A stretch of 64,000 bases of DNA from Muribaculum intestinale. Its GTDB lineage: Bacteria; Bacteroidota; Bacteroidia; Bacteroidales; Muribaculaceae. Position numbers and translations under genes: made by a program. Shown here piece by piece: positions 1 to 64,000 of this stretch. The stretch spans positions 1,178,001 to 1,242,000 of the forward strand of contig NZ_CP021421.1 in NCBI RefSeq assembly GCF_002201515.1, written 5' to 3'. Each line of letters starts with the position of its first letter. The stretch's first letter is position 1. The notes beneath the pieces were generated by a model. It saw nothing but the letters and a program-made list of their open reading frames with translations. It had not been told where the DNA came from and did no database searches.

Positions 1-726
<726 letters not shown>

Positions 727-868
727 GTGTCTTTTGACTTGACTCATCATAAGATGAGCCCGCCGTATATTGTAGTATACTTTGCCAATTTGGTCACTCG
801 TATTTCGATTTGTCTGTCATGACTTTTATCATGACTGCTTCCAGTATGTCAATGTGCTCCTTCCTGTG

Positions 869-942
869 TGGAGAATAACGGATTCGAACCGTTGACCCCC
901 TGCTTGCAAAGCAGGTGCTCTAGCCAGCTGAGCTAATCCCCC
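869..942 (-). tRNA. tRNA-Ala (anticodon TGC)
   Basis: The minus strand folds as a complete cloverleaf: acceptor GGGGGAT with ATTCTCC, D-arm with AGCTCAG, anticodon loop TTTGCAA (anticodon TGC) and T-arm GGTTCGAATCC. The acceptor contains the G3:U70 wobble pair that is the alanine identity element. The discriminator base is A and CCA is not encoded. It sits in the 16S-23S spacer and is the only tRNA there. Confidence 0.95.
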
Positions 943-1118
943 GTTTCCACATCATGAAGATGCGGTATGGGAAAACAATATCCAAGCAGTAAAGAGACCG
1001 GGATATGACCCGAAACGCCTCTCTGTGTCATTCCGGCCAAACCTTACGGTCCGGCTGACGTTTTGCCTTCGTTAAGGTCGTCGTTTCCTCCTGAGTTCAC
1101 CGCTTGTGCGGTCGCTCC

Positions 1119-2662
<1,544 letters not shown>

Positions 2663-2918
2663 GTATGTTGTCTTTGTTTTTTCTATTGCTTTCACGACCG
2701 CTGCGCGGTTTGTGAACCAAAGAATCGCCGACCCGAAGTGTCATGTCCCGACCGCTTATTGCGCTTGGCTCAGAAATTGACTAAGAGACTTTCATGTCAT
2801 GCCGCCGTCGTTGCGGCGGCAGACCCTTTCTCTTGTACTACTTGTCTATTGTAAATGCTTTCAATGTTCTTGTCAGACGCTCCCTTGCGGCCCGGAAGGC
2901 CGGAAGCGAAAAGCGTTG

Positions 2919-2951
2919 CAAAGTTAATAACTTTCTTTCTTAACTTCCAAA
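2919..2951 (-). promoter_or_regulatory. rRNA promoter P2 (proximal)
   Basis: On the minus strand TTTG (2948-2951) is separated by 21 nt from TAACTTTG (2919-2926), matching the Bacteroidota -33/-7 consensus TTTG-N19-21-TAnnTTTG. It lies about 255 bp upstream of the 16S 5' end, a normal leader length for an rRNA operon. Confidence 0.75.
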
Positions 2952-3058
2952 CTTTTTCGAAGAAATTTTTGTTTTTATTTCTTGGCGTCTGCCTCGCCTC
3001 GGCCTCTGCCGGACGGCCTTGAGTCGTTCACCCGTGGGGTGTTTCTCAAAAGCGAGTG

Positions 3059-3090
3059 CAAAGTTAGACACTTTCCACATTACCTCCAAA
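3059..3090 (-). promoter_or_regulatory. rRNA promoter P1 (distal)
   Basis: On the minus strand TTTG (3087-3090) is followed after 20 nt by TAACTTTG (3059-3066). The -7 octamer is identical to that of P2, 140 bp downstream, so the rRNA operon appears to have two tandem sigma-ABfr promoters. Confidence 0.75.
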
Positions 3091-3259
3091 TTTTTCGACG
3101 AGAAAATTATGTCGTAAAACATGCTTTTTAAAACTATACTATTATCCCTCAAACAAATAACAAAATCACTTTAACTTTTGTTTACAAGTGCTTTTTAGGC
3201 CGTTTCCCCAATCATCCAATTTGAGTAAGGAATCTGACGGCTATCTGAGGAATTTTTTT

Positions 3260-3267
3260 TATTTTTG
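3260..3267 (+). promoter_or_regulatory. candidate -7 box for the DUF1460 gene
   Basis: TATTTTTG matches TAnnTTTG and lies 37 bp before the ATG at 3305. No TTTG is found 19-21 nt upstream, so this is a half-matched promoter. The rest of 3091-3304 shows no gene. Confidence 0.35.
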
Positions 3268-3304
3268 TGCAAAAGCATCGTTATTTACCAATCACCCCAC
3301 AAAA

Positions 3305-4174
3305 ATGAAAAAGAAGCTACTTTCTTTATGCGCTTCACTGTTGTTTTTCCACGCAATCCAGGCAGCCAATCCCGCCATACGCTTTAAACACGAAGCGACC
3401 GACACGGCAACAATCAATAATATATTAATAGAAGTTGCCGCCAACGTCAAAAATGCGAGACCGGAACAGCGTGTCGCCTATATAGCAAAAATGTTTATCG
3501 ACAAACCATATGTCGCCGGCACCCTTGAGGGGGACACCGAAGTATTGACCATAAATATGGACGAAGTCGACTGCACCACATTTATCGACAATGTGGCCGC
3601 TCTGGCCTTCACTTTAGGCGAAGGACGCACATCATGGCGCGACTTCGTGTATAATCTGAAACGCATGCGCTATTATGGCGGAGAAATCAACGGATATGCC
3701 TCGCGCCTACATTATATAAGCGCATGGATACTCGACAATGTACACCGAGGCAATCTAAAAGAGGCTACAAATAGTTTTGCGGAGGCGGAATACGCAGTAA
3801 AGACCCTCGACTTCATAAGCGCGCACCGCGACAAATATCCTGCGCTGAATGACTCGGCCAACCTGGAAGGGATAAAGAATATGGAACTCGGATACCGTAA
3901 TCACCGGTACCCGTATATAAAGAGCTCGCGTGTGGGGAGCAAAGGGGTAACTTCACAGCTGCGCGACGGAGACATAATAGCCATAACAACAAAAACGCCA
4001 GGACTCGACGTGCAGCATATGGGCATAATATCAATCGATAGCAACGGTATCCCCCACCTCATGCATGCCTCTTCGGCAGCCGGCAAGGTTGTGGTCGAAT
4101 CAGCCCCACTGGCCGATTACTTCCGTAAAAACAGAAGTGCTACCGGAATAAGAGTAATACGACTCTGCGAATAG
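3305..4174 (+). CDS. secreted DUF1460 protein (NlpC/P60-like cell-wall amidase)
   Basis: The protein has 289 residues and begins with a classical signal peptide (MKKKLLSLCASLLFFHAIQA), which supports ATG 3305 over an upstream in-frame non-ATG start. The rest matches DUF1460, a family with a papain-like NlpC/P60 fold annotated as N-acetylmuramoyl-L-alanine amidase-like. The probable nucleophile is the cysteine in EVDCTTFIDN and the probable catalytic histidine is in DVQHMGIIS. A role in trimming peptidoglycan stem peptides in the periplasm is inferred from the family. The next gene starts 51 bp downstream on the same strand, so co-transcription is possible. Confidence 0.8.
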   Translation: MKKKLLSLCASLLFFHAIQAANPAIRFKHEATDTATINNILIEVAANVKNARPEQRVAYIAKMFIDKPYVAGTLEGDTEVLTINMDEVDCTTFIDNVAALAFTLGEGRTSWRDFVYNLKRMRYYGGEINGYASRLHYISAWILDNVHRGNLKEATNSFAEAEYAVKTLDFISAHRDKYPALNDSANLEGIKNMELGYRNHRYPYIKSSRVGSKGVTSQLRDGDIIAITTKTPGLDVQHMGIISIDSNGIPHLMHASSAAGKVVVESAPLADYFRKNRSATGIRVIRLCE

Positions 4175-4225
4175 ACGGAGCAATCGTTTTTTTCATTTTC
4201 AAAAATATATCTTTTATATCATACT

Positions 4226-6037
4226 GTGCAAGCGATAATATTGGCGGCCGGAATGGGACGCCGCCTGGGCGACCTGACAAAAGGACATACAAAATGTATG
4301 GTCGAAGTAAACGGAGTGACACTTATCGACCGAGTCATAACTCAATTGTCGCGCCTCGGCCTGTCGCGCCTTGTACTTGTCGTAGGCTACCAGGGCGACC
4401 GGCTCAAGGAATACATCGGCGACCGCTACAAGGGCGTTATCAACATCGAATATGTCGACAATCCGATATATGACAAGACAAACAACATATATTCTCTCGC
4501 GCTCGCCAAAAATAAGCTGTGTGAGGATGACACTCTTCTGCTCGAGTCCGACCTGATATTCGAAGACAGCATTCTCGAAATGATTGTCAACCATCCGGAC
4601 CCCAACCTCGCCCTCGTGGCAAAATACGAGACATGGATGGACGGCACTATGGTAACAATCGACTCTGAACGCAACATCCTCAACTTCGTGCCCAAACAGG
4701 CATTCCGCTATGAAGATGCCGACATATATTACAAGACCGTAAATATATACAAATTCTCGCGCGACTTCTCCCGCAATGAGTACGTGCCGTTTCTCGACGC
4801 ATACTCCAAGGTCATGGGCAACAACGAATACTATGAGCAGGTGCTTCGCGTAATCACCATGCTCCACGACTCAACGCTCAAAGCCCTGCCCGTGGCAAAC
4901 GAGAAATGGTATGAAATCGACGACATTCAGGACCTCGACATCGCCTCGGCGATTTTCTCGCAGAATGAGACACGCTACCATGAGTACCACAAGCGCTACG
5001 GCGGATACTGGCGTTTCCCGTCGTTGCTCGACTACTGCTATCTCGTCAACCCGTTCTTCCCGCCCAAACGCCTTATCGACGAGATGAAGGCCAACTTCGC
5101 AACATTGCTTACGGAATATCCCTCAGGCCAGCATGTCAACTCTTTGCTTGCAGCAAAGTATTTCGGCATACGCCAGGAGTACATTATAGTAGGCAATGGT
5201 GCGGCCGAACTGATAAAATCATTCGCCGAGAGCCACGCCCACGAACGCATCGGTGTGATATACCCCACTTTCGACGAATACCCCAACCGCCTGCCACATG
5301 CCGAGATAATACCGTATATCTCCACCAAGCCCGACTTCAGATACACGGCCGACGACCTCATGGAATACTTCGCCGACAAGCGTCCCGACCTGCTGCTGCT
5401 CATTAACCCCGACAATCCATCGGGAAATTTCATACCCGTTGCCGATGTGCTAAGGCTGTCTGCATGGTGCCGCCGGCGGAATTGCGCACTACTTGTCGAC
5501 GAGAGCTTCGTCGACTTCACATATGATTTCGAGCACAACTCCCTGCTGCACAACGACATTCTCTATGACAACCCCAACCTGAGCGTAATGAAGTCGATAA
5601 GCAAGAGCTACGGAGTGCCGGGGCTGCGCCTTGGAGTGTTCGCATCGGCCGACACCACCACGATCGCCGGAATGAAAAAAGATGTGGCTATATGGAACAT
5701 CAACTCGTTCGCAGAATACTACATGCAGATATACGGCAAGTATGAGGCCGACTACATAAAGGCATGCCGAAGGTTTATTGCCGAACGCGACCGCTTCTAC
5801 ACATTGCTGAAGGAAATACCCTACCTGCATGTAATGCCGTCGCAGGCCAACTACTTCCTCTGCGAAATAACCGCACGGTTCACATCTACCGAACTGACAC
5901 GCATACTCCTCGACCATGACGTATTCGTAAGCAACTGCGCACGCAAAAAGAACATGGGCGACAAAAATCTCGTGCGCCTGGCTGTACGCTCCCCGCAGGA
6001 CAACGACCGTCTGATTTCAATACTCAAATCAATCTGA
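4226..6037 (+). CDS. bifunctional LicC-like cytidylyltransferase / class I-II aminotransferase
   Basis: This 603-residue fusion starts at GTG. Residues 1-240 form a sugar-nucleotidyltransferase-type domain: AIILAAGMGRRL at the N-terminus, then TNNIYSLALAK (85-95), LLESDL and WYEIDDIQDLD (229-238), the pattern of LicC choline-phosphate cytidylyltransferases. Residues 265-603 are a fold-type I PLP enzyme closest to HisC or CobD: NPDNPSGN (394-401), D425 in LLVDES, PLP lysine K460 in SISKSYG, and R468. All key residues appear intact. The likely role is to make a CDP-activated amino compound and catalyse a PLP reaction on its precursor; the substrate is unknown. It differs from PntC-type fusions, whose transaminase domain is PhnW-like. 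A dehydrogenase starts 4 bp downstream. Confidence 0.8.
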   Translation: MQAIILAAGMGRRLGDLTKGHTKCMVEVNGVTLIDRVITQLSRLGLSRLVLVVGYQGDRLKEYIGDRYKGVINIEYVDNPIYDKTNNIYSLALAKNKLCEDDTLLLESDLIFEDSILEMIVNHPDPNLALVAKYETWMDGTMVTIDSERNILNFVPKQAFRYEDADIYYKTVNIYKFSRDFSRNEYVPFLDAYSKVMGNNEYYEQVLRVITMLHDSTLKALPVANEKWYEIDDIQDLDIASAIFSQNETRYHEYHKRYGGYWRFPSLLDYCYLVNPFFPPKRLIDEMKANFATLLTEYPSGQHVNSLLAAKYFGIRQEYIIVGNGAAELIKSFAESHAHERIGVIYPTFDEYPNRLPHAEIIPYISTKPDFRYTADDLMEYFADKRPDLLLLINPDNPSGNFIPVADVLRLSAWCRRRNCALLVDESFVDFTYDFEHNSLLHNDILYDNPNLSVMKSISKSYGVPGLRLGVFASADTTTIAGMKKDVAIWNINSFAEYYMQIYGKYEADYIKACRRFIAERDRFYTLLKEIPYLHVMPSQANYFLCEITARFTSTELTRILLDHDVFVSNCARKKNMGDKNLVRLAVRSPQDNDRLISILKSI

Positions 6038-6041
6038 CCAA

Positions 6042-6938
6042 ATGAAAATAATCACTGCCTCCGAAATTGCCTCGCTCGGCATCACCCCGGCCCAATGCGT
6101 AAAATGGGTACGTGAAGCATTCATGATGAAACACCGCTGTCAGCTGCCGGCAAAGTTGTCGGTACATCCGCGCGGCAATGACTTCTTCAACACCATGCCA
6201 TGCCTGTTGCCGGAAGAGTACAACCGATTCGGATGCAAAGTAGTGTCACGCATCAAAGGTTCCCACCCTGCTTTGAAAAGCGAACTGATGCTGTTTGACA
6301 CCAGATCCGGCGAAATGATTGCCCTTGTCAATGCCGACTGGATTACAGCTATGCGCACCGGTGCCGTGGCCACTCTGGCAATCTCCACTCTCAGGAGCAG
6401 CAACGCCTCTGTCTACTCGTTTATCGGCCTCGGAGCCATGGCCCGGGCAACTCTCGACTGCCTGTTAGCCACCAATCCCGACACCATTCTCGACATCCGA
6501 CTGATGCGCTACAAGGACCAGGCCGAGCGCATCGCAGACGAATATGCCGCCCATGCCAACGCGCGGTTCTCAATCGTAGACACTGTCGAGGCATTCGCTG
6601 ACGGAAGCGACGTCATAGTGTCGTGCATCACCGATGCCGACGGCCTTGTGGCCGAGGATACATCCATATTCAAGCCAGGAGTGCTCGTTGTGCCGGTACA
6701 CACTCGCGGATTCCAAAACTGCGACACGGTATTCGACCGCGTGGTAGCCGACGACCGCTCCCACGTCGAGGGATTCCGCTACTTCCACGACTTCCGCGAT
6801 TTCTCACAGCTGGAGGATGTGCTGAAAGGCAACCGTCCCGGGCGCACATCCGACAGCGAGCGCATACTCGCCTACAATATTGGCCTCGGACTCCACGACG
6901 TATTGTTTGCCACAAAGATTCTTGAGATACTCCAATAG
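6042..6938 (+). CDS. ornithine cyclodeaminase / mu-crystallin family dehydrogenase
   Basis: The protein has 298 residues, slightly shorter than typical members (about 320-350). It has the family features in order: a substrate-binding region with CKVVSRIKGSHP (about 67-78), NADWITAMRTGAVA (about 98-111), the Rossmann loop FIGLGAMARA (about 127-136), and DRVVADDRSHVEG near 227-239. The family uses NAD(H) and includes ornithine cyclodeaminase, alanine dehydrogenase, SbnB-type enzymes and ketimine reductases, so the substrate cannot be named. It is 4 bp from the LicC-aminotransferase fusion and 10 bp from the flippase, which makes a shared pathway likely. Confidence 0.8.
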   Translation: MKIITASEIASLGITPAQCVKWVREAFMMKHRCQLPAKLSVHPRGNDFFNTMPCLLPEEYNRFGCKVVSRIKGSHPALKSELMLFDTRSGEMIALVNADWITAMRTGAVATLAISTLRSSNASVYSFIGLGAMARATLDCLLATNPDTILDIRLMRYKDQAERIADEYAAHANARFSIVDTVEAFADGSDVIVSCITDADGLVAEDTSIFKPGVLVVPVHTRGFQNCDTVFDRVVADDRSHVEGFRYFHDFRDFSQLEDVLKGNRPGRTSDSERILAYNIGLGLHDVLFATKILEILQ

Positions 6939-6948
6939 TCCGGAGCTA

Positions 6949-8385
6949 ATGGCTGAAAACTTAGGAAACAAAGCGATAAAGGGCACGATATGGGCCTCAG
7001 TCGACCGACTGGGTTCAATGGGATTGCAATTTGCAGTCAACCTGATACTCGCCCGCCTGCTTGTGCCGGCCGATTTCGGCGCGATAGGCATGATTATGAT
7101 TTTTATCCTGGTAAGTCAGGTGTTTGTCGACGGCGGATTCAGTTCGGCACTGATACAGCGCAAGGATGCCGACCAGACCGACTTCTCCACTATATTTTTC
7201 TGGAACATCGGTGTCGGAGCCATTTTTTATCTGCTGATATTCATCTCCGCGCCTATGATTGCGGCCTACTACAGCATGCCTGTGTTGCAACCCGTATTGC
7301 GTGTGCTCGGCTCAATACTTATACTCAACGCCATAATCTCAATCCAGACTACACGTCTTCAGAAAAGCCTCTCATTTGCCAGCCTGGCGGCCATCGATAT
7401 CATTTCATCTTTGCTCGGCGGAGCCACAGCCGTAGCAATGGCTCTCTACGGGCTCGGCATATGGAGCCTGGTAGGGATGATGCTTTCGATGAACGCAATC
7501 AAGATAATAATGTTCTATTGCGTGACCGGATGGCTCCCTTCTCCTGAATTCTCCCGACAGGCGTTTCGACGGTTGTTCAACTTCGGCGGCTACCTGTTCT
7601 GCGCCAACCTGCTGCAGACAGTGTGCCAGAACGTGCAGGGAATCATCATCGGCAAACGCTTCTCGGCGTCACAGATGGGTTATTACTCCCAGGCCGACAA
7701 ACTCAACTCGATATCGGGCTATACTCTGCCTCAGATAATCGTGCAGGTGATGTACCCCGTCTATTCACGCATTCAGGACAATCGCCCGCTGCTTATCTCG
7801 ACCATGTTGATGAATCTCCGGGTTATTGCCTTTGTCATTTTCCCCCTGCTGTTCATTCTGATTCTTGTAGCCGAGCCACTGATTGGATTTCTCTACGGCG
7901 AGGCATGGTTGCCGGCCGCACCATATTTCCGCATTCTGTGTGTCGGCAGTGTGTTCATGTGTCTTACCAATATCAATTATTATGGAGTTGCCGCGGTAGG
8001 ACATTCGCGCGAGCTTTTCCTCTGGAGTTTCTATAAATGGGGAGTATTGCTCGCGCTACTGCTTATAGGAATGAATTTCGGCATGACTGCACTCATATGG
8101 TCGATAGTCGCGAGCAACGTGAATATCTTCCTCACCAATGCCTTCCTCTCAAGAAAATGGGTGGGCATCGGTATTTTCGCCATTGCGCGAGCTGTACTCC
8201 CCGCCGGATTGTTGAGCACCGCGCTGCTCTGCGCCCTTATGTCACTCTCATGGCTTGGCATAAGCCTGCACTGGACCATACAGGCAGCAATCTTCGCCAC
8301 ATTATATATAGCGGGAGCCTGCACGTTGCGCCTGCGTGCGGTAAACGAGGCACTGGATATGATGAGGCGTCTGAAGTCGGCATAA
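6949..8385 (+). CDS. oligosaccharide flippase (Wzx/MurJ-MATE superfamily)
   Basis: The 478-residue protein is very hydrophobic, with about 12-14 predicted membrane segments and the family N-terminus (NKAIKGTIWASVDRLGS followed by NLILARLLVPADFGAIGM). ATG 6949 is preferred to an upstream in-frame start because it follows the end of the previous gene and gives the usual N-terminus. Family members flip undecaprenyl-linked glycans or decorated lipids across the inner membrane. Its place behind the cytidylyltransferase-aminotransferase and dehydrogenase suggests export of the product they decorate. A hairpin terminator follows at 8409. Confidence 0.85.
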   Translation: MAENLGNKAIKGTIWASVDRLGSMGLQFAVNLILARLLVPADFGAIGMIMIFILVSQVFVDGGFSSALIQRKDADQTDFSTIFFWNIGVGAIFYLLIFISAPMIAAYYSMPVLQPVLRVLGSILILNAIISIQTTRLQKSLSFASLAAIDIISSLLGGATAVAMALYGLGIWSLVGMMLSMNAIKIIMFYCVTGWLPSPEFSRQAFRRLFNFGGYLFCANLLQTVCQNVQGIIIGKRFSASQMGYYSQADKLNSISGYTLPQIIVQVMYPVYSRIQDNRPLLISTMLMNLRVIAFVIFPLLFILILVAEPLIGFLYGEAWLPAAPYFRILCVGSVFMCLTNINYYGVAAVGHSRELFLWSFYKWGVLLALLLIGMNFGMTALIWSIVASNVNIFLTNAFLSRKWVGIGIFAIARAVLPAGLLSTALLCALMSLSWLGISLHWTIQAAIFATLYIAGACTLRLRAVNEALDMMRRLKSA

Positions 8386-8408
8386 TACAGTTAGAACATT
8401 TATACACA

Positions 8409-8438
8409 GAAGGCTGCCCCGCAATTGGAGCAGCCTTC
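8409..8438. terminator. hairpin between convergent flippase and enolase genes
   Basis: A perfect 9-bp stem, GAAGGCTGC (8409-8417) with GCAGCCTTC (8430-8438), has a 12-nt loop. It stands 23 bp after the flippase stop and 45 bp beyond the enolase stop, so it may serve both genes. The flanking T-tracts are weak. Confidence 0.65.
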
Positions 8439-8483
8439 CGCTATTTTATAATTGTCGCTGTTTGCAGCGAATGCCTGTGCTTA

Positions 8484-9794
<1,311 letters not shown>

Positions 9795-9833
9795 TTATAT
9801 GAGAGAATAAGATTTTGGTCATTTAGCCGGACA

Positions 9834-9841
9834 CAAAGATA
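9834..9841 (-). promoter_or_regulatory. candidate -7 box for enolase
   Basis: The minus-strand octamer TATCTTTG fits TAnnTTTG and lies 54 bp before the enolase ATG. No TTTG is found at the usual spacing upstream, so the promoter assignment rests on the -7 box only. Confidence 0.4.
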
Positions 9842-9900
9842 CGAATTTTTCAAATGATTCTTACGGCTTTAGCAAACTTTTAAAAATTTTATACGAAAGA

Positions 9901-9941
9901 AAAATGTCCGGCTCCGCCGTGGTCTGGGAGCCGGACATTTT
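9901..9941 (-). terminator. terminator of the ribosomal super-operon
   Basis: A perfect 14-bp stem (9901-9914 with 9928-9941, arms AAAATGTCCGGCTC and GAGCCGGACATTTT) has a 13-nt loop. It is 30 bp downstream of the rplQ stop, and the T-run at its 3' side on the minus strand makes it a standard intrinsic terminator. Confidence 0.88.
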
Positions 9942-9971
9942 CATATTATGACGCAAAGGCGTGCAGATATA

Positions 9972-10457
9972 TTATTCTGCTGCCTCTTCAGCCTTGGGAG
10001 CCTCTGCTGCGGGAGCCTCTACAGCTTTTTCAGCGGAGTTCTTGCGGCTGCGGCGTGTGCGGCCGGTCTTCTTGGCGCCGGGCTGCTTCATCATGTTTTC
10101 GTTGTAGTCAACGAGTTCGATAAAACATGTCTTGGCGTTGTCACCGAGGCGGTTGCCGGTCTTGATGATGCGTGTGTAGCCGCCGTTGCGGTCAGCGATC
10201 TTCTGAGCGATTTCGCGGAAGAGTTCGGTGACGGCATATTTGTTCTGAAGGTGTGAGAACACCAGACGACGGTTGGGGGTATTGTCCTCCTTGGCGCGGT
10301 TGATGAGGGGCTCGGCATACATGCGGAGGGCCTTGGCCTTGGCAAGCGTGGTGAAGATGCGCTTGTGCATGATGAGCGAGATAGTCATATTGGCGAGCAG
10401 CGCGTCGCGGTGAGCCTTCTTGCGACCGAGGTGGTTGAAGGATTTATTATGTCTCAT
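9972..10457 (-). CDS. rplQ: 50S ribosomal protein L17
   Basis: Residues 1-118 are canonical L17 ([20 protein letters not shown], then [12 protein letters not shown]). The protein is 161 residues because of an Ala/Glu/Lys-rich C-terminal tail (about 120-161) that proteobacterial L17 lacks; similar tails are usual in Bacteroidota. It is the last gene of the operon, 7 bp after rpoA. Confidence 0.97.
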
Positions 10458-10464
10458 CGTTTAA

Positions 10465-11457
10465 TTATTCTTTGTCTAATTTGTATTTTGAAATATCCAT
10501 GCCGAACGACAGGTTGAGGCTTGCAAGCAGCTCGTCGAGCTCTGTGAGAGACTTCTTGCCGAAGTTGCGGAACTTCAGCAGGTCGGTCTTGTTGAACACG
10601 ACAAGCTCTCCAAGAGTCTCCACTTCGGCTGTCTTGAGACAGTTGAGAGCACGTACCGAGAGATCCATGTCGGTGAGCTTCGACTTGAGAAGCTGGCGCA
10701 TGCGCAGTACTTCTTCGTCAAACTCCTCGTTGTTGTCGGTCTCGGTGGTCTCGAGTGTAATCTTCTCGTCGGAGAAGAGCATGAAGTGGTAGATTAGAAT
10801 CTTGGCAGCTTCCTTAAGCGCGTCCTTGGGAAGGATAGAGCCGTTGGTGGTAATCTCGATTATGAGTGTCTCGTAGTCGGTTTTCTGGTCTACGCGGAAG
10901 TTCTCTACGGTATACTTCACATTCTTGATGGGAGTATAGATAGAGTCAATTGCAATCACATCGATAGCATCGCCGGGAGTAGCGTTCTCTTCGGCGGGCA
11001 CCCAGCTGCGGCCCTTGTTGATGGTAAGCTCGAGCTGAAAACTTGCATCGGGATCCAAATGACAAATGACCTGGTCGGGATTGAGAACCTCGAATCCCGT
11101 GAGTACCTTGCCAATGTCACCGGCCTTGAACACCTCCTGCCCTGACACGGTGATTGTAGCCTTTTCGTCCTCTACGTCCTCTAAGGTCTGCTTCAGGTCG
11201 ACCTTCTTGAGGTTGAGGATGATGTTGGTCACGTCCTCCTTTACTCCGGGAATTGTGTCGAATTCGTGCTTTACGCCATCGATGCGGATCGAGGATATGG
11301 CATAACCCTCAAGAGAGTTCAGGAGAATACGGCGAAGCGCATTGCCCACGGTGATACCATAACCGGGCTCCAATGGCTTGAACTCAAACTTACCGTAGTG
11401 GTTGTCGGCTTCCAACATGACAACTTTGTCAGGTTTCTGAAATGCTAAAATAGCCAT
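10465..11457 (-). CDS. rpoA: RNA polymerase alpha subunit
   Basis: The 330-residue alpha subunit has an N-terminal assembly domain ([20 protein letters not shown] near 33-52) and a C-terminal domain with the helix-hairpin-helix [20 protein letters not shown] region near 290-310. It dimerises to nucleate RNA polymerase and its C-terminal domain contacts upstream DNA and activators. It is placed between rpsD and rplQ, as in most bacteria. Confidence 0.98.
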
Positions 11458-11477
11458 GGATCTATTGTTTGGAATGA

Positions 11478-12083
11478 TTACTTAGAATACAACTCGACGA
11501 TAAGCTGTTCCTTGATGTTTTCGGGGATGTCCTCACGGGTGGGAACATGCAGCAGCTTGCCGGCCTTGAGTGATTCGTCCCACTCGAGCCAGGGATACTT
11601 GCTGTGGTTGAATCCGGCCAGTGCGTCGGCGATAACCTCAAGTGACTTGCTGCGCTCGCGCACACCTACTACGTCGCCGGGCTTCACTTCGTAAGAAGCG
11701 ATGTTTACAACGGCACCGTTTACAGTGATGTGACGGTGGAGTACGAGCTGACGGGCTGCGGCACGTGTGGGAGCGATGCCCAGACGGTATACAACATTGT
11801 CGAGACGTGACTCGAGAAGCTGGAGCAGAATCTCGCCGGTGATACCTTTCTTGCGGGCGGCCTTGTTGAAGAGGTTGTGGAACTGCTTCTCAAGTACACC
11901 ATAGGTATATTTGGCTTTCTGCTTTTCACGAAGCTGCACGCCGTACTCGCTGCTCTTGCGACGCTTGTTTACGCCATGCTGGCCCGGGGGGTAGTTCTTT
12001 TTCGAGAGAACTTTGTCTGCACCGAAAATAGGCTCACCGAATTTGCGGGCAATTCTTGTTTTTGGTCCGGTATATCTTGCCAT
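11478..12083 (-). CDS. rpsD: 30S ribosomal protein S4
   Basis: The 201-residue primary 16S-binding protein starts [20 protein letters not shown] and carries the S4 RNA-binding fold ([20 protein letters not shown], about 91-110). S4 is the feedback regulator of the alpha operon in E. coli. Here the gene is preceded by a 181-nt structured gap, unlike its tightly packed neighbours, which fits autoregulation at this position. Confidence 0.98.
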
Positions 12084-12264
12084 TTTGTTTAGTCAGAAAT
12101 TGATGGGAAAGGGGTAAGGTACGTCCCGATGTGCCAGGTAGTGCAGCCGCGACTGCAGAGAGGTGATAAAAAATGCAGTCCATTCACGTCCCAGGCCATG
12201 TCGGCGTATCGGATTCCCTTAGTTGGATAAAATGTAAGTGAAAGTAGAGTTCAGTCCTGATTGC
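12084..12264 (-). promoter_or_regulatory. structured intercistronic leader upstream of rpsD (candidate S4 feedback site)
   Basis: This 181-nt gap is among the longest inside the ribosomal block and contains no plausible gene. On the minus strand GACTGCA (12174-12180) can pair with TGCAGTC (12151-12157), while the TGCAG of that second arm can instead pair with CTGCA (12142-12146), so the two hairpins exclude each other. A GGGACGT heptamer occurs twice. Regulation by S4 is inferred from position. Confidence 0.45.
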
Positions 12265-12654
12265 TTATACACGACGGCGCTTGGGAGGACGGCAACCGTT
12301 GTGGGGCAGCGGGGTAACGTCGATAATCTCGGTTACTTCGATGCCTGCACCGTGGATGGTGCGGATTGCAGACTCACGACCGTTGCCGGGACCCTTTACA
12401 TAAGCCTTTACCTTGCGGAGGCCCAGGTCATAAGCAACCTTTGCACAATCCTGTGCTGCCATCTGGGCTGCATAGGGAGTATTCTTTTTTGAGCCACGGA
12501 AGCCCATCTTACCTGCGCTTGACCATGAGATAACCTGTCCTTCGGAATTGGCTAAGCACACGATAATGTTGTTGAAAGATGAGTGAACATGAAGCTGACC
12601 GTTGGCGTCAACCTTAACGTTTCTCTTCTTTGCTGCGACTGTCTTTTTTGCCAT
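12265..12654 (-). CDS. rpsK: 30S ribosomal protein S11
   Basis: The 129-residue protein has the S11 core, with [11 protein letters not shown] near 22-32 and the C-terminal [18 protein letters not shown]. It lies on the 30S platform near the mRNA exit and the Shine-Dalgarno helix. It follows rpsM by 9 bp. Confidence 0.98.
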
Positions 12655-12663
12655 ACTATTTTA

Positions 12664-13044
12664 TTATTTTGTAGCTTTCTTCTTGTTGGCAACGGTCTTC
12701 TTGCGACCCTTGCGTGTACGGGCGTTGTTCTTGGTGCTCTGACCGCGCACGGGGAGGCCGTTGCGGTGACGGATGCCACGGTAGCAACCGATGTCCATGA
12801 GACGCTTGATGTTGAGCTGGATTTCGCTGCGGAGGTCACCCTCTACCTTGTAGTCGCTGCCGATGACTTCACGTACGGCGGCGGCCTGGGCGTCGGTCCA
12901 GTCCATTACTTTGATATTACCATCAACTCCGGCCTTCTCCAAGATCGACTTGGCGGCGCTGCGTCCGATGCCGAAGATATAAGTCAAGGCGATTTCACCT
13001 CTTTTGTTCTGGGGGAGGTCAACTCCCACGATTCTAACTGCCAT
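12664..13044 (-). CDS. rpsM: 30S ribosomal protein S13
   Basis: The 126-residue head protein starts [20 protein letters not shown] and contains [20 protein letters not shown] near 93-112, ending in a lysine-rich tail that reaches the P-site tRNA. It follows rpmJ in the usual order. Confidence 0.98.
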
Positions 13045-13079
13045 ATTAATTGACTAAATTTTCTGCAAAGTTACAAAAT

Positions 13080-13196
13080 TTATCCCTGACGCTGCTTGTA
13101 CTTCGGATTTTTCTTGTTGATTACGTACAGACGTCCTTTGCGGCGCACGATTTTGCTGTCGGGAGTGCGCTTTTTGATTGATGCTCTAACTTTCAT
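13080..13196 (-). CDS. rpmJ: 50S ribosomal protein L36
   Basis: The 38-residue reading frame begins [20 protein letters not shown] and ends [11 protein letters not shown]. It is the zinc-free (C-minus) form: the position often held by cysteine in TPDxK is serine. The place between infA and rpsM is the normal one. Confidence 0.96.
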
Positions 13197-13211
13197 TTTA
13201 TTTTGATTGTT

Positions 13212-13430
13212 TTATTTGTATCGGAATGCTATTCTGCCTTTCGACAGATCGTAGGGCGACATCTCTACCCTTACCTTGTCGCCGGGGAGGATGCGGATGT
13301 AGTGCATACGCATTTTTCCGGAGATGTGGGCGGTGATTTCGTGGCCGTTCTCAAGCTCTACGCGGAACATTGCGTTGCTGAGGGCCTCGACGATGGTGCC
13401 GTCCTGTTCGATTGCAGACTGTTTTGCCAT
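13212..13430 (-). CDS. infA: translation initiation factor IF-1
   Basis: This 72-residue single S1/OB-fold protein ([20 protein letters not shown], with [19 protein letters not shown]) binds the 30S A site during initiation. Its length is exactly the family norm. It lies 9 bp after map and 15 bp before rpmJ. Confidence 0.98.
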
Positions 13431-13439
13431 AAGTAAATA

Positions 13440-14222
13440 TTAAATAAATCTCTCTTTAAGCACTTCTTGGATATAGTCGAACGTGGTAAGCACTTCGGTC
13501 TTATCGTCGACAATGGCAAGGGTATGCTCGTAATGTGCGGAGGGCTGGCGGTCGCGTGTGCGGCATGTCCAGCCGTCTTTTTCAATGAGGATATTGCGCT
13601 TTCCGAGGTTGATCATCGGCTCGATGCAGAGACACATGCCGTTTTTGATAATCGGTCCAGTGCTCTTGCGTCCGTAGTTGGGCACTTCGGGGTCTTCGTG
13701 CATCTCGCGGCCTATGCCGTGTCCGCACATTTCGCGTACTACAGAGTATCCGTGGCGCTCGCAGTAGGTCTGGACGGCGTTGGCAATGTCGCCGATGCGG
13801 TTGCCGACCTTGCAGGCTGCGATGCCTTTGTATAGCGACTCTTTGGTCACTTCCAGCAGGCGGCGGGTCGCGGGTGCGATGTCGCCGACGGGGAAGGTGT
13901 AGCACTGGTCGCCGTTGTATCCGTTGAGTTCGACTACGGTGTCGATGCCTACTATGTCGCCTTCGCGGAGTGTATAGTTGCTCGGGAAGCCGTGGACGAC
14001 TGTCTCGTTTACCTCTATGCAGAGGGTGGCGGGAAAGCCGGCGTAGCCCAGACAGGCCGGACGGCCGCCGTTATCGAGCATATATTCGCGCGCAATTGTA
14101 TCGAGCTTGAGTGTAGTGACACCGGGAGTCACCCACTTGGCAACTTCACCAAGTGTGCGACTCACCAGATCACATGCTTCTCGCATTTTAGCTATCTCTT
14201 CAGGTGTCTTCAGATAGATCAT
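13440..14222 (-). CDS. map: methionine aminopeptidase, type I
   Basis: The 260-residue pita-bread metalloprotease removes N-terminal methionine from new proteins. Metal ligands and the catalytic histidine are visible in NETVVHGFPS, GDIVGIDTVVELNGYNGD, GHGIGREMHEDPEVPNYG and LCIEPM. It has no N-terminal extension. It lies between secY and infA, as in other Bacteroidota and in Firmicutes. Confidence 0.97.
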   Translation of the reverse strand: MIYLKTPEEIAKMREACDLVSRTLGEVAKWVTPGVTTLKLDTIAREYMLDNGGRPACLGYAGFPATLCIEVNETVVHGFPSNYTLREGDIVGIDTVVELNGYNGDQCYTFPVGDIAPATRRLLEVTKESLYKGIAACKVGNRIGDIANAVQTYCERHGYSVVREMCGHGIGREMHEDPEVPNYGRKSTGPIIKNGMCLCIEPMINLGKRNILIEKDGWTCRTRDRQPSAHYEHTLAIVDDKTEVLTTFDYIQEVLKERFI

Positions 14223-14291
14223 TCAGTTTACTTAAAGTAGCCTTATTGCGAATATCGTTTTTACTGATTCTTACGCTTGACGCAATATTAA

Positions 14292-15644
14292 TCAATATGC
14301 GCTGCCTGTTGTGCGGCCTTTGATTTTGCCGTCCTTCATCAGACCGTCGTAGTGGTGCATCATCAGATGCGACTCAATCTGCTGGAGTGTGTCGAGGACT
14401 ACGCCTACGAGAATCAGCAGCGATGTGCCGCCGAAGAACTGGGCGAAGTTCTGGCTCACTCCGAAGAGGCGCGCAAAGGCGGGCATGATTGCCACGATGC
14501 CGAGGAAAATCGATCCGGGCAGGGTGATGCGCGACATGATTGAGTCGAGGTATTCCACTGTCTTTTTACCGGGCTTCACACCGGGGATGAAGCCGTTGTT
14601 GCGCTTCATGTCCTCTGCCATCTGGGCGGGACGCACGGTGATTGCTGTGTAAAAATAGGTGAAGGCTACGATGAGGATGAAGTAGGTGATGTTGTAGGCC
14701 CAGCCGTTGATGTCGGAGAATGCCTGGAAGAATCCGTGCGAGGCATCAGCTGTAGCCCCGAACCCGGCAAGGGTGATGGGGATGAACATGATTGCCTGTG
14801 CGAAGATGATAGGCATTACACCGGCGGCGTTTACCTTGAGGGGTATGTACTGACGTGCGCCTCCATACTGGCGATTGCCCACGATGCGCTTTGCGTATTG
14901 TACGGGTACCTTGCGTGTGCCCTGTACCAGAAGGACCGCGCCTACTGTTACGGCGAAGAGCAGAATGAGCTCGACCAGGAACATCACCAGACCGCCGGCA
15001 GAGCCGGTAGAGTCAGGCAGACGGCTTACAAACTCGTAGTAGAGCGACTGTGGCAGGCGGGCGATGATACCCACGAGGATTATGAAGGAGATACCGTTGC
15101 CGATACCGCGGTCGGTAATCCTCTCGCCGAGCCACATGATGAACATCGAACCCGCAGCCAGGATGACGGTGAGATAAGCCACCGTCCAGAAGCCCATTGA
15201 GGCGTGACCGCCCGCGCTGCTTACCTGCATCTGAAGGTTGATCAGATATGCCGGTCCTTGCAAAAGCAGGATGAACACGGTGAGGTAACGCGTGTACTGG
15301 TTGAGCTTCTGACGACCGCTTTCACCCTCTCGCTGCATTTTCTGGAACGAGGGGAGTACCATGCCAAGGAGCTGTATCACGATGGATGCAGTGATGTAGG
15401 GCATGATACCGAGAGCGAAAATGGACGCCTGGGAGAACGCACCACCGGAGAACATATCGAGGAGCTGCATCAGACCGCTTCCGGCGGTGAAGCTTGCAAG
15501 CGCGTCGAGGTCATCGGGATGGATGCCGGGAAGCACGATAAAACATCCCATTCGGTATACGAATACCAAAAGGAATGTTATAAGAAGTCGCTTGCGAAGC
15601 TCTTCGATTGTCCAAATGTTTTTTAAGGTCTGAACAAATCTCAT
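14292..15644 (-). CDS. secY: preprotein translocase subunit SecY
   Basis: This 450-residue channel protein has about ten membrane helices. Family motifs include GIMPYITASIVIQLL near 78-92 and MSRITLPGSIFLGIVAIMPA late in the protein. It forms the Sec translocon in the inner membrane. It follows rplO by 5 bp and precedes map by 69 bp. Confidence 0.97.
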   Translation of the reverse strand: MRFVQTLKNIWTIEELRKRLLITFLLVFVYRMGCFIVLPGIHPDDLDALASFTAGSGLMQLLDMFSGGAFSQASIFALGIMPYITASIVIQLLGMVLPSFQKMQREGESGRQKLNQYTRYLTVFILLLQGPAYLINLQMQVSSAGGHASMGFWTVAYLTVILAAGSMFIMWLGERITDRGIGNGISFIILVGIIARLPQSLYYEFVSRLPDSTGSAGGLVMFLVELILLFAVTVGAVLLVQGTRKVPVQYAKRIVGNRQYGGARQYIPLKVNAAGVMPIIFAQAIMFIPITLAGFGATADASHGFFQAFSDINGWAYNITYFILIVAFTYFYTAITVRPAQMAEDMKRNNGFIPGVKPGKKTVEYLDSIMSRITLPGSIFLGIVAIMPAFARLFGVSQNFAQFFGGTSLLILVGVVLDTLQQIESHLMMHHYDGLMKDGKIKGRTTGSAY

Positions 15645-15649
15645 TATCT

Positions 15650-16096
15650 TTATACTTTAGCGATTGAACCACCGGCAGCCTCGATAGCTTTCTGGGCGGC
15701 CTGTGAGAATGCGTTGGCTTCAACGGCGATAGCGCGTGTCACGGCACCCTTGGCGAGTATCTTGACGGGCTGTGCGCTGGAGATGAAGCCTGCGGCGCGG
15801 AGTTCTTCCAGACCGATCTTCTCAAGGTTGCGGGCTGCAGCAAGAGTCTCGAGGTCAGACAGATTGATTGCCTTGTACTCGACACGGTTGATGTTCTTGA
15901 AGCCGAACTTGGGGAGACGGCGCTGGAGGGGCATCTGACCTCCTTCGAATCCGATCTTGGTCTTGTAGCCGGAGCGTGATTTAGCACCTTTGTGTCCGCG
16001 TGTTGATGTACCGCCCTTGCCGGAACCCGGACCACGGCCGATACGACGCTTCTTTTTGTTGGAGCCTACGGCTGGATGGATAGTATTCAGTTCCAT
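15650..16096 (-). CDS. rplO: 50S ribosomal protein L15
   Basis: The 148-residue protein has the glycine-rich N-terminal extension of L15 (RRIGRGPGSGKGGTSTRGHK, about 17-36) and a C-terminal globular domain. It is a late-assembly 23S-binding protein, positioned between rpmD and secY. Confidence 0.98.
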   Translation of the reverse strand: MELNTIHPAVGSNKKKRRIGRGPGSGKGGTSTRGHKGAKSRSGYKTKIGFEGGQMPLQRRLPKFGFKNINRVEYKAINLSDLETLAAARNLEKIGLEELRAAGFISSAQPVKILAKGAVTRAIAVEANAFSQAAQKAIEAAGGSIAKV

Positions 16097-16109
16097 GATT
16101 TTCTTTCAA

Positions 16110-16289
16110 TTAAAGCTTAGTAACTTCTACCAGGTGGTGTACGCGGGTTACCATGCCCATCACGCTGGGAGTGTCTTCCTTGATGACACTATGATGCATC
16201 TTCTTGAGTCCGAGCGCGTCGAGGGTGAGTTTCTGCACCTTCGGGGCGTTGATGCGGCTCTTTATCTGAGTGATTTTGATTTTTGCCAT
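16110..16289 (-). CDS. rpmD: 50S ribosomal protein L30
   Basis: The 59-residue reading frame begins MAKIKITQIKSRINAPKVQK and continues with TLDALGLKKMHHSV, the standard L30 sequence. It sits 13 bp before rplO and 14 bp after rpsE, its usual place. Confidence 0.96.
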   Translation of the reverse strand: MAKIKITQIKSRINAPKVQKLTLDALGLKKMHHSVIKEDTPSVMGMVTRVHHLVEVTKL

Positions 16290-16303
16290 ATTGTCAGTTA
16301 GGA

Positions 16304-16822
16304 TTAACCGTTAAACACTTTGTCGATGGATACGCCACGGTTCTGTGCCACCTGTGCGGGGCTGCGCATTTCGCCGAGGGCCTCGATTGTGGCCTTTACA
16401 AGGTTGTGGGGGTTGGAAGAGCCCTTTGACTTTGCGAGCACGTCGGTGATGCCTACGCTCTCAAGCACGGCACGCATAGCGCCACCGGCCTTAACACCGG
16501 TACCGTGTGATGCGGGCTTGAGGATTACGCGTGAGCCGCCGAATTTGGCGTACTGCTCGTGGGGTATGGTTCCTTTGTGTACGGGAACGCGAATCAGATT
16601 CTTCTTTGCAGCCTCCACGCCTTTGGCGATAGCGGCGGTCACTTCGTTGGCTTTGCCGAGACCCCAGCCTACAATACCGTCTTCGTTGCCTACCACAACG
16701 ATGGCGGCGAAGGTAAATGTGCGTCCACCTTTGGTAACTTTGGTTACGCGGTTGATGGCCACGAGGCGGTCCTTGAGTTCGAGATCGCCGGTAGATTTAA
16801 CTCTATTATACTTGTCAGCCAT
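16304..16822 (-). CDS. rpsE: 30S ribosomal protein S5
   Basis: The 172-residue protein has the double-stranded-RNA-binding-like S5 N-terminal domain ([20 protein letters not shown], about 21-40) and a C-terminal domain with [20 protein letters not shown]5 acts in decoding fidelity. It is placed between rplR and rpmD. Confidence 0.98.
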
Positions 16823-16828
16823 GATTCT

Positions 16829-17170
16829 TTAAAATTTAAGTCCGCCTTCGCGAGCAGCGTCGGCCAATGATTTAACACGACCATGGAAGAGGTAGCCGTT
16901 GCGGTCGAAAACAACTTCTGTGATACCGGCGGCGAGAGCCTTCTCGGCAGCAGCCTTGCCTACCTTGGCGGCGATTTCAATCTTGGTGCCTTCTTCGATT
17001 CCCTTGGAGGATGCAGACACGAGGGTCTTGCCTTCCTGGTCATCGACGAGCTGCACGTAGATCTGCTTGTTGGAGCGGAACACTGTCATGCGGGGACGAG
17101 CAGCAGTGCCAGACACCTTCCCGCGGATGCGGGTTTTGATCTTATTTCTTCTTTGTATCTTGGATATCAT
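16829..17170 (-). CDS. rplR: 50S ribosomal protein L18
   Basis: The 113-residue 5S-rRNA-binding protein has an N-terminal basic region ([20 protein letters not shown]) and the terminal [18 protein letters not shown]. Its length and order between rplF and rpsE are standard. Confidence 0.98.
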
Positions 17171-17187
17171 GATTCTGCCTGTTTTAA

Positions 17188-17742
17188 TTATTTAGCACCT
17201 GCTGACTTGCCCGACTTGCGACGGATAACCTCTCCGACAAACTTGATACCCTTGCCCTTGTAAGGTTCGGGCTTGCGGAGTGAGCGAATCTTGGCGCATA
17301 CCTGGCCGAGAAGCTGCTTGTCGTCGCTTTCAAGGATGATGAGGGGGTTCTTGTTACGTTCGGTCTTTGCCTCTACTTTCACTTCTTTGGGAAGTTTGAT
17401 GAAGATGGCGTGGGAGAAACCGAGCGAGAGCTCGAGTACCTGTCCCTCGGAGGATGCACGATAGCCTACGCCTACGAGCTCCATCTCCTTGCGGTAACCC
17501 TGGCTTACGCCGACTACCATGTTGTGGATGAGAGCGCGGTAGAGACCGTGCTGTGCACGGTGCTCGCGGTCGTCAGAGGGGCGGGTGAGTACAACGTGTC
17601 CGTCTTCAACCTTAACGGTGAGGTCGGGATTTACTTTCTGGGAGAGTTCGCCCTTGGGGCCCTTCACGGTGACGTTGTCGCCGTTGACGGTGACAGTCAC
17701 TCCTGCGGGTATTTCAATGGGTGCTTTACCTATTCTTGACAT
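17188..17742 (-). CDS. rplF: 50S ribosomal protein L6
   Basis: The 184-residue protein contains two L6 domains, starting [20 protein letters not shown], with the second-domain signature [19 protein letters not shown] near 158-176. It lies close to the sarcin-ricin loop and the factor-binding site. It is located between rpsH and rplR. Confidence 0.98.
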
Positions 17743-17762
17743 TGTAATTTCCTCCTATCTGA

Positions 17763-18161
17763 TTAGTAAACATAGCAAAGAACCTCGCCACCTACTTTTT
17801 CCTCGCTGGCTTTCTTGTTGGTCATGACGCCTTTTGAGGTTGACAGGATTGCGATGCCGAGACCGTTTAACACGCGGGGCATATCTTTGTAGCCGGTGTA
17901 CTGGCGCAGACCCGGACGAGATACACGCTTCAGGTTCTTGATAGCGTTGACCTTGTTGACGGGATCGTACTTGAGGGCAATCTTGATGGTGCCGGCAGGA
18001 TTCTCACCTTCGATAAACTTGTAGTTGAGAATGTAGCCCTGCTCGAAGAGAATCTTGGTGATCTCCTTCTTCAAGTTTGAGGCGGGAATCTCGACCACAC
18101 GGTGCTGGGCCTTGATTGCGTTCCTCAATCTTGTTAAATAATCTGCTATTGGATCAGTCAT
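17763..18161 (-). CDS. rpsH: 30S ribosomal protein S8
   Basis: The 132-residue protein starts [20 protein letters not shown] and contains the C-terminal signature [17 protein letters not shown]. In E. coli S8 represses the spc operon; no matching site could be identified here by eye. An 89-bp spacer separates it from rpsN. Confidence 0.98.
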
Positions 18162-18250
18162 TTGTAAATTGTTTTAAATTGATCCGGACGGTGTCCGAAC
18201 AATATTTAATACTAATTCTGGAATGTTTCGTTTGAGTATCCTCCCGTGGA

Positions 18251-18550
18251 TTACCAGCTTGCTTTCTTTACTCCGGGGATGAGACCTGCGGAGGCCATTT
18301 CGCGGAACTGGATACGCGAGATGCCGAACTGGCGCATGTAGCCTTTGGGACGTCCGGTTATGCTGCAGCGGTTGTGGAGGCGCACTGTAGAGGCATTCTT
18401 GGGAAGTGCCTGGAGCTTCTGTGCGGCTTCGAAAGCGTCCTCGGGATTGCCGGTGTTGACAATCTTCTTAAGCTCGGCACGCTTCTGGGCATACTTGGCT
18501 ACCAGCTTGGCACGCTTTACTTCGCGGGCCTTCATTGATTCTTTTGCCAT
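18251..18550 (-). CDS. rpsN: 30S ribosomal protein S14
   Basis: This 99-residue protein is the long, zinc-free form of S14: it lacks the paired CxxC motifs. It has the signature [20 protein letters not shown] near 57-76. It is located between rplE and rpsH. Confidence 0.97.
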
Positions 18551-18559
18551 ATCGGAAGA

Positions 18560-19111
18560 TTATTTTTTAGCGTTTTTGAAGGGAAGTCCGAACTCCTTGA
18601 GCAGTGCGTAGCCTTCTTCGTCGGTCTTTGCCGATGTAACGAAGGTGATGTTCATACCCTGCAGCTTGGAGATAGAGTCGATGTTGATTTCGGGGAAGAT
18701 AATCTGCTCGGTGATGCCGAGGGTGTAGTTGCCACGGCCGTCGAGCTTGCTCTCGATACCCTTGAAGTCGCGGATACGGGGGAGGGCCACACGTACCAGA
18801 CGTTCGAGGAATTCATACATCTTGTCGCGACGCAGGGTTACGCGTGCGCCGATGGGGTTCTTTTTACGTACTTTGAAGTTAGAGATGTCCTTGCGCGAGA
18901 GTGTAGCCACGGCTTTCTGTCCGGTAATGGCTGTGAGCTCGTTGATAGCTGTCTCTATAATCTTCTTGTCCTGAGTTGCTTCGCCCAGACCCTGATTGAT
19001 TACAATCTTTTCCAGACGGGGCACCTGCATGACTGTGGTGTAGTTGAACTCTTTCTCAAGGGCGGGGACAATGCGCTCCTTATAATCTTTATGAAGTGTT
19101 GCGTTGGCCAT
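18560..19111 (-). CDS. rplE: 50S ribosomal protein L5
   Basis: The 183-residue 5S-rRNA-binding protein contains [16 protein letters not shown] near 29-44 and the core [15 protein letters not shown]. Its start codon overlaps the rplX stop by one base, which implies translational coupling. Confidence 0.98.
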
Positions 19112-19431
19112 TATTTAATCTCCTCTCCTGATTTTTTAGAAATTCTGATCGACATTCCTTCCTCGTTGCGGGCACGTCCGATGCGGGTGGGCTTGCCTGA
19201 CTTGGGGTCGAGAAGGGCGAGGTTTGAAATATGGATGGGAGCCTCAATCTTGATGATGCCGCCCTGGGGATACTTGGCGGAGGGTTTGGTGCTCTTGGAT
19301 ACCATGTTGATACCTTCAACAGTGGCTCGGTTCTTGCTTACCTGTACCGAGAGCACGCGGCCCTGCTTGCCGCGGTCGTCGCCTGCGAGGACGTAAACGA
19401 TATCGCCCTTTTTGATATTTTGTTTGCTCAT
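19111..19431 (-). CDS. rplX: 50S ribosomal protein L24
   Basis: The 106-residue protein has the KOW motif near its N-terminus ([20 protein letters not shown], about 7-26). It initiates 50S assembly near the tunnel exit. It overlaps rplE by one base and follows rplN by 27 bp. Confidence 0.97.
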
Positions 19432-19458
19432 TGTGGTTTACTTCAGTTAGCTGATTAG

Positions 19459-19824
19459 TTAAAGTACTTCGGGAGCGAGCGATACAATCTTCATGTTGGT
19501 TGCACGCAGCTCGCGGGCAACGGGGCCGAAGATACGGGTACCGCGGAGCTCACCGGCGTTGTTGAGCAGCACGCAGGCATTGTCGTCAAAGCGGATGTAG
19601 GATCCGTCGGGACGGCGAATTTCCTTTTTTGTGCGGACAACGACAGCCTTAGACACAGTACCTTTCTTTACGTCGGACGAAGGGATAACGTTTTTAACGG
19701 TCACTACAATGATGTCGCCTACAGAAGCGTAGCGGCGTCCGGTGCCGCCAAGTACGTGGATGCAAAGGGCTTCTTTGGCACCGCTGTTGTCGGCAACTGT
19801 AAGACGTGATTCGGTCTGTATCAT
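19459..19824 (-). CDS. rplN: 50S ribosomal protein L14
   Basis: The 121-residue protein starts [20 protein letters not shown] and carries the L14 signature region ([20 protein letters not shown]). It forms part of the intersubunit bridge. It lies 2 bp from rpsQ. Confidence 0.98.
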
Positions 19825-19826
19825 GA

Positions 19827-20087
19827 TTATTTAACTTTTTCAATAATTTCAACTAATCTCCATCGCTTGGTCTTGCTCAAGGGACGGGTCTCCATCAGAC
19901 GAACGGTGTCGCCAACGCTGCACTCGTTGTTTTCGTCATGTGCGTGGTACTTTTTCGTCTTGTTGACAAACTTTCCGTAGATGGGGTGTTTTTCTTTCCA
20001 CTTCACCATAACGGTAATTGTTTTGTCTCCCTTGTTTGACGAAACTACCCCAATACGCTCTTTTCTTAAGTTTCTTGTAATTTCCAT
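19827..20087 (-). CDS. rpsQ: 30S ribosomal protein S17
   Basis: The 86-residue OB-fold protein contains [20 protein letters not shown] near 8-27 and the signature [20 protein letters not shown]. It is an early 16S 5'-domain binder. Its placement between rpmC and rplN is standard. Confidence 0.98.
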
Positions 20088-20096
20088 ATCTGGGGA

Positions 20097-20294
20097 TTAT
20101 TTATTGTTAAGTTCACGCTGACGGAGCTCGGTCTTCATGCGTGCAATCATTTTACGATCGTGTGTAATCTTTGCGGGATTGTCGATGGGGGAAATCGCAT
20201 GGTTGATCTTCTGCTGAAGATAGTCCTTGCGAGCCTGCTCCAGACGCTCTTTGAGATCCTGGGTGCTGAACTCCTTTATTTCTTCTTTCTTCAT
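20097..20294 (-). CDS. rpmC: 50S ribosomal protein L29
   Basis: The 65-residue helical protein (MKKEEIKEFSTQDLKERLEQ, then PAKITHDRKMIARMKTELR) lies at the tunnel exit, where L29 helps dock signal recognition particle and trigger factor. It follows rplP by 6 bp. Confidence 0.97.
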   Translation of the reverse strand: MKKEEIKEFSTQDLKERLEQARKDYLQQKINHAISPIDNPAKITHDRKMIARMKTELRQRELNNK

Positions 20295-20300
20295 AATCGG

Positions 20301-20732
20301 TTACACGTTTTGGGTGGGGTCGTAGTCACGACGAACGATGAACTTTGTGGTGACGGGGAGCTTCTGTGCTGCAAGGCGGAGTGCTTCCTTAGCCACGTCG
20401 AAGGGAACGCCTTCGAGCTCGATGAGAATACGTCCGGGAGTCACAGGCGCCACGAATCCTTCGGGGTTACCTTTACCTTTACCCATTCGCACTTCGGCAG
20501 GCTTCTTGGTGATAGGCTTGTCGGGGAATATGCGGATCCACACCTGGCCCTGACGCTGCATGTAGCGTGTAACGGCGATACGTGCGGCCTCAATCTGTCG
20601 GCCGGTGATCCATTTCGACTCAAGTGTCTTGATGCCGAACGAGCCGAAGGCAAGCTGGTTGCCACGCTGGGCGTTGCCTTTCATGCGGCCCTTCTGGGAA
20701 CGGCGGAACTTGGTTTTCTTAGGCTGTAACAT
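20301..20732 (-). CDS. rplP: 50S ribosomal protein L16
   Basis: The 143-residue protein starts [20 protein letters not shown] and contains the L16 signature region [20 protein letters not shown] near 82-101. It helps position the A-site tRNA. It follows rpsC by 20 bp. Confidence 0.98.
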
Positions 20733-20752
20733 TGTGATTTAGTTTGCGGATT

Positions 20753-21490
20753 TTAACGATTGTTTTTGGGCTTGCGGAAACCGCGGTCGCGACGTTCGCG
20801 GCGTTCGCCGCCGTTGTTGCGGGGACCCTTTTCGTTGTTGGCGAAAGAGGGTGCGAGCTCACGCTTGCCATATACTTCGCCACGGCAGATCCATACTTTC
20901 ACGCCTACTACACCTACCTTTGTGTGTGCTTCGACAAGAGCGTAGTCGATGTCGGCACGGAGGGTGTGAAGGGGGGTACGGCCTTCCTTGAACATTTCGC
21001 TGCGGGCCATTTCGGCGCCGTTGAGACGTCCGCTGACCTGCACCTTGATGCCTTCGGCACCGGCGCGCATGGTTGAAGCAACTGCCATCTTTACGGCACG
21101 GCGATAGGCGATTTTGCCTTCAATCTGGCGTGCGATGTTGGCAGCAACAATCTGAGCATCGAGTTCGGGGCGCTTAACCTCATAGATGTTGATCTGCACA
21201 TCTTTTTCGGTAATCTTCATGAGCTCTTTCTTGAGCTTGTCGACATCCTGGCCGCCCTTGCCGATGATGAGGCCTGGACGTGAGGTGCAGATTGTGATTG
21301 TGATGAGCTTAAGGGTACGCTCGATTACGATGCGTGAAACGCTTGACTTGGCGAGACGGACCTCCAGGTATTTGCGGAGCTTGGAATCCTCGAGCAGGTT
21401 GTCGCCATACTTTTTGCCGCCATACCAGTTGGAGTCCCAACCGCGGATGACGCCTAAGCGGTTGCTAATCGGATTAACTTTCTGTCCCAT
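20753..21490 (-). CDS. rpsC: 30S ribosomal protein S3
   Basis: The 245-residue protein has an N-terminal KH domain ([20 protein letters not shown], about 74-93) and a C-terminal domain ending in an Arg/Asn-rich tail. S3 lines the mRNA entry channel. It starts 3 bp after rplV ends. Confidence 0.98.
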
Positions 21491-21493
21491 CTC

Positions 21494-21910
21494 TTATTTG
21501 TCTTCTTTAGTTGTTTTGTTGTCGATAGTGTCTACGTAGAGGGTAACGTGGTTGGCACGCTTGCGGATGCGGTAGCCGCGGCCCTGGGGAGCGGGACGCA
21601 GACGCTTGAGCATCGGGGCGGGGCCTACGAAGATTGTTGATACGTAGAGCTCGCCGTTCTCGGCCTTGCGCTCGTTTTTGGCCTCCCAGTTAGAGATTGC
21701 GCTGAGGAGGCACTTGCGCAGGCGGGCAGCAGCCTCTTTGTTAGAGAATTCGAGGAGACCCAGAGCACGGAACACCTCTTTGCCGCGGATCATGTCTACG
21801 ACGAGGCGCATCTTGCGGGGGGACGAGGGTACGTTGAGGAGCTTGGCGAAAGCCTGGCTCTTCTGGGCTTCCTTCCTTAATTCGGCGGATTGTCTTTTTC
21901 TTACACCCAT
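21494..21910 (-). CDS. rplV: 50S ribosomal protein L22
   Basis: The 138-residue protein contains [20 protein letters not shown] (about 26-45), with the tunnel-lining beta-hairpin loop near [18 protein letters not shown]. It is longer than E. coli L22 (110 residues) because of extensions at both ends. It is located between rpsS and rpsC. Confidence 0.97.
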
Positions 21911-21964
21911 TGTATTGAATTTCTTTTTCTTGTCAAAAAAACTGTTATATCAATGGCCCGTGTA

Positions 21965-22234
21965 TTATTTCTTGCGGTTGCCCGAGTGACCGCGGAATGT
22001 GCGGGTGGGGGCAAATTCGCCAAGTTTATGTCCTACCATGTTTTCAGTTACATAGACAGGGATAAACTTGTTGCCATTGTGTACTGCGAAAGTGTGGCCA
22101 ACAAACTCGGGGGCTATCATCGAAGCGCGGCTCCAAGTCTTGATTACAGACTTCTTGCCGGATTCCTCCATAGCTGCGACCTTCTTTTCGAGCTTAATGC
22201 TGATATAAGGGCCTTTTTTCAGTGAGCGACTCAT
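21965..22234 (-). CDS. rpsS: 30S ribosomal protein S19
   Basis: The 89-residue head protein starts [20 protein letters not shown] and ends with the signature [20 protein letters not shown]. It forms a complex with S13. It is located between rplB and rplV. Confidence 0.98.
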
Positions 22235-22253
22235 AGTTGCTTAATTAATCAGA

Positions 22254-23081
22254 TTACTTTTTTCTTCTTTCAATAATGTACTTCGAAGAGTGCTTCTTCG
22301 GTGCACGAGTCTTGAGACCCTTTGAGTACAGACCCTTGCGAGAACGTGGATGGCCACCAGATGCACGACCTTCACCACCACCCATGGGGTGATCGACAGG
22401 GTTCATGACTACGCCGCGGTTGCGGGGACGGCGACCGAGCCAGCGTGAACGGCCGGCCTTGCCTGAACGTTCGAGAGAGTGCTCGCTGTTGCCTACAACG
22501 CCTACAGTGGCGCGGCATGCAGAGAGAATCTTGCGGGTTTCTCCAGAAGGTAATTTGACAATAGCATATGTGCCTTCACGCGAGATAAGCTGCGCGAAAG
22601 TACCGGCAGAACGGGCCATGAAAGCGCCCTGGCCGGGACGAAGCTCAATGCAGTGGATGAGAGTACCGACGGGGATTTTGTTGAGGGGAAGTGTGTTGCC
22701 TACTTCGGGGGCAACGTCCTGGCCGCTGACAACAGTCTGACCTACTTCAAGGCCGTTGGGGGCGATGATGTAGGACTTTGAGCCGTCGACATAGTAGAGA
22801 AGGGCGATACGGGCCGAACGGTTGGGATCGTACTCGATCGACTTAACTACTGCGGGAACACCGTCTTTGTTTCTCTTGAAGTCGATGACGCGGTATTTGC
22901 GTTTGTGGCCACCGCCCATGTAGCGGTTGGTGAGATGACCCTCGGCGTTGCGGCCGCCGGTCGATTTCTTGCCGACTGTAAGAGATTTTTCTGGCGCAGT
23001 GGCAGTGATTACACCCTTGAATACGCCAATAACCTTGTGTCTTTGCCCCGGTGTGGTGGGCTTGAATTTTCTTACTGCCAT
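22254..23081 (-). CDS. rplB: 50S ribosomal protein L2
   Basis: This 275-residue protein is essential for peptidyl-transferase-centre assembly. It has an OB-fold RNA-binding domain and the C-terminal signature [20 protein letters not shown], which includes the conserved histidine. It follows rplW by 3 bp. Confidence 0.98.
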
Positions 23082-23084
23082 TTT

Positions 23085-23375
23085 TTAGAGATTGCTGTAG
23101 TAATCAATAGTCTCGCCATCAGCGATTGTGATGATGGCTTTCTTGTAGTCCGAAGTGGCGCCCTTGATGATACCTGTGCGGGTGTAGCGTGAGCGGTTCT
23201 TGCCGCGGACTATCATGGTGTTTACCTTGACAACATGTACGCCGTAGAGCTTTTCGACCATATTCTGGATCTCATACTTGTTGGCTTCGGGGGAAACACG
23301 GAAAGTGTAGCGATTGAGCTTTTCTGTGAGCTTAGTCGCCTTTTCAGTAACGATGGGAGTCAGTTCAAATTCCAT
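23085..23375 (-). CDS. rplW: 50S ribosomal protein L23
   Basis: The 96-residue protein starts MEFELTPIVTEKATKLTEKL. L23 is the main docking site for trigger factor and SRP at the tunnel exit. It is located between rplD and rplB. Confidence 0.97.
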   Translation of the reverse strand: MEFELTPIVTEKATKLTEKLNRYTFRVSPEANKYEIQNMVEKLYGVHVVKVNTMIVRGKNRSRYTRTGIIKGATSDYKKAIITIADGETIDYYSNL

Positions 23376-23397
23376 TGCTTAAATCCTCCTATGTTGT

Positions 23398-24018
23398 TTA
23401 AAGGTTGTTAATAACTTCGAGGCAACCCTCGGTGAGGATGATTGCCTTATTGTTGAGCAGGGCATAGGTGTTAACGTCCGATGCGGTAATGATTTGTGCG
23501 CCCGGAATATTACGAGCCGACAAATATACGTTTTTATTGTGGTCCTTTAAAACGAGGAGGATTTTTTTGCCGTCGACTTTAAGATTCTTAACAACGTTTA
23601 AGAAATCTTTAGTCTTGGGAGCCTCGAAATTGAAGTCTTCCACAACGATTATCTGGTTGTCCTGTGCCTTGTATGTAAGAGCAGAGCGACGGGCGAGAGC
23701 CTTGAGCTTCTTGTTGAGTTTGAAGCGATAGTCGCGGGGACGGGGACCGAATACGCGGCCACCGCCTACGAGTACGGGCGAGTTGATGTCACCGATACGG
23801 CTGCCGCCGCCACCCTTCTGCTTGTGGAGCTTGCGGGTAGAACCGGAAACTTCGCTACGCTCTTTTGACTTGTGTGTGCCCTGACGCTGGTTGGCGAGGT
23901 ACTGCTTTACATCGAGATAAACGGCTTGCTCGTTGGCTTCGATGGCGAACACGGCATCGTTGAGCTGAGCTTTACGGCCGGTGTCTTCTCCGTTTACATT
24001 TAATATTGCGAGTTCCAT
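23398..24018 (-). CDS. rplD: 50S ribosomal protein L4
   Basis: The 206-residue protein contains the long tunnel-reaching loop ([20 protein letters not shown], about 59-78). In E. coli L4 is the S10-operon repressor. Its first base overlaps the last base of rplC, implying translational coupling. Confidence 0.97.
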
Positions 24019-24635
24019 TATTTCTCAATTAATACGATTGAACCTTTACTTCCGGGTACAGAACCCTTGATCAACAGCAGGTTGTTTTCGGGGATAACCT
24101 TAAGCACCTGGAGGTTTTGCACGGTAACGCGCTCGTTGCCCATGTGGCCGGCCATACGCATGCCTTTGAATACCTTTGCGGGGTAGGAGCAGGCGCCGAT
24201 TGAACCGGGCTTGCGGAGACGGTTGTGCTGGCCGTGAGTTGCCTGGCCGACACCGCCGAAGCCGTGACGCTTAACAACACCCTGGTAGCCTTTACCCTTT
24301 GATGTGCCGACGATGTCGACGAAATCAGCTTCGGTGAAGAAGTCTACGCTGATGCTGTCGCCGAGGTTGTATTCTCCCTCGAAACCTTTGAACTCGGCCA
24401 AGTGGCGCTTGGGTGTCACACCGGCTTTCTTGAAGTGGCCCTGCATAGGCTGGGTGGTGTGCTTTTCCTTCTTGTCCTCGAAGCCGAGCTGAAGGGCTGC
24501 ATAACCGTCTTTTTCCACTGTCTTAACCTGAGTAACGACACAAGGACCTACTTCGATAACAGTGCACGGCACGTTCTTGCCGTCGGCACTGAATACGGAT
24601 GTCATTCCGATTTTCTTTCCTAATAATCCTGGCAT
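24018..24635 (-). CDS. rplC: 50S ribosomal protein L3
   Basis: The 205-residue protein starts [20 protein letters not shown] and contains the extended loop [20 protein letters not shown] that approaches the peptidyl transferase centre. The glutamine methylated in E. coli L3 lies in this loop. It follows rpsJ by 116 bp. Confidence 0.98.
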
Positions 24636-24751
24636 TTCTCTTGTTTGTTAAAAAAGTAATTTGATTGCTTTTTGAGTTTCTTTGAAAGGGAAGCCCCTTG
24701 CTCCTTGCGGAGCGGGGAACTTCCATTTTAGTCTCTTTTCTCTGCTGTCGA

Positions 24752-25057
24752 TTAAACCTTAACCTCAACCTGAACACCGCTGGGTAGCTCGAGCTTCATC
24801 AGAGCGTCGATTGTCTTTGCAGACGAGTTGTAGATGTCGATCAGACGCTTGAATGATGAGAGCTGGAACTGCTCGCGTGATTTCTTGTTGACGAAAGTCG
24901 AACGGTTGACGGTAAAGATACGCTTGTGGGTGGGCAGGGGTATGGGGCCGCTAATCACCGCACCGGTAGCCTTGACTGTCTTTACGATCTTCTCAGCCGA
25001 CTTGTCGAGCAGGTTGTGGTCGTACGATTTCAGCTTGATACGAATTTTCTGGCTCAT
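24752..25057 (-). CDS. rpsJ: 30S ribosomal protein S10
   Basis: The 101-residue protein has the S10 signature [20 protein letters not shown] near 37-56. S10 also acts with NusB in antitermination. It follows fusA by 27 bp, the continuous str-S10 arrangement seen in Bacteroidota. Confidence 0.98.
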
Positions 25058-25084
25058 ATTCTTAAGTAAGTATTTGTTCTGAGA

Positions 25085-27211
25085 TTATTTTAGAAGATCC
25101 ACACGGCCCTGGCATTCGGCGAGAACATTCTTTGCGATTGCGTTCGACACTTCTGCATAGTGGCTGAAAGTCATTGTGGAGGTAGCACGTCCGGAGGTGA
25201 TGGTACGGAGGGCTGTCACATAGCCGAACATTTCGGCGAGGGGAGCCTTGGCCTTTACGATGCGTGCGCCGGAACGGCTTGTCTCCATGCCTTCTACCTG
25301 GCCGCGACGCTTGTTGAGGTCACCGATTACGTCGCCCATGCTCTCTTCGGGGGTGACAACCTCTACCTTGAAGATAGGCTCGAGGAGTACGGGGCCTGCC
25401 TTTTCGGAAGCCTTCTTGAAGGCCTGGATAGCGCAGAGCTCGAACGAGAGCTGGTCGGAGTCGACGGGGTGGAACGAGCCATCGATTACAGTCACCTTGA
25501 GGCGATCGAGGGGATATCCTGCGAGTACACCGTTCTTCATAGCGGTCTGGAAGCCCTTCTGAATCGAGGGGATGAATTCCTTGGGAATGTTACCGCCCTT
25601 AACCTCGTCGACAAACTGGAGTGTTCCTTCGAATTCGTCGTCGGCGGGCTCAACGCGTACGATGATGTCGGCAAATTTACCGCGACCACCGGTCTGCTTC
25701 TTGAATACCTCGCGGAGTTCGACGGGCTTGGTGATGGCTTCTTTGTAAGTAACCTGGGGACGACCCTGGTTGCACTCTACCTTGAATTCGCGTTTCAGAC
25801 GGTCGATGATGATGTCGAGGTGAAGCTCACCCATACCGGAGATAACGGTCTGGCCTGTCTCCTCGTTGGTCTCCACACGGAATGTGGGGTCTTCTTCAGC
25901 GAGTTTCTGAAGGCCGACACCGAGCTTGTCGAGGTCTTTCTGAGTCTTGGGCTCAACGGCGATTCCGATAACGGGTTCGGGGAATTCCATTGCTTCGAGC
26001 ACGATAGGAGCGTTCTCGTCGCAGAGAGTGTCACCTGTGCGGATATCCTTGAAGCCTACGCCTGCGCCGATATCACCGCAGCCGATTTTCTCCATGGGGT
26101 TCTGCTTGTTGGAGTGCATCTGGAACAGACGGCTCACACGCTCTTTCTTGTCGGAGCGGGTGTTGAGCACGTAGCTACCGGCAACCATGTCGCCAGAGTA
26201 GACGCGGAAGAATGTCAGACGGCCTACATAGGGGTCGGTGGCAATCTTGAATGCGAGGGCACACATGGGTGCGTCGCTTGAGGGCTCGCGGGTCTCAATC
26301 TTTTCGGGATCGTCCATTGCGTGGCCTTCTACAGCACCCGAGTCAACAGGGCTGGGGAGGAATGCGCATACATCGTCGAGGAGACACTGCACACCCTTGT
26401 TCTTGAACGACGAACCACAGATCATCGGAACGATTTCCATTGCCAGAGTGGCATTGCGGAGGGCACGGCGGATTTCGTCCTCTGTGATAGTAGAGGGGTC
26501 ATCGAAATATTTTGCCATGAGGTCATCGTCGAATTCGGCGATTTTCTCAAGCATCTTGTCGCGCCATTCCTCGGCCTCGGCCTGGAGATTGGCAGGAATC
26601 TCTTCAATCGAGTAGTCGGCGCCCATGCTCTCGTCGTGCCAGAAGATGGCTTTCATGAGAATCAGGTCGACAACACCCTTGAATGATTCTTCTGCACCGA
26701 TAGGTATCTGAATGGGACAGGGATTGGCTCCGAGCACATCCTTTACCTGGCGTACAACTTCAAAGAAGTTGGCACCCGAACGGTCCATCTTGTTTACATA
26801 ACCCAGACGGGGAACGTTGTATTTGTCGGCCTGACGCCATACAGTCTCAGACTGGGGTTCAACACCGCCTACAGCACAGAATGTGGCTACTGCGCCGTCG
26901 AGCACACGAAGTGAACGCTCTACCTCTACGGTAAAGTCAACGTGTCCCGGGGTGTCAATAAGGTTGATTTTGTATTTATCGCCGGCATATTTCCAGAATG
27001 CGGTGGTGGCGGCGGAGGTAATGGTAATACCGCGCTCCTGCTCCTGGGCCATCCAGTCCATGGTAGCGGCACCGTCGTGCACCTCACCAATCTTGTGTGT
27101 CAGACCGGTATAGAAGAGGATACGCTCCGATGTGGTGGTCTTACCGGCATCAATATGGGCCATAATGCCGATATTGCGGGTATATTTGAGATGTTCGTCT
27201 TTGTTAGCCAT
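25085..27211 (-). CDS. fusA: elongation factor G
   Basis: This 708-residue translocation GTPase has its G-domain motifs intact: [15 protein letters not shown] (P-loop, about 19-33), the switch I region ending [14 protein letters not shown] and NKMD. The C-terminal domain IV and V regions follow. Its length is the family norm. It lies between rpsG and rpsJ; tuf is absent from this block. Confidence 0.98.
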
Positions 27212-27256
27212 TTGATTGCTTCGTTAAAAAAGTAAATCTTTATATCAGCGTGATAA

Positions 27257-27733
27257 TCAGAAGCGGAAGTGAGCGAATGCGCGGTTGGCCTCGGCCATCT
27301 TGTGCATGTCTTCCTTGCGCTTGAATGCACCACCCTGCTCATTGTAAGCGTCCACAATCTCGGCAGCGAGCTTGTCGGCCATAGTCTTGCCACCGCGCTT
27401 GCGTGCATATAGAATCATATTTTTCATCGAGATCGACTCTTTGCGGTCGGGACGGATTTCGGTAGGTACCTGGAAGGTGGCACCGCCCACGCGGCGCGAC
27501 TTCACTTCCACCTGAGGAGTGATGTTTTCGAGAGCCTTCTTCCAGATTTCGAGGGCTGTTTTCTCCTCATTGGGCAGCTTAGACTTCACAGTCTCAAGTG
27601 CGGAATAGAAAATTGTGTATGAGGTGTTCTTTTTACCATCATACATCAGATGGTTGACGAACTTTGATACTCTTACGTCGTTGAAAACGGGATCGGGGAG
27701 GACCACACGTTTCTTTGGCTTAGCTTTTCTCAT
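27257..27733 (-). CDS. rpsG: 30S ribosomal protein S7
   Basis: ATG 27733 gives a 158-residue protein starting [20 protein letters not shown], the normal S7 N-terminus. The frame stays open to a TTG at 27811, adding 26 Lys-rich residues, but that start is less likely. S7 nucleates 30S head assembly and in E. coli represses the str operon through the rpsL-rpsG spacer. That spacer is long here (169 bp) and structured. Confidence 0.96.
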
Positions 27734-27902
27734 TTGTTTAATTGTTGTTGTTTTTGGTTGCTTGGCAGCTTTTTGAATCTTCAACTCGGCACTCTTGCCG
27801 GGTTTACTCAACCGTTGTTGCTAATTCCAATAAATCAAAAACGGAGTTGTTTGTGTTAAACTGGGTTTTCTTTACCCGGATCAGCTCAGACTCAGACTTT
27901 TA
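27734..27902 (-). promoter_or_regulatory. structured rpsL-rpsG intercistronic region (candidate S7 feedback site)
   Basis: On the minus strand CCGGGT (27874-27879) can pair with ACCCGG (27798-27803). The GGGT inside the first arm can instead pair with a nearby ACCC (27863-27866), giving competing folds. In E. coli S7 binds the equivalent spacer. No gene is seen here apart from a doubtful upstream extension of rpsG. Confidence 0.4.
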
Positions 27903-28298
27903 TTATTTCTTACCTTTTGCTGCACCGGCTTTGGGACGCTTGGCTCCATACTTAGAGCGACGCTGTGTGCGATCTTTCACACCCGAGGTGTCGAGAGTAC
28001 CACGAACGATGTGATAACGCACACCGGGGAGGTCTTTCACACGACCGCCGCGAACGAGCACAATCGAGTGTTCCTGGAGGTTGTGACCTTCGCCGGGGAT
28101 GTAGGAGTTGACTTCCTTGCCGTTGGTGAGGCGCACACGGGCAACCTTACGCATTGCCGAGTTAGGCTTCTTGGGGGTTGTGGTGTAGACACGCACGCAC
28201 ACGCCACGACGCTGAGGACAGCTGTCGAGAGCAGGCGACTTGCTCTTGTCTACGAGAGCTACACGTCCTTTTCTTACTAATTGCTGAATTGTAGGCAT
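27903..28298 (-). CDS. rpsL: 30S ribosomal protein S12
   Basis: The 131-residue decoding-centre protein starts [20 protein letters not shown]. Streptomycin-relevant motifs are present and wild-type in form: [11 protein letters not shown] and [20 protein letters not shown]. It is the first gene of the super-operon, about 130 nt after the predicted transcription start. Confidence 0.98.
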
Positions 28299-28433
28299 CT
28301 TAGTGTTTTGTTTGTTAATTTATTGGTTGTCGTTCTGTTTTGTCGTTGTAAGTTAGCATTCACGCACGCATATTACCTGCTGACACACAGCAGTTTGAAT
28401 ACAACAATACGCATCTTGCTCTCAAAAACTGTG

Positions 28434-28465
28434 CAAAGTTAGCATTTAATCGGCTAATATGCAAA
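28434..28465 (-). promoter_or_regulatory. promoter of the str-S10-spc-alpha super-operon
   Basis: On the minus strand TTTG (28462-28465) is followed after exactly 20 nt by TAACTTTG (28434-28441), the same -7 octamer as both rRNA promoters. The transcribed leader to rpsL is about 130 nt and contains a small hairpin, CTGCTG (28377-28382) with CAGCAG (28388-28393). It diverges from the psd promoter. Confidence 0.8.
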
Positions 28466-28607
28466 TATTTCCGAGTCAATTTAAATTTTATTTCCAATAT
28501 CGGCAAAAAGCGATGGGAAAATTCGCATTTCAAATTTATTCGAGTCGACAATATCGCAATATCCGAGGCCATATGGGCCAACATCGGGATTCGGCGTCAC
28601 GAAAAAT

Positions 28608-28638
28608 TTTGTTATTTTACAAGAATGGTTTATCTTTG
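28608..28638 (+). promoter_or_regulatory. psd-pssA promoter
   Basis: TTTG (28608-28611), 19 nt and TATCTTTG (28631-28638) match the Bacteroidota consensus fully. The ATG of psd lies 21 bp after the -7 box, so the 5' leader is short (about 14 nt). Confidence 0.8.
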
Positions 28639-28658
28639 TGCTCATTAATATACGCGTA

Positions 28659-29324
28659 ATGAAAGTAAAGATACACCGCGAGGGACTAAATATACTGATT
28701 ATCCTTCTTCTTATCTTACTGGTAATCAACATACCGGTATGGCTTTTCATACGCCCTGCCGCAATACCAGCCACATTCACATCGGTGTCGGCGATTATCT
28801 ATCTGCTTGTGCTCAACTTCTTCCGTTCGCCCCGGCGACAGTTCAGAGGCAATCCCGACAAGGTAGTCGTGGCATCGGCCGACGGCAAGGTAGTAGCGCT
28901 GGAGGAGACATTCGAGGACGAATATCTCCACTGCCGTTGCATCCAGTTGTCAGTATTCATGTCAGTGCTCAATGTCCATGCCAACTGGTTTCCGGTCGAT
29001 GGCGAAGTGCTCTATGTAAAGCACCATTCAGGCCGATTCCTCTCGGCATGGTTGCCAAAGTCAAGCACCGAAAACGAGCGCAGCACGGTAGCCATCCGCT
29101 CTGACGCAGGCCCCATAGTGCTTATGCGCCAGGTAGCCGGTGCTCTCGCACGCCGCATAGTCACCTATGCATGTCCCGGAGAACGCGCGTCGATAGAGCA
29201 GCATATGGGATTCATAAAATTCGGTTCACGCATAGACCTCTACCTGCCTCTTGACTCGGAAATCCTCGTCAAGCTCGGCGACAAGACTATCGGCGGCGTG
29301 ACAGAAGTAGCCCGCCTGAAATAG
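28659..29324 (+). CDS. psd: phosphatidylserine decarboxylase
   Basis: The 221-residue proenzyme of the short PSD type converts phosphatidylserine to phosphatidylethanolamine at the inner membrane. Two N-terminal hydrophobic segments (about 10-55) are followed by SVLNVHANWFPVDGEV near 102-117. The self-cleavage site that yields the pyruvoyl group is G189-S190 in FGSRID. ATG 28659 fits the promoter and gives the usual N-terminus. It is co-directional with pssA, the preceding enzyme of the pathway. Confidence 0.94.
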   Translation: MKVKIHREGLNILIILLLILLVINIPVWLFIRPAAIPATFTSVSAIIYLLVLNFFRSPRRQFRGNPDKVVVASADGKVVALEETFEDEYLHCRCIQLSVFMSVLNVHANWFPVDGEVLYVKHHSGRFLSAWLPKSSTENERSTVAIRSDAGPIVLMRQVAGALARRIVTYACPGERASIEQHMGFIKFGSRIDLYLPLDSEILVKLGDKTIGGVTEVARLK

Positions 29325-29400
29325 TATCCCTCCCGACACAACGACCACAACCGCGCCACTCCCTCCCCAACCGGTGCGACTGACGAAAACGCATAAAAGC

Positions 29401-30102
29401 ATGTTACGCAGAATCATATCCCAGGTGCCCAATACCATCACCTGTCTGAGCCTATTTTTCGGAGCTATAGCAATAATAGCATCTTTTCATTTCAATGACA
29501 CTGTATGGGGACTCCCATGCTACCAGTGGGCATTCATATGCATCGGCATCTCGGCCGTGTGCGATTTCCTCGACGGAGCGTCGGCCCGCATGCTACACGC
29601 GTATTCCAATCTCGGCAAACAGCTCGACTCGCTCAGCGACCTGGTAAGTTTTGGAGTGGCCCCCGGCATGCTCGTATACAACATGATGACACTTCAGGCC
29701 GGACCGGCATGGTTGCCGTTTGTGGCCATATTCATCCCTCTGATGGGCGAACTGCGCCTCGCACGCTTCAATATTGACGACCGCCAGACCACCTCATTTC
29801 TCGGCATGCCGATTCCGGCCAACGCCATATTCTGGATTGGCTCGGTGTCATGGATGACAACCCACGGCTACATCGGACACTGGCCTATGGCTGTGCTTGT
29901 CGTAGCGATGTCGCTGCTGATGGTGGCTACCCGTATCCACATGTTCTCCCTTAAGTTTAAAAACTTTGATTTCCGCGAAAATCTGCGCCGCTACGTAATC
30001 ATTCTCGCCGCTTTGTTGTTTGTTATATCTGAAGGCGTCCCCGGACTGGCATGGACAATCCTCTTCTACCTTGTGCTCTCGCTGCTACCCTCACGCGCCT
30101 GA
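29401..30102 (+). CDS. pssA: CDP-diacylglycerol-serine O-phosphatidyltransferase
   Basis: This 233-residue membrane protein makes phosphatidylserine, the substrate of Psd. The CDP-alcohol phosphatidyltransferase motif is complete (CDFLDGASARMLHA followed by GKQLDSLSD, about 58-84). ATG 29401 gives MLRRIISQVPNTITCLSLFF, the normal start; an upstream non-ATG in-frame start at 29374 is less likely. There are about six to seven hydrophobic segments. Confidence 0.93.
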   Translation: MLRRIISQVPNTITCLSLFFGAIAIIASFHFNDTVWGLPCYQWAFICIGISAVCDFLDGASARMLHAYSNLGKQLDSLSDLVSFGVAPGMLVYNMMTLQAGPAWLPFVAIFIPLMGELRLARFNIDDRQTTSFLGMPIPANAIFWIGSVSWMTTHGYIGHWPMAVLVVAMSLLMVATRIHMFSLKFKNFDFRENLRRYVIILAALLFVISEGVPGLAWTILFYLVLSLLPSRA

Positions 30103-30160
30103 GCCCCCAGCCAGCCGATGATATCCGACGCTACCACCAACATCCACTATATCTCAGCCT

Positions 30161-30520
30161 ATGGTTATATTCAAGATGCTCATATTCACCCTGCTGATAC
30201 TTGTACTCATACCCGTAGTCAAGTTAGGCGCCGCCATATTCCGCGCATACCGCCATGTAAAGCGGCAGACTGCGGCTTTTGCCGGCAACAACAGGACATA
30301 TGATACAGACAGGACAGCCCAAGGCTACGAAACGGAGGAAGCACGACGCGGCAGACGCCGCTCTACCCGAAAGATATTCCGCTCTGATGAGGGAGAATAT
30401 GTGCGCTTCGAAGAGATTGATGTAGACATCACCCTGGAGCAGGAACGCCGGCGCAACTACGGTGCCACACCCTTCCGCATGGAAGAGCAGATAAGCGATG
30501 CCGAATGGACTGATATCTGA
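30161..30520 (+). CDS. DUF4834 family small membrane protein
   Basis: The 119-residue protein has one N-terminal membrane segment (about 5-27) followed by a charged, soluble region rich in Arg and Glu, with EEARRGRRRSTRKIFRSDEG near 64-83 and a C-terminal EEQISDAEWTDI. It resembles DUF4834, small Bacteroidota proteins often found next to psd-pssA. Function is unknown; the neighbours suggest envelope lipid metabolism. Confidence 0.7.
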   Translation: MVIFKMLIFTLLILVLIPVVKLGAAIFRAYRHVKRQTAAFAGNNRTYDTDRTAQGYETEEARRGRRRSTRKIFRSDEGEYVRFEEIDVDITLEQERRRNYGATPFRMEEQISDAEWTDI

Positions 30521-30590
30521 CCCCTCCCCTACCCCTCTTTATTACGGCCGCGCCTTCATAATCAAGATTCAACTACCAACCAACTAACAT

Positions 30591-30945
30591 TTAGAGCTTG
30601 TTTGATAATAAATGTTGCCGCCAGGGTCGTATAGCTTGAGTCGATTTTCGACATGTGCCGAAGGAGTGTACTTTATGTACATGACTGAGGAACAGGGCGA
30701 AAAGCGGCCAAGATATACGAGACAAAAGGTAACTTTATAACTTATACAATCTCTTGGCTGCTTCTAAAATAAATGCAAAAATATATCAACGATATGAAAC
30801 AAATTACCTCCCTTCGGTCATTCGCCGGCATATTTCCGCCCGTTCTTCGGTCGTTATGGAACCCCATAACTCCCTCATCACAAGCGAAAACCTGCCCGAC
30901 GACTGACCGCCTTGACGGTAACATTTATTATTAAACAAGCTCTTA
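30591..30945 (+). mobile_element. MITE-like element, copy 1 (TTA-bounded inverted terminal repeats)
   Basis: The ends are TTA-GAGCTTGTTTGATAATAA and, inverted, TAACATTTATTATTAAACAA followed by GCTC-TTA. The inverted repeats run about 30 bp with two or three mismatches, and TTA flanks both sides as in copy 2. No transposase gene is inside. A second copy of nearly equal length lies at 40423. The right end stops 5 bp before the aquaporin ATG. Confidence 0.8.
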
Positions 30946-30950
30946 CACTT

Positions 30951-31664
30951 ATGAATGATTTAAAGAAGTACATCGCCGAAGGCATCGGGACAATGTTTCT
31001 CGTACTTCTGGCATGCGGCAGCGCAGTACTCGCCGGCCCGTCGATAGGGGGCTATGGAGTCGGAGTATGCTTCGGACTGGTTCTTGTATGCCTCTGCTAC
31101 TGCCTTGGCAACATATCGGGCTGCCATGTCAATCCCGCAGTGTCGCTCGGCGTATATCTAAGCGGACGCATGAGCCTTAAGGATATGCTCTGCTACTGGC
31201 TCTTCCAGATGGGAGGTGCAGTTGTAGGCGCTGCATTCCTCTTCTGGTTTGTCAACATGAATCCTGAATTCAACTTCGGAGGAATCACCGAGAACGGGGG
31301 CGCAATCTACAATCTTGCCACCAATGTGCTGCAGCCGGGCGCCACATCGGGCATGGCACTACTGATGGAGGCACTCCTTACATTCTTCTTCGTGTTCATA
31401 ATCCTCGGGGCCACTGACGCCAATGTGGGATGGGGCAAATTTGCCGGTATCGGCATCGGCCTCGCCCTCGGACTGGTCAACATCGTGGGAATCCCTGTCG
31501 ACAACTGCTCGGTAAACCCCGCGCGCAGCTTCGGACCGGCTGTATTCTGCCCCGGAGCATTCCATGATTTCTGGATTATGGTGGTAGGTCCGTTTGTAGG
31601 AGCCATCATCGCGGTAATCGCATGGAAAGTCGTGTCGCCCTACATTGCCAAAGGCAACCGATAA
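30951..31664 (+). CDS. aqpZ: aquaporin, AqpZ-type
   Basis: This 237-residue water or small-solute channel has about six membrane segments and both half-helix motifs: NPA at 61-63 (CHVNPAVSLG) and NPAR at 189-192 (CSVNPARSFGP). Aligned to E. coli AqpZ, the selectivity-filter positions read F41, N177, C186, R192 instead of F, H, T, R, so substrate range may differ from plain water. The MNDLKKYIAEG start at 30951 is chosen over an in-frame start inside the adjacent mobile element. A strong hairpin follows the gene. Confidence 0.9.
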   Translation: MNDLKKYIAEGIGTMFLVLLACGSAVLAGPSIGGYGVGVCFGLVLVCLCYCLGNISGCHVNPAVSLGVYLSGRMSLKDMLCYWLFQMGGAVVGAAFLFWFVNMNPEFNFGGITENGGAIYNLATNVLQPGATSGMALLMEALLTFFFVFIILGATDANVGWGKFAGIGIGLALGLVNIVGIPVDNCSVNPARSFGPAVFCPGAFHDFWIMVVGPFVGAIIAVIAWKVVSPYIAKGNR

Positions 31665-31684
31665 TAGCTATATAATCAACACAA

Positions 31685-31727
31685 GGCGTCGGCCACTGCA
31701 CCGTGGCGGGCGCCCTGTCTGTTTTTC
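31685..31727 (+). terminator. terminator after aquaporin gene
   Basis: A stem of about 12 bp with one mismatch pairs 31685-31696 with 31703-31714 around a 6-nt loop. It is followed by a T-run at 31722-31726 and starts 20 bp after the stop codon. Confidence 0.75.
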
Positions 31728-31778
31728 CAAAAATAAAAATAAGCGCCGGCTGCCATGGCATAAAATATTATGCTCCTG

Positions 31779-32660
31779 TCAATTCTTGGCATAGCAATCT
31801 GTCATGAAATCCGACTCGATGAAGCGCGCCACGGCATCGGTGTCATTGGTTCCGATTACCACTTCGGCGGCAGCCTTTACCTCAGGGAGGGCGTTTTCTA
31901 CCGCCACCGGAATGTCGGCAACCGCAAAAAGGGGCAGGTCGTTGAGATTGTCACCGAAAGCCACTATCCTGTCGGCGCCCAAACGCGAGGCCAGCCGCTT
32001 CACCACAGCTCCTTTGTCAATACCGGAGGCAAATACCTCCAGAATGCCCATTCCGGGCACAGTATTGTCCATATATGAGCTGACGGCACATCCGCCCATC
32101 CGGGTCAGAGCCTCGGCGGCAGCTGAGGTGGCCTCGGCATCTCCGATTGCAAAATAGAGTATGGTGCGCGGAAGAAACGGCGCCATACCCCCGGGATTGT
32201 CGAGATGGAAACGCTTGAGTGCAAGGCCGGTGCGCTCCTCGACAAACTTCCGCTCGGCCCGGTTCATGGGCCCGTTGTGGTAGGCGGCAAGCAATCTGTT
32301 GTCGGGAGTGATTGTGTAGATAAACGGGTGGAGTCCGAACGACTCTATCACCTCTCTTACCCGGGCGGCCGTATCGTCGGGCATCAGCACGACTTCGCCA
32401 TACTTCCCATCCACGGGATTCCACAGAGCGGCGCCGGTCATCGTGACGTAGGGCACAAAGGTGTGGCAGTCGCGCATAAGTGGCACCACCGTGGCGGGAG
32501 TGCGTGCGGTAGCCACCGTAATCAGCGCGCCCTCGCGGCTTAGACGGTGGATTATTGATGCGCTTTCGGGGCTCACCCGACTATAAAGGTCGAGCAGCGT
32601 CCCGTCCATGTCTGTGACATAGAGCGTGCGGCGCTGCCCGATTGTATTGTTGTCATGCAT
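31779..32660 (-). CDS. Cof-type HAD-family phosphatase
   Basis: The 293-residue HAD phosphatase with a type IIB cap has motif I DMDGTLL (about 17-23) with the nucleophilic Asp, motif II TVATART (about 48-54), and motif IV GDNLNDLPLF late in the protein. Cof-type enzymes hydrolyse sugar phosphates or related small phosphates; the substrate here is unknown. It lies 21 bp downstream of pfkA on the same strand, so a role in sugar-phosphate balance is plausible. Confidence 0.88.
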   Translation of the reverse strand: MHDNNTIGQRRTLYVTDMDGTLLDLYSRVSPESASIIHRLSREGALITVATARTPATVVPLMRDCHTFVPYVTMTGAALWNPVDGKYGEVVLMPDDTAARVREVIESFGLHPFIYTITPDNRLLAAYHNGPMNRAERKFVEERTGLALKRFHLDNPGGMAPFLPRTILYFAIGDAEATSAAAEALTRMGGCAVSSYMDNTVPGMGILEVFASGIDKGAVVKRLASRLGADRIVAFGDNLNDLPLFAVADIPVAVENALPEVKAAAEVVIGTNDTDAVARFIESDFMTDCYAKN

Positions 32661-32681
32661 AGTTTTCGCTACTCTGCTGTA

Positions 32682-33662
32682 TCAGATAGAGAGTCGGCGC
32701 AGAGTATCGAGAAGTTCGCGGTTGATAGGCTTGTCGTTTTTGATAGCCTTGGAGAAAGGCACGTAGACAATATTGTCGTTTGAGATACCTATCATCACAT
32801 TGCGCTGGTCGTCGAGAAGTGCGTCGATGGCTGCCGCGCCGAGGCGTGAGGCCAGGATACGGTCGGAGGCAGTAGGCGAGCCGCCGCGCTGCAGGTGGCC
32901 GAGAATCGACACACGCACGTCGTAGCCGGGATACTCGTTCTTTACACGTTCGGCCAGGGCCATGGCTCCACCTGTAACGGGGCTTTCGGCCACAAGCACA
33001 ATCGATGAGTTCTTGCTCTTGCGGAATCCGTTCTGGATAAGTTCGGCAAGCTGGTCGACCTCGGTGGATATCTCAGGGATGATGGCGGCTTCAGCTCCGG
33101 AGGCAATCGCGCCGTTGAGGGCGAGGAATCCGGCGTCGCGTCCCATCACCTCGATGAAGAACAGGCGCTCGTGGCTGGTGGCAGTGTCGCGTATCTTGTC
33201 GACACACTCCATAATGGTGTTGAGGGCGGTGTCGTAGCCGATGGTCTTGTCGGTGCCGTAAAGGTCGTTGTCGATAGTGCCGGGCAGACCGATTATCGGG
33301 AAGTTGAATTCAGTGGCGAATATGCGTGCACCGGTTAGCGAACCGTCGCCGCCGATTACCACAAGGGCGTCGATACCATGCTGGCGCAGAGTGTCGTAGG
33401 CAAGCTGGCGACCCTCAGGTGTCTGAAATTCCTTGCAACGTGCGGTTTTCAGAATCGTGCCGCCCATCTGTATGATGTTGGATACGTTCTGTGTCTTGAA
33501 GTCGACAATCTCGTTGGTTATCAGGCCCCTGTAGCCGCGGTATATACCCTTTACGCTGAAACCGCTGAAGATGGCCGAGCGGGTGACGGCTCGGATAGCG
33601 GCATTCATTCCGGGAGCGTCGCCTCCCGAGGTAAGGATGCCTATGGTTTTAATTGCTGGCAT
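32682..33662 (-). CDS. pfkA: ATP-dependent 6-phosphofructokinase
   Basis: This 326-residue glycolytic kinase has [20 protein letters not shown] (about 8-27), GGDGSLTGA with the ATP-type glycine in GGDGS, the catalytic [12 protein letters not shown] loop, and the [10 protein letters not shown] region. These are the features of group A ATP-PFK rather than the PPi-dependent form. A minus-strand TAAATTTG (33703-33710) upstream is a possible -7 box without a clear -33. Confidence 0.95.
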
Positions 33663-33797
33663 GGCTGTGTAAGTTTTTTGAGTAATATTGGTCTTGAAAG
33701 AGCAAATTTAATAATCTTTTCCGCATTATCGCCCTACTGTCAGCCATGTTAACATATTTTTATCCGCCTTACTCCGCAGTGTGTCGGGAGCGAGGCG

Positions 33798-35399
33798 TCA
33801 GAATGGCGCTGGAGCGTCGGAGGGGCCCGAGAGGAAGTCGGCAGTACCGCCCGACAGAGGTGTGGGGGACGCGGTGAATGTGCCTGTCGGAGTCTGTCCG
33901 AACGAGCCTGTATTGAAGCTCGACTCTACCGTTACCGGGGCGGCATCGGGGTCAAAGTCATTCTCGCTCCAGTTTTCGAATCGGGCAAGACGCCCCTTGA
34001 AGCGCATCTTTATCGTGTCGACCGAACCCGAACGGTGCTTGGCCACGATAAACTCGGCGAGTCCGCGTATGTCGTGCCCCTCGGCGTCGACGTCGCTTTT
34101 TGTATAGTACTCCGGACGGTGGATGAAGCACACTATGTCGGCATCCTGCTCGATGGCTCCCGACTCACGAAGGTCGCTTAGCTGCGGGCGTTTGCTGCCG
34201 CCGTCACCCGACTGACGGCTCTCGACCGAACGGTTGAGCTGCGACAGCGCCACGATAGGTATGTTTAGCTCTTTGGCAAGCTGCTTGAGCGAACGCGATA
34301 TCATACTCACCTCCTGCTCGCGCGAGCCGAAGTGCATGCCCGAAGCATTCATCAGCTGGAGGTAGTCGATGATGATAAACTTCACGTTGTGCTCCCTTAC
34401 CAGACGGCGGGCCTTTGTGCGCAGTTCGAAAATAGACAGCGACGGAGTGTCGTCGATAAACAGAGGAGCGCCATAGAGATGCTTGATGCGGGTCATCAGC
34501 TGGTCCCACTGTAGGCGCGACAGCTTTCCCGATTTTATCAGCGAGCTCTCAATCTCGCACACGTTGGATATGAGTCGGTTGATGAGCTGAAGGTTCGACA
34601 TCTCAAGCGAGAATATCGCCACCGGTATATTGTAGTTGACAGCCATGTTTTTGGCCATCGAAAGCACAAACGCCGTCTTGCCCATGGCCGGACGGGCCGC
34701 GATGATGATAAGGTCGGAGTTCTGCCAGCCCGAAGTGAGGTTGTCAAGGTCGTGGTAGCCCGATTCGAGGCCCGAAAGACCCGATTCGCGGTTGGCGGCG
34801 GCCTGAATCTGTTTGATGGCGTCGGAGATTACGGGGTCGACCTGCGTGACATCCTTCTTCACATTGCGCTGTGATATCTCAAACAGGCGTCCCTCGGCCT
34901 CCTGAAGCAGGTCGTCCACGTCGTTGCTCTCGTCAAAGGCCTTTCCCTCGATTCCGGCGGCAAACGAGATAAGCTCCCTCGCCAGATACTTCTGCGCCAC
35001 AATGCGGGCATGGAACTCGACGTGAGCGCCCGAAGCCACACGCGAAGTCAGTTCGGAGATGACTACCGGACCGCCCACCTCGGCCAGTGTGCCGTTGAGA
35101 CGCAACTGCTCGACCACGGTAAGCATGTCGATAGGTTTCTGCGAGGCGCCAAGGCTCTGGATCGCCTCGTAGATGCGCTGGTTGCGTGGCTCATAAAAGC
35201 ACTCGGGCTTGAGAATGTCGCACACAGTGGTGTAGGCGTCTTTCTCAAGCATCAGCGCGCCGAGCACCGCTTCCTCTACCTCCTTGTCCTGCGGCATGAT
35301 GCGTCCGCCGGTGTCGTACATCGACTGGTGTTGAGGCGTGCGGCGCCTTGCGCCTCCCTGCCTGTTGCTGTATGGTGTCTCTAATGCTGGATCTGGCAT
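33798..35399 (-). CDS. dnaB: replicative DNA helicase DnaB
   Basis: The 533-residue hexameric helicase has an N-terminal domain (PQDKEVEEAVLGALMLEKDA, about 35-54), Walker A in ARPAMGKTAFVLS, Walker B in KFIIIDYLQLMNA, and SQLNRSVESR late in the RecA-like domain. No intein is seen. A Ser/Thr/Pro-rich tail of about 45 residues follows the core. The gene is monocistronic or followed by pfkA 135 bp downstream. Confidence 0.96.
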   Translation of the reverse strand: MPDPALETPYSNRQGGARRRTPQHQSMYDTGGRIMPQDKEVEEAVLGALMLEKDAYTTVCDILKPECFYEPRNQRIYEAIQSLGASQKPIDMLTVVEQLRLNGTLAEVGGPVVISELTSRVASGAHVEFHARIVAQKYLARELISFAAGIEGKAFDESNDVDDLLQEAEGRLFEISQRNVKKDVTQVDPVISDAIKQIQAAANRESGLSGLESGYHDLDNLTSGWQNSDLIIIAARPAMGKTAFVLSMAKNMAVNYNIPVAIFSLEMSNLQLINRLISNVCEIESSLIKSGKLSRLQWDQLMTRIKHLYGAPLFIDDTPSLSIFELRTKARRLVREHNVKFIIIDYLQLMNASGMHFGSREQEVSMISRSLKQLAKELNIPIVALSQLNRSVESRQSGDGGSKRPQLSDLRESGAIEQDADIVCFIHRPEYYTKSDVDAEGHDIRGLAEFIVAKHRSGSVDTIKMRFKGRLARFENWSENDFDPDAAPVTVESSFNTGSFGQTPTGTFTASPTPLSGGTADFLSGPSDAPAPF

Positions 35400-35409
35400 A
35401 AATTGATTT

Positions 35410-35422
35410 TTAGAGCTTGTTT
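35410..35422. repeat. solo end fragment of the MITE family
   Basis: TTAGAGCTTGTTT is identical to the first 13 bp of both full elements, but nothing after it matches. It lies 10 bp before the dnaB start, between that start and a minus-strand TAATTTTG box. It may be a relic of excision or a chance match. Confidence 0.35.
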
Positions 35423-35436
35423 TCTGTGAGAGATGG

Positions 35437-35444
35437 CAAAATTA
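35437..35444 (-). promoter_or_regulatory. candidate -7 box for dnaB
   Basis: The minus-strand TAATTTTG fits TAnnTTTG, 37 bp before the dnaB ATG. No TTTG is found at the proper distance. Confidence 0.35.
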
Positions 35445-35533
35445 CAAAATCTTTCTATGCCGCCCAACTGCCGGACCCGCCTCTTTCCAACCACTTATCA
35501 ATACCTCAGTGTCAATAACTCCTCGGTCTTCTT

Positions 35534-36082
35534 TAGTCGCCGGGCTACGCCGGGCATTCCGGGGATGTTCCTCACAAACCTATGGCTGCGAACCGCTAAC
35601 GCGGCTCTTACCATAGGCTAACATTGTAGACGCCCCCAGAGGGGCTATGCGCTAACGCGTGGAGTTGCAAATGTGTGACCCATAGCGGAATCGGCGGAAT
35701 TCAGACAACACTAACAATTTGTTCACCAACACATTGAACCACAAACACAGTCAAAAAAACAATTTTAACGCTCCAAAACGTCTACAAGCCAACGCATAGT
35801 CTTAATCCCTACTCCGTTGGCCCCATCCGCAACCCAACGCGTTAGCGCACAGCCCACACCTCATTAACACCTATCCGTTGGCCCCATCCGCAACCCAACG
35901 CGTTAGCGCACAGCCCACACCTCATTAACACCTATCCGTTGGCCCCCATCCACAACTCCACGCGTTAGCGCACAGCCCCTCTGGGGGCGTACACAACGTT
36001 AGCCCCACCCAAGAGCCGCCATAGCGGTTCGCAGGGTGGGGTTGGCCCCTCCCCCCGAATGCCCGGCGTAGCCCGGCGACTA
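35534..36082. repeat. long imperfect inverted repeat enclosing 61-bp tandem repeats
   Basis: The left arm (35534-35667) and right arm (35953-36082) are imperfect reverse complements of about 130 bp. Both begin at their outer ends with TAGTCGCCGGGCTACGCCGG and contain CGCCCCCAGAGGGGC and CGCTAACGCGTGGAGTTG. Between them lie two identical 61-bp units (35814-35874 and 35875-35935) and a diverged third that runs into the right arm. No gene is seen in 35400-36290. The structure also contains many small GC-rich palindromes. Confidence 0.8.
35814..35935. repeat. two identical 61-bp direct repeats
   Basis: Each unit begins CCGTTGGCCCCATCCGCAAC and ends CACCTCATTAACACCTAT, and no difference is seen between them. 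A third, degenerate unit begins at 35936 and turns into the right inverted-repeat arm. There are no spacers, so this is not a CRISPR array. Confidence 0.9.
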
Positions 36083-36166
36083 AACACTATCCCTGCCACC
36101 AACGCTATCATATCATCCCACCCCCTGGCTCACCCCAGTACCGGCGTGTTAAATATCCATAATCGC

Positions 36167-36198
36167 ATTGCGATAGTCTTGACATAATGCTATCTTGC
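36167..36198 (+). promoter_or_regulatory. weak candidate promoter for the TonB-plug-like gene
   Basis: ATTG (36167-36170), 20 nt and TATCTTGC (36191-36198) match the Bacteroidota consensus with one mismatch in each box. Confidence 0.35.
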
Positions 36199-36290
36199 GG
36201 AAATTATTAATGTGAGCCATGGAAATCACTTACAAATCGAAATTCCATGGAAACGCCTATCTATCTCACCAATCTGTCGAAAGTCCGCGT

Positions 36291-37883
36291 ATGAATCCCT
36301 GCATTAAATCCATCCTTGCCACCGCAATTGCCGCATCGGCGGCACTGACACCCGCCAACGCCGGGCAACTGAAAATCACGGTCGACTCAGCCCGACATGT
36401 GGTCATCATCCCCGCCGTGGAGGGTGGCGCGGATGTGGCCGTCGCCGTCATCGACCGAAGCATAGGAGTGCCCGACACCACAGTCACCATCGCATCGCAG
36501 CTGCTGATGCAGAACGACCTGCGCGGACACGTGGAGGATGCCGCATGGTATCTGCGCGCACCGCGCCGTGAGGCCGACCCCGCCGCCGACGCCCTGATGC
36601 TGACTCAGGGATGGACACGCTACGACATGCCGGCGGCCATTCGCGGCGAAATCAACGACTCTCTCCCCTACCCGCTGGAAATCGGAGCCCAGCTCGACGG
36701 AGTAATCCGCTCAAAATGGCGCGGAAAGCCACTGGCAGGAGTCACTGCCAACGTACTTGCACCGCGCATGGCCGACGGTGCATCGGCCATGACTGACTCC
36801 CTCGGACGATTCCACATCACCGGAATCGAATGGCCAGATGGCACATATTTTGTAATCGGAGCAGTCAACAAAAAAGGATATTTCGAAGAAAACATCTATC
36901 CCGATTTCGATAGTTATCCCGAAGTTACGGCTCTACCTCAGAAGCAGTCGTATGCATCGGCGGAATCTGATGAGGAACAGTCAGCCGAGGAATATATCGC
37001 ACGCATAAAGTCATCTATCCAAGGCATGCATGTCGCTCTTCAGGAAGTGGTTGTCCACGGAAAAAGCCGCCACAAGGGTGAGAATATAATTGAGCGACTT
37101 TCTTATATGACAGTCCGTCCCGGCGAGGATGACAACATAATCTGCTATGCCGATGCCGTGGCCAATGTTCCCGGCATAAACATCGTCGGAAACATTCTCA
37201 TGCATCATCAAGTACCGGTAAGCATCTGGGTCGACGGCCGTTACATCGGATATTACACAGACCCGGCACAAACCTTGCGGAACATCATGGGCTCGAATAA
37301 TGGTGGGAGTGACATTAGCCAATCTCAAAACAACGGAAAATTTAGTCGTACTCCTACTTATAGAGGTCTTGGTGTCTATTCTGCCAATATGGCCGCAAAT
37401 GCCCTCAGTGGTAATAGCATGTCATTGAGAACATCTCCAAATAATACAGAGAACCAAACGTATGAGAACAAAATATCCTTAGCTGATCTTGAAGCTATGT
37501 ATCCTTATCTCGACAATGAATCCGTATCCTACGTACCGCCACATTTAGCTGTACTTTTCAGCCCCGGCATGGGCAACGTCATGGATAAGACCGGAGGCAT
37601 CCTCAGCATCAATACAAAAAACACCCGCAAATTTCGACACAAACTTCCAAAGGAATTCAAACTCATAACTCCTCTCGGCTACCAAAGACGCAAAAAATTC
37701 TACACACCCGCATATACTCCCAAAAGTATTACTGAGGAACCAACAGGCGCAACCCTACAATGGCTACCCGCTGTCGACCTCACGCAATCGGTAGAGCTCC
37801 CAATCCCAGCCAACATCTCCCCATCTGACATCGCGGTAGCCGTCGAAGGCCTCACACCACAAGGCTCGGTCATCTCCAATTAG
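36291..37883 (+). CDS. short TonB-plug / carboxypeptidase-regulatory-domain exported protein
   Basis: ATG 36291 gives 530 residues with a signal peptide (MNPCIKSILATAIAASAALT, cut after NA). An ATG at 36219 would add 24 residues ahead of it. Visible parts are DALMLTQGWTRYD near 100, a regulatory-like beta domain (about 125-200), a TonB-plug-like stretch (VVHGKSRHKGENIIERLSYM, then YADAVANVPGIN, about 260-310) and the terminal LGYQRRKKFYTPAYTP. As I recall the family, relatives are about 800-900 residues and begin with macroglobulin-like domains, so this appears to be a short version. There is no beta-barrel. Its function is unknown. Confidence 0.6.
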   Translation: MNPCIKSILATAIAASAALTPANAGQLKITVDSARHVVIIPAVEGGADVAVAVIDRSIGVPDTTVTIASQLLMQNDLRGHVEDAAWYLRAPRREADPAADALMLTQGWTRYDMPAAIRGEINDSLPYPLEIGAQLDGVIRSKWRGKPLAGVTANVLAPRMADGASAMTDSLGRFHITGIEWPDGTYFVIGAVNKKGYFEENIYPDFDSYPEVTALPQKQSYASAESDEEQSAEEYIARIKSSIQGMHVALQEVVVHGKSRHKGENIIERLSYMTVRPGEDDNIICYADAVANVPGINIVGNILMHHQVPVSIWVDGRYIGYYTDPAQTLRNIMGSNNGGSDISQSQNNGKFSRTPTYRGLGVYSANMAANALSGNSMSLRTSPNNTENQTYENKISLADLEAMYPYLDNESVSYVPPHLAVLFSPGMGNVMDKTGGILSINTKNTRKFRHKLPKEFKLITPLGYQRRKKFYTPAYTPKSITEEPTGATLQWLPAVDLTQSVELPIPANISPSDIAVAVEGLTPQGSVISN

Positions 37884-37996
37884 CATAAACAACATGCATG
37901 CCACATCCCACAAATCGCTCAACCTAATGTTCCATTTCCCACTCCAGATATATGGATTAGATTGCGCGCGGGAGAAGGAGCTGAATAAAAGCATTT

Positions 37997-38023
37997 TAAC
38001 ATTTATTATCAAACAGGCTTTTA
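37997..38023. repeat. degenerate right-end fragment of the MITE family
   Basis: The 27 bp beginning TAACATTTATTATCAAACAG match the right terminus of the full elements with three mismatches. No corresponding left end is visible nearby. It lies upstream of the GH92 gene, the same side on which full elements precede aqpZ and ferritin. Confidence 0.55.
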
Positions 38024-38080
38024 TTATTAAACGTACTTAAAAAGGAGGGGGCAGAGACGGCATCTACGGGTTAAAATTCG

Positions 38081-38088
38081 TATCTTTG
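38081..38088 (+). promoter_or_regulatory. candidate -7 box for the GH92 gene
   Basis: TATCTTTG fits TAnnTTTG and lies 74 bp before the GTG start. No TTTG is found at the usual -33 spacing. Confidence 0.4.
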
Positions 38089-38162
38089 GAGTTGATTGCA
38101 TATTACACTCTGAATCATACCTTCATAGCAATTAGAACATAATCAAAACCCAAAGATACCAC

Positions 38163-40415
38163 GTGAAAAAATCAGCATTTTTCTTACCGGCGGCGGCAAT
38201 CTGTCTGCTGGCCGGATGCAACAGTTCTGCCAATAAGCCTCTTCTTACCGACGAAATCAAGTATGTGGATCCGTTTATCGGCACCGGATTCCACGGCCAT
38301 ACATTCCCGGGCGCCACTCGTCCGTTTGCAATGGTGCAGGTGAGCCCCGACACCCACATAATGGGATGGGAAGCCAGCAGCGGATACCACTACGACGACA
38401 ATGAGATATATGCCTTCAGCCACACCCACCTGTCAGGCACCGGCATCGGCGACCTCGGCGATGTGGCCCTGCTACCCTACTCCGGAGCCGACTCCATAAA
38501 GCCGGTGGCAACATTCAAAAAGGAGACTGAAAAGGCCACCCCCGGCTACTATACCGTGCGCCTCGACAACTTCGGCGTCGACGTCGAGCTTACGAGCACC
38601 GACCGTGTTGGATTCCACCGCTACACATACGATAATCCCTCGGATCGCCGTGTGATGCTCGACCTCGGCCACATCCTCCAGCCCAACTGGGGCCACAAAC
38701 TCGTAGGCAACACCTACACTGAGATCAACGACTCGACCGTAGAGGGCACGGTGAGCACACAGGGATGGGCACATTTCCACGATGTATCGTACCGCATCGA
38801 GTTCTCCGAGCCGTTTGAAAGCGTAACCCGCTATATCGACGGGAAGAGCAATCCCGACACTCCTCCGGTGATAAAGACCGACCGCGACCTCAAGCTCCAC
38901 TATAAATTTGCCGACAGCAAGGAGCCTCTATATATAAAGGTAGCGATATCAATGGTCGACCCCGAGGGTGCAGCCAAAAACATGACCGCAGAACTGCCCG
39001 GATGGGACTTCGATGCCACACGCACACGCTCGGCCGACATCTGGAACAATGCCCTGTCGGCGATAGAAATCCAGGCCGACTCTACCGTGATGGTCAACTT
39101 CTACACCGCGCTTTATCACACAATGATCGCACCCTTCGCCTACCAGGATGCCGACGGCCGCTACCGTGGGCTCGACAAGCAGGTGCATCAGGCCGAAGAG
39201 GGATACACCAACTACTCGGTGTTCTCGCTTTGGGACACTTTCCGCGCATTCCAGCCACTGATGACCATCATCAACCCCGAGCTTGCCGCCGACTGGGGCA
39301 AAGTGCTCGTTAAGGGTTACGAGCAGGGAGGCATTCTACCCAAATGGCCTATCGGCTCAAGCTACACCGGATGTATGGTAGGATATCCCGCCGTGGCAGT
39401 GCTCGCCGACCTCGCATGCAAAGGACTTGCCGACAGCGCCAACATAGCCACATGGGCCGAGGCAGGCGCCGCATCGTCGGTATACCGCCGGGATCTCGCC
39501 GATAAGTTCAAGGGCACTCGCGAGCTCGACCTTATCACTATGCATCCTTATTATAAGGAGAAATACGGCTTCGTGCCCGCCGACTCCGTGAGCGAGTCAG
39601 TATCATGGGGTCTGGAGATGGCCTACGAGGATTGGTGTGTGTCGCAACTCGCAGCCAAGGCCGGCATGGACTCCCTGGCAAAAGCCTATGCGGCCAAGGG
39701 AGAATATTATAAGCGCTATCTCGACCCGGAGACCAAGATGATGCGTCCCATCATGGGCGACGGAAAATTCCGCACCCCCTTCAATCCGCGCTATTCGGCC
39801 CACATGAAGAGCGACTACACAGAGGGCAACGCATTCCAGTGGAGCTTCTTCGCACCTCACGACATGGACAACTTCATCGAGACCATCGGCGGAAAGCCCG
39901 AGCTTGAAGCGCGCCTCGACACACTCTTCACCACCTCTTCGCAGGTCGATGGAGCCGAAGCCTCCAACGACATAACCGGCCTGATCGGGCAGTATGCCCA
40001 CGGCAACGAGCCGAGCCACCACATGGCATATCTCTACAACTGGACCGACTCACCCTGGAAAGGCCAGGAGCGCCTCGACTATATCATGCGCGAATTCTAC
40101 ACCAACGCTCCCGACGGCATAATCGGCAACGAGGACTGCGGCCAGATGTCGGCATGGTACGTGATGAGCGCCCTCGGACTCTATCAGGTGGCTCCCGGCA
40201 TACCTGTATACACCCTCGGACGCCCGATGGTAGACCGTGCGGTAATCCACGCACAGCACGCACCGTTTGAAATCGAGGTCAAGGACAACTCGCCGGCCAA
40301 CATGTATGTTAAACGCGTGCTGCTCAACGGCAAAGAACTCGACGCCCCCTTCATATCCCACGAAGAGATAGCCCGCGGCGGAAAACTTGTGTTCGAAATG
40401 TCAGACACACATTAA
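38163..40415 (+). CDS. GH92 family alpha-mannosidase lipoprotein
   Basis: The 750-residue protein starts at GTG, as no ATG lies in frame upstream, and carries a lipoprotein signal (LLAGCNSS, Cys19). GH92 enzymes are calcium-dependent exo-alpha-mannosidases that trim N-glycan or yeast mannan side chains. Family motifs are present: YVDPFIGTGFHGHTFPGATR near 34-53, FSHTHLSGTGIGD, SVFSLWDTFRA near 350, and GNEPSHHMAYLYN near 615. It has no SusC/SusD partners nearby, so it is a stand-alone gene. Confidence 0.92.
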   Translation: MKKSAFFLPAAAICLLAGCNSSANKPLLTDEIKYVDPFIGTGFHGHTFPGATRPFAMVQVSPDTHIMGWEASSGYHYDDNEIYAFSHTHLSGTGIGDLGDVALLPYSGADSIKPVATFKKETEKATPGYYTVRLDNFGVDVELTSTDRVGFHRYTYDNPSDRRVMLDLGHILQPNWGHKLVGNTYTEINDSTVEGTVSTQGWAHFHDVSYRIEFSEPFESVTRYIDGKSNPDTPPVIKTDRDLKLHYKFADSKEPLYIKVAISMVDPEGAAKNMTAELPGWDFDATRTRSADIWNNALSAIEIQADSTVMVNFYTALYHTMIAPFAYQDADGRYRGLDKQVHQAEEGYTNYSVFSLWDTFRAFQPLMTIINPELAADWGKVLVKGYEQGGILPKWPIGSSYTGCMVGYPAVAVLADLACKGLADSANIATWAEAGAASSVYRRDLADKFKGTRELDLITMHPYYKEKYGFVPADSVSESVSWGLEMAYEDWCVSQLAAKAGMDSLAKAYAAKGEYYKRYLDPETKMMRPIMGDGKFRTPFNPRYSAHMKSDYTEGNAFQWSFFAPHDMDNFIETIGGKPELEARLDTLFTTSSQVDGAEASNDITGLIGQYAHGNEPSHHMAYLYNWTDSPWKGQERLDYIMREFYTNAPDGIIGNEDCGQMSAWYVMSALGLYQVAPGIPVYTLGRPMVDRAVIHAQHAPFEIEVKDNSPANMYVKRVLLNGKELDAPFISHEEIARGGKLVFEMSDTH

Positions 40416-40422
40416 TGACATA

Positions 40423-40776
40423 TTAGAGCTTGTTTAATAATAAATGTTGCCGTTAGGGTCGTATAGCTTGAATCGATTTTCGACATGTGCCGAAGGTGTG
40501 TACTTTATGTACATGACTGAGGAACAGGACGAAAAACGACCAAGATATACGAGACAAAAGGTAACTTCATAACCGATACGATCTCTTGCATGCTTGTAAG
40601 ATAAATGCAAAATATATCAACGATATGAAACAAATTACCTTCCTTCGGTCATTCGCCGACATCTTTCCGCCCGTTCTTCGGTCGTTATGGAACCCCATAA
40701 CTCCCTCATCACAAGCGAAAATCTGCTCGCCGACTGACCGCCCTAACGGTAACATTTATTATTAAACAAGCTCTTA
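40423..40776 (+). mobile_element. MITE-like element, copy 2
   Basis: This element has the same TTA-bounded ends and order as copy 1 at 30591, with roughly 25-30 scattered substitutions and a 1-bp indel over 354 bp. It lies between the GH92 stop (7 bp away) and the ferritin promoter (6 bp away), in the same orientation relative to its downstream gene as copy 1. Confidence 0.8.
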
Positions 40777-40782
40777 ATTTTA

Positions 40783-40814
40783 TTTGGCGCATCACGAAAA
40801 TATAAATATATTTG
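40783..40814 (+). promoter_or_regulatory. ferritin promoter
   Basis: TTTG (40783-40786), 20 nt and TATATTTG (40807-40814) match the Bacteroidota consensus. The ATG is 36 bp after the -7 box. The promoter begins 6 bp outside the mobile element. Confidence 0.8.
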
Positions 40815-40850
40815 CGTCATCAAAAGTCTAACATCTTAATTACATCAACT

Positions 40851-41372
40851 ATGCTTAGCCAAAAATTACAGGACGCAATAAACGAGCAAATCAATGCCGA
40901 ACTATGGTCGGCCTACCTATATCTGGCAATGTCGATGGATGCCGAGTCAAAAGGCCACAACGGTGTCGCCAACTGGTTCTTCATCCAGTTTAAGGAAGAG
41001 CAGGACCACGCCCGCATCTTCATGAACTATCTCAACTCGCGCGACGTAAAGGTGGTGCTCAAGCCCATCGCCGAAGTGCCCGCATCATGGCCCGGAGTAA
41101 TCGACATGTTCCGCCAGACCCTCGAACATGAGCGCAAGGTTACAGCCATGATCAACAATCTCGCCGCGATAGCCAAGGCCGACAACGACTTCGCATCGGT
41201 CAACCGTCTGGTATGGTTTATCGACGAGCAGATTGAAGAGGAGGAGACTGCCCGCAACCTTATCCAGGCCACAGAGGCAGTAGAGGACAACAAATACGGC
41301 ATGTACATGCTCGACAAGGAGCTCGCCACCCGCACCTATAACACTCCATCGCCTTTGGCATCGGCAGAATAA
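40851..41372 (+). CDS. ftnA: ferritin (non-haem, FtnA-type)
   Basis: This 173-residue iron-storage subunit probably assembles as a 24-mer. Ferroxidase-centre residues match E. coli FtnA positions: E17, E50 and H53 (QFKEEQDHARIF), with further glutamates in FIDEQIEEEE. ATG 40851 (MLSQKLQDAINEQINAELWS) is the standard start and fits the promoter; an upstream in-frame start at 40812 would begin inside the -7 box. A terminator follows. Confidence 0.95.
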   Translation: MLSQKLQDAINEQINAELWSAYLYLAMSMDAESKGHNGVANWFFIQFKEEQDHARIFMNYLNSRDVKVVLKPIAEVPASWPGVIDMFRQTLEHERKVTAMINNLAAIAKADNDFASVNRLVWFIDEQIEEEETARNLIQATEAVEDNKYGMYMLDKELATRTYNTPSPLASAE

Positions 41373-41396
41373 TCTCTACGGCAAATAATCCACCAT

Positions 41397-41443
41397 GCGC
41401 GGCCTCACACTCCCCTATGCAACGGGGCAGTATGAGGCCGCGC
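41397..41443 (+). terminator. terminator after ferritin
   Basis: An 11-bp stem, GCGCGGCCTCA (41397-41407) with TGAGGCCGCGC (41433-41443), has an inner CCCC/GGGG pairing. It lies 24 bp after the stop. No T-run follows, so efficiency is uncertain. Confidence 0.6.
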
Positions 41444-41481
41444 CGACATAATATACCCGACGCCCGCGCGTTAATAATAGT

Positions 41482-43464
41482 ATGAGACATAACAGCATAT
41501 ACATGCGATATACCGCGGCCATACTCTGCGCACTGATGCTGTGGAGCTGCGGGGGTGCCAAGCTCGCCGTTGCCGACGAGCAGATGGAACGCGGCGAATA
41601 CTACGACGCGTCGCGCACATACCGCGGAGTCTACAACAAGCTCAAGAAACGCGAGGAGCGCCCTCTGCGCGGTGAAGTCGCCTACAAAATGGGCCTTTGC
41701 TACCGCAAGCTCAACATGAGCGCCCGCGCCTCTGCAGCGTTCCAGAACGCACTGCGCTACTCCTACCCCGACTCACTGACACATCTTTACCTCGCACAGT
41801 CGCTACAGTCGGAGGGGCGCTACCGCGACGCCATCAACGCCTATCAGGACTATCTGGCCACAGAGCCGCGGGACGCCGCCGTTGCCGAGACCGGCATAGC
41901 CGGATGCCGCAAAGGGATGGGAGCGAAAGCCTCCCCCACCCGATATGTGGTGAAGCAGGCCAAACTCTTCAACTCACGCCGTGCCGACTTCTCACCGATG
42001 TTTGCCGGCGATGACCACGACGTGCTCTACTTCACCACGACCAACGAGAAGGTGACCGGCTCCAACCGCAGCGAAATTACCGGAATGAAAAAGGGGGACA
42101 TATGGGTAGCCCGAAAAAACGAGCAGGGACAGTGGCAACGCCCCGAGGCTGTGGAAGGGGAGCTCAATACCGAGCACGACGAAGGGATAATATCATTCTC
42201 GCCCGATGGCTCCACAATGTACCTGACGCGCGCGCGCCGCGAGCCCAACGCCCATACCGGCGTAGAGATATTCACCTCTCAGCGCGGCGATGCCAAATGG
42301 AGTGCCCCGGTAAAATTTGAGATTACAGCTGACACACTCTCCAGCTACGGCCATCCTGCCGTGTCGCCCGACGGCAACTGGCTCATATTCGCCTCCGACA
42401 TGCCGGGAGGCATGGGCGGCCTCGACCTATGGCGCATCAATCTCAAAGAACGCGCCGGCACCCTTGAAAATCTCGGCGAATTCATCAACACCCCGGGCGA
42501 TGAGTGTTTCCCCTATATGCGCGCCGACAGTCTGCTATACTTTGCCTCTGACGGCCATGCCGGACTCGGCGGTCTCGACCTCTTTCGTGCCGAGCAGACA
42601 CCGTCGGGCGGATGGAACATCACCAATATGGGCTATCCCGTCAACTCCGCATCCGACGACTTCGGCATTACCTTCGGCGAAGGCGAGAGCGGATACTTCA
42701 GCAGCAACCGAGGTGACGGACGAGGATACGACCATCTGTACTCATTCGTACTACCCGACCTTAAGATAACCATATCAGGTATGGTCCTTGACAAAGATGA
42801 AGAGCCTGTGCCCAACTCGGTGATACGAATCGTAGGCGACGACGGCTCCAACCAGAAAGCAGCCGGGAAGGCCGACGGCAGCTTCTCATTCCCCCTGCAG
42901 AGAGGCGTGCGCTATGTGATGCTCGCCGGAGCCAAGGGGTATCTCAACGCAAAACAGGAATTCCGGGCCGACACGGCCGAAGTCGATGCCGAATATGGTG
43001 TAGACTTCATACTCGCCTCCATCAACAAGCCCAATGTCGTCGACAACATATTCTACGACTTCGACAAGGCCACCCTGCGCCCCGAATCTAAGACCGCGCT
43101 CGACTCCATCGTGCAGGTGCTCCGCGACAACCCCAACGTGACCATAGAAATGGCATCGCATACCGACCGCTGGGGCTCGGAAGAGTACAACCAAAAGCTG
43201 TCGCAACGTCGCGCCCAATCGGTAATCGACTATCTTGTCGCCGCAGGCATACGCCCCGAACGCCTGTCGCCGCAGGGTTACGGGAAATCACGTCCGAAGA
43301 CAATCACAAAACGGCTCGCGCGCAGGTATCCCCAGTTCAAGGAGGGCGATGTGCTCAACGAAGAATTTATACTCTCACTCCCAGAGGAAGGCCAGGAAGT
43401 GGCCGACCAGATCAACCGTCGCACTGAATTCCAGGTGCTGTCAATCGACTACCACATGTACTGA
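41482..43464 (+). CDS. PorE-like OmpA-family lipoprotein (TPR, PD40 propeller, CRD, OmpA-C)
   Basis: The 660-residue protein has a lipoprotein-type leader (LMLWSCGG); an alternative ATG lies at 41503. Domains in order are TPR repeats (about 30-140), a PD40 beta-propeller (about 165-420, with ISFSPDGSTMYLT and HPAVSPDGNWLIFASD), a carboxypeptidase-regulatory-like domain (about 428-510), and an OmpA peptidoglycan-binding domain (about 525-650, NIFYDFDKATLRPES). This order is that of PorE, a periplasmic type IX secretion component, but similar proteins occur without T9SS. Its stop is 1 bp from the convergent xerD stop. Confidence 0.82.
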   Translation: MRHNSIYMRYTAAILCALMLWSCGGAKLAVADEQMERGEYYDASRTYRGVYNKLKKREERPLRGEVAYKMGLCYRKLNMSARASAAFQNALRYSYPDSLTHLYLAQSLQSEGRYRDAINAYQDYLATEPRDAAVAETGIAGCRKGMGAKASPTRYVVKQAKLFNSRRADFSPMFAGDDHDVLYFTTTNEKVTGSNRSEITGMKKGDIWVARKNEQGQWQRPEAVEGELNTEHDEGIISFSPDGSTMYLTRARREPNAHTGVEIFTSQRGDAKWSAPVKFEITADTLSSYGHPAVSPDGNWLIFASDMPGGMGGLDLWRINLKERAGTLENLGEFINTPGDECFPYMRADSLLYFASDGHAGLGGLDLFRAEQTPSGGWNITNMGYPVNSASDDFGITFGEGESGYFSSNRGDGRGYDHLYSFVLPDLKITISGMVLDKDEEPVPNSVIRIVGDDGSNQKAAGKADGSFSFPLQRGVRYVMLAGAKGYLNAKQEFRADTAEVDAEYGVDFILASINKPNVVDNIFYDFDKATLRPESKTALDSIVQVLRDNPNVTIEMASHTDRWGSEEYNQKLSQRRAQSVIDYLVAAGIRPERLSPQGYGKSRPKTITKRLARRYPQFKEGDVLNEEFILSLPEEGQEVADQINRRTEFQVLSIDYHMY

Positions 43465-43465
43465 A

Positions 43466-44401
43466 TCAGGCCTGATTACGGCGTATGTTGCGAGGATGGT
43501 GACATAGTATCTCACGGCGCAATTCCGTGCGGTCGAGATGCAGATATATCTCTGTCGTGCCGATTGACTCATGACCGAGCATCTGCTGTATGGCACGGAG
43601 GTTGGCGCCGCCCTCAAGCAGATGTGTGGCAAACGAATGCCGCAGGGTATGCGGACTGATCGAACGTGTTATCCCCGCCAGCGATGCCAGTTTCTTTATT
43701 ATATAGAATATCATGACCCGCGTGAGATGTGTGCCGCGGCGGCTCAGAAACAGATATTGCTCCTCGCGGGGCTTTATATCTATGGCCGCACGCTCAGGCA
43801 GATAATCGCGTATCTCCTCTATTGCCGCCGGCGATATAGGCACGATACGTTCCTTGCTCCCCTTGCCGCGTACCCTTACATATCCGTCGTCGAGAAATAC
43901 CGACGACAACTGCAGCTCCACAAGCTCGGTGACTCGCAGACCGCATCCGTAGAGGGTCTCCATAATCGCACGGTTGCGCTGTCCCTCCCGGCTCCCCATA
44001 TCGATACACCCGATCATGGCGTCAATCTCCTCGACAGTCAGCACCTCGGGCAGCTTGCGCACATGCCTGTTGGTCTCAAGCAGCAATGCGGGGTTTGCAT
44101 CCATATATCCCTCCATGTGCAGATATTCGAAGAAAGAGCGTATCCCGCATATGATACGCGCCTGTGTGCTACCGGCAATACCAAGGTCATGAAGTCCGGC
44201 CACAAACTCCTGAAGTTGGTCAAGGGAGACATCCGCGACCGATGTGTTCTCATCACTGAGATATGCTGCGAGCTTGCGCACGTCGGTCGAGTAAGCGGCA
44301 CACGAGTTCTCGCTCAGCCCCTTTTCAAGCATCAGATACGTGTAGTAATCCTCAAGAAGTTTGTCCCATTCCGGAAGAGTGCGCATACAGTAGACAGACA
44401 T
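43466..44401 (-). CDS. xerD: tyrosine recombinase XerD-type
   Basis: The 311-residue site-specific recombinase has a SAM-like N-terminal domain and a catalytic domain in which all active-site residues are visible: R156 (GCGLRVTEL), K180 (RGKGSKERI), H251 and R254 (HTLRHSFATH), H277 (LGHESIGTTE) and nucleophile Y286. It probably resolves chromosome dimers at dif with a XerC partner. ATG 44401 is preferred to the TTG at 44416. It is last in the gltX-waaA-yfhO run, not next to mobile DNA, which favours a housekeeping role. Confidence 0.9.
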   Translation of the reverse strand: MSVYCMRTLPEWDKLLEDYYTYLMLEKGLSENSCAAYSTDVRKLAAYLSDENTSVADVSLDQLQEFVAGLHDLGIAGSTQARIICGIRSFFEYLHMEGYMDANPALLLETNRHVRKLPEVLTVEEIDAMIGCIDMGSREGQRNRAIMETLYGCGLRVTELVELQLSSVFLDDGYVRVRGKGSKERIVPISPAAIEEIRDYLPERAAIDIKPREEQYLFLSRRGTHLTRVMIFYIIKKLASLAGITRSISPHTLRHSFATHLLEGGANLRAIQQMLGHESIGTTEIYLHLDRTELRREILCHHPRNIRRNQA

Positions 44402-44426
44402 TAAAGAGTATAACAAAATGCCACCT

Positions 44427-45164
44427 TTAGAACCACAGGCTGAAGCGCTGACGCGGCAGATGGCGCAGCCCTACAATCACTGCGACCCGGCTATTGGTGA
44501 AGGTCATACCATGGGAAATGCGTGCTTCAACGTCGGCCAGCAGCGAAGCCATGGCCTGCGACCTCATAAGATTGCGTAGAATCACAGTACCGCCTTGGGC
44601 AAGAGCATCGACCAACGCATCGGCACACATTGCAGCGTCATTCCCATCGTCGATAGAGTTTACAAGTATAAAGGAAGGAGTTTCCGCGGCACGGCATTCC
44701 GCACTGTACCTGTCGATAGCGGAATCAATCGAGCGGCACACCTCGATACGCCCGGAGTATCTGCGGGTCACTTCATCATACACCACATCGTGCGCGTCAG
44801 TGCCCTTGTATATCAACATCCGCGATGACGACGACACATCGAGCAATGCCGTAGTCGATACCCCATAAGAGGTACCTATCTGCATCATAACCTCAGGATG
44901 GAAATAACAGGCTATGCGGAAAAGCATCCTTGCCGACTTCATCGATATCAGCTTAGGACGCCTACCCTCAACCTTATGGGCAAGCGACGCCGCAATAGTG
45001 CGCCGTTCCTGAATATCGGAATATGCGTAATATGCCGACTGCTCGCGCAACACCCTGAGCACAAACATGAAGGCAAACGGGGAGTGTATGCCGAACCCTT
45101 TGCTCCGCTTGTAACGGTTGACGGCGGTAAGATACAGTTTAAACCTCTTCTTTATCTTTACCAC
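44427..45164 (-). CDS. SAM-methyltransferase-like protein of unknown function
   Basis: The 245-residue protein starts at GTG and overlaps the end of yfhO by 26 bp, suggesting translational coupling. The N-terminus KRSKGFGIHSPFAFMFV (about 19-35) is characteristic of a Bacteroidota group labelled class I SAM-dependent methyltransferase. The SAM-binding loop is degenerate (MQIGTSYGVSTTALLD, near 93-108), without the usual acidic residue before GxG. The C-terminal part is Rossmann-like. Substrate and activity are unknown. Confidence 0.6.
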   Translation of the reverse strand: MVKIKKRFKLYLTAVNRYKRSKGFGIHSPFAFMFVLRVLREQSAYYAYSDIQERRTIAASLAHKVEGRRPKLISMKSARMLFRIACYFHPEVMMQIGTSYGVSTTALLDVSSSSRMLIYKGTDAHDVVYDEVTRRYSGRIEVCRSIDSAIDRYSAECRAAETPSFILVNSIDDGNDAAMCADALVDALAQGGTVILRNLMRSQAMASLLADVEARISHGMTFTNSRVAVIVGLRHLPRQRFSLWF

Positions 45165-47691
45165 GGGCGGGGAGCGTAAATATAGCGAACAGAAGAGCCG
45201 CGAGAGCTGCTATGTAGATTACTATTACCGAAGCCATCGAGACAACACCGGTGGTTCTTACCGACTCAGGACGGTATGTCATTACGACATCGTGGGTTCC
45301 GGCAGGTACACGCACAGCACGCAACAGATAATCGACACGTCCAAGCGGCACATCGGCACCATCAACCGTAACCTCCCATCCCCAGGGGAAATACACCTCG
45401 GAGAATACGGCCAGACCTCCGTTGGCGCTCTTCACCCTGTAGGTGAGACGGTCGGGGGCATAGGATGTCTCATAAATAGTGTCGCCGGCCATCTTTGCAG
45501 GCACAGAAGTGCCGAGCACATCGCGGAAACGGCTGTCGCTCACTGCCGTAACAGCCGGATTGAGGCTATCGAGAGCGGCCATCTCGGCATCGGCGTTGTC
45601 AACATACACAATCCGGTCGACAAGCCAGGCATTGCCGAGCGCTCCCGGATTCTCCACCACCTCATTCTCACCTACAACCACATATTTGGCATTGAGCATA
45701 TTGAGTACATTCATGTTGGCTTCCGAAGGCTGTCCTGAAAGGAACTTTCCGAGATGACGCTCTATCATATCCTGATAGCGGGTGAGTTTGGCAGCATGGT
45801 ATCCGCCTATTGTCTTATGATGGTATGACGGAGCGGCCTCGTTGAAGCGCGGGATATCCATCACCCTGTAGTTCATGGCAGTATCCGCAAGAATCTTACG
45901 GTCAGCACCGGTAAGAGGGAACGGATTACCCTGTGCAAGCTGACGGGGAACGAAACTTGCCGAATCGAGATAGCGCTTGTTGACGTTGAACATATCGACA
46001 GTGACTATCACAACAAGCAGTGCCGCAAATACCCTTACGTTAATCTTACGGTTGCCGTAAAGCCAAAGCGCTACCGCACCGGCCACAATAAACGCCAGAC
46101 TGCGTAAACTGTCGGCTGAAATCATTGACATACGTATCTTCTGTACAGCTGCAAAAAGCGTGGCGTACGGAGCTTCCATCAGATATCCGCCATAAGCCGC
46201 GGCCTCCTGTTCGCTCAGGAAACTGCCGAAGAGTTCAGGCGCGAACATTCCGGCCAAACATAACACGGCGCAGATGCCGAACGTGATAAAGAACGGCTTC
46301 TGATAGCATGCTTTCCACTCGTCGCGGTTGGCGGCTATCTCCTTGAGGGCGAGTATGGCCAGCAGCGGGATGGTAAACTCAGCCACTACCAGGATGCTCG
46401 CTACCGTACGGAACTTGTTGTACATCGGGAAATGGTCAATCATGATATCGGTAAGCCACATCATGTTGTGCCCCCAGGCCAGCGCCACCGATATGAGAGT
46501 GCATGCCAACAGCATCCATTTCATCGGGCCCTTGACGATTACACATCCCAACAGGAAAAGAGCCACAAGCAGCGCGCCTACATATACGGGGCCGTTGGTC
46601 ATCGGCTGGTCGCCGAAATATTGCGGCAACTGCCCCAGATACGGTGCAATCTCGCCCGGAAGCTGTCCCGAAGCAGTCAGTTTGCCGGCTTCAGGCACAT
46701 CATACAGCGATAAAAACTTATTGCTTCCGGCTTCCGGCTTTATTGTGGCTCCACCCTTTACGTTAGGTATGAGCAGAGAGAATGTCTCGCTCTTACCATA
46801 GCTCCATGCAGTGATATAGTCCTTGTCGAGGCCTCCACCCTTGGCGCCGTCGGCCGAGGTAAGTTCACTATGGCGCCCGCGCATCGACTCCTTGGAATAT
46901 TCATAAGTATGATAGAGATTAGGACAGTTGGCCAGCACAGCCAGCACAGCCGATACAGCGAGCACACATGTGGCCTTGACCCAACGTCGCATATTATGGC
47001 TGCGGAACAGCATCACTCCATAGGCAATAACAAAGCCGACAACCACAATCATGAAATAATAGGACATCTGCACGTGGTTGCCCGCAATCTGGAACATGGC
47101 GAACAGAGCCGCCAGTGCACCGCCCGCGAGATAGCGTCCGCGGTAGGCAAGCACCATCCCGGCTATGGTGGGCGGTATATAGGCGAGTGTATAGAACTTC
47201 CATATGTGTCCGGCGCCTATGATGATTATGAAATAGGATGACATGCCGTAGGCAATAGCGCCAATCAGCGCAAAATACCATCGTACCCTCATGGCCAGCA
47301 GCAGGATAAAGAATCCCATCATCATTATAAACAGCAGATTGACCGGAGAGGGCAACCACAGCCCATAGGCCGTGCGCACTGCCGATATCACCTTGGCGGC
47401 CGCATAGTCGGGTGAAATCTGGAATGTAGGCATGCCGGAGAACAGAGCGTTGGTCCATCGTGGTGTATCGCCGGTCTCGGCGCGCCATGTCTCCACTTCA
47501 CGGCTTATGGCCACACCCTGCAATGTGTCGTGCTGACGCAATTCGCCGCCCTGCAGCGCATCCGGCCAGAAAAATGCCAGCGAGATTGCAGCCAGTATGA
47601 CGACCGACACGATGAAACCAATAAAAGTACGCGAAGTCAGGAACTCTCCGAATCGCTGACCTATCGATGATTTATTAACGGAAATGGCCAT
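45139..47691 (-). CDS. YfhO-family polytopic membrane protein
   Basis: The 850-residue protein (ATG 47691; an upstream TTG is less likely) has about 12-14 membrane segments, a periplasmic loop after the first (WPDALQGGELRQHDTLQGVA) and a C-terminal soluble domain ending in a membrane helix. YfhO proteins belong to the GT-C-like membrane glycosyltransferase superfamily; Firmicute members glycosylate teichoic acids. The role in Bacteroidota is not established. It lies between waaA and the methyltransferase-like gene, which suggests envelope glycan work. Confidence 0.8.
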   Translation of the reverse strand: MAISVNKSSIGQRFGEFLTSRTFIGFIVSVVILAAISLAFFWPDALQGGELRQHDTLQGVAISREVETWRAETGDTPRWTNALFSGMPTFQISPDYAAAKVISAVRTAYGLWLPSPVNLLFIMMMGFFILLLAMRVRWYFALIGAIAYGMSSYFIIIIGAGHIWKFYTLAYIPPTIAGMVLAYRGRYLAGGALAALFAMFQIAGNHVQMSYYFMIVVVGFVIAYGVMLFRSHNMRRWVKATCVLAVSAVLAVLANCPNLYHTYEYSKESMRGRHSELTSADGAKGGGLDKDYITAWSYGKSETFSLLIPNVKGGATIKPEAGSNKFLSLYDVPEAGKLTASGQLPGEIAPYLGQLPQYFGDQPMTNGPVYVGALLVALFLLGCVIVKGPMKWMLLACTLISVALAWGHNMMWLTDIMIDHFPMYNKFRTVASILVVAEFTIPLLAILALKEIAANRDEWKACYQKPFFITFGICAVLCLAGMFAPELFGSFLSEQEAAAYGGYLMEAPYATLFAAVQKIRMSMISADSLRSLAFIVAGAVALWLYGNRKINVRVFAALLVVIVTVDMFNVNKRYLDSASFVPRQLAQGNPFPLTGADRKILADTAMNYRVMDIPRFNEAAPSYHHKTIGGYHAAKLTRYQDMIERHLGKFLSGQPSEANMNVLNMLNAKYVVVGENEVVENPGALGNAWLVDRIVYVDNADAEMAALDSLNPAVTAVSDSRFRDVLGTSVPAKMAGDTIYETSYAPDRLTYRVKSANGGLAVFSEVYFPWGWEVTVDGADVPLGRVDYLLRAVRVPAGTHDVVMTYRPESVRTTGVVSMASVIVIYIAALAALLFAIFTLPARGKDKEEV

Positions 47692-47754
47692 GACCAATAT
47701 TTATAAGTAATTATGCAGGAGCACAGCTATTATCCGCACCCTTACATAAGCGAA

Positions 47755-49005
47755 TTAATTGATTGACTCAATGATGGAAGAGAGGGCTGTATATACACGC
47801 TGAGTGGCGCCGAGATGCTCGCGGATATAATGTCCGGCGGCACGTCCGGCCTCGTGCAGATATTCTGAATCTGATACAAGCGGGTCGATGGCACTGATAA
47901 AGCCGGCTTTGTCGCTGAAAGTGAAGGCCCCACCACACTCAATCATGTCGGACGCCTCCTTGAATTTTCGGTAATGGGGGCCGAAAAGCACAGGCATATC
48001 GTAGACCGCGGCCTCGTTGATATTATGTATACCCGCGGCGAATCCGCCTCCGATATAGGCGATATCGCCGTACCGATATACGCCTGACAGTTTTCCATAG
48101 CAGTCGACAATCAGGCAGTCGGCTTTTGCCGCCTGCTCGGGCGTGGCCTTTGACAGACACACGACGGGACGGTTGAGTTTAGAGACAATATCCTCGATAC
48201 GGTCGGTGCGTACCTCGTGGGGCGCGATTATCAGCCTGACTTCCGGATGGGAATTGACATAAGGGAGCAGCAGCTCTTCATCGGGCGGCCATGTGCTTCC
48301 GGCCACGATTGTCAGGCACGGACTGTCCTCCGATATGGCCTCGGCCTGAGGCACATCGGGACGCTCGCGCATGATGTCGGTAACTCGGTCGAAGCGTGTG
48401 TCACCGGCCACAGACACATTATATACACCTATGTCGGACAGGAGACGCATCGAGTTGTCGTCCTGTACAAAAATATGGGTGTAGCACCGAAGCATCGAGC
48501 GGAACATGCCACCCCACGGCTTGAAGAAAATCTGCGACTTGCGGAATATCGAGGAGATGATATATGTGGGTATGCCGCGACGGCGCAGTTCCTGGAGATA
48601 ATTGCCCCAGAACTCATACTTGATAAACAAGGCCATGCGCGGCTTTACTGCGTCGAGGAACGCTTTTACATTATGAGGAGAGTCAAGAGGAAGATAACTT
48701 ACGGCATCGACAAGAGGGAAATTGCATCTAACCTCATAACCCGACGGAGAGAAGAATGTAAGTAGAATCTTAGCCTGCGGATGAAGGCGGCGCACCATCT
48801 CTACGAAAGGACGCCCCTGCTCAAACTCTCCCAACGAAGCGGCGTGAATCCATATATAGCCATGGTCGCTGTCAATAGTGTGCCGAAGATACGGCAACGC
48901 TTCGCGCTGCCCTTTTAGAAGACGGCGCACCTTATCGCTGCGAAGTGCGGCGATACGCATACCAAGACCATACAGGCTTATGCCGGCATTGTAGAGGAGA
49001 TTCAT
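47755..49005 (-). CDS. waaA: 3-deoxy-D-manno-octulosonic acid transferase
   Basis: This 416-residue GT30 glycosyltransferase adds Kdo to lipid IVA on the cytoplasmic face of the inner membrane. An N-terminal hydrophobic segment is followed by IHAASLGEFEQGRPF (about 52-66), which holds the catalytic base Glu, then KYEFWGNY and AGSTWPPDEE. The frame is full length. The start codon overlaps the gltX stop by one base. Confidence 0.94.
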   Translation of the reverse strand: MNLLYNAGISLYGLGMRIAALRSDKVRRLLKGQREALPYLRHTIDSDHGYIWIHAASLGEFEQGRPFVEMVRRLHPQAKILLTFFSPSGYEVRCNFPLVDAVSYLPLDSPHNVKAFLDAVKPRMALFIKYEFWGNYLQELRRRGIPTYIISSIFRKSQIFFKPWGGMFRSMLRCYTHIFVQDDNSMRLLSDIGVYNVSVAGDTRFDRVTDIMRERPDVPQAEAISEDSPCLTIVAGSTWPPDEELLLPYVNSHPEVRLIIAPHEVRTDRIEDIVSKLNRPVVCLSKATPEQAAKADCLIVDCYGKLSGVYRYGDIAYIGGGFAAGIHNINEAAVYDMPVLFGPHYRKFKEASDMIECGGAFTFSDKAGFISAIDPLVSDSEYLHEAGRAAGHYIREHLGATQRVYTALSSIIESIN

Positions 49006-50534
49006 TACTCTGGGAGTGTGATGGCCCGGCGTCCGCGGTTTATACGGTTGATTGTTTCTTCCTTACCCATAAGTTCGGTGATATCGAACATGTGGGGACC
49101 CTTGCACTCTCCGACCACAGTGAGTCGGAAAGCGTTCATCACATTGCCGAGATGATAGCCTTTCGACGCAATCCAGTCGAGTACCACCTTTTCGGCTGCC
49201 GCCGATGAAAAGTCGTCAATACCGCGTATTACTTCGGTCAGTTCCTCCATGATACGTGGAGTGTCGGCATTCCAGCGTTTCTTCACATCCTTGGGAGCAT
49301 ACTCCGAGGGAGCGACAAAGAAGAAACGTGCCTGATCCCAAAGGTCGCGCACAAAATAGATACGGCTCTTTACCATACCTACGGCACGCGCTATGTATTC
49401 GTCGGTAAAGTCGTCGGGGTTTACACCATGCTCGCGCAGCACGGGCTTGAACAGACGGGCAAGCTCTTCGTCGGTTTTCTTTAGAAGATATTCATGGTTA
49501 AACCATTTTCCCTTCTCGAAATCGAAGCGTGCGCCGGAGCGTGAGCAGTGGGCAAGGTCGAAGCGTTTAATGAGCTCGTCCATAGTCATAAGCTCGGAGT
49601 CGTCGCCGGGATTCCAGCCAAGAAGGGCGAGGAAGTTGACTACGGCCTCGGGCAGATAGCCCGACTCGCGGTAACCGGAGCATACCTCGCCACCTTCCGG
49701 ATGCCATTCGAGTGGGAATACAGGGAAGCCCAGACGGTCGCCGTCGCGCTTGCTGAGCTTGCCTTTTCCGTCAGGCTTCAGAAGCAACGGCAGATGCACG
49801 AACGCAGGTGCGGTATCGGCCCATCCGAACGCCTCGTAAAGGAGCACGTGGAGGGGAGCCGATGGGAGCCACTCTTCGCCACGGATTACGTGGGTCACCT
49901 CCATGAGATGGTCATCTACGATATTGGCAAGATGATATGTAGGCAGATCGTCGGCGCTCTTATAGAGCACCTTGTCGTCAAGTACCGATGAGTTGATTGT
50001 AACCTTGCCGCGGAGCAGGTCGTTGACCACTACGTCGCGTCCGGGTTCTACCTTGAAGCGCACTACATAGGGATGACCTTCGGATATAAGTCGGTCGACC
50101 TCGCCACCCTTCATCGTAAGGGAATTGCGCATCGAGCCGCGGGTAGTGGCGTCATACTGGAAGTTGGGCACCGACTTGCGCTTTTCCTCCAGCTCGGCCG
50201 GAGTGTCGAAAGCGATGTATGCCTTTCCGCGGTCGAGCAGGCGGCCGACATGCTCACGATATATGTCGCGACGCTCGCTCTGCTTGTATGGACCGTAGGC
50301 ACCGCCTTCGCGCACGCCTTCATCGATGCCGATACCAAGCCATGCGAGAGCCTCGTTAATGTAATCTTCGGCACCGGGGACAAAACGGTTTGAGTCGGTG
50401 TCCTCGATGCGAAGTATCATATCGCCACCGTTCTGGCGGGCAAACAGATAATTGTATAGTGCGGTACGAACGCCGCCGATATGCAGGGGCCCGGTAGGTG
50501 ACGGGGCAAATCTTACTCTAACTTTACGATCCAT
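49005..50534 (-). CDS. gltX: glutamyl-tRNA synthetase
   Basis: The 509-residue class I synthetase has [14 protein letters not shown] (HIGH-type motif, about 8-21) and [12 protein letters not shown] (KMSKS-type motif), with an anticodon-binding C-terminal domain. Its length is typical of bacterial GluRS. It heads a minus-strand run with waaA, yfhO, a methyltransferase-like gene and xerD. A minus-strand TAAATTTG (50560-50567) is a possible -7 box. Confidence 0.97.
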
Positions 50535-50657
50535 AAGGGTACAGATATGTAATTTGCCGCAAATTTAAACAATTTTTCGCAAACAGAGATTTATAAGAGC
50601 TTTAAATTCCAATTGTCAATGTTTACGTCTGAGCCGGGTGGGTCTCACGCATGCGAA

Positions 50658-52166
50658 TCACACGCGAATCTCCACTACAAAGCGGGCACCGCGCTTATAG
50701 CTGCCGTCAAGGGTTATTGTACCGTTCATCTTGGCGAGTTTGAGCGAGCATATTGGCAATCCGAGCGCGTCGCCTTCTGTAAGGTCGCGTATTTCAGTGA
50801 ATGGTTTGAAAATACTTTCGGCGTTCTCCTCGGCAATTCCGGGCCCGCTGTCGGTGACTATAAACTGATAGAGCTTAGCACCGCGCTTTTTCATCTCCAG
50901 GGATATGCGTCCACCATCGGGGGTATATATGGCAGCATTTTGAAGCAGATGGGCAAGTACCTGACTCAACGGCTCCACTGCAAGAGCAACACTGACCTTC
51001 GGAGCGTCGACAGCAAGAGTAACACCCTCCTTTACCTTGCTCCGGATTCCATCCATTATATTCTGACAGAGAGCCTGAGTATTGCAGTCCTCTACATCAT
51101 ATGCACGGTCGAGAGTATTCTCCAGCTCGGACAGTTCGCTGATATCATCCAGAAAGGCATTAATCGCGACTACCGGTTTCTGCGATTGGTCGAGGAGACC
51201 TATCGTAGGGCGCAGTTGCGCGGAGATATTGGCGATAAACTCATTTTTCAGACGGTTGTGTTCATTGGCAATCTCTATCGTGTGTTTCTGCCGGCGCGTA
51301 AGCATTATATACCGCATCAGCACAATACCTCCAAGTACGAGAACACCGGCAAGAATTGCGGCAAGCACACACAGGCTTATGATTATGTATTGCTTGGCGC
51401 TGATTGTGCCATCCTTATCGTCTATTACAGCCAGACTGTCATCGTATTTTTTTTGCAGGGCCGCCAGTTCATCAGCTGCAACAAGCGTACGCACCGAGTC
51501 GTTCCATACCAGTAGCTTATCATAGACTCTGGATGCAAGGCGCGCATTGTTGCCCTTCACAGCCATATCTATCAGAGTGCGGTAGCAATCGCTCACACCA
51601 TCATAATCCTTTGCCGACTTATACTGCCCGATGAGGCGGTTGATTGCGGCGTCGCCCTGCTGTGGCATACCGAAAGTATAGTAATATATCGCCTGGGCAT
51701 AAAGTGCATCGTTAGCTATCGAGTCGTTGCCGGAAGCCTTGACAAGCTGTTCAAGCCCGGACAGGAGTTCTTTGGAGCGGGCGGCATTCTTTAGTTTCAT
51801 ATACATCTGCAGGCGCTCGCGTCCGATAGTATAGTGCAGTGCCGGCAACTGTTTTCCCGAAGCGATTTCCTCTTCCGATAAGGATGTCTCCACTTTGCGC
51901 AACAAATCGAACGCTTCCTTATAATAATTCTCACGATGATAAAGCGCACTGGCTTTTACTCCGCATTCCACGGCATCGGGCATATCCTTTTTAGCATAGA
52001 AAGAGTTATAGGCCTGCAGGAAATAATAACGGGCCTTTGTATACTCCTTATCTGCAAAAAAAGACTGGGCCTGCTTCTTATAATCCGCTCCTCGTGATTG
52101 CGCGACAGCAATATTTGACACTACCGACACGGCAGCGACGAGCAAGAATGTCAAAAGTCTGTTCAT
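50658..52166 (-). CDS. TPR-containing sensor-histidine-kinase homologue lacking the phosphoacceptor histidine
   Basis: The 502-residue protein has a signal peptide (1-22), TPR-like helices in the periplasm (about 25-215), a coiled stretch, one membrane segment (about 260-285), a DHp-like helix (about 300-345) and a HATPase domain (about 395-502). ATP-binding boxes look intact: N410 in HLLQNAAIYTPDGG, DSGPGI (439-444) and GDALGLPI (465-472). The H-box reads FIANISAQLRPT, with A316 where the histidine of the usual S-H-E-L-R-T-P should be. It probably cannot autophosphorylate in the normal way. No response regulator is adjacent. Confidence 0.85.
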   Translation of the reverse strand: MNRLLTFLLVAAVSVVSNIAVAQSRGADYKKQAQSFFADKEYTKARYYFLQAYNSFYAKKDMPDAVECGVKASALYHRENYYKEAFDLLRKVETSLSEEEIASGKQLPALHYTIGRERLQMYMKLKNAARSKELLSGLEQLVKASGNDSIANDALYAQAIYYYTFGMPQQGDAAINRLIGQYKSAKDYDGVSDCYRTLIDMAVKGNNARLASRVYDKLLVWNDSVRTLVAADELAALQKKYDDSLAVIDDKDGTISAKQYIIISLCVLAAILAGVLVLGGIVLMRYIMLTRRQKHTIEIANEHNRLKNEFIANISAQLRPTIGLLDQSQKPVVAINAFLDDISELSELENTLDRAYDVEDCNTQALCQNIMDGIRSKVKEGVTLAVDAPKVSVALAVEPLSQVLAHLLQNAAIYTPDGGRISLEMKKRGAKLYQFIVTDSGPGIAEENAESIFKPFTEIRDLTEGDALGLPICSLKLAKMNGTITLDGSYKRGARFVVEIRV

Positions 52167-52595
52167 AACAAGTAACTAAGTATATAACGCACTGATTTAT
52201 ATTTTAATATCACACCGAAACAAGCGTTGTTACGGATGCCCCGCCCCAGGTATGGGATAATACGCCTGTAGCGTTTCATATGCCGGGATATTCCTTCTGT
52301 GTCAGTAATAATCATGGCCGGAATTCATTATGGTATAAATCGAAGGAAAAAAGACAACTTTCCAACGCTCTTTTTATTCACCAATTTCTCTGCAAGGTAG
52401 CAATATTTCAGAATCGCTACAAAAATATTAACAGCAATTAATATATAATAACACTTAGGGTCATCACGCCAATATACACCGAGCCGCACTGCCGGCGTCA
52501 CCTCCGACATTAATATGCCGTAGGCGGCGCCGCGACAATGCGGCTCTATGCTGATGATGAAGTCAAATCGACTTCATAACCCATGAGGCTATGTA
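52167..52595. other. intergenic region with a large potential stem between ilvC and the kinase homologue
   Basis: This 429-bp stretch holds no credible gene. GAGCCGCA (52481-52488) pairs with TGCGGCTC (52539-52546) around a GC-rich interior. ATGAAGTC (52557-52564) pairs with GACTTCAT (52570-52577), 19 bp beyond the ilvC stop, and could be its terminator although no T-run follows. A minus-strand TATTTTTG (52420-52427) is a weak promoter-like box. Confidence 0.4.
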
Positions 52596-53639
52596 TCAGT
52601 CATTTTCCGGACGCAGACGGCGCACGGTCACAGCTGTCTGCCACATCTCCGACTCGCGGAGTGCCTTCAGTTCGGCCTCAAGTTTTACGCGATAGTCGGG
52701 CTTGGAGTTGGAGTCGATGGAAATCTGGGCTTCGTTGCCTGACTTCACACTGTCGTATAGCTTTTGCACAACAGGCTTGATGGCATCGTGGAACGGACCC
52801 ATCCAGTCGAGCGCGCCGCGCTGTGCGGTAGTGGAGCAATTGGCATACATCCAGTCCATGCCCTTTGCGGCAAACAGAGGCATTAGCGACTGGGTAAGCT
52901 CTTCCACAGTCTCGTTGAACGCCTCGGAGGGTGTGTGACCGTTTTCGCGGAGCACCTCATACTGGGCAAGGAGCAGCCCCTGGATAGCTCCCATGAGCGA
53001 GCCGCGTTCGCCGGTAAGGTCGGATGTAGCCTCACGCTGGAAAGTAGTCTCAAACAGATATCCGGATCCGATGCCGATGCCGAGGGCGATTGTGCGCTCC
53101 ATGGCGCGGCCTGTGGCATCCTGATAGATGGCATATGAAGAGTTGAGGCCGCGGCCTTCGAGGAACATGGTGCGGAGTGAAGTGCCGGAGCCTTTTGGAG
53201 CTACCATTATTACATCTATATCCTTGGGAGGCACAACTCCGGTACGGTCATTCCAGGTGATGGCGAATCCGTGGGAGAAGTACAGAGCCTTACCGGGGGT
53301 AAGGTACTGCTTGATGGTAGGCCATACCGACATCACAGCAGCATCGGAGAGGAGGCACATCACGATAGTGGCGCGTTCGGCGGCTTCCTCGATAGAGAAG
53401 AGAGTTTCGCCCGGTTTCCAGCCGTCGGCCACTGCCTTGTCGTAGGTCTTGCCCTGACGCTGGCCAACAATCACATTAAATCCGTTGTCGCGCAGGTTCA
53501 TGCTCTGGCCCGGGCCCTGCACGCCGTATCCGAGCACTGCGATAGTCTCGTCCTTAAGTATCTCACGAGCTTTTTCCAGAGGGAATTCCTCACGGATGAT
53601 GACGTTCTCTTCGACGCCTCCAAAATTCATTTTTGCCAT
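52596..53639 (-). CDS. ilvC: ketol-acid reductoisomerase
   Basis: The 347-residue class I enzyme catalyses the second step of valine and isoleucine synthesis (isomerisation and NADPH reduction). The Rossmann motif is GYGVQGPGQSMNLRDNGFNV (about 37-56). The knotted C-terminal domain has the Mg-binding TSDLTGERGSLMGA and the conserved glutamates of NETVEELTQSL. It is the last gene of the ilv operon, 61 bp after the thioesterase. Confidence 0.96.
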   Translation of the reverse strand: MAKMNFGGVEENVIIREEFPLEKAREILKDETIAVLGYGVQGPGQSMNLRDNGFNVIVGQRQGKTYDKAVADGWKPGETLFSIEEAAERATIVMCLLSDAAVMSVWPTIKQYLTPGKALYFSHGFAITWNDRTGVVPPKDIDVIMVAPKGSGTSLRTMFLEGRGLNSSYAIYQDATGRAMERTIALGIGIGSGYLFETTFQREATSDLTGERGSLMGAIQGLLLAQYEVLRENGHTPSEAFNETVEELTQSLMPLFAAKGMDWMYANCSTTAQRGALDWMGPFHDAIKPVVQKLYDSVKSGNEAQISIDSNSKPDYRVKLEAELKALRESEMWQTAVTVRRLRPEND

Positions 53640-53700
53640 AATAGTTATGTGGTTATTTTAAGTAATTATTCTAATATATCGATATTTGGGATGTATCAGT

Positions 53701-54489
53701 TCAGTCACATACAGGATGATATTCGTCGGGACGCCATGTGAAGGCGGCACGCATACACGGACCGTCGGGACCGGTAATCTGCTGTGTGAAGCGCATAGGA
53801 TTGTCGGCATCAGTGGCGGTAGTCACTGTGACCGACTGGGGATAGAGGGCTTCATGCAGAAATGCCATGTCGAGCCTCACAAGGCTGTGGGAATCGTACC
53901 ATGCCAGAGGCCACTGGTCAATAAGCAGTTCAAGATATCGCACGGTATTCACATGTCGGTTGAAGTCGAGGTCGGTGTAGCGGAATGTATAGGCCGTATC
54001 GTGCATGTCGTCGCCCTTTGGCTCCCGGAGTCTGGGTGTCGGCGCTATCGGACATGGACGGTCCTCGACCACCACTTGCGCCAGAGTGTCAAGCGAGGGT
54101 ATTTCTCCGGCCACACGACGCTTTATGTCGATAGCCATCCATATCGTACGCGCGTATCCGAGCACCTCGCCCGACTCTACAGATGTAATCTCCATGTTGC
54201 GCTGGGAAAATAGCCGGTTGCACCCTTCGACCCATGTGCGCAGAGCATACTCCTCCCCTACTGATGGCCAACGCTTCATCTCAAGCGACACACGCGAGAG
54301 CACCCATGCCAGTCCGTCGGCCTGAAGCCGGGCATACCCGATACCGAGATAATTGGCATGCAGGGTGGCTACGTCTATAAGTCGGTTGACCATCAGAGAC
54401 GGTGTCATCCTCTGTTCAGGACCACACTCAGCCGCGGTAAGCAGATAGCTCACCGCATATTCCTTTATAGTCTGCTCTTCGATGCTCAT
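53701..54489 (-). CDS. acyl-ACP thioesterase (FatA/FatB-like)
   Basis: This 262-residue double-hotdog thioesterase would release fatty acids from acyl carrier protein. The first hotdog contains AECGPEQRMTPSLMVNRLID. The second carries the conserved DLDFNRHVNTVRYLEL (near 175-190), with the Asn and His of the D/N-x-N-x-H-V-N motif. Within the ilv operon, between ilvN and ilvC, it may link branched-chain precursors to branched fatty acid pools; that link is inferred. Confidence 0.88.
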   Translation of the reverse strand: MSIEEQTIKEYAVSYLLTAAECGPEQRMTPSLMVNRLIDVATLHANYLGIGYARLQADGLAWVLSRVSLEMKRWPSVGEEYALRTWVEGCNRLFSQRNMEITSVESGEVLGYARTIWMAIDIKRRVAGEIPSLDTLAQVVVEDRPCPIAPTPRLREPKGDDMHDTAYTFRYTDLDFNRHVNTVRYLELLIDQWPLAWYDSHSLVRLDMAFLHEALYPQSVTVTTATDADNPMRFTQQITGPDGPCMRAAFTWRPDEYHPVCD

Positions 54490-54500
54490 GATATAGAAGT

Positions 54501-55052
54501 CTACAGTGTCTCCGTATGCGATTTGCGTATCTCCTGTTCCTGGAGAAACATAGAGAAATACTCCCGGGCCGACTTGGTGACGGCAACGCGTCCGGAGCGC
54601 ACAAACTGACGTATGTCATATTTCTGAAGCTCTCGGAACAGAGCCTCGGTCTCTTCAGAATGACCGGTCTTCTCGATTATCACATACTCACGCGTAATCT
54701 CGAGAATGCGTGCGCTGTGACGGCGGATCACATCCTCTACGCTTGTGTCATCGAGAAGCTGGAGCGTAGGCACCTTGTAGAGCGCCACTTCCTGGTAAAC
54801 AATCTCGTCGTCGGTATATAGGAAGGCACGGAGTACATCGATGCGCTTTTCAATCTGCTTTACCACACGCTCCATCATGGCGCGGTTGCTCAGGCAGGTA
54901 ATTGTAAATTTATGTATCCCTTCGATTGACGATGGGCTAACCGACAGGCTCTCTATGTTGAGCCCGCGACGATAGAAGATCACAGAGATCTGGTTGAGCA
55001 GTCCGGCCTGATTCTCGGTAAAGACTGTAACGGTAAATAGCTGCTGTTCCAT
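54501..55052 (-). CDS. ilvN: acetolactate synthase small (regulatory) subunit
   Basis: The 183-residue protein has an N-terminal ACT domain (FTVTVFTENQAGLLNQISVI, about 5-24) and a C-terminal ALS_ss domain (about 95-165). The ACT domain normally binds valine for feedback inhibition. Its start overlaps the ilvB stop by one base, consistent with stoichiometric production of the two subunits. Confidence 0.95.
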   Translation of the reverse strand: MEQQLFTVTVFTENQAGLLNQISVIFYRRGLNIESLSVSPSSIEGIHKFTITCLSNRAMMERVVKQIEKRIDVLRAFLYTDDEIVYQEVALYKVPTLQLLDDTSVEDVIRRHSARILEITREYVIIEKTGHSEETEALFRELQKYDIRQFVRSGRVAVTKSAREYFSMFLQEQEIRKSHTETL

Positions 55053-56767
55053 TATTTGTCGGTAGGATATGTTTCGGTGGCGTTAATCATCACGTGGTCG
55101 ACGTGTGCGCCGGCCGGAGTCATGGGGAAAATCATGTCGGTCTCGTCGATATTCACATCAAGCAGATATGCTCCGTCATGGGCAAGCATACGCTCAATGG
55201 CTCCCGGAAGCTCTTCGCGTGTAGCCACACTCTCGGCCGCTATACCGTAGGCTTTGGCAATCATCACGAAGTCGGGATTGAGCAGAGGTGTCTGCGAGAA
55301 GCGATCGTTGAAAAACAACGACTGCCACTGGCGCACATTGCCGAGGAAGTTGTTGTTGAGAAGCACAATCTTCACATCGGTGCCATACTCCATTATCGTG
55401 CCCAGTTCCTGTATAGTCATCTGCAGACCGCCGTCGCCGGTATAGAACACGACAGTGCGCTCAGGCGCTCCCATCTTGGCTCCGATGGCTGCCGGGAGTC
55501 CGAATCCCATAGTGCCCAGACCTCCGGATGTGACAATCGAACGGGGCTCGGTGAAGCGCGAGTAACGTGCGGAGAACATCTGGTTCTGGCCCACATCGGT
55601 CACCACGATAGCCTTATGCCCTGTAGCCTTGCTTACATTGTTGACCACCTCGCCCATCGTCATACGCCCCTCTGCGGGGTGCACCTCGCGCATAACCACC
55701 TTCTCATACTCTACGCGGGCCGGCTCATCAAACTCGGCAAGCCACTGCCTGTGGGTATTCTCTTTCACCAACGGCAACAGAGCCTGCAGGGCAGCCTTGG
55801 CATCGCCGTGGATAGTGGCGTGGGTGGCTATGTTCTTGTCGAACTCGGATGCATCGATATCGATATGCACGATTCTGGCCTGTGGAGCATAGGCTTTTAC
55901 ATTGCCGGTGATGCGGTCGTCGAAACGCATGCCTATGGCGATTATCAGGTCGGCCCGGTTGGTGTTGATATTGGGTCCGATATTGCCGTGCATACCGAGC
56001 ATTCCCTTGTACAACGGATGTGCCGAAGGGATTGTAGATAGTCCCAGCAGAGTCGCGGCCACGGGTATCTCGGCCTTTTCGGCAAGAGCGGCAAGCTCGG
56101 CCTCTGCTCCGGATATCATCACGCCATGCCCTGAAAGTATCATCGGACGTTGGGCAGAATTAATCATCTCTGCCACCTGCTCAACATCGTCCATGTCAAT
56201 TGCCGGATATGGCGTATATGAACGTATGTAGTCGCATTTTTTGAACTGAAAATCGGTAAGCCCTACCTGCGCGTCCTTAGTGATGTCGAGCACTACCGGC
56301 CCCGGGCGCCCGGTAGAGGCGATATAGAATGCGCGAGCCACAGCCCATGCCACATCTTCGGCACGCCGTATCTGGTAGCTCCATTTTGTAATCGGCTGTG
56401 TGATGCCTACTACATCGGTCTCCTGAAATGCGTCAAATCCGAGGAAAGGGGTAGCCACCTGTCCGGTTATCACAACCATAGGAGTGCTGTCCATAAGCGC
56501 GTCGCTGAGTCCGGTGACGACGTTGGTGGCCGCCGGGCCGGAAGTGACGATAACCACACCTGTACGTCCGCTCACGCGGGCATATCCCTGTGCGGCGTGT
56601 GTGGCCCCCTGCTCGTGGCGCACAAGTATGTGTCTGAGCTTGTCCTGGTAGTCGTAGAGACGGTCGTAGACCGGCATAATCGAACCACCCGGATAACCGA
56701 ACACAATATCTACCCCCTCGCAGATAAGAGAGCGAATCAGCGCATCGCCGCCTGATATCTTTTCCAT
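55052..56767 (-). CDS. ilvB: acetolactate synthase large subunit
   Basis: The 571-residue TPP-dependent enzyme starts at ATG 56767; the preceding in-frame TTG is less likely. The catalytic Glu is in VRHEQGATHAAQGYARVSG. The TPP/Mg motif GDGGLQMTIQELGTIMEYG ends in LLNNNFLG. It condenses pyruvate with pyruvate or 2-oxobutyrate. It lies between ilvD and ilvN. Confidence 0.96.
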   Translation of the reverse strand: MEKISGGDALIRSLICEGVDIVFGYPGGSIMPVYDRLYDYQDKLRHILVRHEQGATHAAQGYARVSGRTGVVIVTSGPAATNVVTGLSDALMDSTPMVVITGQVATPFLGFDAFQETDVVGITQPITKWSYQIRRAEDVAWAVARAFYIASTGRPGPVVLDITKDAQVGLTDFQFKKCDYIRSYTPYPAIDMDDVEQVAEMINSAQRPMILSGHGVMISGAEAELAALAEKAEIPVAATLLGLSTIPSAHPLYKGMLGMHGNIGPNINTNRADLIIAIGMRFDDRITGNVKAYAPQARIVHIDIDASEFDKNIATHATIHGDAKAALQALLPLVKENTHRQWLAEFDEPARVEYEKVVMREVHPAEGRMTMGEVVNNVSKATGHKAIVVTDVGQNQMFSARYSRFTEPRSIVTSGGLGTMGFGLPAAIGAKMGAPERTVVFYTGDGGLQMTIQELGTIMEYGTDVKIVLLNNNFLGNVRQWQSLFFNDRFSQTPLLNPDFVMIAKAYGIAAESVATREELPGAIERMLAHDGAYLLDVNIDETDMIFPMTPAGAHVDHVMINATETYPTDK

Positions 56768-56821
56768 AATCAATATGTGTTATGTTTCCTTATTAATAAT
56801 ATGTAGATGGCCTGCAGGGGG

Positions 56822-58651
56822 TCATATGTCGCCCCGCACACCACCCTTGTCGGCCGAAGTGACCATCGCCGCGTAGGCTCTTAGGGCCTTGCTGACATAG
56901 CGGTCGCGTCCGGCGGGGGTGAACGCCTCTTTGCCGCGCGCCTCCTCGGCAGCACGTCGGGAGGCAAGCTCCTCATCCGACAGCCGCACCGAGATGGTAC
57001 GTGCAGGAATGTCAATGTCGATTATATCGCCATCGCGCACAAGGCCGATGTTGCCGCCTGCAGCAGCCTCGGGAGAGATATGTCCGATTGACAGTCCGGA
57101 TGTACCGCCTGAGAAGCGCCCGTCGGTAATCAGTGCGCATTCCTTGCCGAGGTGCTTCGACTTGATATAGCTTGTAGGATAGAGCATCTCCTGCATGCCG
57201 GGGCCTCCTTTAGGGCCCTCATAGGTGATGACAACGACATCACCGCTCACCACCTTGTCGCGAAGGATGCCGTCGACAGCCTCTTCCTGTGAACGGAACA
57301 CCTTGGCCGGACCGCTGAAGCGGAAGATGCTCTCGTCGACACCGGCTGTTTTAACAACACATCCGTCAATGGCAATGTTTCCGTGGAGCACAGCCAGGCC
57401 GCCATCTTTTACATATGCATGGTCGAAATCGCGTATGCATCCCGCTGCGCGATCGGTGTCGAGCGACGGATATACAGCGTTCTGCGAGCCCATCAAAAGA
57501 TTGCGTCCTCCGCCCGGAGCGCTGTGCCACAGGCCATCGGCTTCGGGAGTATATGCCGTACCTTCCGGCGAATAGCGCTCGATAGCCTCTTCGAGAGTAA
57601 GACCGTCGACACGCTTCACGCCGGTATGCAGCAGCCCATTGAGAGCAAGCTGCTTCATTATCGACAGGATTCCTCCGGCACGGTTTACATCCTGGATATG
57701 GTAATGCGAATTCGGGGCCACCTTGCAGAGCACAGGGGTGACACGCGACAAGCGGTCGATATCGTCGATAGTGAAGTCGGCTCCAGCCTCGTTGGCAATG
57801 GCCAGCAGATGGAGCACAGTGTTGGTAGAGCCGCCCATGGCGATATCAAGCGACATGGCGTTGAGCATCGCCTCGCGTGTGGCGATGTTGCGCGGGAGTA
57901 CCGAGTCATCGCCATGGCAATAGTAGGCTTCGGCATTCTTCACAATCTGACGGGCAGCACGCCTGAAGAGCTCGCGGCGGTTGGCATGTGTGGCGAGAAC
58001 TGTGCCGTTGCCGGGAAGAGCAAGGCCGATGGCTTCGTTGAGTGAATTCATCGAATTGGCTGTAAACATGCCGGAGCATGAGCCGCAGGTAGGACAACCT
58101 TTCTGCTCAAGCAGACGCACCGTATCATCGCTTACCGATGAATCGGCCGAGTCAATCATTATGTCGATAAGGTCAAGCGGGCGGCCGTCAAGATTGCCGG
58201 CCTCCATCGGGCCTCCGCTGACAAATATCGCCGGGATATTCAGACGCATTGCCGCCATAAGCATACCCGGTGTCACCTTGTCGCAGTTGGATATGCATAC
58301 CATGGCGTCGGCCTTGTGGGCATTGACCATATACTCCACAGAGTCGGCGATAAGGTCGCGCGACGGGAGCGAATACAGCATGCCGTCGTGGCCCATAGCT
58401 ATTCCGTCGTCGATGGCTATGGTATTGAATTCGGCGGCAAAGCAGCCGAGGCGTTCTATCTCTTCCTTTACAATCTGTCCGGCATCATGCAGGTGGGTAT
58501 GACCCGGAACAAACTGGGTAAACGAGTTTACAACGGCTATCACCGGACGGCCCATCTGTTCCTCCGTCATGCCGTTCGCTCTCCAGAGAGCCCGGGCACC
58601 GGCCATTCTTCGGCCTTTTGTCGTGGCGTCGCTGCGAAGTGGATGTGTCAT
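56822..58651 (-). CDS. ilvD: dihydroxy-acid dehydratase
   Basis: The 609-residue Fe-S enzyme makes the 2-oxo acid precursors of valine and isoleucine. Cluster and active-site motifs are present: [13 protein letters not shown] (near 122-134) and [20 protein letters not shown] (near 192-211), with [20 protein letters not shown] late in the sequence. It is the first structural gene of the operon, 37 bp after the attenuator-like hairpin. Confidence 0.97.
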
Positions 58652-58688
58652 TATATTTTGTCTTTTATTATCTGCATGAATAAACCGA

Positions 58689-58718
58689 AAGCCCCTACCG
58701 CTTGATGTGGAGGGGCTT
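58689..58718 (-). terminator. attenuator-like hairpin upstream of ilvD
   Basis: An 8-bp stem, AAGCCCCT (58711-58718 on the minus strand) with AGGGGCTT (58689-58696), is extended by two inner pairs. The T-run after it is interrupted (TTTCGGTTTATT). It lies 33 nt after the leader stop codon and 37 bp before the ilvD ATG, the standard position for an attenuation terminator. Confidence 0.65.
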
Positions 58719-58751
58719 AGTGATTATGTACATTGTCGGACAACTGCACGC

Positions 58752-58841
58752 TCACTTTACCCCAACGCATATGCTAAGGACGGAAATCACAATGCTGACC
58801 ACGAGGCCGGCGCTACCGATAAGGATGAGTGGCAGTGTCAT
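58752..58841 (-). CDS. branched-chain-rich leader peptide, candidate ilv attenuation peptide
   Basis: This 29-codon ATG frame reads MTLPLILIGSAGLVVSIVIS and then VLSICVGVK. Sixteen of 29 residues are Leu (5), Ile (5) or Val (6). It starts about 22 nt after the predicted transcription start and is followed by a hairpin before ilvD. The Val-Gly-Val codons contain GGGG (58760-58763), which can pair with the CCCC of the terminator's 5' arm, a possible antiterminator. Composition, position and the hairpin support a control role. The alternative is a single-span membrane microprotein, which would have a similar composition. Confidence 0.6.
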   Translation of the reverse strand: MTLPLILIGSAGLVVSIVISVLSICVGVK

Positions 58842-58869
58842 AGGCTAATATATTTGCTATTACTTTGCG

Positions 58870-58901
58870 CAAATTTATAACATTATGCCATAAAAACCAA
58901 A
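58870..58901 (-). promoter_or_regulatory. ilv operon promoter
   Basis: On the minus strand TTTG (58898-58901), 20 nt and TAAATTTG (58870-58877) match the Bacteroidota consensus fully. The predicted transcript begins about 22 nt before the leader-peptide ATG. Confidence 0.8.
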
Positions 58902-58962
58902 TATTACACAGAAAATCGCAATCTGTGCAATGATTTCACACTAATTCCAACAACAGAGAAAA

Positions 58963-58992
58963 CCGGTTCGACAACGTATCATGTCGAACCGG
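58963..58992 (-). terminator. terminator of the nuclease/phosphatase-family gene cluster
   Basis: A perfect 11-bp stem, CCGGTTCGACA with TGTCGAACCGG, has an 8-nt loop and is followed on the minus strand by TTTTC. It lies 37 bp after the stop of the last gene and separates this cluster from the ilv promoter. Confidence 0.85.
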
Positions 58993-59029
58993 CTACACTA
59001 AACCGATGAAAATTTGGAGAGAGAAGAAC

Positions 59030-59935
59030 TCAATACGTAAGAGTGAGAGTTATCGGATAATGGTCGGAAATATACTTCACGCCATACTTTTCACTGCTCA
59101 CGACATTGAATTCCAATGGAGTCACATTGCGGTAAAATATATGGTCAAGATTCCATGAATCCTTTGGCACACCGCCGCCGAATCCGTTGAAACTGTAGGT
59201 GTCGGGGTTGAGATTGACCGGAGCCGACTCGCGCGCCCCGCTCATCCACTCAAAGTATGGAGCAAGCCCTTCGCGGCGTTTGTCGGAAGGGTGCCACGAG
59301 GTGTTCATATCGCCGGTGATGAATACCGCCGCACTGTCTCCGGCGTTCTCTTTCATCCGGGCCACATTGAGCCTGACACATTCCGTACGGGCTTCATTGT
59401 CGGCCCACTTATAGGGCAGATGCGTGTCGTAGAAATAAAGGTCCTTGCCGGCCACTTTATCATACAGATGCACCCATACGGTGACACGATACTGGCGGTC
59501 GGTGGCGTTCCATTCCGGTTGCGAAGGCACGTCGGGAGTAGGACTCAACCAGAAGTGCCCCTTGTCGAGCAGAGTGAAGCGGTCCTTCAGATACATAATA
59601 GCCACATGCCCGCACTGCTTGGGGTCGGCACCATTTTCAACGGCACTGAAGAAACCATAGGTATCGCCCAGGTCCTCTATAAGATCAGCACGCTGGTCGG
59701 CGCGTGGTTCCTGAAATCCGATTATATCGGGGCGCTCATCGCGAATCATGTCGATGCTGGGCTGCCTGCGGGCAGCCCATGCATTTTCAGCAGTATCGAT
59801 TTTATTGGTGTAGCGGAGATTGTATGACATTACTTTCATCGGCGTGCCATCGGTCTCCACGCTCTTAGCTATTGCCGGCATGGAACACAAAGCCATGCCG
59901 GCAATAGCACCGAAAAGAATATTGATTGTCTTCAT
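59030..59935 (-). CDS. exported endonuclease/exonuclease/phosphatase-family protein, copy 3
   Basis: The 301-residue protein has a type I signal peptide (MKTINILFGAIAGMALCSMP, cut near AIA) and one EEP domain. Catalytic motifs appear complete: MSYNLRYTN, IIGFQEPRADQ (metal-binding Glu), YDTHLPYK, FITGDMNTSWHP and ISDHYPITLTL. The family hydrolyses phosphodiesters of DNA, lipids or inositides, so the substrate is unknown. It is closely similar to copy 2 (stretch RRQPSIDMIRDE shared), indicating tandem duplication. Unlike copies 1 and 2 it has no lipobox and is probably periplasmic or released. Confidence 0.88.
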   Translation of the reverse strand: MKTINILFGAIAGMALCSMPAIAKSVETDGTPMKVMSYNLRYTNKIDTAENAWAARRQPSIDMIRDERPDIIGFQEPRADQRADLIEDLGDTYGFFSAVENGADPKQCGHVAIMYLKDRFTLLDKGHFWLSPTPDVPSQPEWNATDRQYRVTVWVHLYDKVAGKDLYFYDTHLPYKWADNEARTECVRLNVARMKENAGDSAAVFITGDMNTSWHPSDKRREGLAPYFEWMSGARESAPVNLNPDTYSFNGFGGGVPKDSWNLDHIFYRNVTPLEFNVVSSEKYGVKYISDHYPITLTLTY

Positions 59936-59936
59936 A

Positions 59937-60854
59937 TCAATATCTCAACGTCAGGGTTATGGGATAATGGTCGGAGATGTACTTCACTCCATAGCTGTCA
60001 CTATCGACAACCTTGAACTCAAGCGGAGTCACCTTGCGGTAGAATATATGGTCGAGATTCCATCGATAGGTAGGCGAACCTTCACCGAAACCATTGAAAC
60101 TGAAAGCCTCCGGATTGAGATTGACAGCCTCATCGCGCGCGGCCCACATCCATTCGAAGTATGGCTCAAGACATCCCGAGCGATCGTCTCTGGAATCGGC
60201 CGAGGTATTCATGTCGCCGGTAATGAATACGGGAATACTGCGTCCGGCCTTCTCCTTCATACGCGCCACATTGAGCTTGACACACTCTGTACGAGCCGCC
60301 TTGTCGGCACTCTGATAAGGGAGGTGGGTATTGTAGAAGTAAAATTCCTTTCCGGCCACATTGTCATATAGATGAAGCCATATGGTAGTGCGGTACTGGG
60401 TGTCGGTAGCACCCCATTCAGGCCTCGACTCCACATCGGGTGTGGGGCTCAGCCAGAAATGGCCTTTGTCGAGCACAGTAAAACGGTCGGTACGATACAT
60501 GATTGCCGTATGACCGGTTCGGTTGTCGGCAACACCGTTGTCGACAGCGCTGTACATTGTATAGACATCGCCAAGGGCTCCGGCCAGTTCCTCGCGCTGG
60601 TCGGCGCGAGGCTCCTGAAGGCCTATGATATCCGGATTCTCATCGCGAATCATGTCGATGCTGGGCTGGCGGCGTGAGTCCCACGAGGTTTCGCCAAGAT
60701 CGATGGTGTTGGAATAACGGATGTTGTAGGACATGACCTTCATAGGTGTACCGGCCACGTCAGCCGATGACGCCATGTTGTCATCGTCATCGGAGCCGCA
60801 GGCCGACAGGCCGATGAACAGCATGGAGAGAGGCAAAAGATATATTGGTTTCAT
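59937..60854 (-). CDS. surface lipoprotein of the endonuclease/exonuclease/phosphatase family, copy 2
   Basis: The 305-residue lipoprotein has lipobox FIGLSACGSDDDD; the acidic run just after the Cys resembles the Bacteroidota surface-export signal. EEP motifs are intact: MSYNIRYSN, IIGLQEPRADQ, YNTHLPYQ, FITGDMNTSADS and ISDHYPITLTL. It ends 1 bp before copy 3 starts and is its nearest relative. A role in scavenging phosphate or degrading an extracellular phosphodiester at the cell surface is inferred. Confidence 0.88.
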   Translation of the reverse strand: MKPIYLLPLSMLFIGLSACGSDDDDNMASSADVAGTPMKVMSYNIRYSNTIDLGETSWDSRRQPSIDMIRDENPDIIGLQEPRADQREELAGALGDVYTMYSAVDNGVADNRTGHTAIMYRTDRFTVLDKGHFWLSPTPDVESRPEWGATDTQYRTTIWLHLYDNVAGKEFYFYNTHLPYQSADKAARTECVKLNVARMKEKAGRSIPVFITGDMNTSADSRDDRSGCLEPYFEWMWAARDEAVNLNPEAFSFNGFGEGSPTYRWNLDHIFYRKVTPLEFKVVDSDSYGVKYISDHYPITLTLRY

Positions 60855-60866
60855 AATCTTCTTATC

Positions 60867-61775
60867 TTAGAATTTAACTTTGCAGGAGATAGGATTGTGG
60901 TCGGAGATGTAGGCCACACCATAGTTTCCGTCGAGAGTGGTGAACGACTGCGGAACAGCCTTGTATAGGAATATATGGTCGGGCGTGAGACGTGCACCGG
61001 CGGCCGGAGTGCCGAGCCCGTTGTAGCTCGGCTTTGTATCTCCACCCACGGTACGGGCATCGGTCATCCATCCATAGTATGGAGCAAGGCAGTCGCGGCG
61101 CGCATCGTCGGCATCATTCGACGCGTTCATGTCGCCGGCCAGAATGACAGTCGTTGCGCCGCCGGTGTCGATGACCATCTGCTGTATCATCTCCACATTG
61201 AGTTCCGCACTATTTAGGCGTGCGGCCATATCCTCAGGCTCGTCGCCGTCGTTCATCTGCGTGCATGCCACATAGAACCTGGCATTTGTGGAGTTGTCTT
61301 TCAGCAACGCCCATGTGGTACAGCGGCGTTCCTCATCCTTCGATGCCCAGGGATACGTCATTGTATTCGGCTTCTGGCTGAGCCAGTAGCGCCCCTGCTG
61401 CAACAGAGTATATTTGTCGGCACGATACATCACCGTATTGTGGCGGCCGGTGTTGGCGTCGTTGCCGTTGACATTATAGTCGACCGATGCATATCCGGCA
61501 AGCTGCTGCTCAAGATATATCACCTGGTTCCAATACTGACCCTGCAGGCACAGCACATCGGGTTTTTCGGTCTCAACCATACTGACCAATGCATCGCGGC
61601 GTTTTTTCCAGGACAAGTCGCCGGTCTGGTTGGAATTGTCGGCAAGGACATTGCATGATATGACACATACTTCCGTCGGCCCGGTCACCTGTTCCACTGC
61701 CTGCTTGTCGTCATCGTCGGAGCAGGCGGCGAGCAGCATCATCCCGGCCATCAATATAATATTTCTGATTTTCAT
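60867..61775 (-). CDS. surface lipoprotein of the endonuclease/exonuclease/phosphatase fold with degenerate active site, copy 1
   Basis: The 302-residue lipoprotein has lipobox MLLAACSDDDD, with the surface-export-like acidic run. The EEP fold is recognisable from ISCNVLADN, LAGDMNAS (214-217 GDMN) and ISDHNPIS. Two catalytic positions are changed: the metal-binding Glu of LQE is Gly79 (LCLQGQYWNQ), and the His of the D-T-H motif is Gln173 (ACTQMND). It is more diverged than copies 2 and 3 and may bind rather than cleave its target. It lies 27 bp after the BACON/DUF5689 gene. Confidence 0.8.
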   Translation of the reverse strand: MKIRNIILMAGMMLLAACSDDDDKQAVEQVTGPTEVCVISCNVLADNSNQTGDLSWKKRRDALVSMVETEKPDVLCLQGQYWNQVIYLEQQLAGYASVDYNVNGNDANTGRHNTVMYRADKYTLLQQGRYWLSQKPNTMTYPWASKDEERRCTTWALLKDNSTNARFYVACTQMNDGDEPEDMAARLNSAELNVEMIQQMVIDTGGATTVILAGDMNASNDADDARRDCLAPYYGWMTDARTVGGDTKPSYNGLGTPAAGARLTPDHIFLYKAVPQSFTTLDGNYGVAYISDHNPISCKVKF

Positions 61776-61802
61776 TTTTCTGGCTGATAGATATGGTTAT
61801 TA

Positions 61803-64000
61803 CTACTTGTTGTAACGGATGGCGAAATAGTCCATGGCGCTTCCTGCTCCCGAGTAAGGATTGGTAATCTCGCCGGCATTCCAGCCATAGGATGTTGACG
61901 CAGCCTTGCTCACAGGAGTGAGTCGGACATATACATGTTCGTGTCCGAGCATCTCAAGAGGCAGGGGGAAATCAATCTGCTTGAAGGCAGGGAGCTGCCA
62001 TTCGTGATAATTGTTCCATATCGGGAAGTCGGGCACCTGGTACTCGCCTATCTTCTGCCACTTTGATGCATCGGCAAGATTCCGCTCCGTCGACCATTCG
62101 GCTTTCCAAAATATCGGGCCCACCAGCTCGAGAGCACGTCCGCCCTGCACTGATATCTGCATCGACAGACGGTCGGTAGAGATTCCTGCCGTTGAGAATT
62201 CGACAAGCCATGAATTCGGGGTATCCTCCTCGCCTTCATTTGCCGCCTCTTCCCACCAGTACATGTTGCACCATGCATTGCCGTTGGTATTGGTGCCCTG
62301 TCCCTTTCCGTCGGTATTGAAAATTTTCTTGTTGGCATTGTAGTCGGTGCCGTCCTCAAGTATGATACCGAGACCGGAGCCGTCGTCGCCCACATGGTTG
62401 CGGAAAGGCGCAATACCCTTGGTAGTGCCAGTCCATCCGAGATAGTTCCATGTTGTACATCCATAGCATCCGGCATAACGTGTGGAGGTATGGGTAAAAC
62501 GGCCGTTTTTGCCATAGGTCGGGTACCAGTAGGTAAGTCCGTCGGTTTCCTTGGCCTTATCCTTGATGTAGCGGTACTCGGTGAGGAGATTGGAGAAACT
62601 CTGTTCCGCATCAAACTGAATGTCGTCGTACGACTGATGGCGCAGCTGGTATGTGCCTATGCGTCCGTGCGTGTCGGTATCATATCCGTCGCCATAAACA
62701 TATGCCTTGAAATATTCGAAAACAACCACGCCCGATATTTTACCAGACCCGTAAGGGAGGCGACGGCCGTCACGGCGATAGGGACATGTAGTGTTGGTAT
62801 ACAGATATATGCTTGAGCCCTGTATGTCGCGCATCAGACGCGGATACTTTGTCATACGGTGGGCATTGTCGGCAAGGGTGTATCCGTCGTGAATCGGAGT
62901 GAGAGAGCCCTGGCGTACAGGGAACTCGCAATCCTTCAGCGTGACGTAGGTGTACATATCGTCGTCGGTAAGCTCGGATATGTATTTCTCCTTCACGGGA
63001 ATATCGGCGGCAGTGCCGGCGGTGCGTCCGACAATCATGGAAGTAGTGATACCCGACAGCTCGTAACGGTCAGGATCGTTCTCGCCATGCAGTACGGCAC
63101 CCTTCAGCAAGAGCTGTACGCGGTCGTAACGGTCGAACACATTGTCATCGGCAGTAGCTGTAAGGACATTGAATCCATATCGTCCGTCCTCGCTTTCGAG
63201 ATATACGGTACGGTCGCATATCGTATAGTCGATGCTTGTGGGTGTAGACTGGATATTATCGCCGGCATTGCGCGACTCACGGTTACTCACTACATAGCCG
63301 GTGATTATATAATAGTCGTCGATAGTGACGTCGGCGCTCATCCTTGCCATCCCGATGATATCCTCGAACGACACGTTGCGGCCAAGTTCGTCGTTGCGGT
63401 TCTTCTGAGTAAGGAACAAGGTTGTGGCCTGCATCTCGCCCCAGCCGTTGTCAAATGTGAGATTAAGCGTGGCACTGCGAGGATTGTCCGACTGGTTGGC
63501 TGCATACTTCAACGACAGGTTGCCGTCGGCGTCGCGGGTCACACTCTCAATCCATCCGGAGCCCTCCCCACCGGTATATACCACTTCGGGGATTACATCG
63601 GTGTCGAAGTCGAGATTTGTCTCCATCCCCTCCTGTCCGTAGCCCGGGCGGCTTCCGTCGAGCACCAGAGACCCTGAAGCAATTTTCACCTCGGGGGTCA
63701 TCATTCCGCGCTGACGCAGCACGATAGTATCGGCAAGAGCCGTTCCCTGCGCCGAGACGATAACCTTGGCAATACGCGGGAACGAAGGATTGTCGTCGTA
63801 GTCGATATAAAACTTGGCATCGCCGTTTACATCCCTGATACTGATTTCAGCCCAGGGTGTATCCTCGATAAAATCGAGTCGGCAGTTGCGGTTGGAAAGC
63901 AACTGGAGGTCGACATGCCCGGCATTGGCACTTACGGTAAAAGTATTGGCCGAGATGCCGAATTCAATCAAAGCGGTATCGTCGATAGCGTCGTCGTTGC
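61803..64000 (-). CDS. BACON/DUF5689 exported protein, 5' end beyond window
   Basis: The frame is open to the right window edge; at least 731 residues are visible, so the N-terminus and any signal are missing. The visible part begins with a BACON-type beta domain (FGISANTFTVSANAGHVDLQ to TIVLRQRG) and a second similar domain ending TLFLTQKN. Next comes a DUF5689-like OB-fold region (SFEDIIGMARMSADVTIDDY to GITTSMIVG), and then a C-terminal domain of about 350 residues rich in aromatic and Gly residues. Such proteins usually accompany SusC/SusD systems, which may lie just outside the window. Confidence 0.75.
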   Translation of the reverse strand, partial: NDDAIDDTALIEFGISANTFTVSANAGHVDLQLLSNRNCRLDFIEDTPWAEISIRDVNGDAKFYIDYDDNPSFPRIAKVIVSAQGTALADTIVLRQRGMMTPEVKIASGSLVLDGSRPGYGQEGMETNLDFDTDVIPEVVYTGGEGSGWIESVTRDADGNLSLKYAANQSDNPRSATLNLTFDNGWGEMQATTLFLTQKNRNDELGRNVSFEDIIGMARMSADVTIDDYYIITGYVVSNRESRNAGDNIQSTPTSIDYTICDRTVYLESEDGRYGFNVLTATADDNVFDRYDRVQLLLKGAVLHGENDPDRYELSGITTSMIVGRTAGTAADIPVKEKYISELTDDDMYTYVTLKDCEFPVRQGSLTPIHDGYTLADNAHRMTKYPRLMRDIQGSSIYLYTNTTCPYRRDGRRLPYGSGKISGVVVFEYFKAYVYGDGYDTDTHGRIGTYQLRHQSYDDIQFDAEQSFSNLLTEYRYIKDKAKETDGLTYWYPTYGKNGRFTHTSTRYAGCYGCTTWNYLGWTGTTKGIAPFRNHVGDDGSGLGIILEDGTDYNANKKIFNTDGKGQGTNTNGNAWCNMYWWEEAANEGEEDTPNSWLVEFSTAGISTDRLSMQISVQGGRALELVGPIFWKAEWSTERNLADASKWQKIGEYQVPDFPIWNNYHEWQLPAFKQIDFPLPLEMLGHEHVYVRLTPVSKAASTSYGWNAGEITNPYSGAGSAMDYFAIRYNK

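Follow-up and report, generated by a model that had tools for sequence, protein, structure and literature searches.

A candidate ribosome-mediated transcription attenuator with a leader peptide rich in branched-chain residues, upstream of ilvD in Muribaculum intestinale and many other Bacteroidales

The leaders of the E. coli ilvGMEDA and ilvBN operons are characterized, in the anatomy generally ascribed to them, by a peptide rich in Ile, Val and Leu with biased codons, by a stop codon beside the antiterminator arm and by a terminator placed before the ilv genes. The leader that we describe here for ilvD in Bacteroidales shares these traits, the likeness being one of anatomy, but it belongs to another phylum, has a promoter of the Bacteroidetes type and a Val-heavy codon block, and showed no generally favoured 1:2 hairpin in the loci that we compared. 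The mechanism proposed is the known ribosome-mediated attenuation, for which there are precedents within the phylum, namely Bacteroid-trp and the flavobacteria. The 2004 survey of Vitreschak and colleagues is also said to have named candidate amino acid attenuators in the Bacteroidetes/Chlorobi. Bacteroid-trp is a leader with Trp codons located upstream of trp genes. Like our candidate it is a cis-regulatory motif of Bacteroidetes, but the two are separate RNA families: no match to RF01692 was above the cut-off in 21 genomes (one in a relative lay slightly below it), and a control Bacteroides genome did match.

Both E. coli operons are listed in PMC1183508, and the Bacteroid-trp RNA motif (RF01692) is included in PMC2864571. 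Strong clues to leader peptide attenuation at the amino acid operons of F. psychrophilum are given in PMC9723704. This system resembles ours in that leader peptide attenuation is proposed before amino acid operons in the same phylum, with structured 5' elements at pheA, hisG and others reported without Rfam hits, and it differs in that it concerns flavobacteria and that neither ilv nor branched-chain is mentioned in its main text. Furthermore, small ORFs in long 5' UTRs of B. thetaiotaomicron are said to resemble leader peptides in PMC7366714. According to PMC3766115, which considers four Rfam motifs, amino acid attenuators may stem from the gamma-proteobacteria, with few transfers; the Bacteroidales ilv leaders would either lie outside that account or have an independent origin. 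No description of the Bacteroidales ilvD leader was found in the mostly open-access literature searched.

The window, that is, the whole stretch of 64,000 nucleotides of M. intestinale that was analysed, carries the putative ilv control region on the minus strand, where it reads promoter, leader frame, hairpin, interrupted U-tract and ilvD. The initial annotation had pointed to a consensus promoter, and we have found a -33 element TTTG (58898-58901) and a -7 element TAAATTTG (58870-58877) spaced by 20 nt, which we take to be of the Bacteroidetes type. The leader frame MTLPLILIGSAGLVVSIVISVLSICVGVK (58752-58841, minus strand) starts with ATG, has 29 codons, among them the 16 Leu, Ile and Val codons that had been counted before, and ends with TGA; its presumed regulatory block, L V V S I V I S V L, lies at 58776-58805, and the peptide has no Pfam match. 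Downstream on the same strand are ilvD (56822-58651, ATG at 58651; PF00920 and PF24877), ilvB for the acetolactate synthase large subunit (55052-56773; TPP enzyme domains and operon position), ilvN for the small subunit (54501-55052; PF10369 and ACT), an acyl-ACP thioesterase gene between ilvN and ilvC (53701-54489; PF01643, PF20791) and ilvC for ketol-acid reductoisomerase (52596-53639; PF07991, PF01450), five genes that would be transcribed as one unit and that, as an operon, fit the amino acids of the leader in their Pfam content. Just upstream of the operon there are three adjoining genes of the endonuclease/exonuclease/phosphatase family (59030-61775, minus strand), perhaps a tandem expansion, and elsewhere in the window an S4-Bacteroidia ribosomal protein leader was detected (12144-12180, minus strand, 44.7 bits).

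Two alternative structures can be drawn between the leader and ilvD. The terminator hairpin (58689-58718, minus strand) has 8 bp, within the 8-10 bp previously proposed, formed by the arms AAGCCCCT (58718-58711) and AGGGGCTT (58696-58689); it is followed by the interrupted U-tract UCGGUUUAUU (58679-58688), has a computed folding energy of -16.0 kcal/mol, scores above 60 of 60 shuffles of the window region, and ends 37 nt before the ilvD ATG, so that the start codon is left uncovered. The antiterminator has a 5' arm GGGGUAAAGUGA (58752-58763, minus strand; pairing positions 58763-58759 and 58756-58752), drawn from the fold, shuffles and relatives, which overlaps the final leader codons and the stop codon, and a 3' arm UCACUAAGCCCC (58712-58723, minus strand; 58723-58719 and 58716-58712), drawn from the fold and shuffles. 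In the fold of the window these arms make two helices, GGGGU/GCCCC and AGUGA/UCACU, which enclose an inner hairpin (58728-58749, minus strand) predicted from the window sequence alone, and GCCCC is common to the antiterminator 3' arm and the terminator. The GGGG at 58763-58760 and its pairing with the CCCC of the terminator arm, both noticed in the initial annotation, are thus borne out, and the other positions that it gave are correct as well. The interrupted U-run that it counted as a weak point stands, but the other one, a short antiterminator, does not, given the second 5-bp helix, the inner hairpin and a folding energy of -21.5 kcal/mol against -16.0 for the terminator.

The window's antiterminator pairing was equalled by 1 of 100 shuffles and it exceeded all 86 swaps with dissimilar loci in the wider of the swap tests given below, and the fold of the whole leader was unremarkable against shuffles (z -1.21). 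Moreover, when the shuffled upstream regions of all loci are pooled, 5.1% of them contain a frame with at least six Ile, Leu or Val (ILV) per eight residues, and the window frame alone is therefore weak evidence. It is the comparison with relatives that puts the candidate attenuator of the window clear of chance.

For this comparison, ilvD upstream regions were taken from 44 of 61 relatives and from 110 of 247 genomes in the order, with E 6.8e-261 as the weakest place accepted and with a duplicate place in G231, five weaker ones, partial or distant ones and two repeat loci omitted. The genome collection contributed its best 80 named loci, and the total came to 209 regions, 207 of them unique over the last 150 nt and 202 usable (at least 200 nt), with two or more genomes present twice (L005/L132 and L130/L198). 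According to a fixed rule that considers ATG frames of 10-50 amino acids ending 35-330 nt upstream of ilvD, at least six ILV in eight residues were found in 124 of the 202 regions (shuffles, 5.1%), and seven or eight in 80 of them (shuffles, 0.57%). The rule gave a leader in 18 of 29 loci of the window's family (11 without) and in 78 of 98 other Bacteroidales loci; among the best 80 named loci listed, it did so in 28 of 52 records with Bacteroidota titles (24 without) and in none of the 23 with other titles. Within the window's genus the count is 12 of 13 by rule and 11 of 13 after reading, as L044 has the hairpin without a convincing leader, and at L052 an evident leader was overlooked by the rule, which accepts ATG starts only. 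A whole-phylum IlvD search at E 1e-150 returned 1 of 158 genomes, the window's own, and is uninformative about leaders in other classes. The ILV block is Val-heavy, the best residue windows of 118 loci holding 411 V, 202 I and 200 L. In the loci with a leader, the peptide sequence drifts, but its ILV composition and position persist together with the antiterminator and the terminator, so the case of a peptide kept without its hairpin, which would have spoken against attenuation, has not been seen thus far. Among the best 80 named loci listed, the leader is missing by rule in six of the seven Prevotella/Prevotellaceae records counted (L151, L164, L169, L171, L175 and L179; L136 has it), which suggests that it was lost in this lineage and makes these bacteria a natural comparison.

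The promoter is also recurrent, as TTTG-N18-22-TANNTTTG lies upstream of the leader in 79 of 117 loci (shuffles predict 0.4), and 104 of 117 have TANNTTTG no more than 110 nt from the leader ATG (11.7 expected). All 124 loci have a T-followed hairpin between the leader stop and ilvD that scores above all three of its own shuffles (median 20.5 versus 6.1), although the hairpin rule yields some hairpin in 286 of 372 shuffles as well. The U-tract is interrupted in the window and in several genus relatives, the mean number of T per 11 nt being 6.3 in the genus (n=11) and 7.2 in the rest (n=101). At L038 the terminator finder chose the probable antiterminator (GGAGGGCTG/CAGCCCTCC) as the best hairpin and a second T-followed hairpin lies nearer ilvD, both alternative structures looking strong.

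Six loci (L038, L041, L044, L060, L122 and L155) were left out of the pairing counts because their hairpin or leader had apparently been miscalled, which leaves 118. RNAalifold on a 12-row family alignment recovered five terminator pairs, two of them changed on both sides, and no antiterminator; MAFFT had placed the arms about one column off register between rows, and for this reason swap tests were used. In the narrower of them, the leader region that spans the stop, with 18 nt on its 5' side and 22 nt on its 3' side, was paired with the terminator 5' arm; in 107 of 118 loci it outpaired a control region lying further upstream, with five ties. Own pairing had a mean of 17.79, against 13.95 (sd 0.29, maximum 15.04) when leader regions were permuted 2000 times among loci, figures that overstate the separate changes through the kinship of the sequences and are pulled the opposite way by the likeness of arms among loci. 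Taken singly, 109 loci had a sufficient number of dissimilar partners, and in 57 of them the own region outscored 95% or more of the foreign ones; the earlier, wider swap test gave a weaker result, with 49 of 118 loci outscoring 95% or more of their swaps. A strict heptamer test gave 7/7 pairs in 67 of 117 loci; swapped pairs reach this in 32.6%, because many arms resemble each other. Another 31 loci had 6/7 and 19 had 5/7, the window being among the latter because its antiterminator has an internal loop. The 67 full matches comprise 23 different terminator heptamers, several of them the common CCTTTC arm in another register, and clearly different pairs include GCCTCTC/GAGGGGT (L004), GCTCCCG/CGGGAGC (L006), GCCGATT/AATCGGT (L115) and TTCCGGG/CCCGGAA (L120). 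All these data indicate that, at the level of sequence, the leader-stop region covaries with the terminator 5' arm. The initial annotation had asked for conserved ILV codons with covarying stems in related Bacteroidales; both were found, and its reading of the region as a leader-peptide attenuator is supported to that extent. What speaks against it is the absence of the leader, by the rule used, from a considerable share of the relatives, and L044, the genus member that has a hairpin only.

The position of the arm is consistent with control by a translating ribosome. In a wide search over the 118 loci, 104 have an arm that either overlaps the stop codon or starts at most 7 nt after it; counted from where the stop codon ends, the median start is -3.5. 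The last codon of the ILV block lies a median of 12 nt, and the first a median of 33 nt, upstream of the stop, and 12 nt separate the block end from the arm in the window. Judging from the size of a ribosome, one at the stop would cover the arm and one in the block would leave it largely free. We therefore consider it very probable, from these comparisons, that the region controls the ilvD-ilvB-ilvN-thioesterase-ilvC operon as a ribosome-mediated transcription attenuator. RNA polymerase would start near 58862, as we infer from the promoter, and a ribosome would translate the leader. With ample charged Val, Ile and Leu tRNA, the ribosome would reach the stop at 58752 and cover the antiterminator 5' arm (58763-58752), the terminator at 58718-58689 would form, and transcription would stop in the region of 58688-58680. 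Slow reading of the block at 58805-58776 would instead hold the ribosome upstream of the arm, which could then pair with 58723-58712 before the terminator 3' arm exists, so that transcription would enter ilvD. A 1:2 hairpin of the E. coli trp type, seen by eye in genus relatives, was not upheld as a general feature (mean z -0.35, p 0.004; median -0.04; window z +0.5), and the state without translation would consequently be read-through. In E. coli trp the untranslated state is different, and is not read-through.

Three other explanations have to be weighed against this attenuator. The frame could encode an independent small membrane peptide with its own terminator, ilvD being reached by read-through or from another promoter; the peptide is indeed hydrophobic and followed by a terminator, but it has no Pfam match, the peptides vary widely save in ILV content and position, and the covariation of the terminator arm with the stop-codon region would be needless for a plain gene end. 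An independently conserved membrane protein, which the initial annotation had raised as a possible refutation, is unlikely because the peptide drifts while ILV content, position, antiterminator and terminator are kept, and we regard the membrane-peptide explanation in general as highly improbable. The interrupted U-tract of the window and several genus relatives would fit with a hairpin that affects ilvD translation or RNA stability rather than termination, or that requires a factor, but the hairpin ends short of the ilvD ATG, and long T runs stand behind the corresponding hairpin in many other lineages; this explanation, too, is quite improbable.

Moreover, alternative hairpins by themselves leave the sensed signal undefined, and an attenuator could respond to something other than tRNA, such as a metabolite riboswitch, a protein or a T-box, the ILV frame being accidental. 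Against this, no Rfam family, including T-box and the known amino acid riboswitches, was above the gathering score in the leader stretch of the window, and the upstream regions of 18 relatives gave nothing above it except one tRNA. ILV codons and their synonymous bias also recur despite the drift of the peptide, and we give such a signal hardly any probability at all. The ribosome-mediated attenuator remains our preferred explanation.

The synonymous codons of the leaders are strongly biased. Compared with the expectation from their own ilvD in 75 loci with a full ilvD, GUC is used 176 times against 63.1 expected (2.8x; 68 loci up, 6 down), AUU 203 against 95.9 (2.1x; 63 up, 10 down) and CUA 67 against 9.3 (7.2x; 45 up, 30 down), GUA (19 against 85.5), GUU (23 against 67.3), AUC and AUA are under-used, and GUG is as expected. 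As a control, 257 long frames from 64 loci of at least 4 kb were taken whole, over codons 2-31 and over their ILV-rich stretches, and their usage was unremarkable throughout: GUC makes up 0.19-0.25 there and 0.55 in leaders, AUU 0.33-0.39 and 0.74, and CUA 0.04-0.05 and 0.27. The bias is therefore not due to gene position or to ILV-rich runs. The 56 tRNA matches of the window genome include Val TAC three times, Ile GAT twice, Leu GAG three times and Leu TAG, TAA and CAG once each, and no tRNA-Val(GAC), so that GUC must be read there by tRNA-Val(UAC); tRNA-Ile(GAU) decodes AUU by wobble, and CUA is served by a single tRNA-Leu(UAG) gene. In the part of the tRNA matches scanned for another genome, G038, there are one Val GAC and two Val TAC genes, plus several unclear ones. 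We infer that GUC is probably decoded by a poor or minor tRNA partner. It is possible, though we would not expect it to hold in the end, that the leader is a codon-specific sensor tuned across Bacteroidales to the worst-read branched-chain codons GUC, AUU and CUA; the bias may also reflect some requirement of the RNA sequence unrelated to decoding. The idea that leader codon bias evolved for sensitivity is an old one, and its rare-codon form is called an oversimplification in PMC1183508. A tRNA-Val(GAC) gene of G038 (C15:131864-131938), whose product should read the GUC that leaders favour, lies about 390 nt upstream of ilvD at L031, on the same strand and before the ilv leader; it is the sole tRNA-Val in the 209 upstream regions (at most 700 nt), and we discarded it as a telling link.

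Candidate leaders of this kind were also noticed at other operons. For hisG, 17 loci from 18 places were used (four incomplete, with the start guessed), and in eight of these 17 loci of relatives His codons follow one another within an upstream frame (L233, L235, L237, L239, L240, L242, L244 and L246), with runs of up to eight His, and these frames are candidate his attenuators in Bacteroidales with the same logic as the ilv leader. A small ILV-rich frame precedes leuA in three of 18 loci (L212, L213 and L214), which are alike by eye, and inspection by eye of the hisG and leuA upstream regions of the window genome itself revealed no leader. A general preference of leaders for wobble codons failed in the His leaders, whose runs have 23 CAT and 17 CAC, the genes having 36 CAT and 33 CAC.

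Finally, these leaders provide the Bacteroidales with a candidate regulator that recurs among them and would act on the synthesis of branched-chain amino acids, and the position of the thioesterase gene implies that the attenuator would control a lipid enzyme as well. The codon bias offers a sharp test, outside the Proteobacteria, of which codons sensitise attenuators, and a codon-specific sensor, if true, would signal slow translation at weak or minor tRNA-codon pairs ahead of a general shortage, in a system that would represent a large undescribed RNA family in a major order of gut bacteria. If the proposed mechanism is true, the ribosome must trail RNA polymerase closely enough in Bacteroidota to control it.
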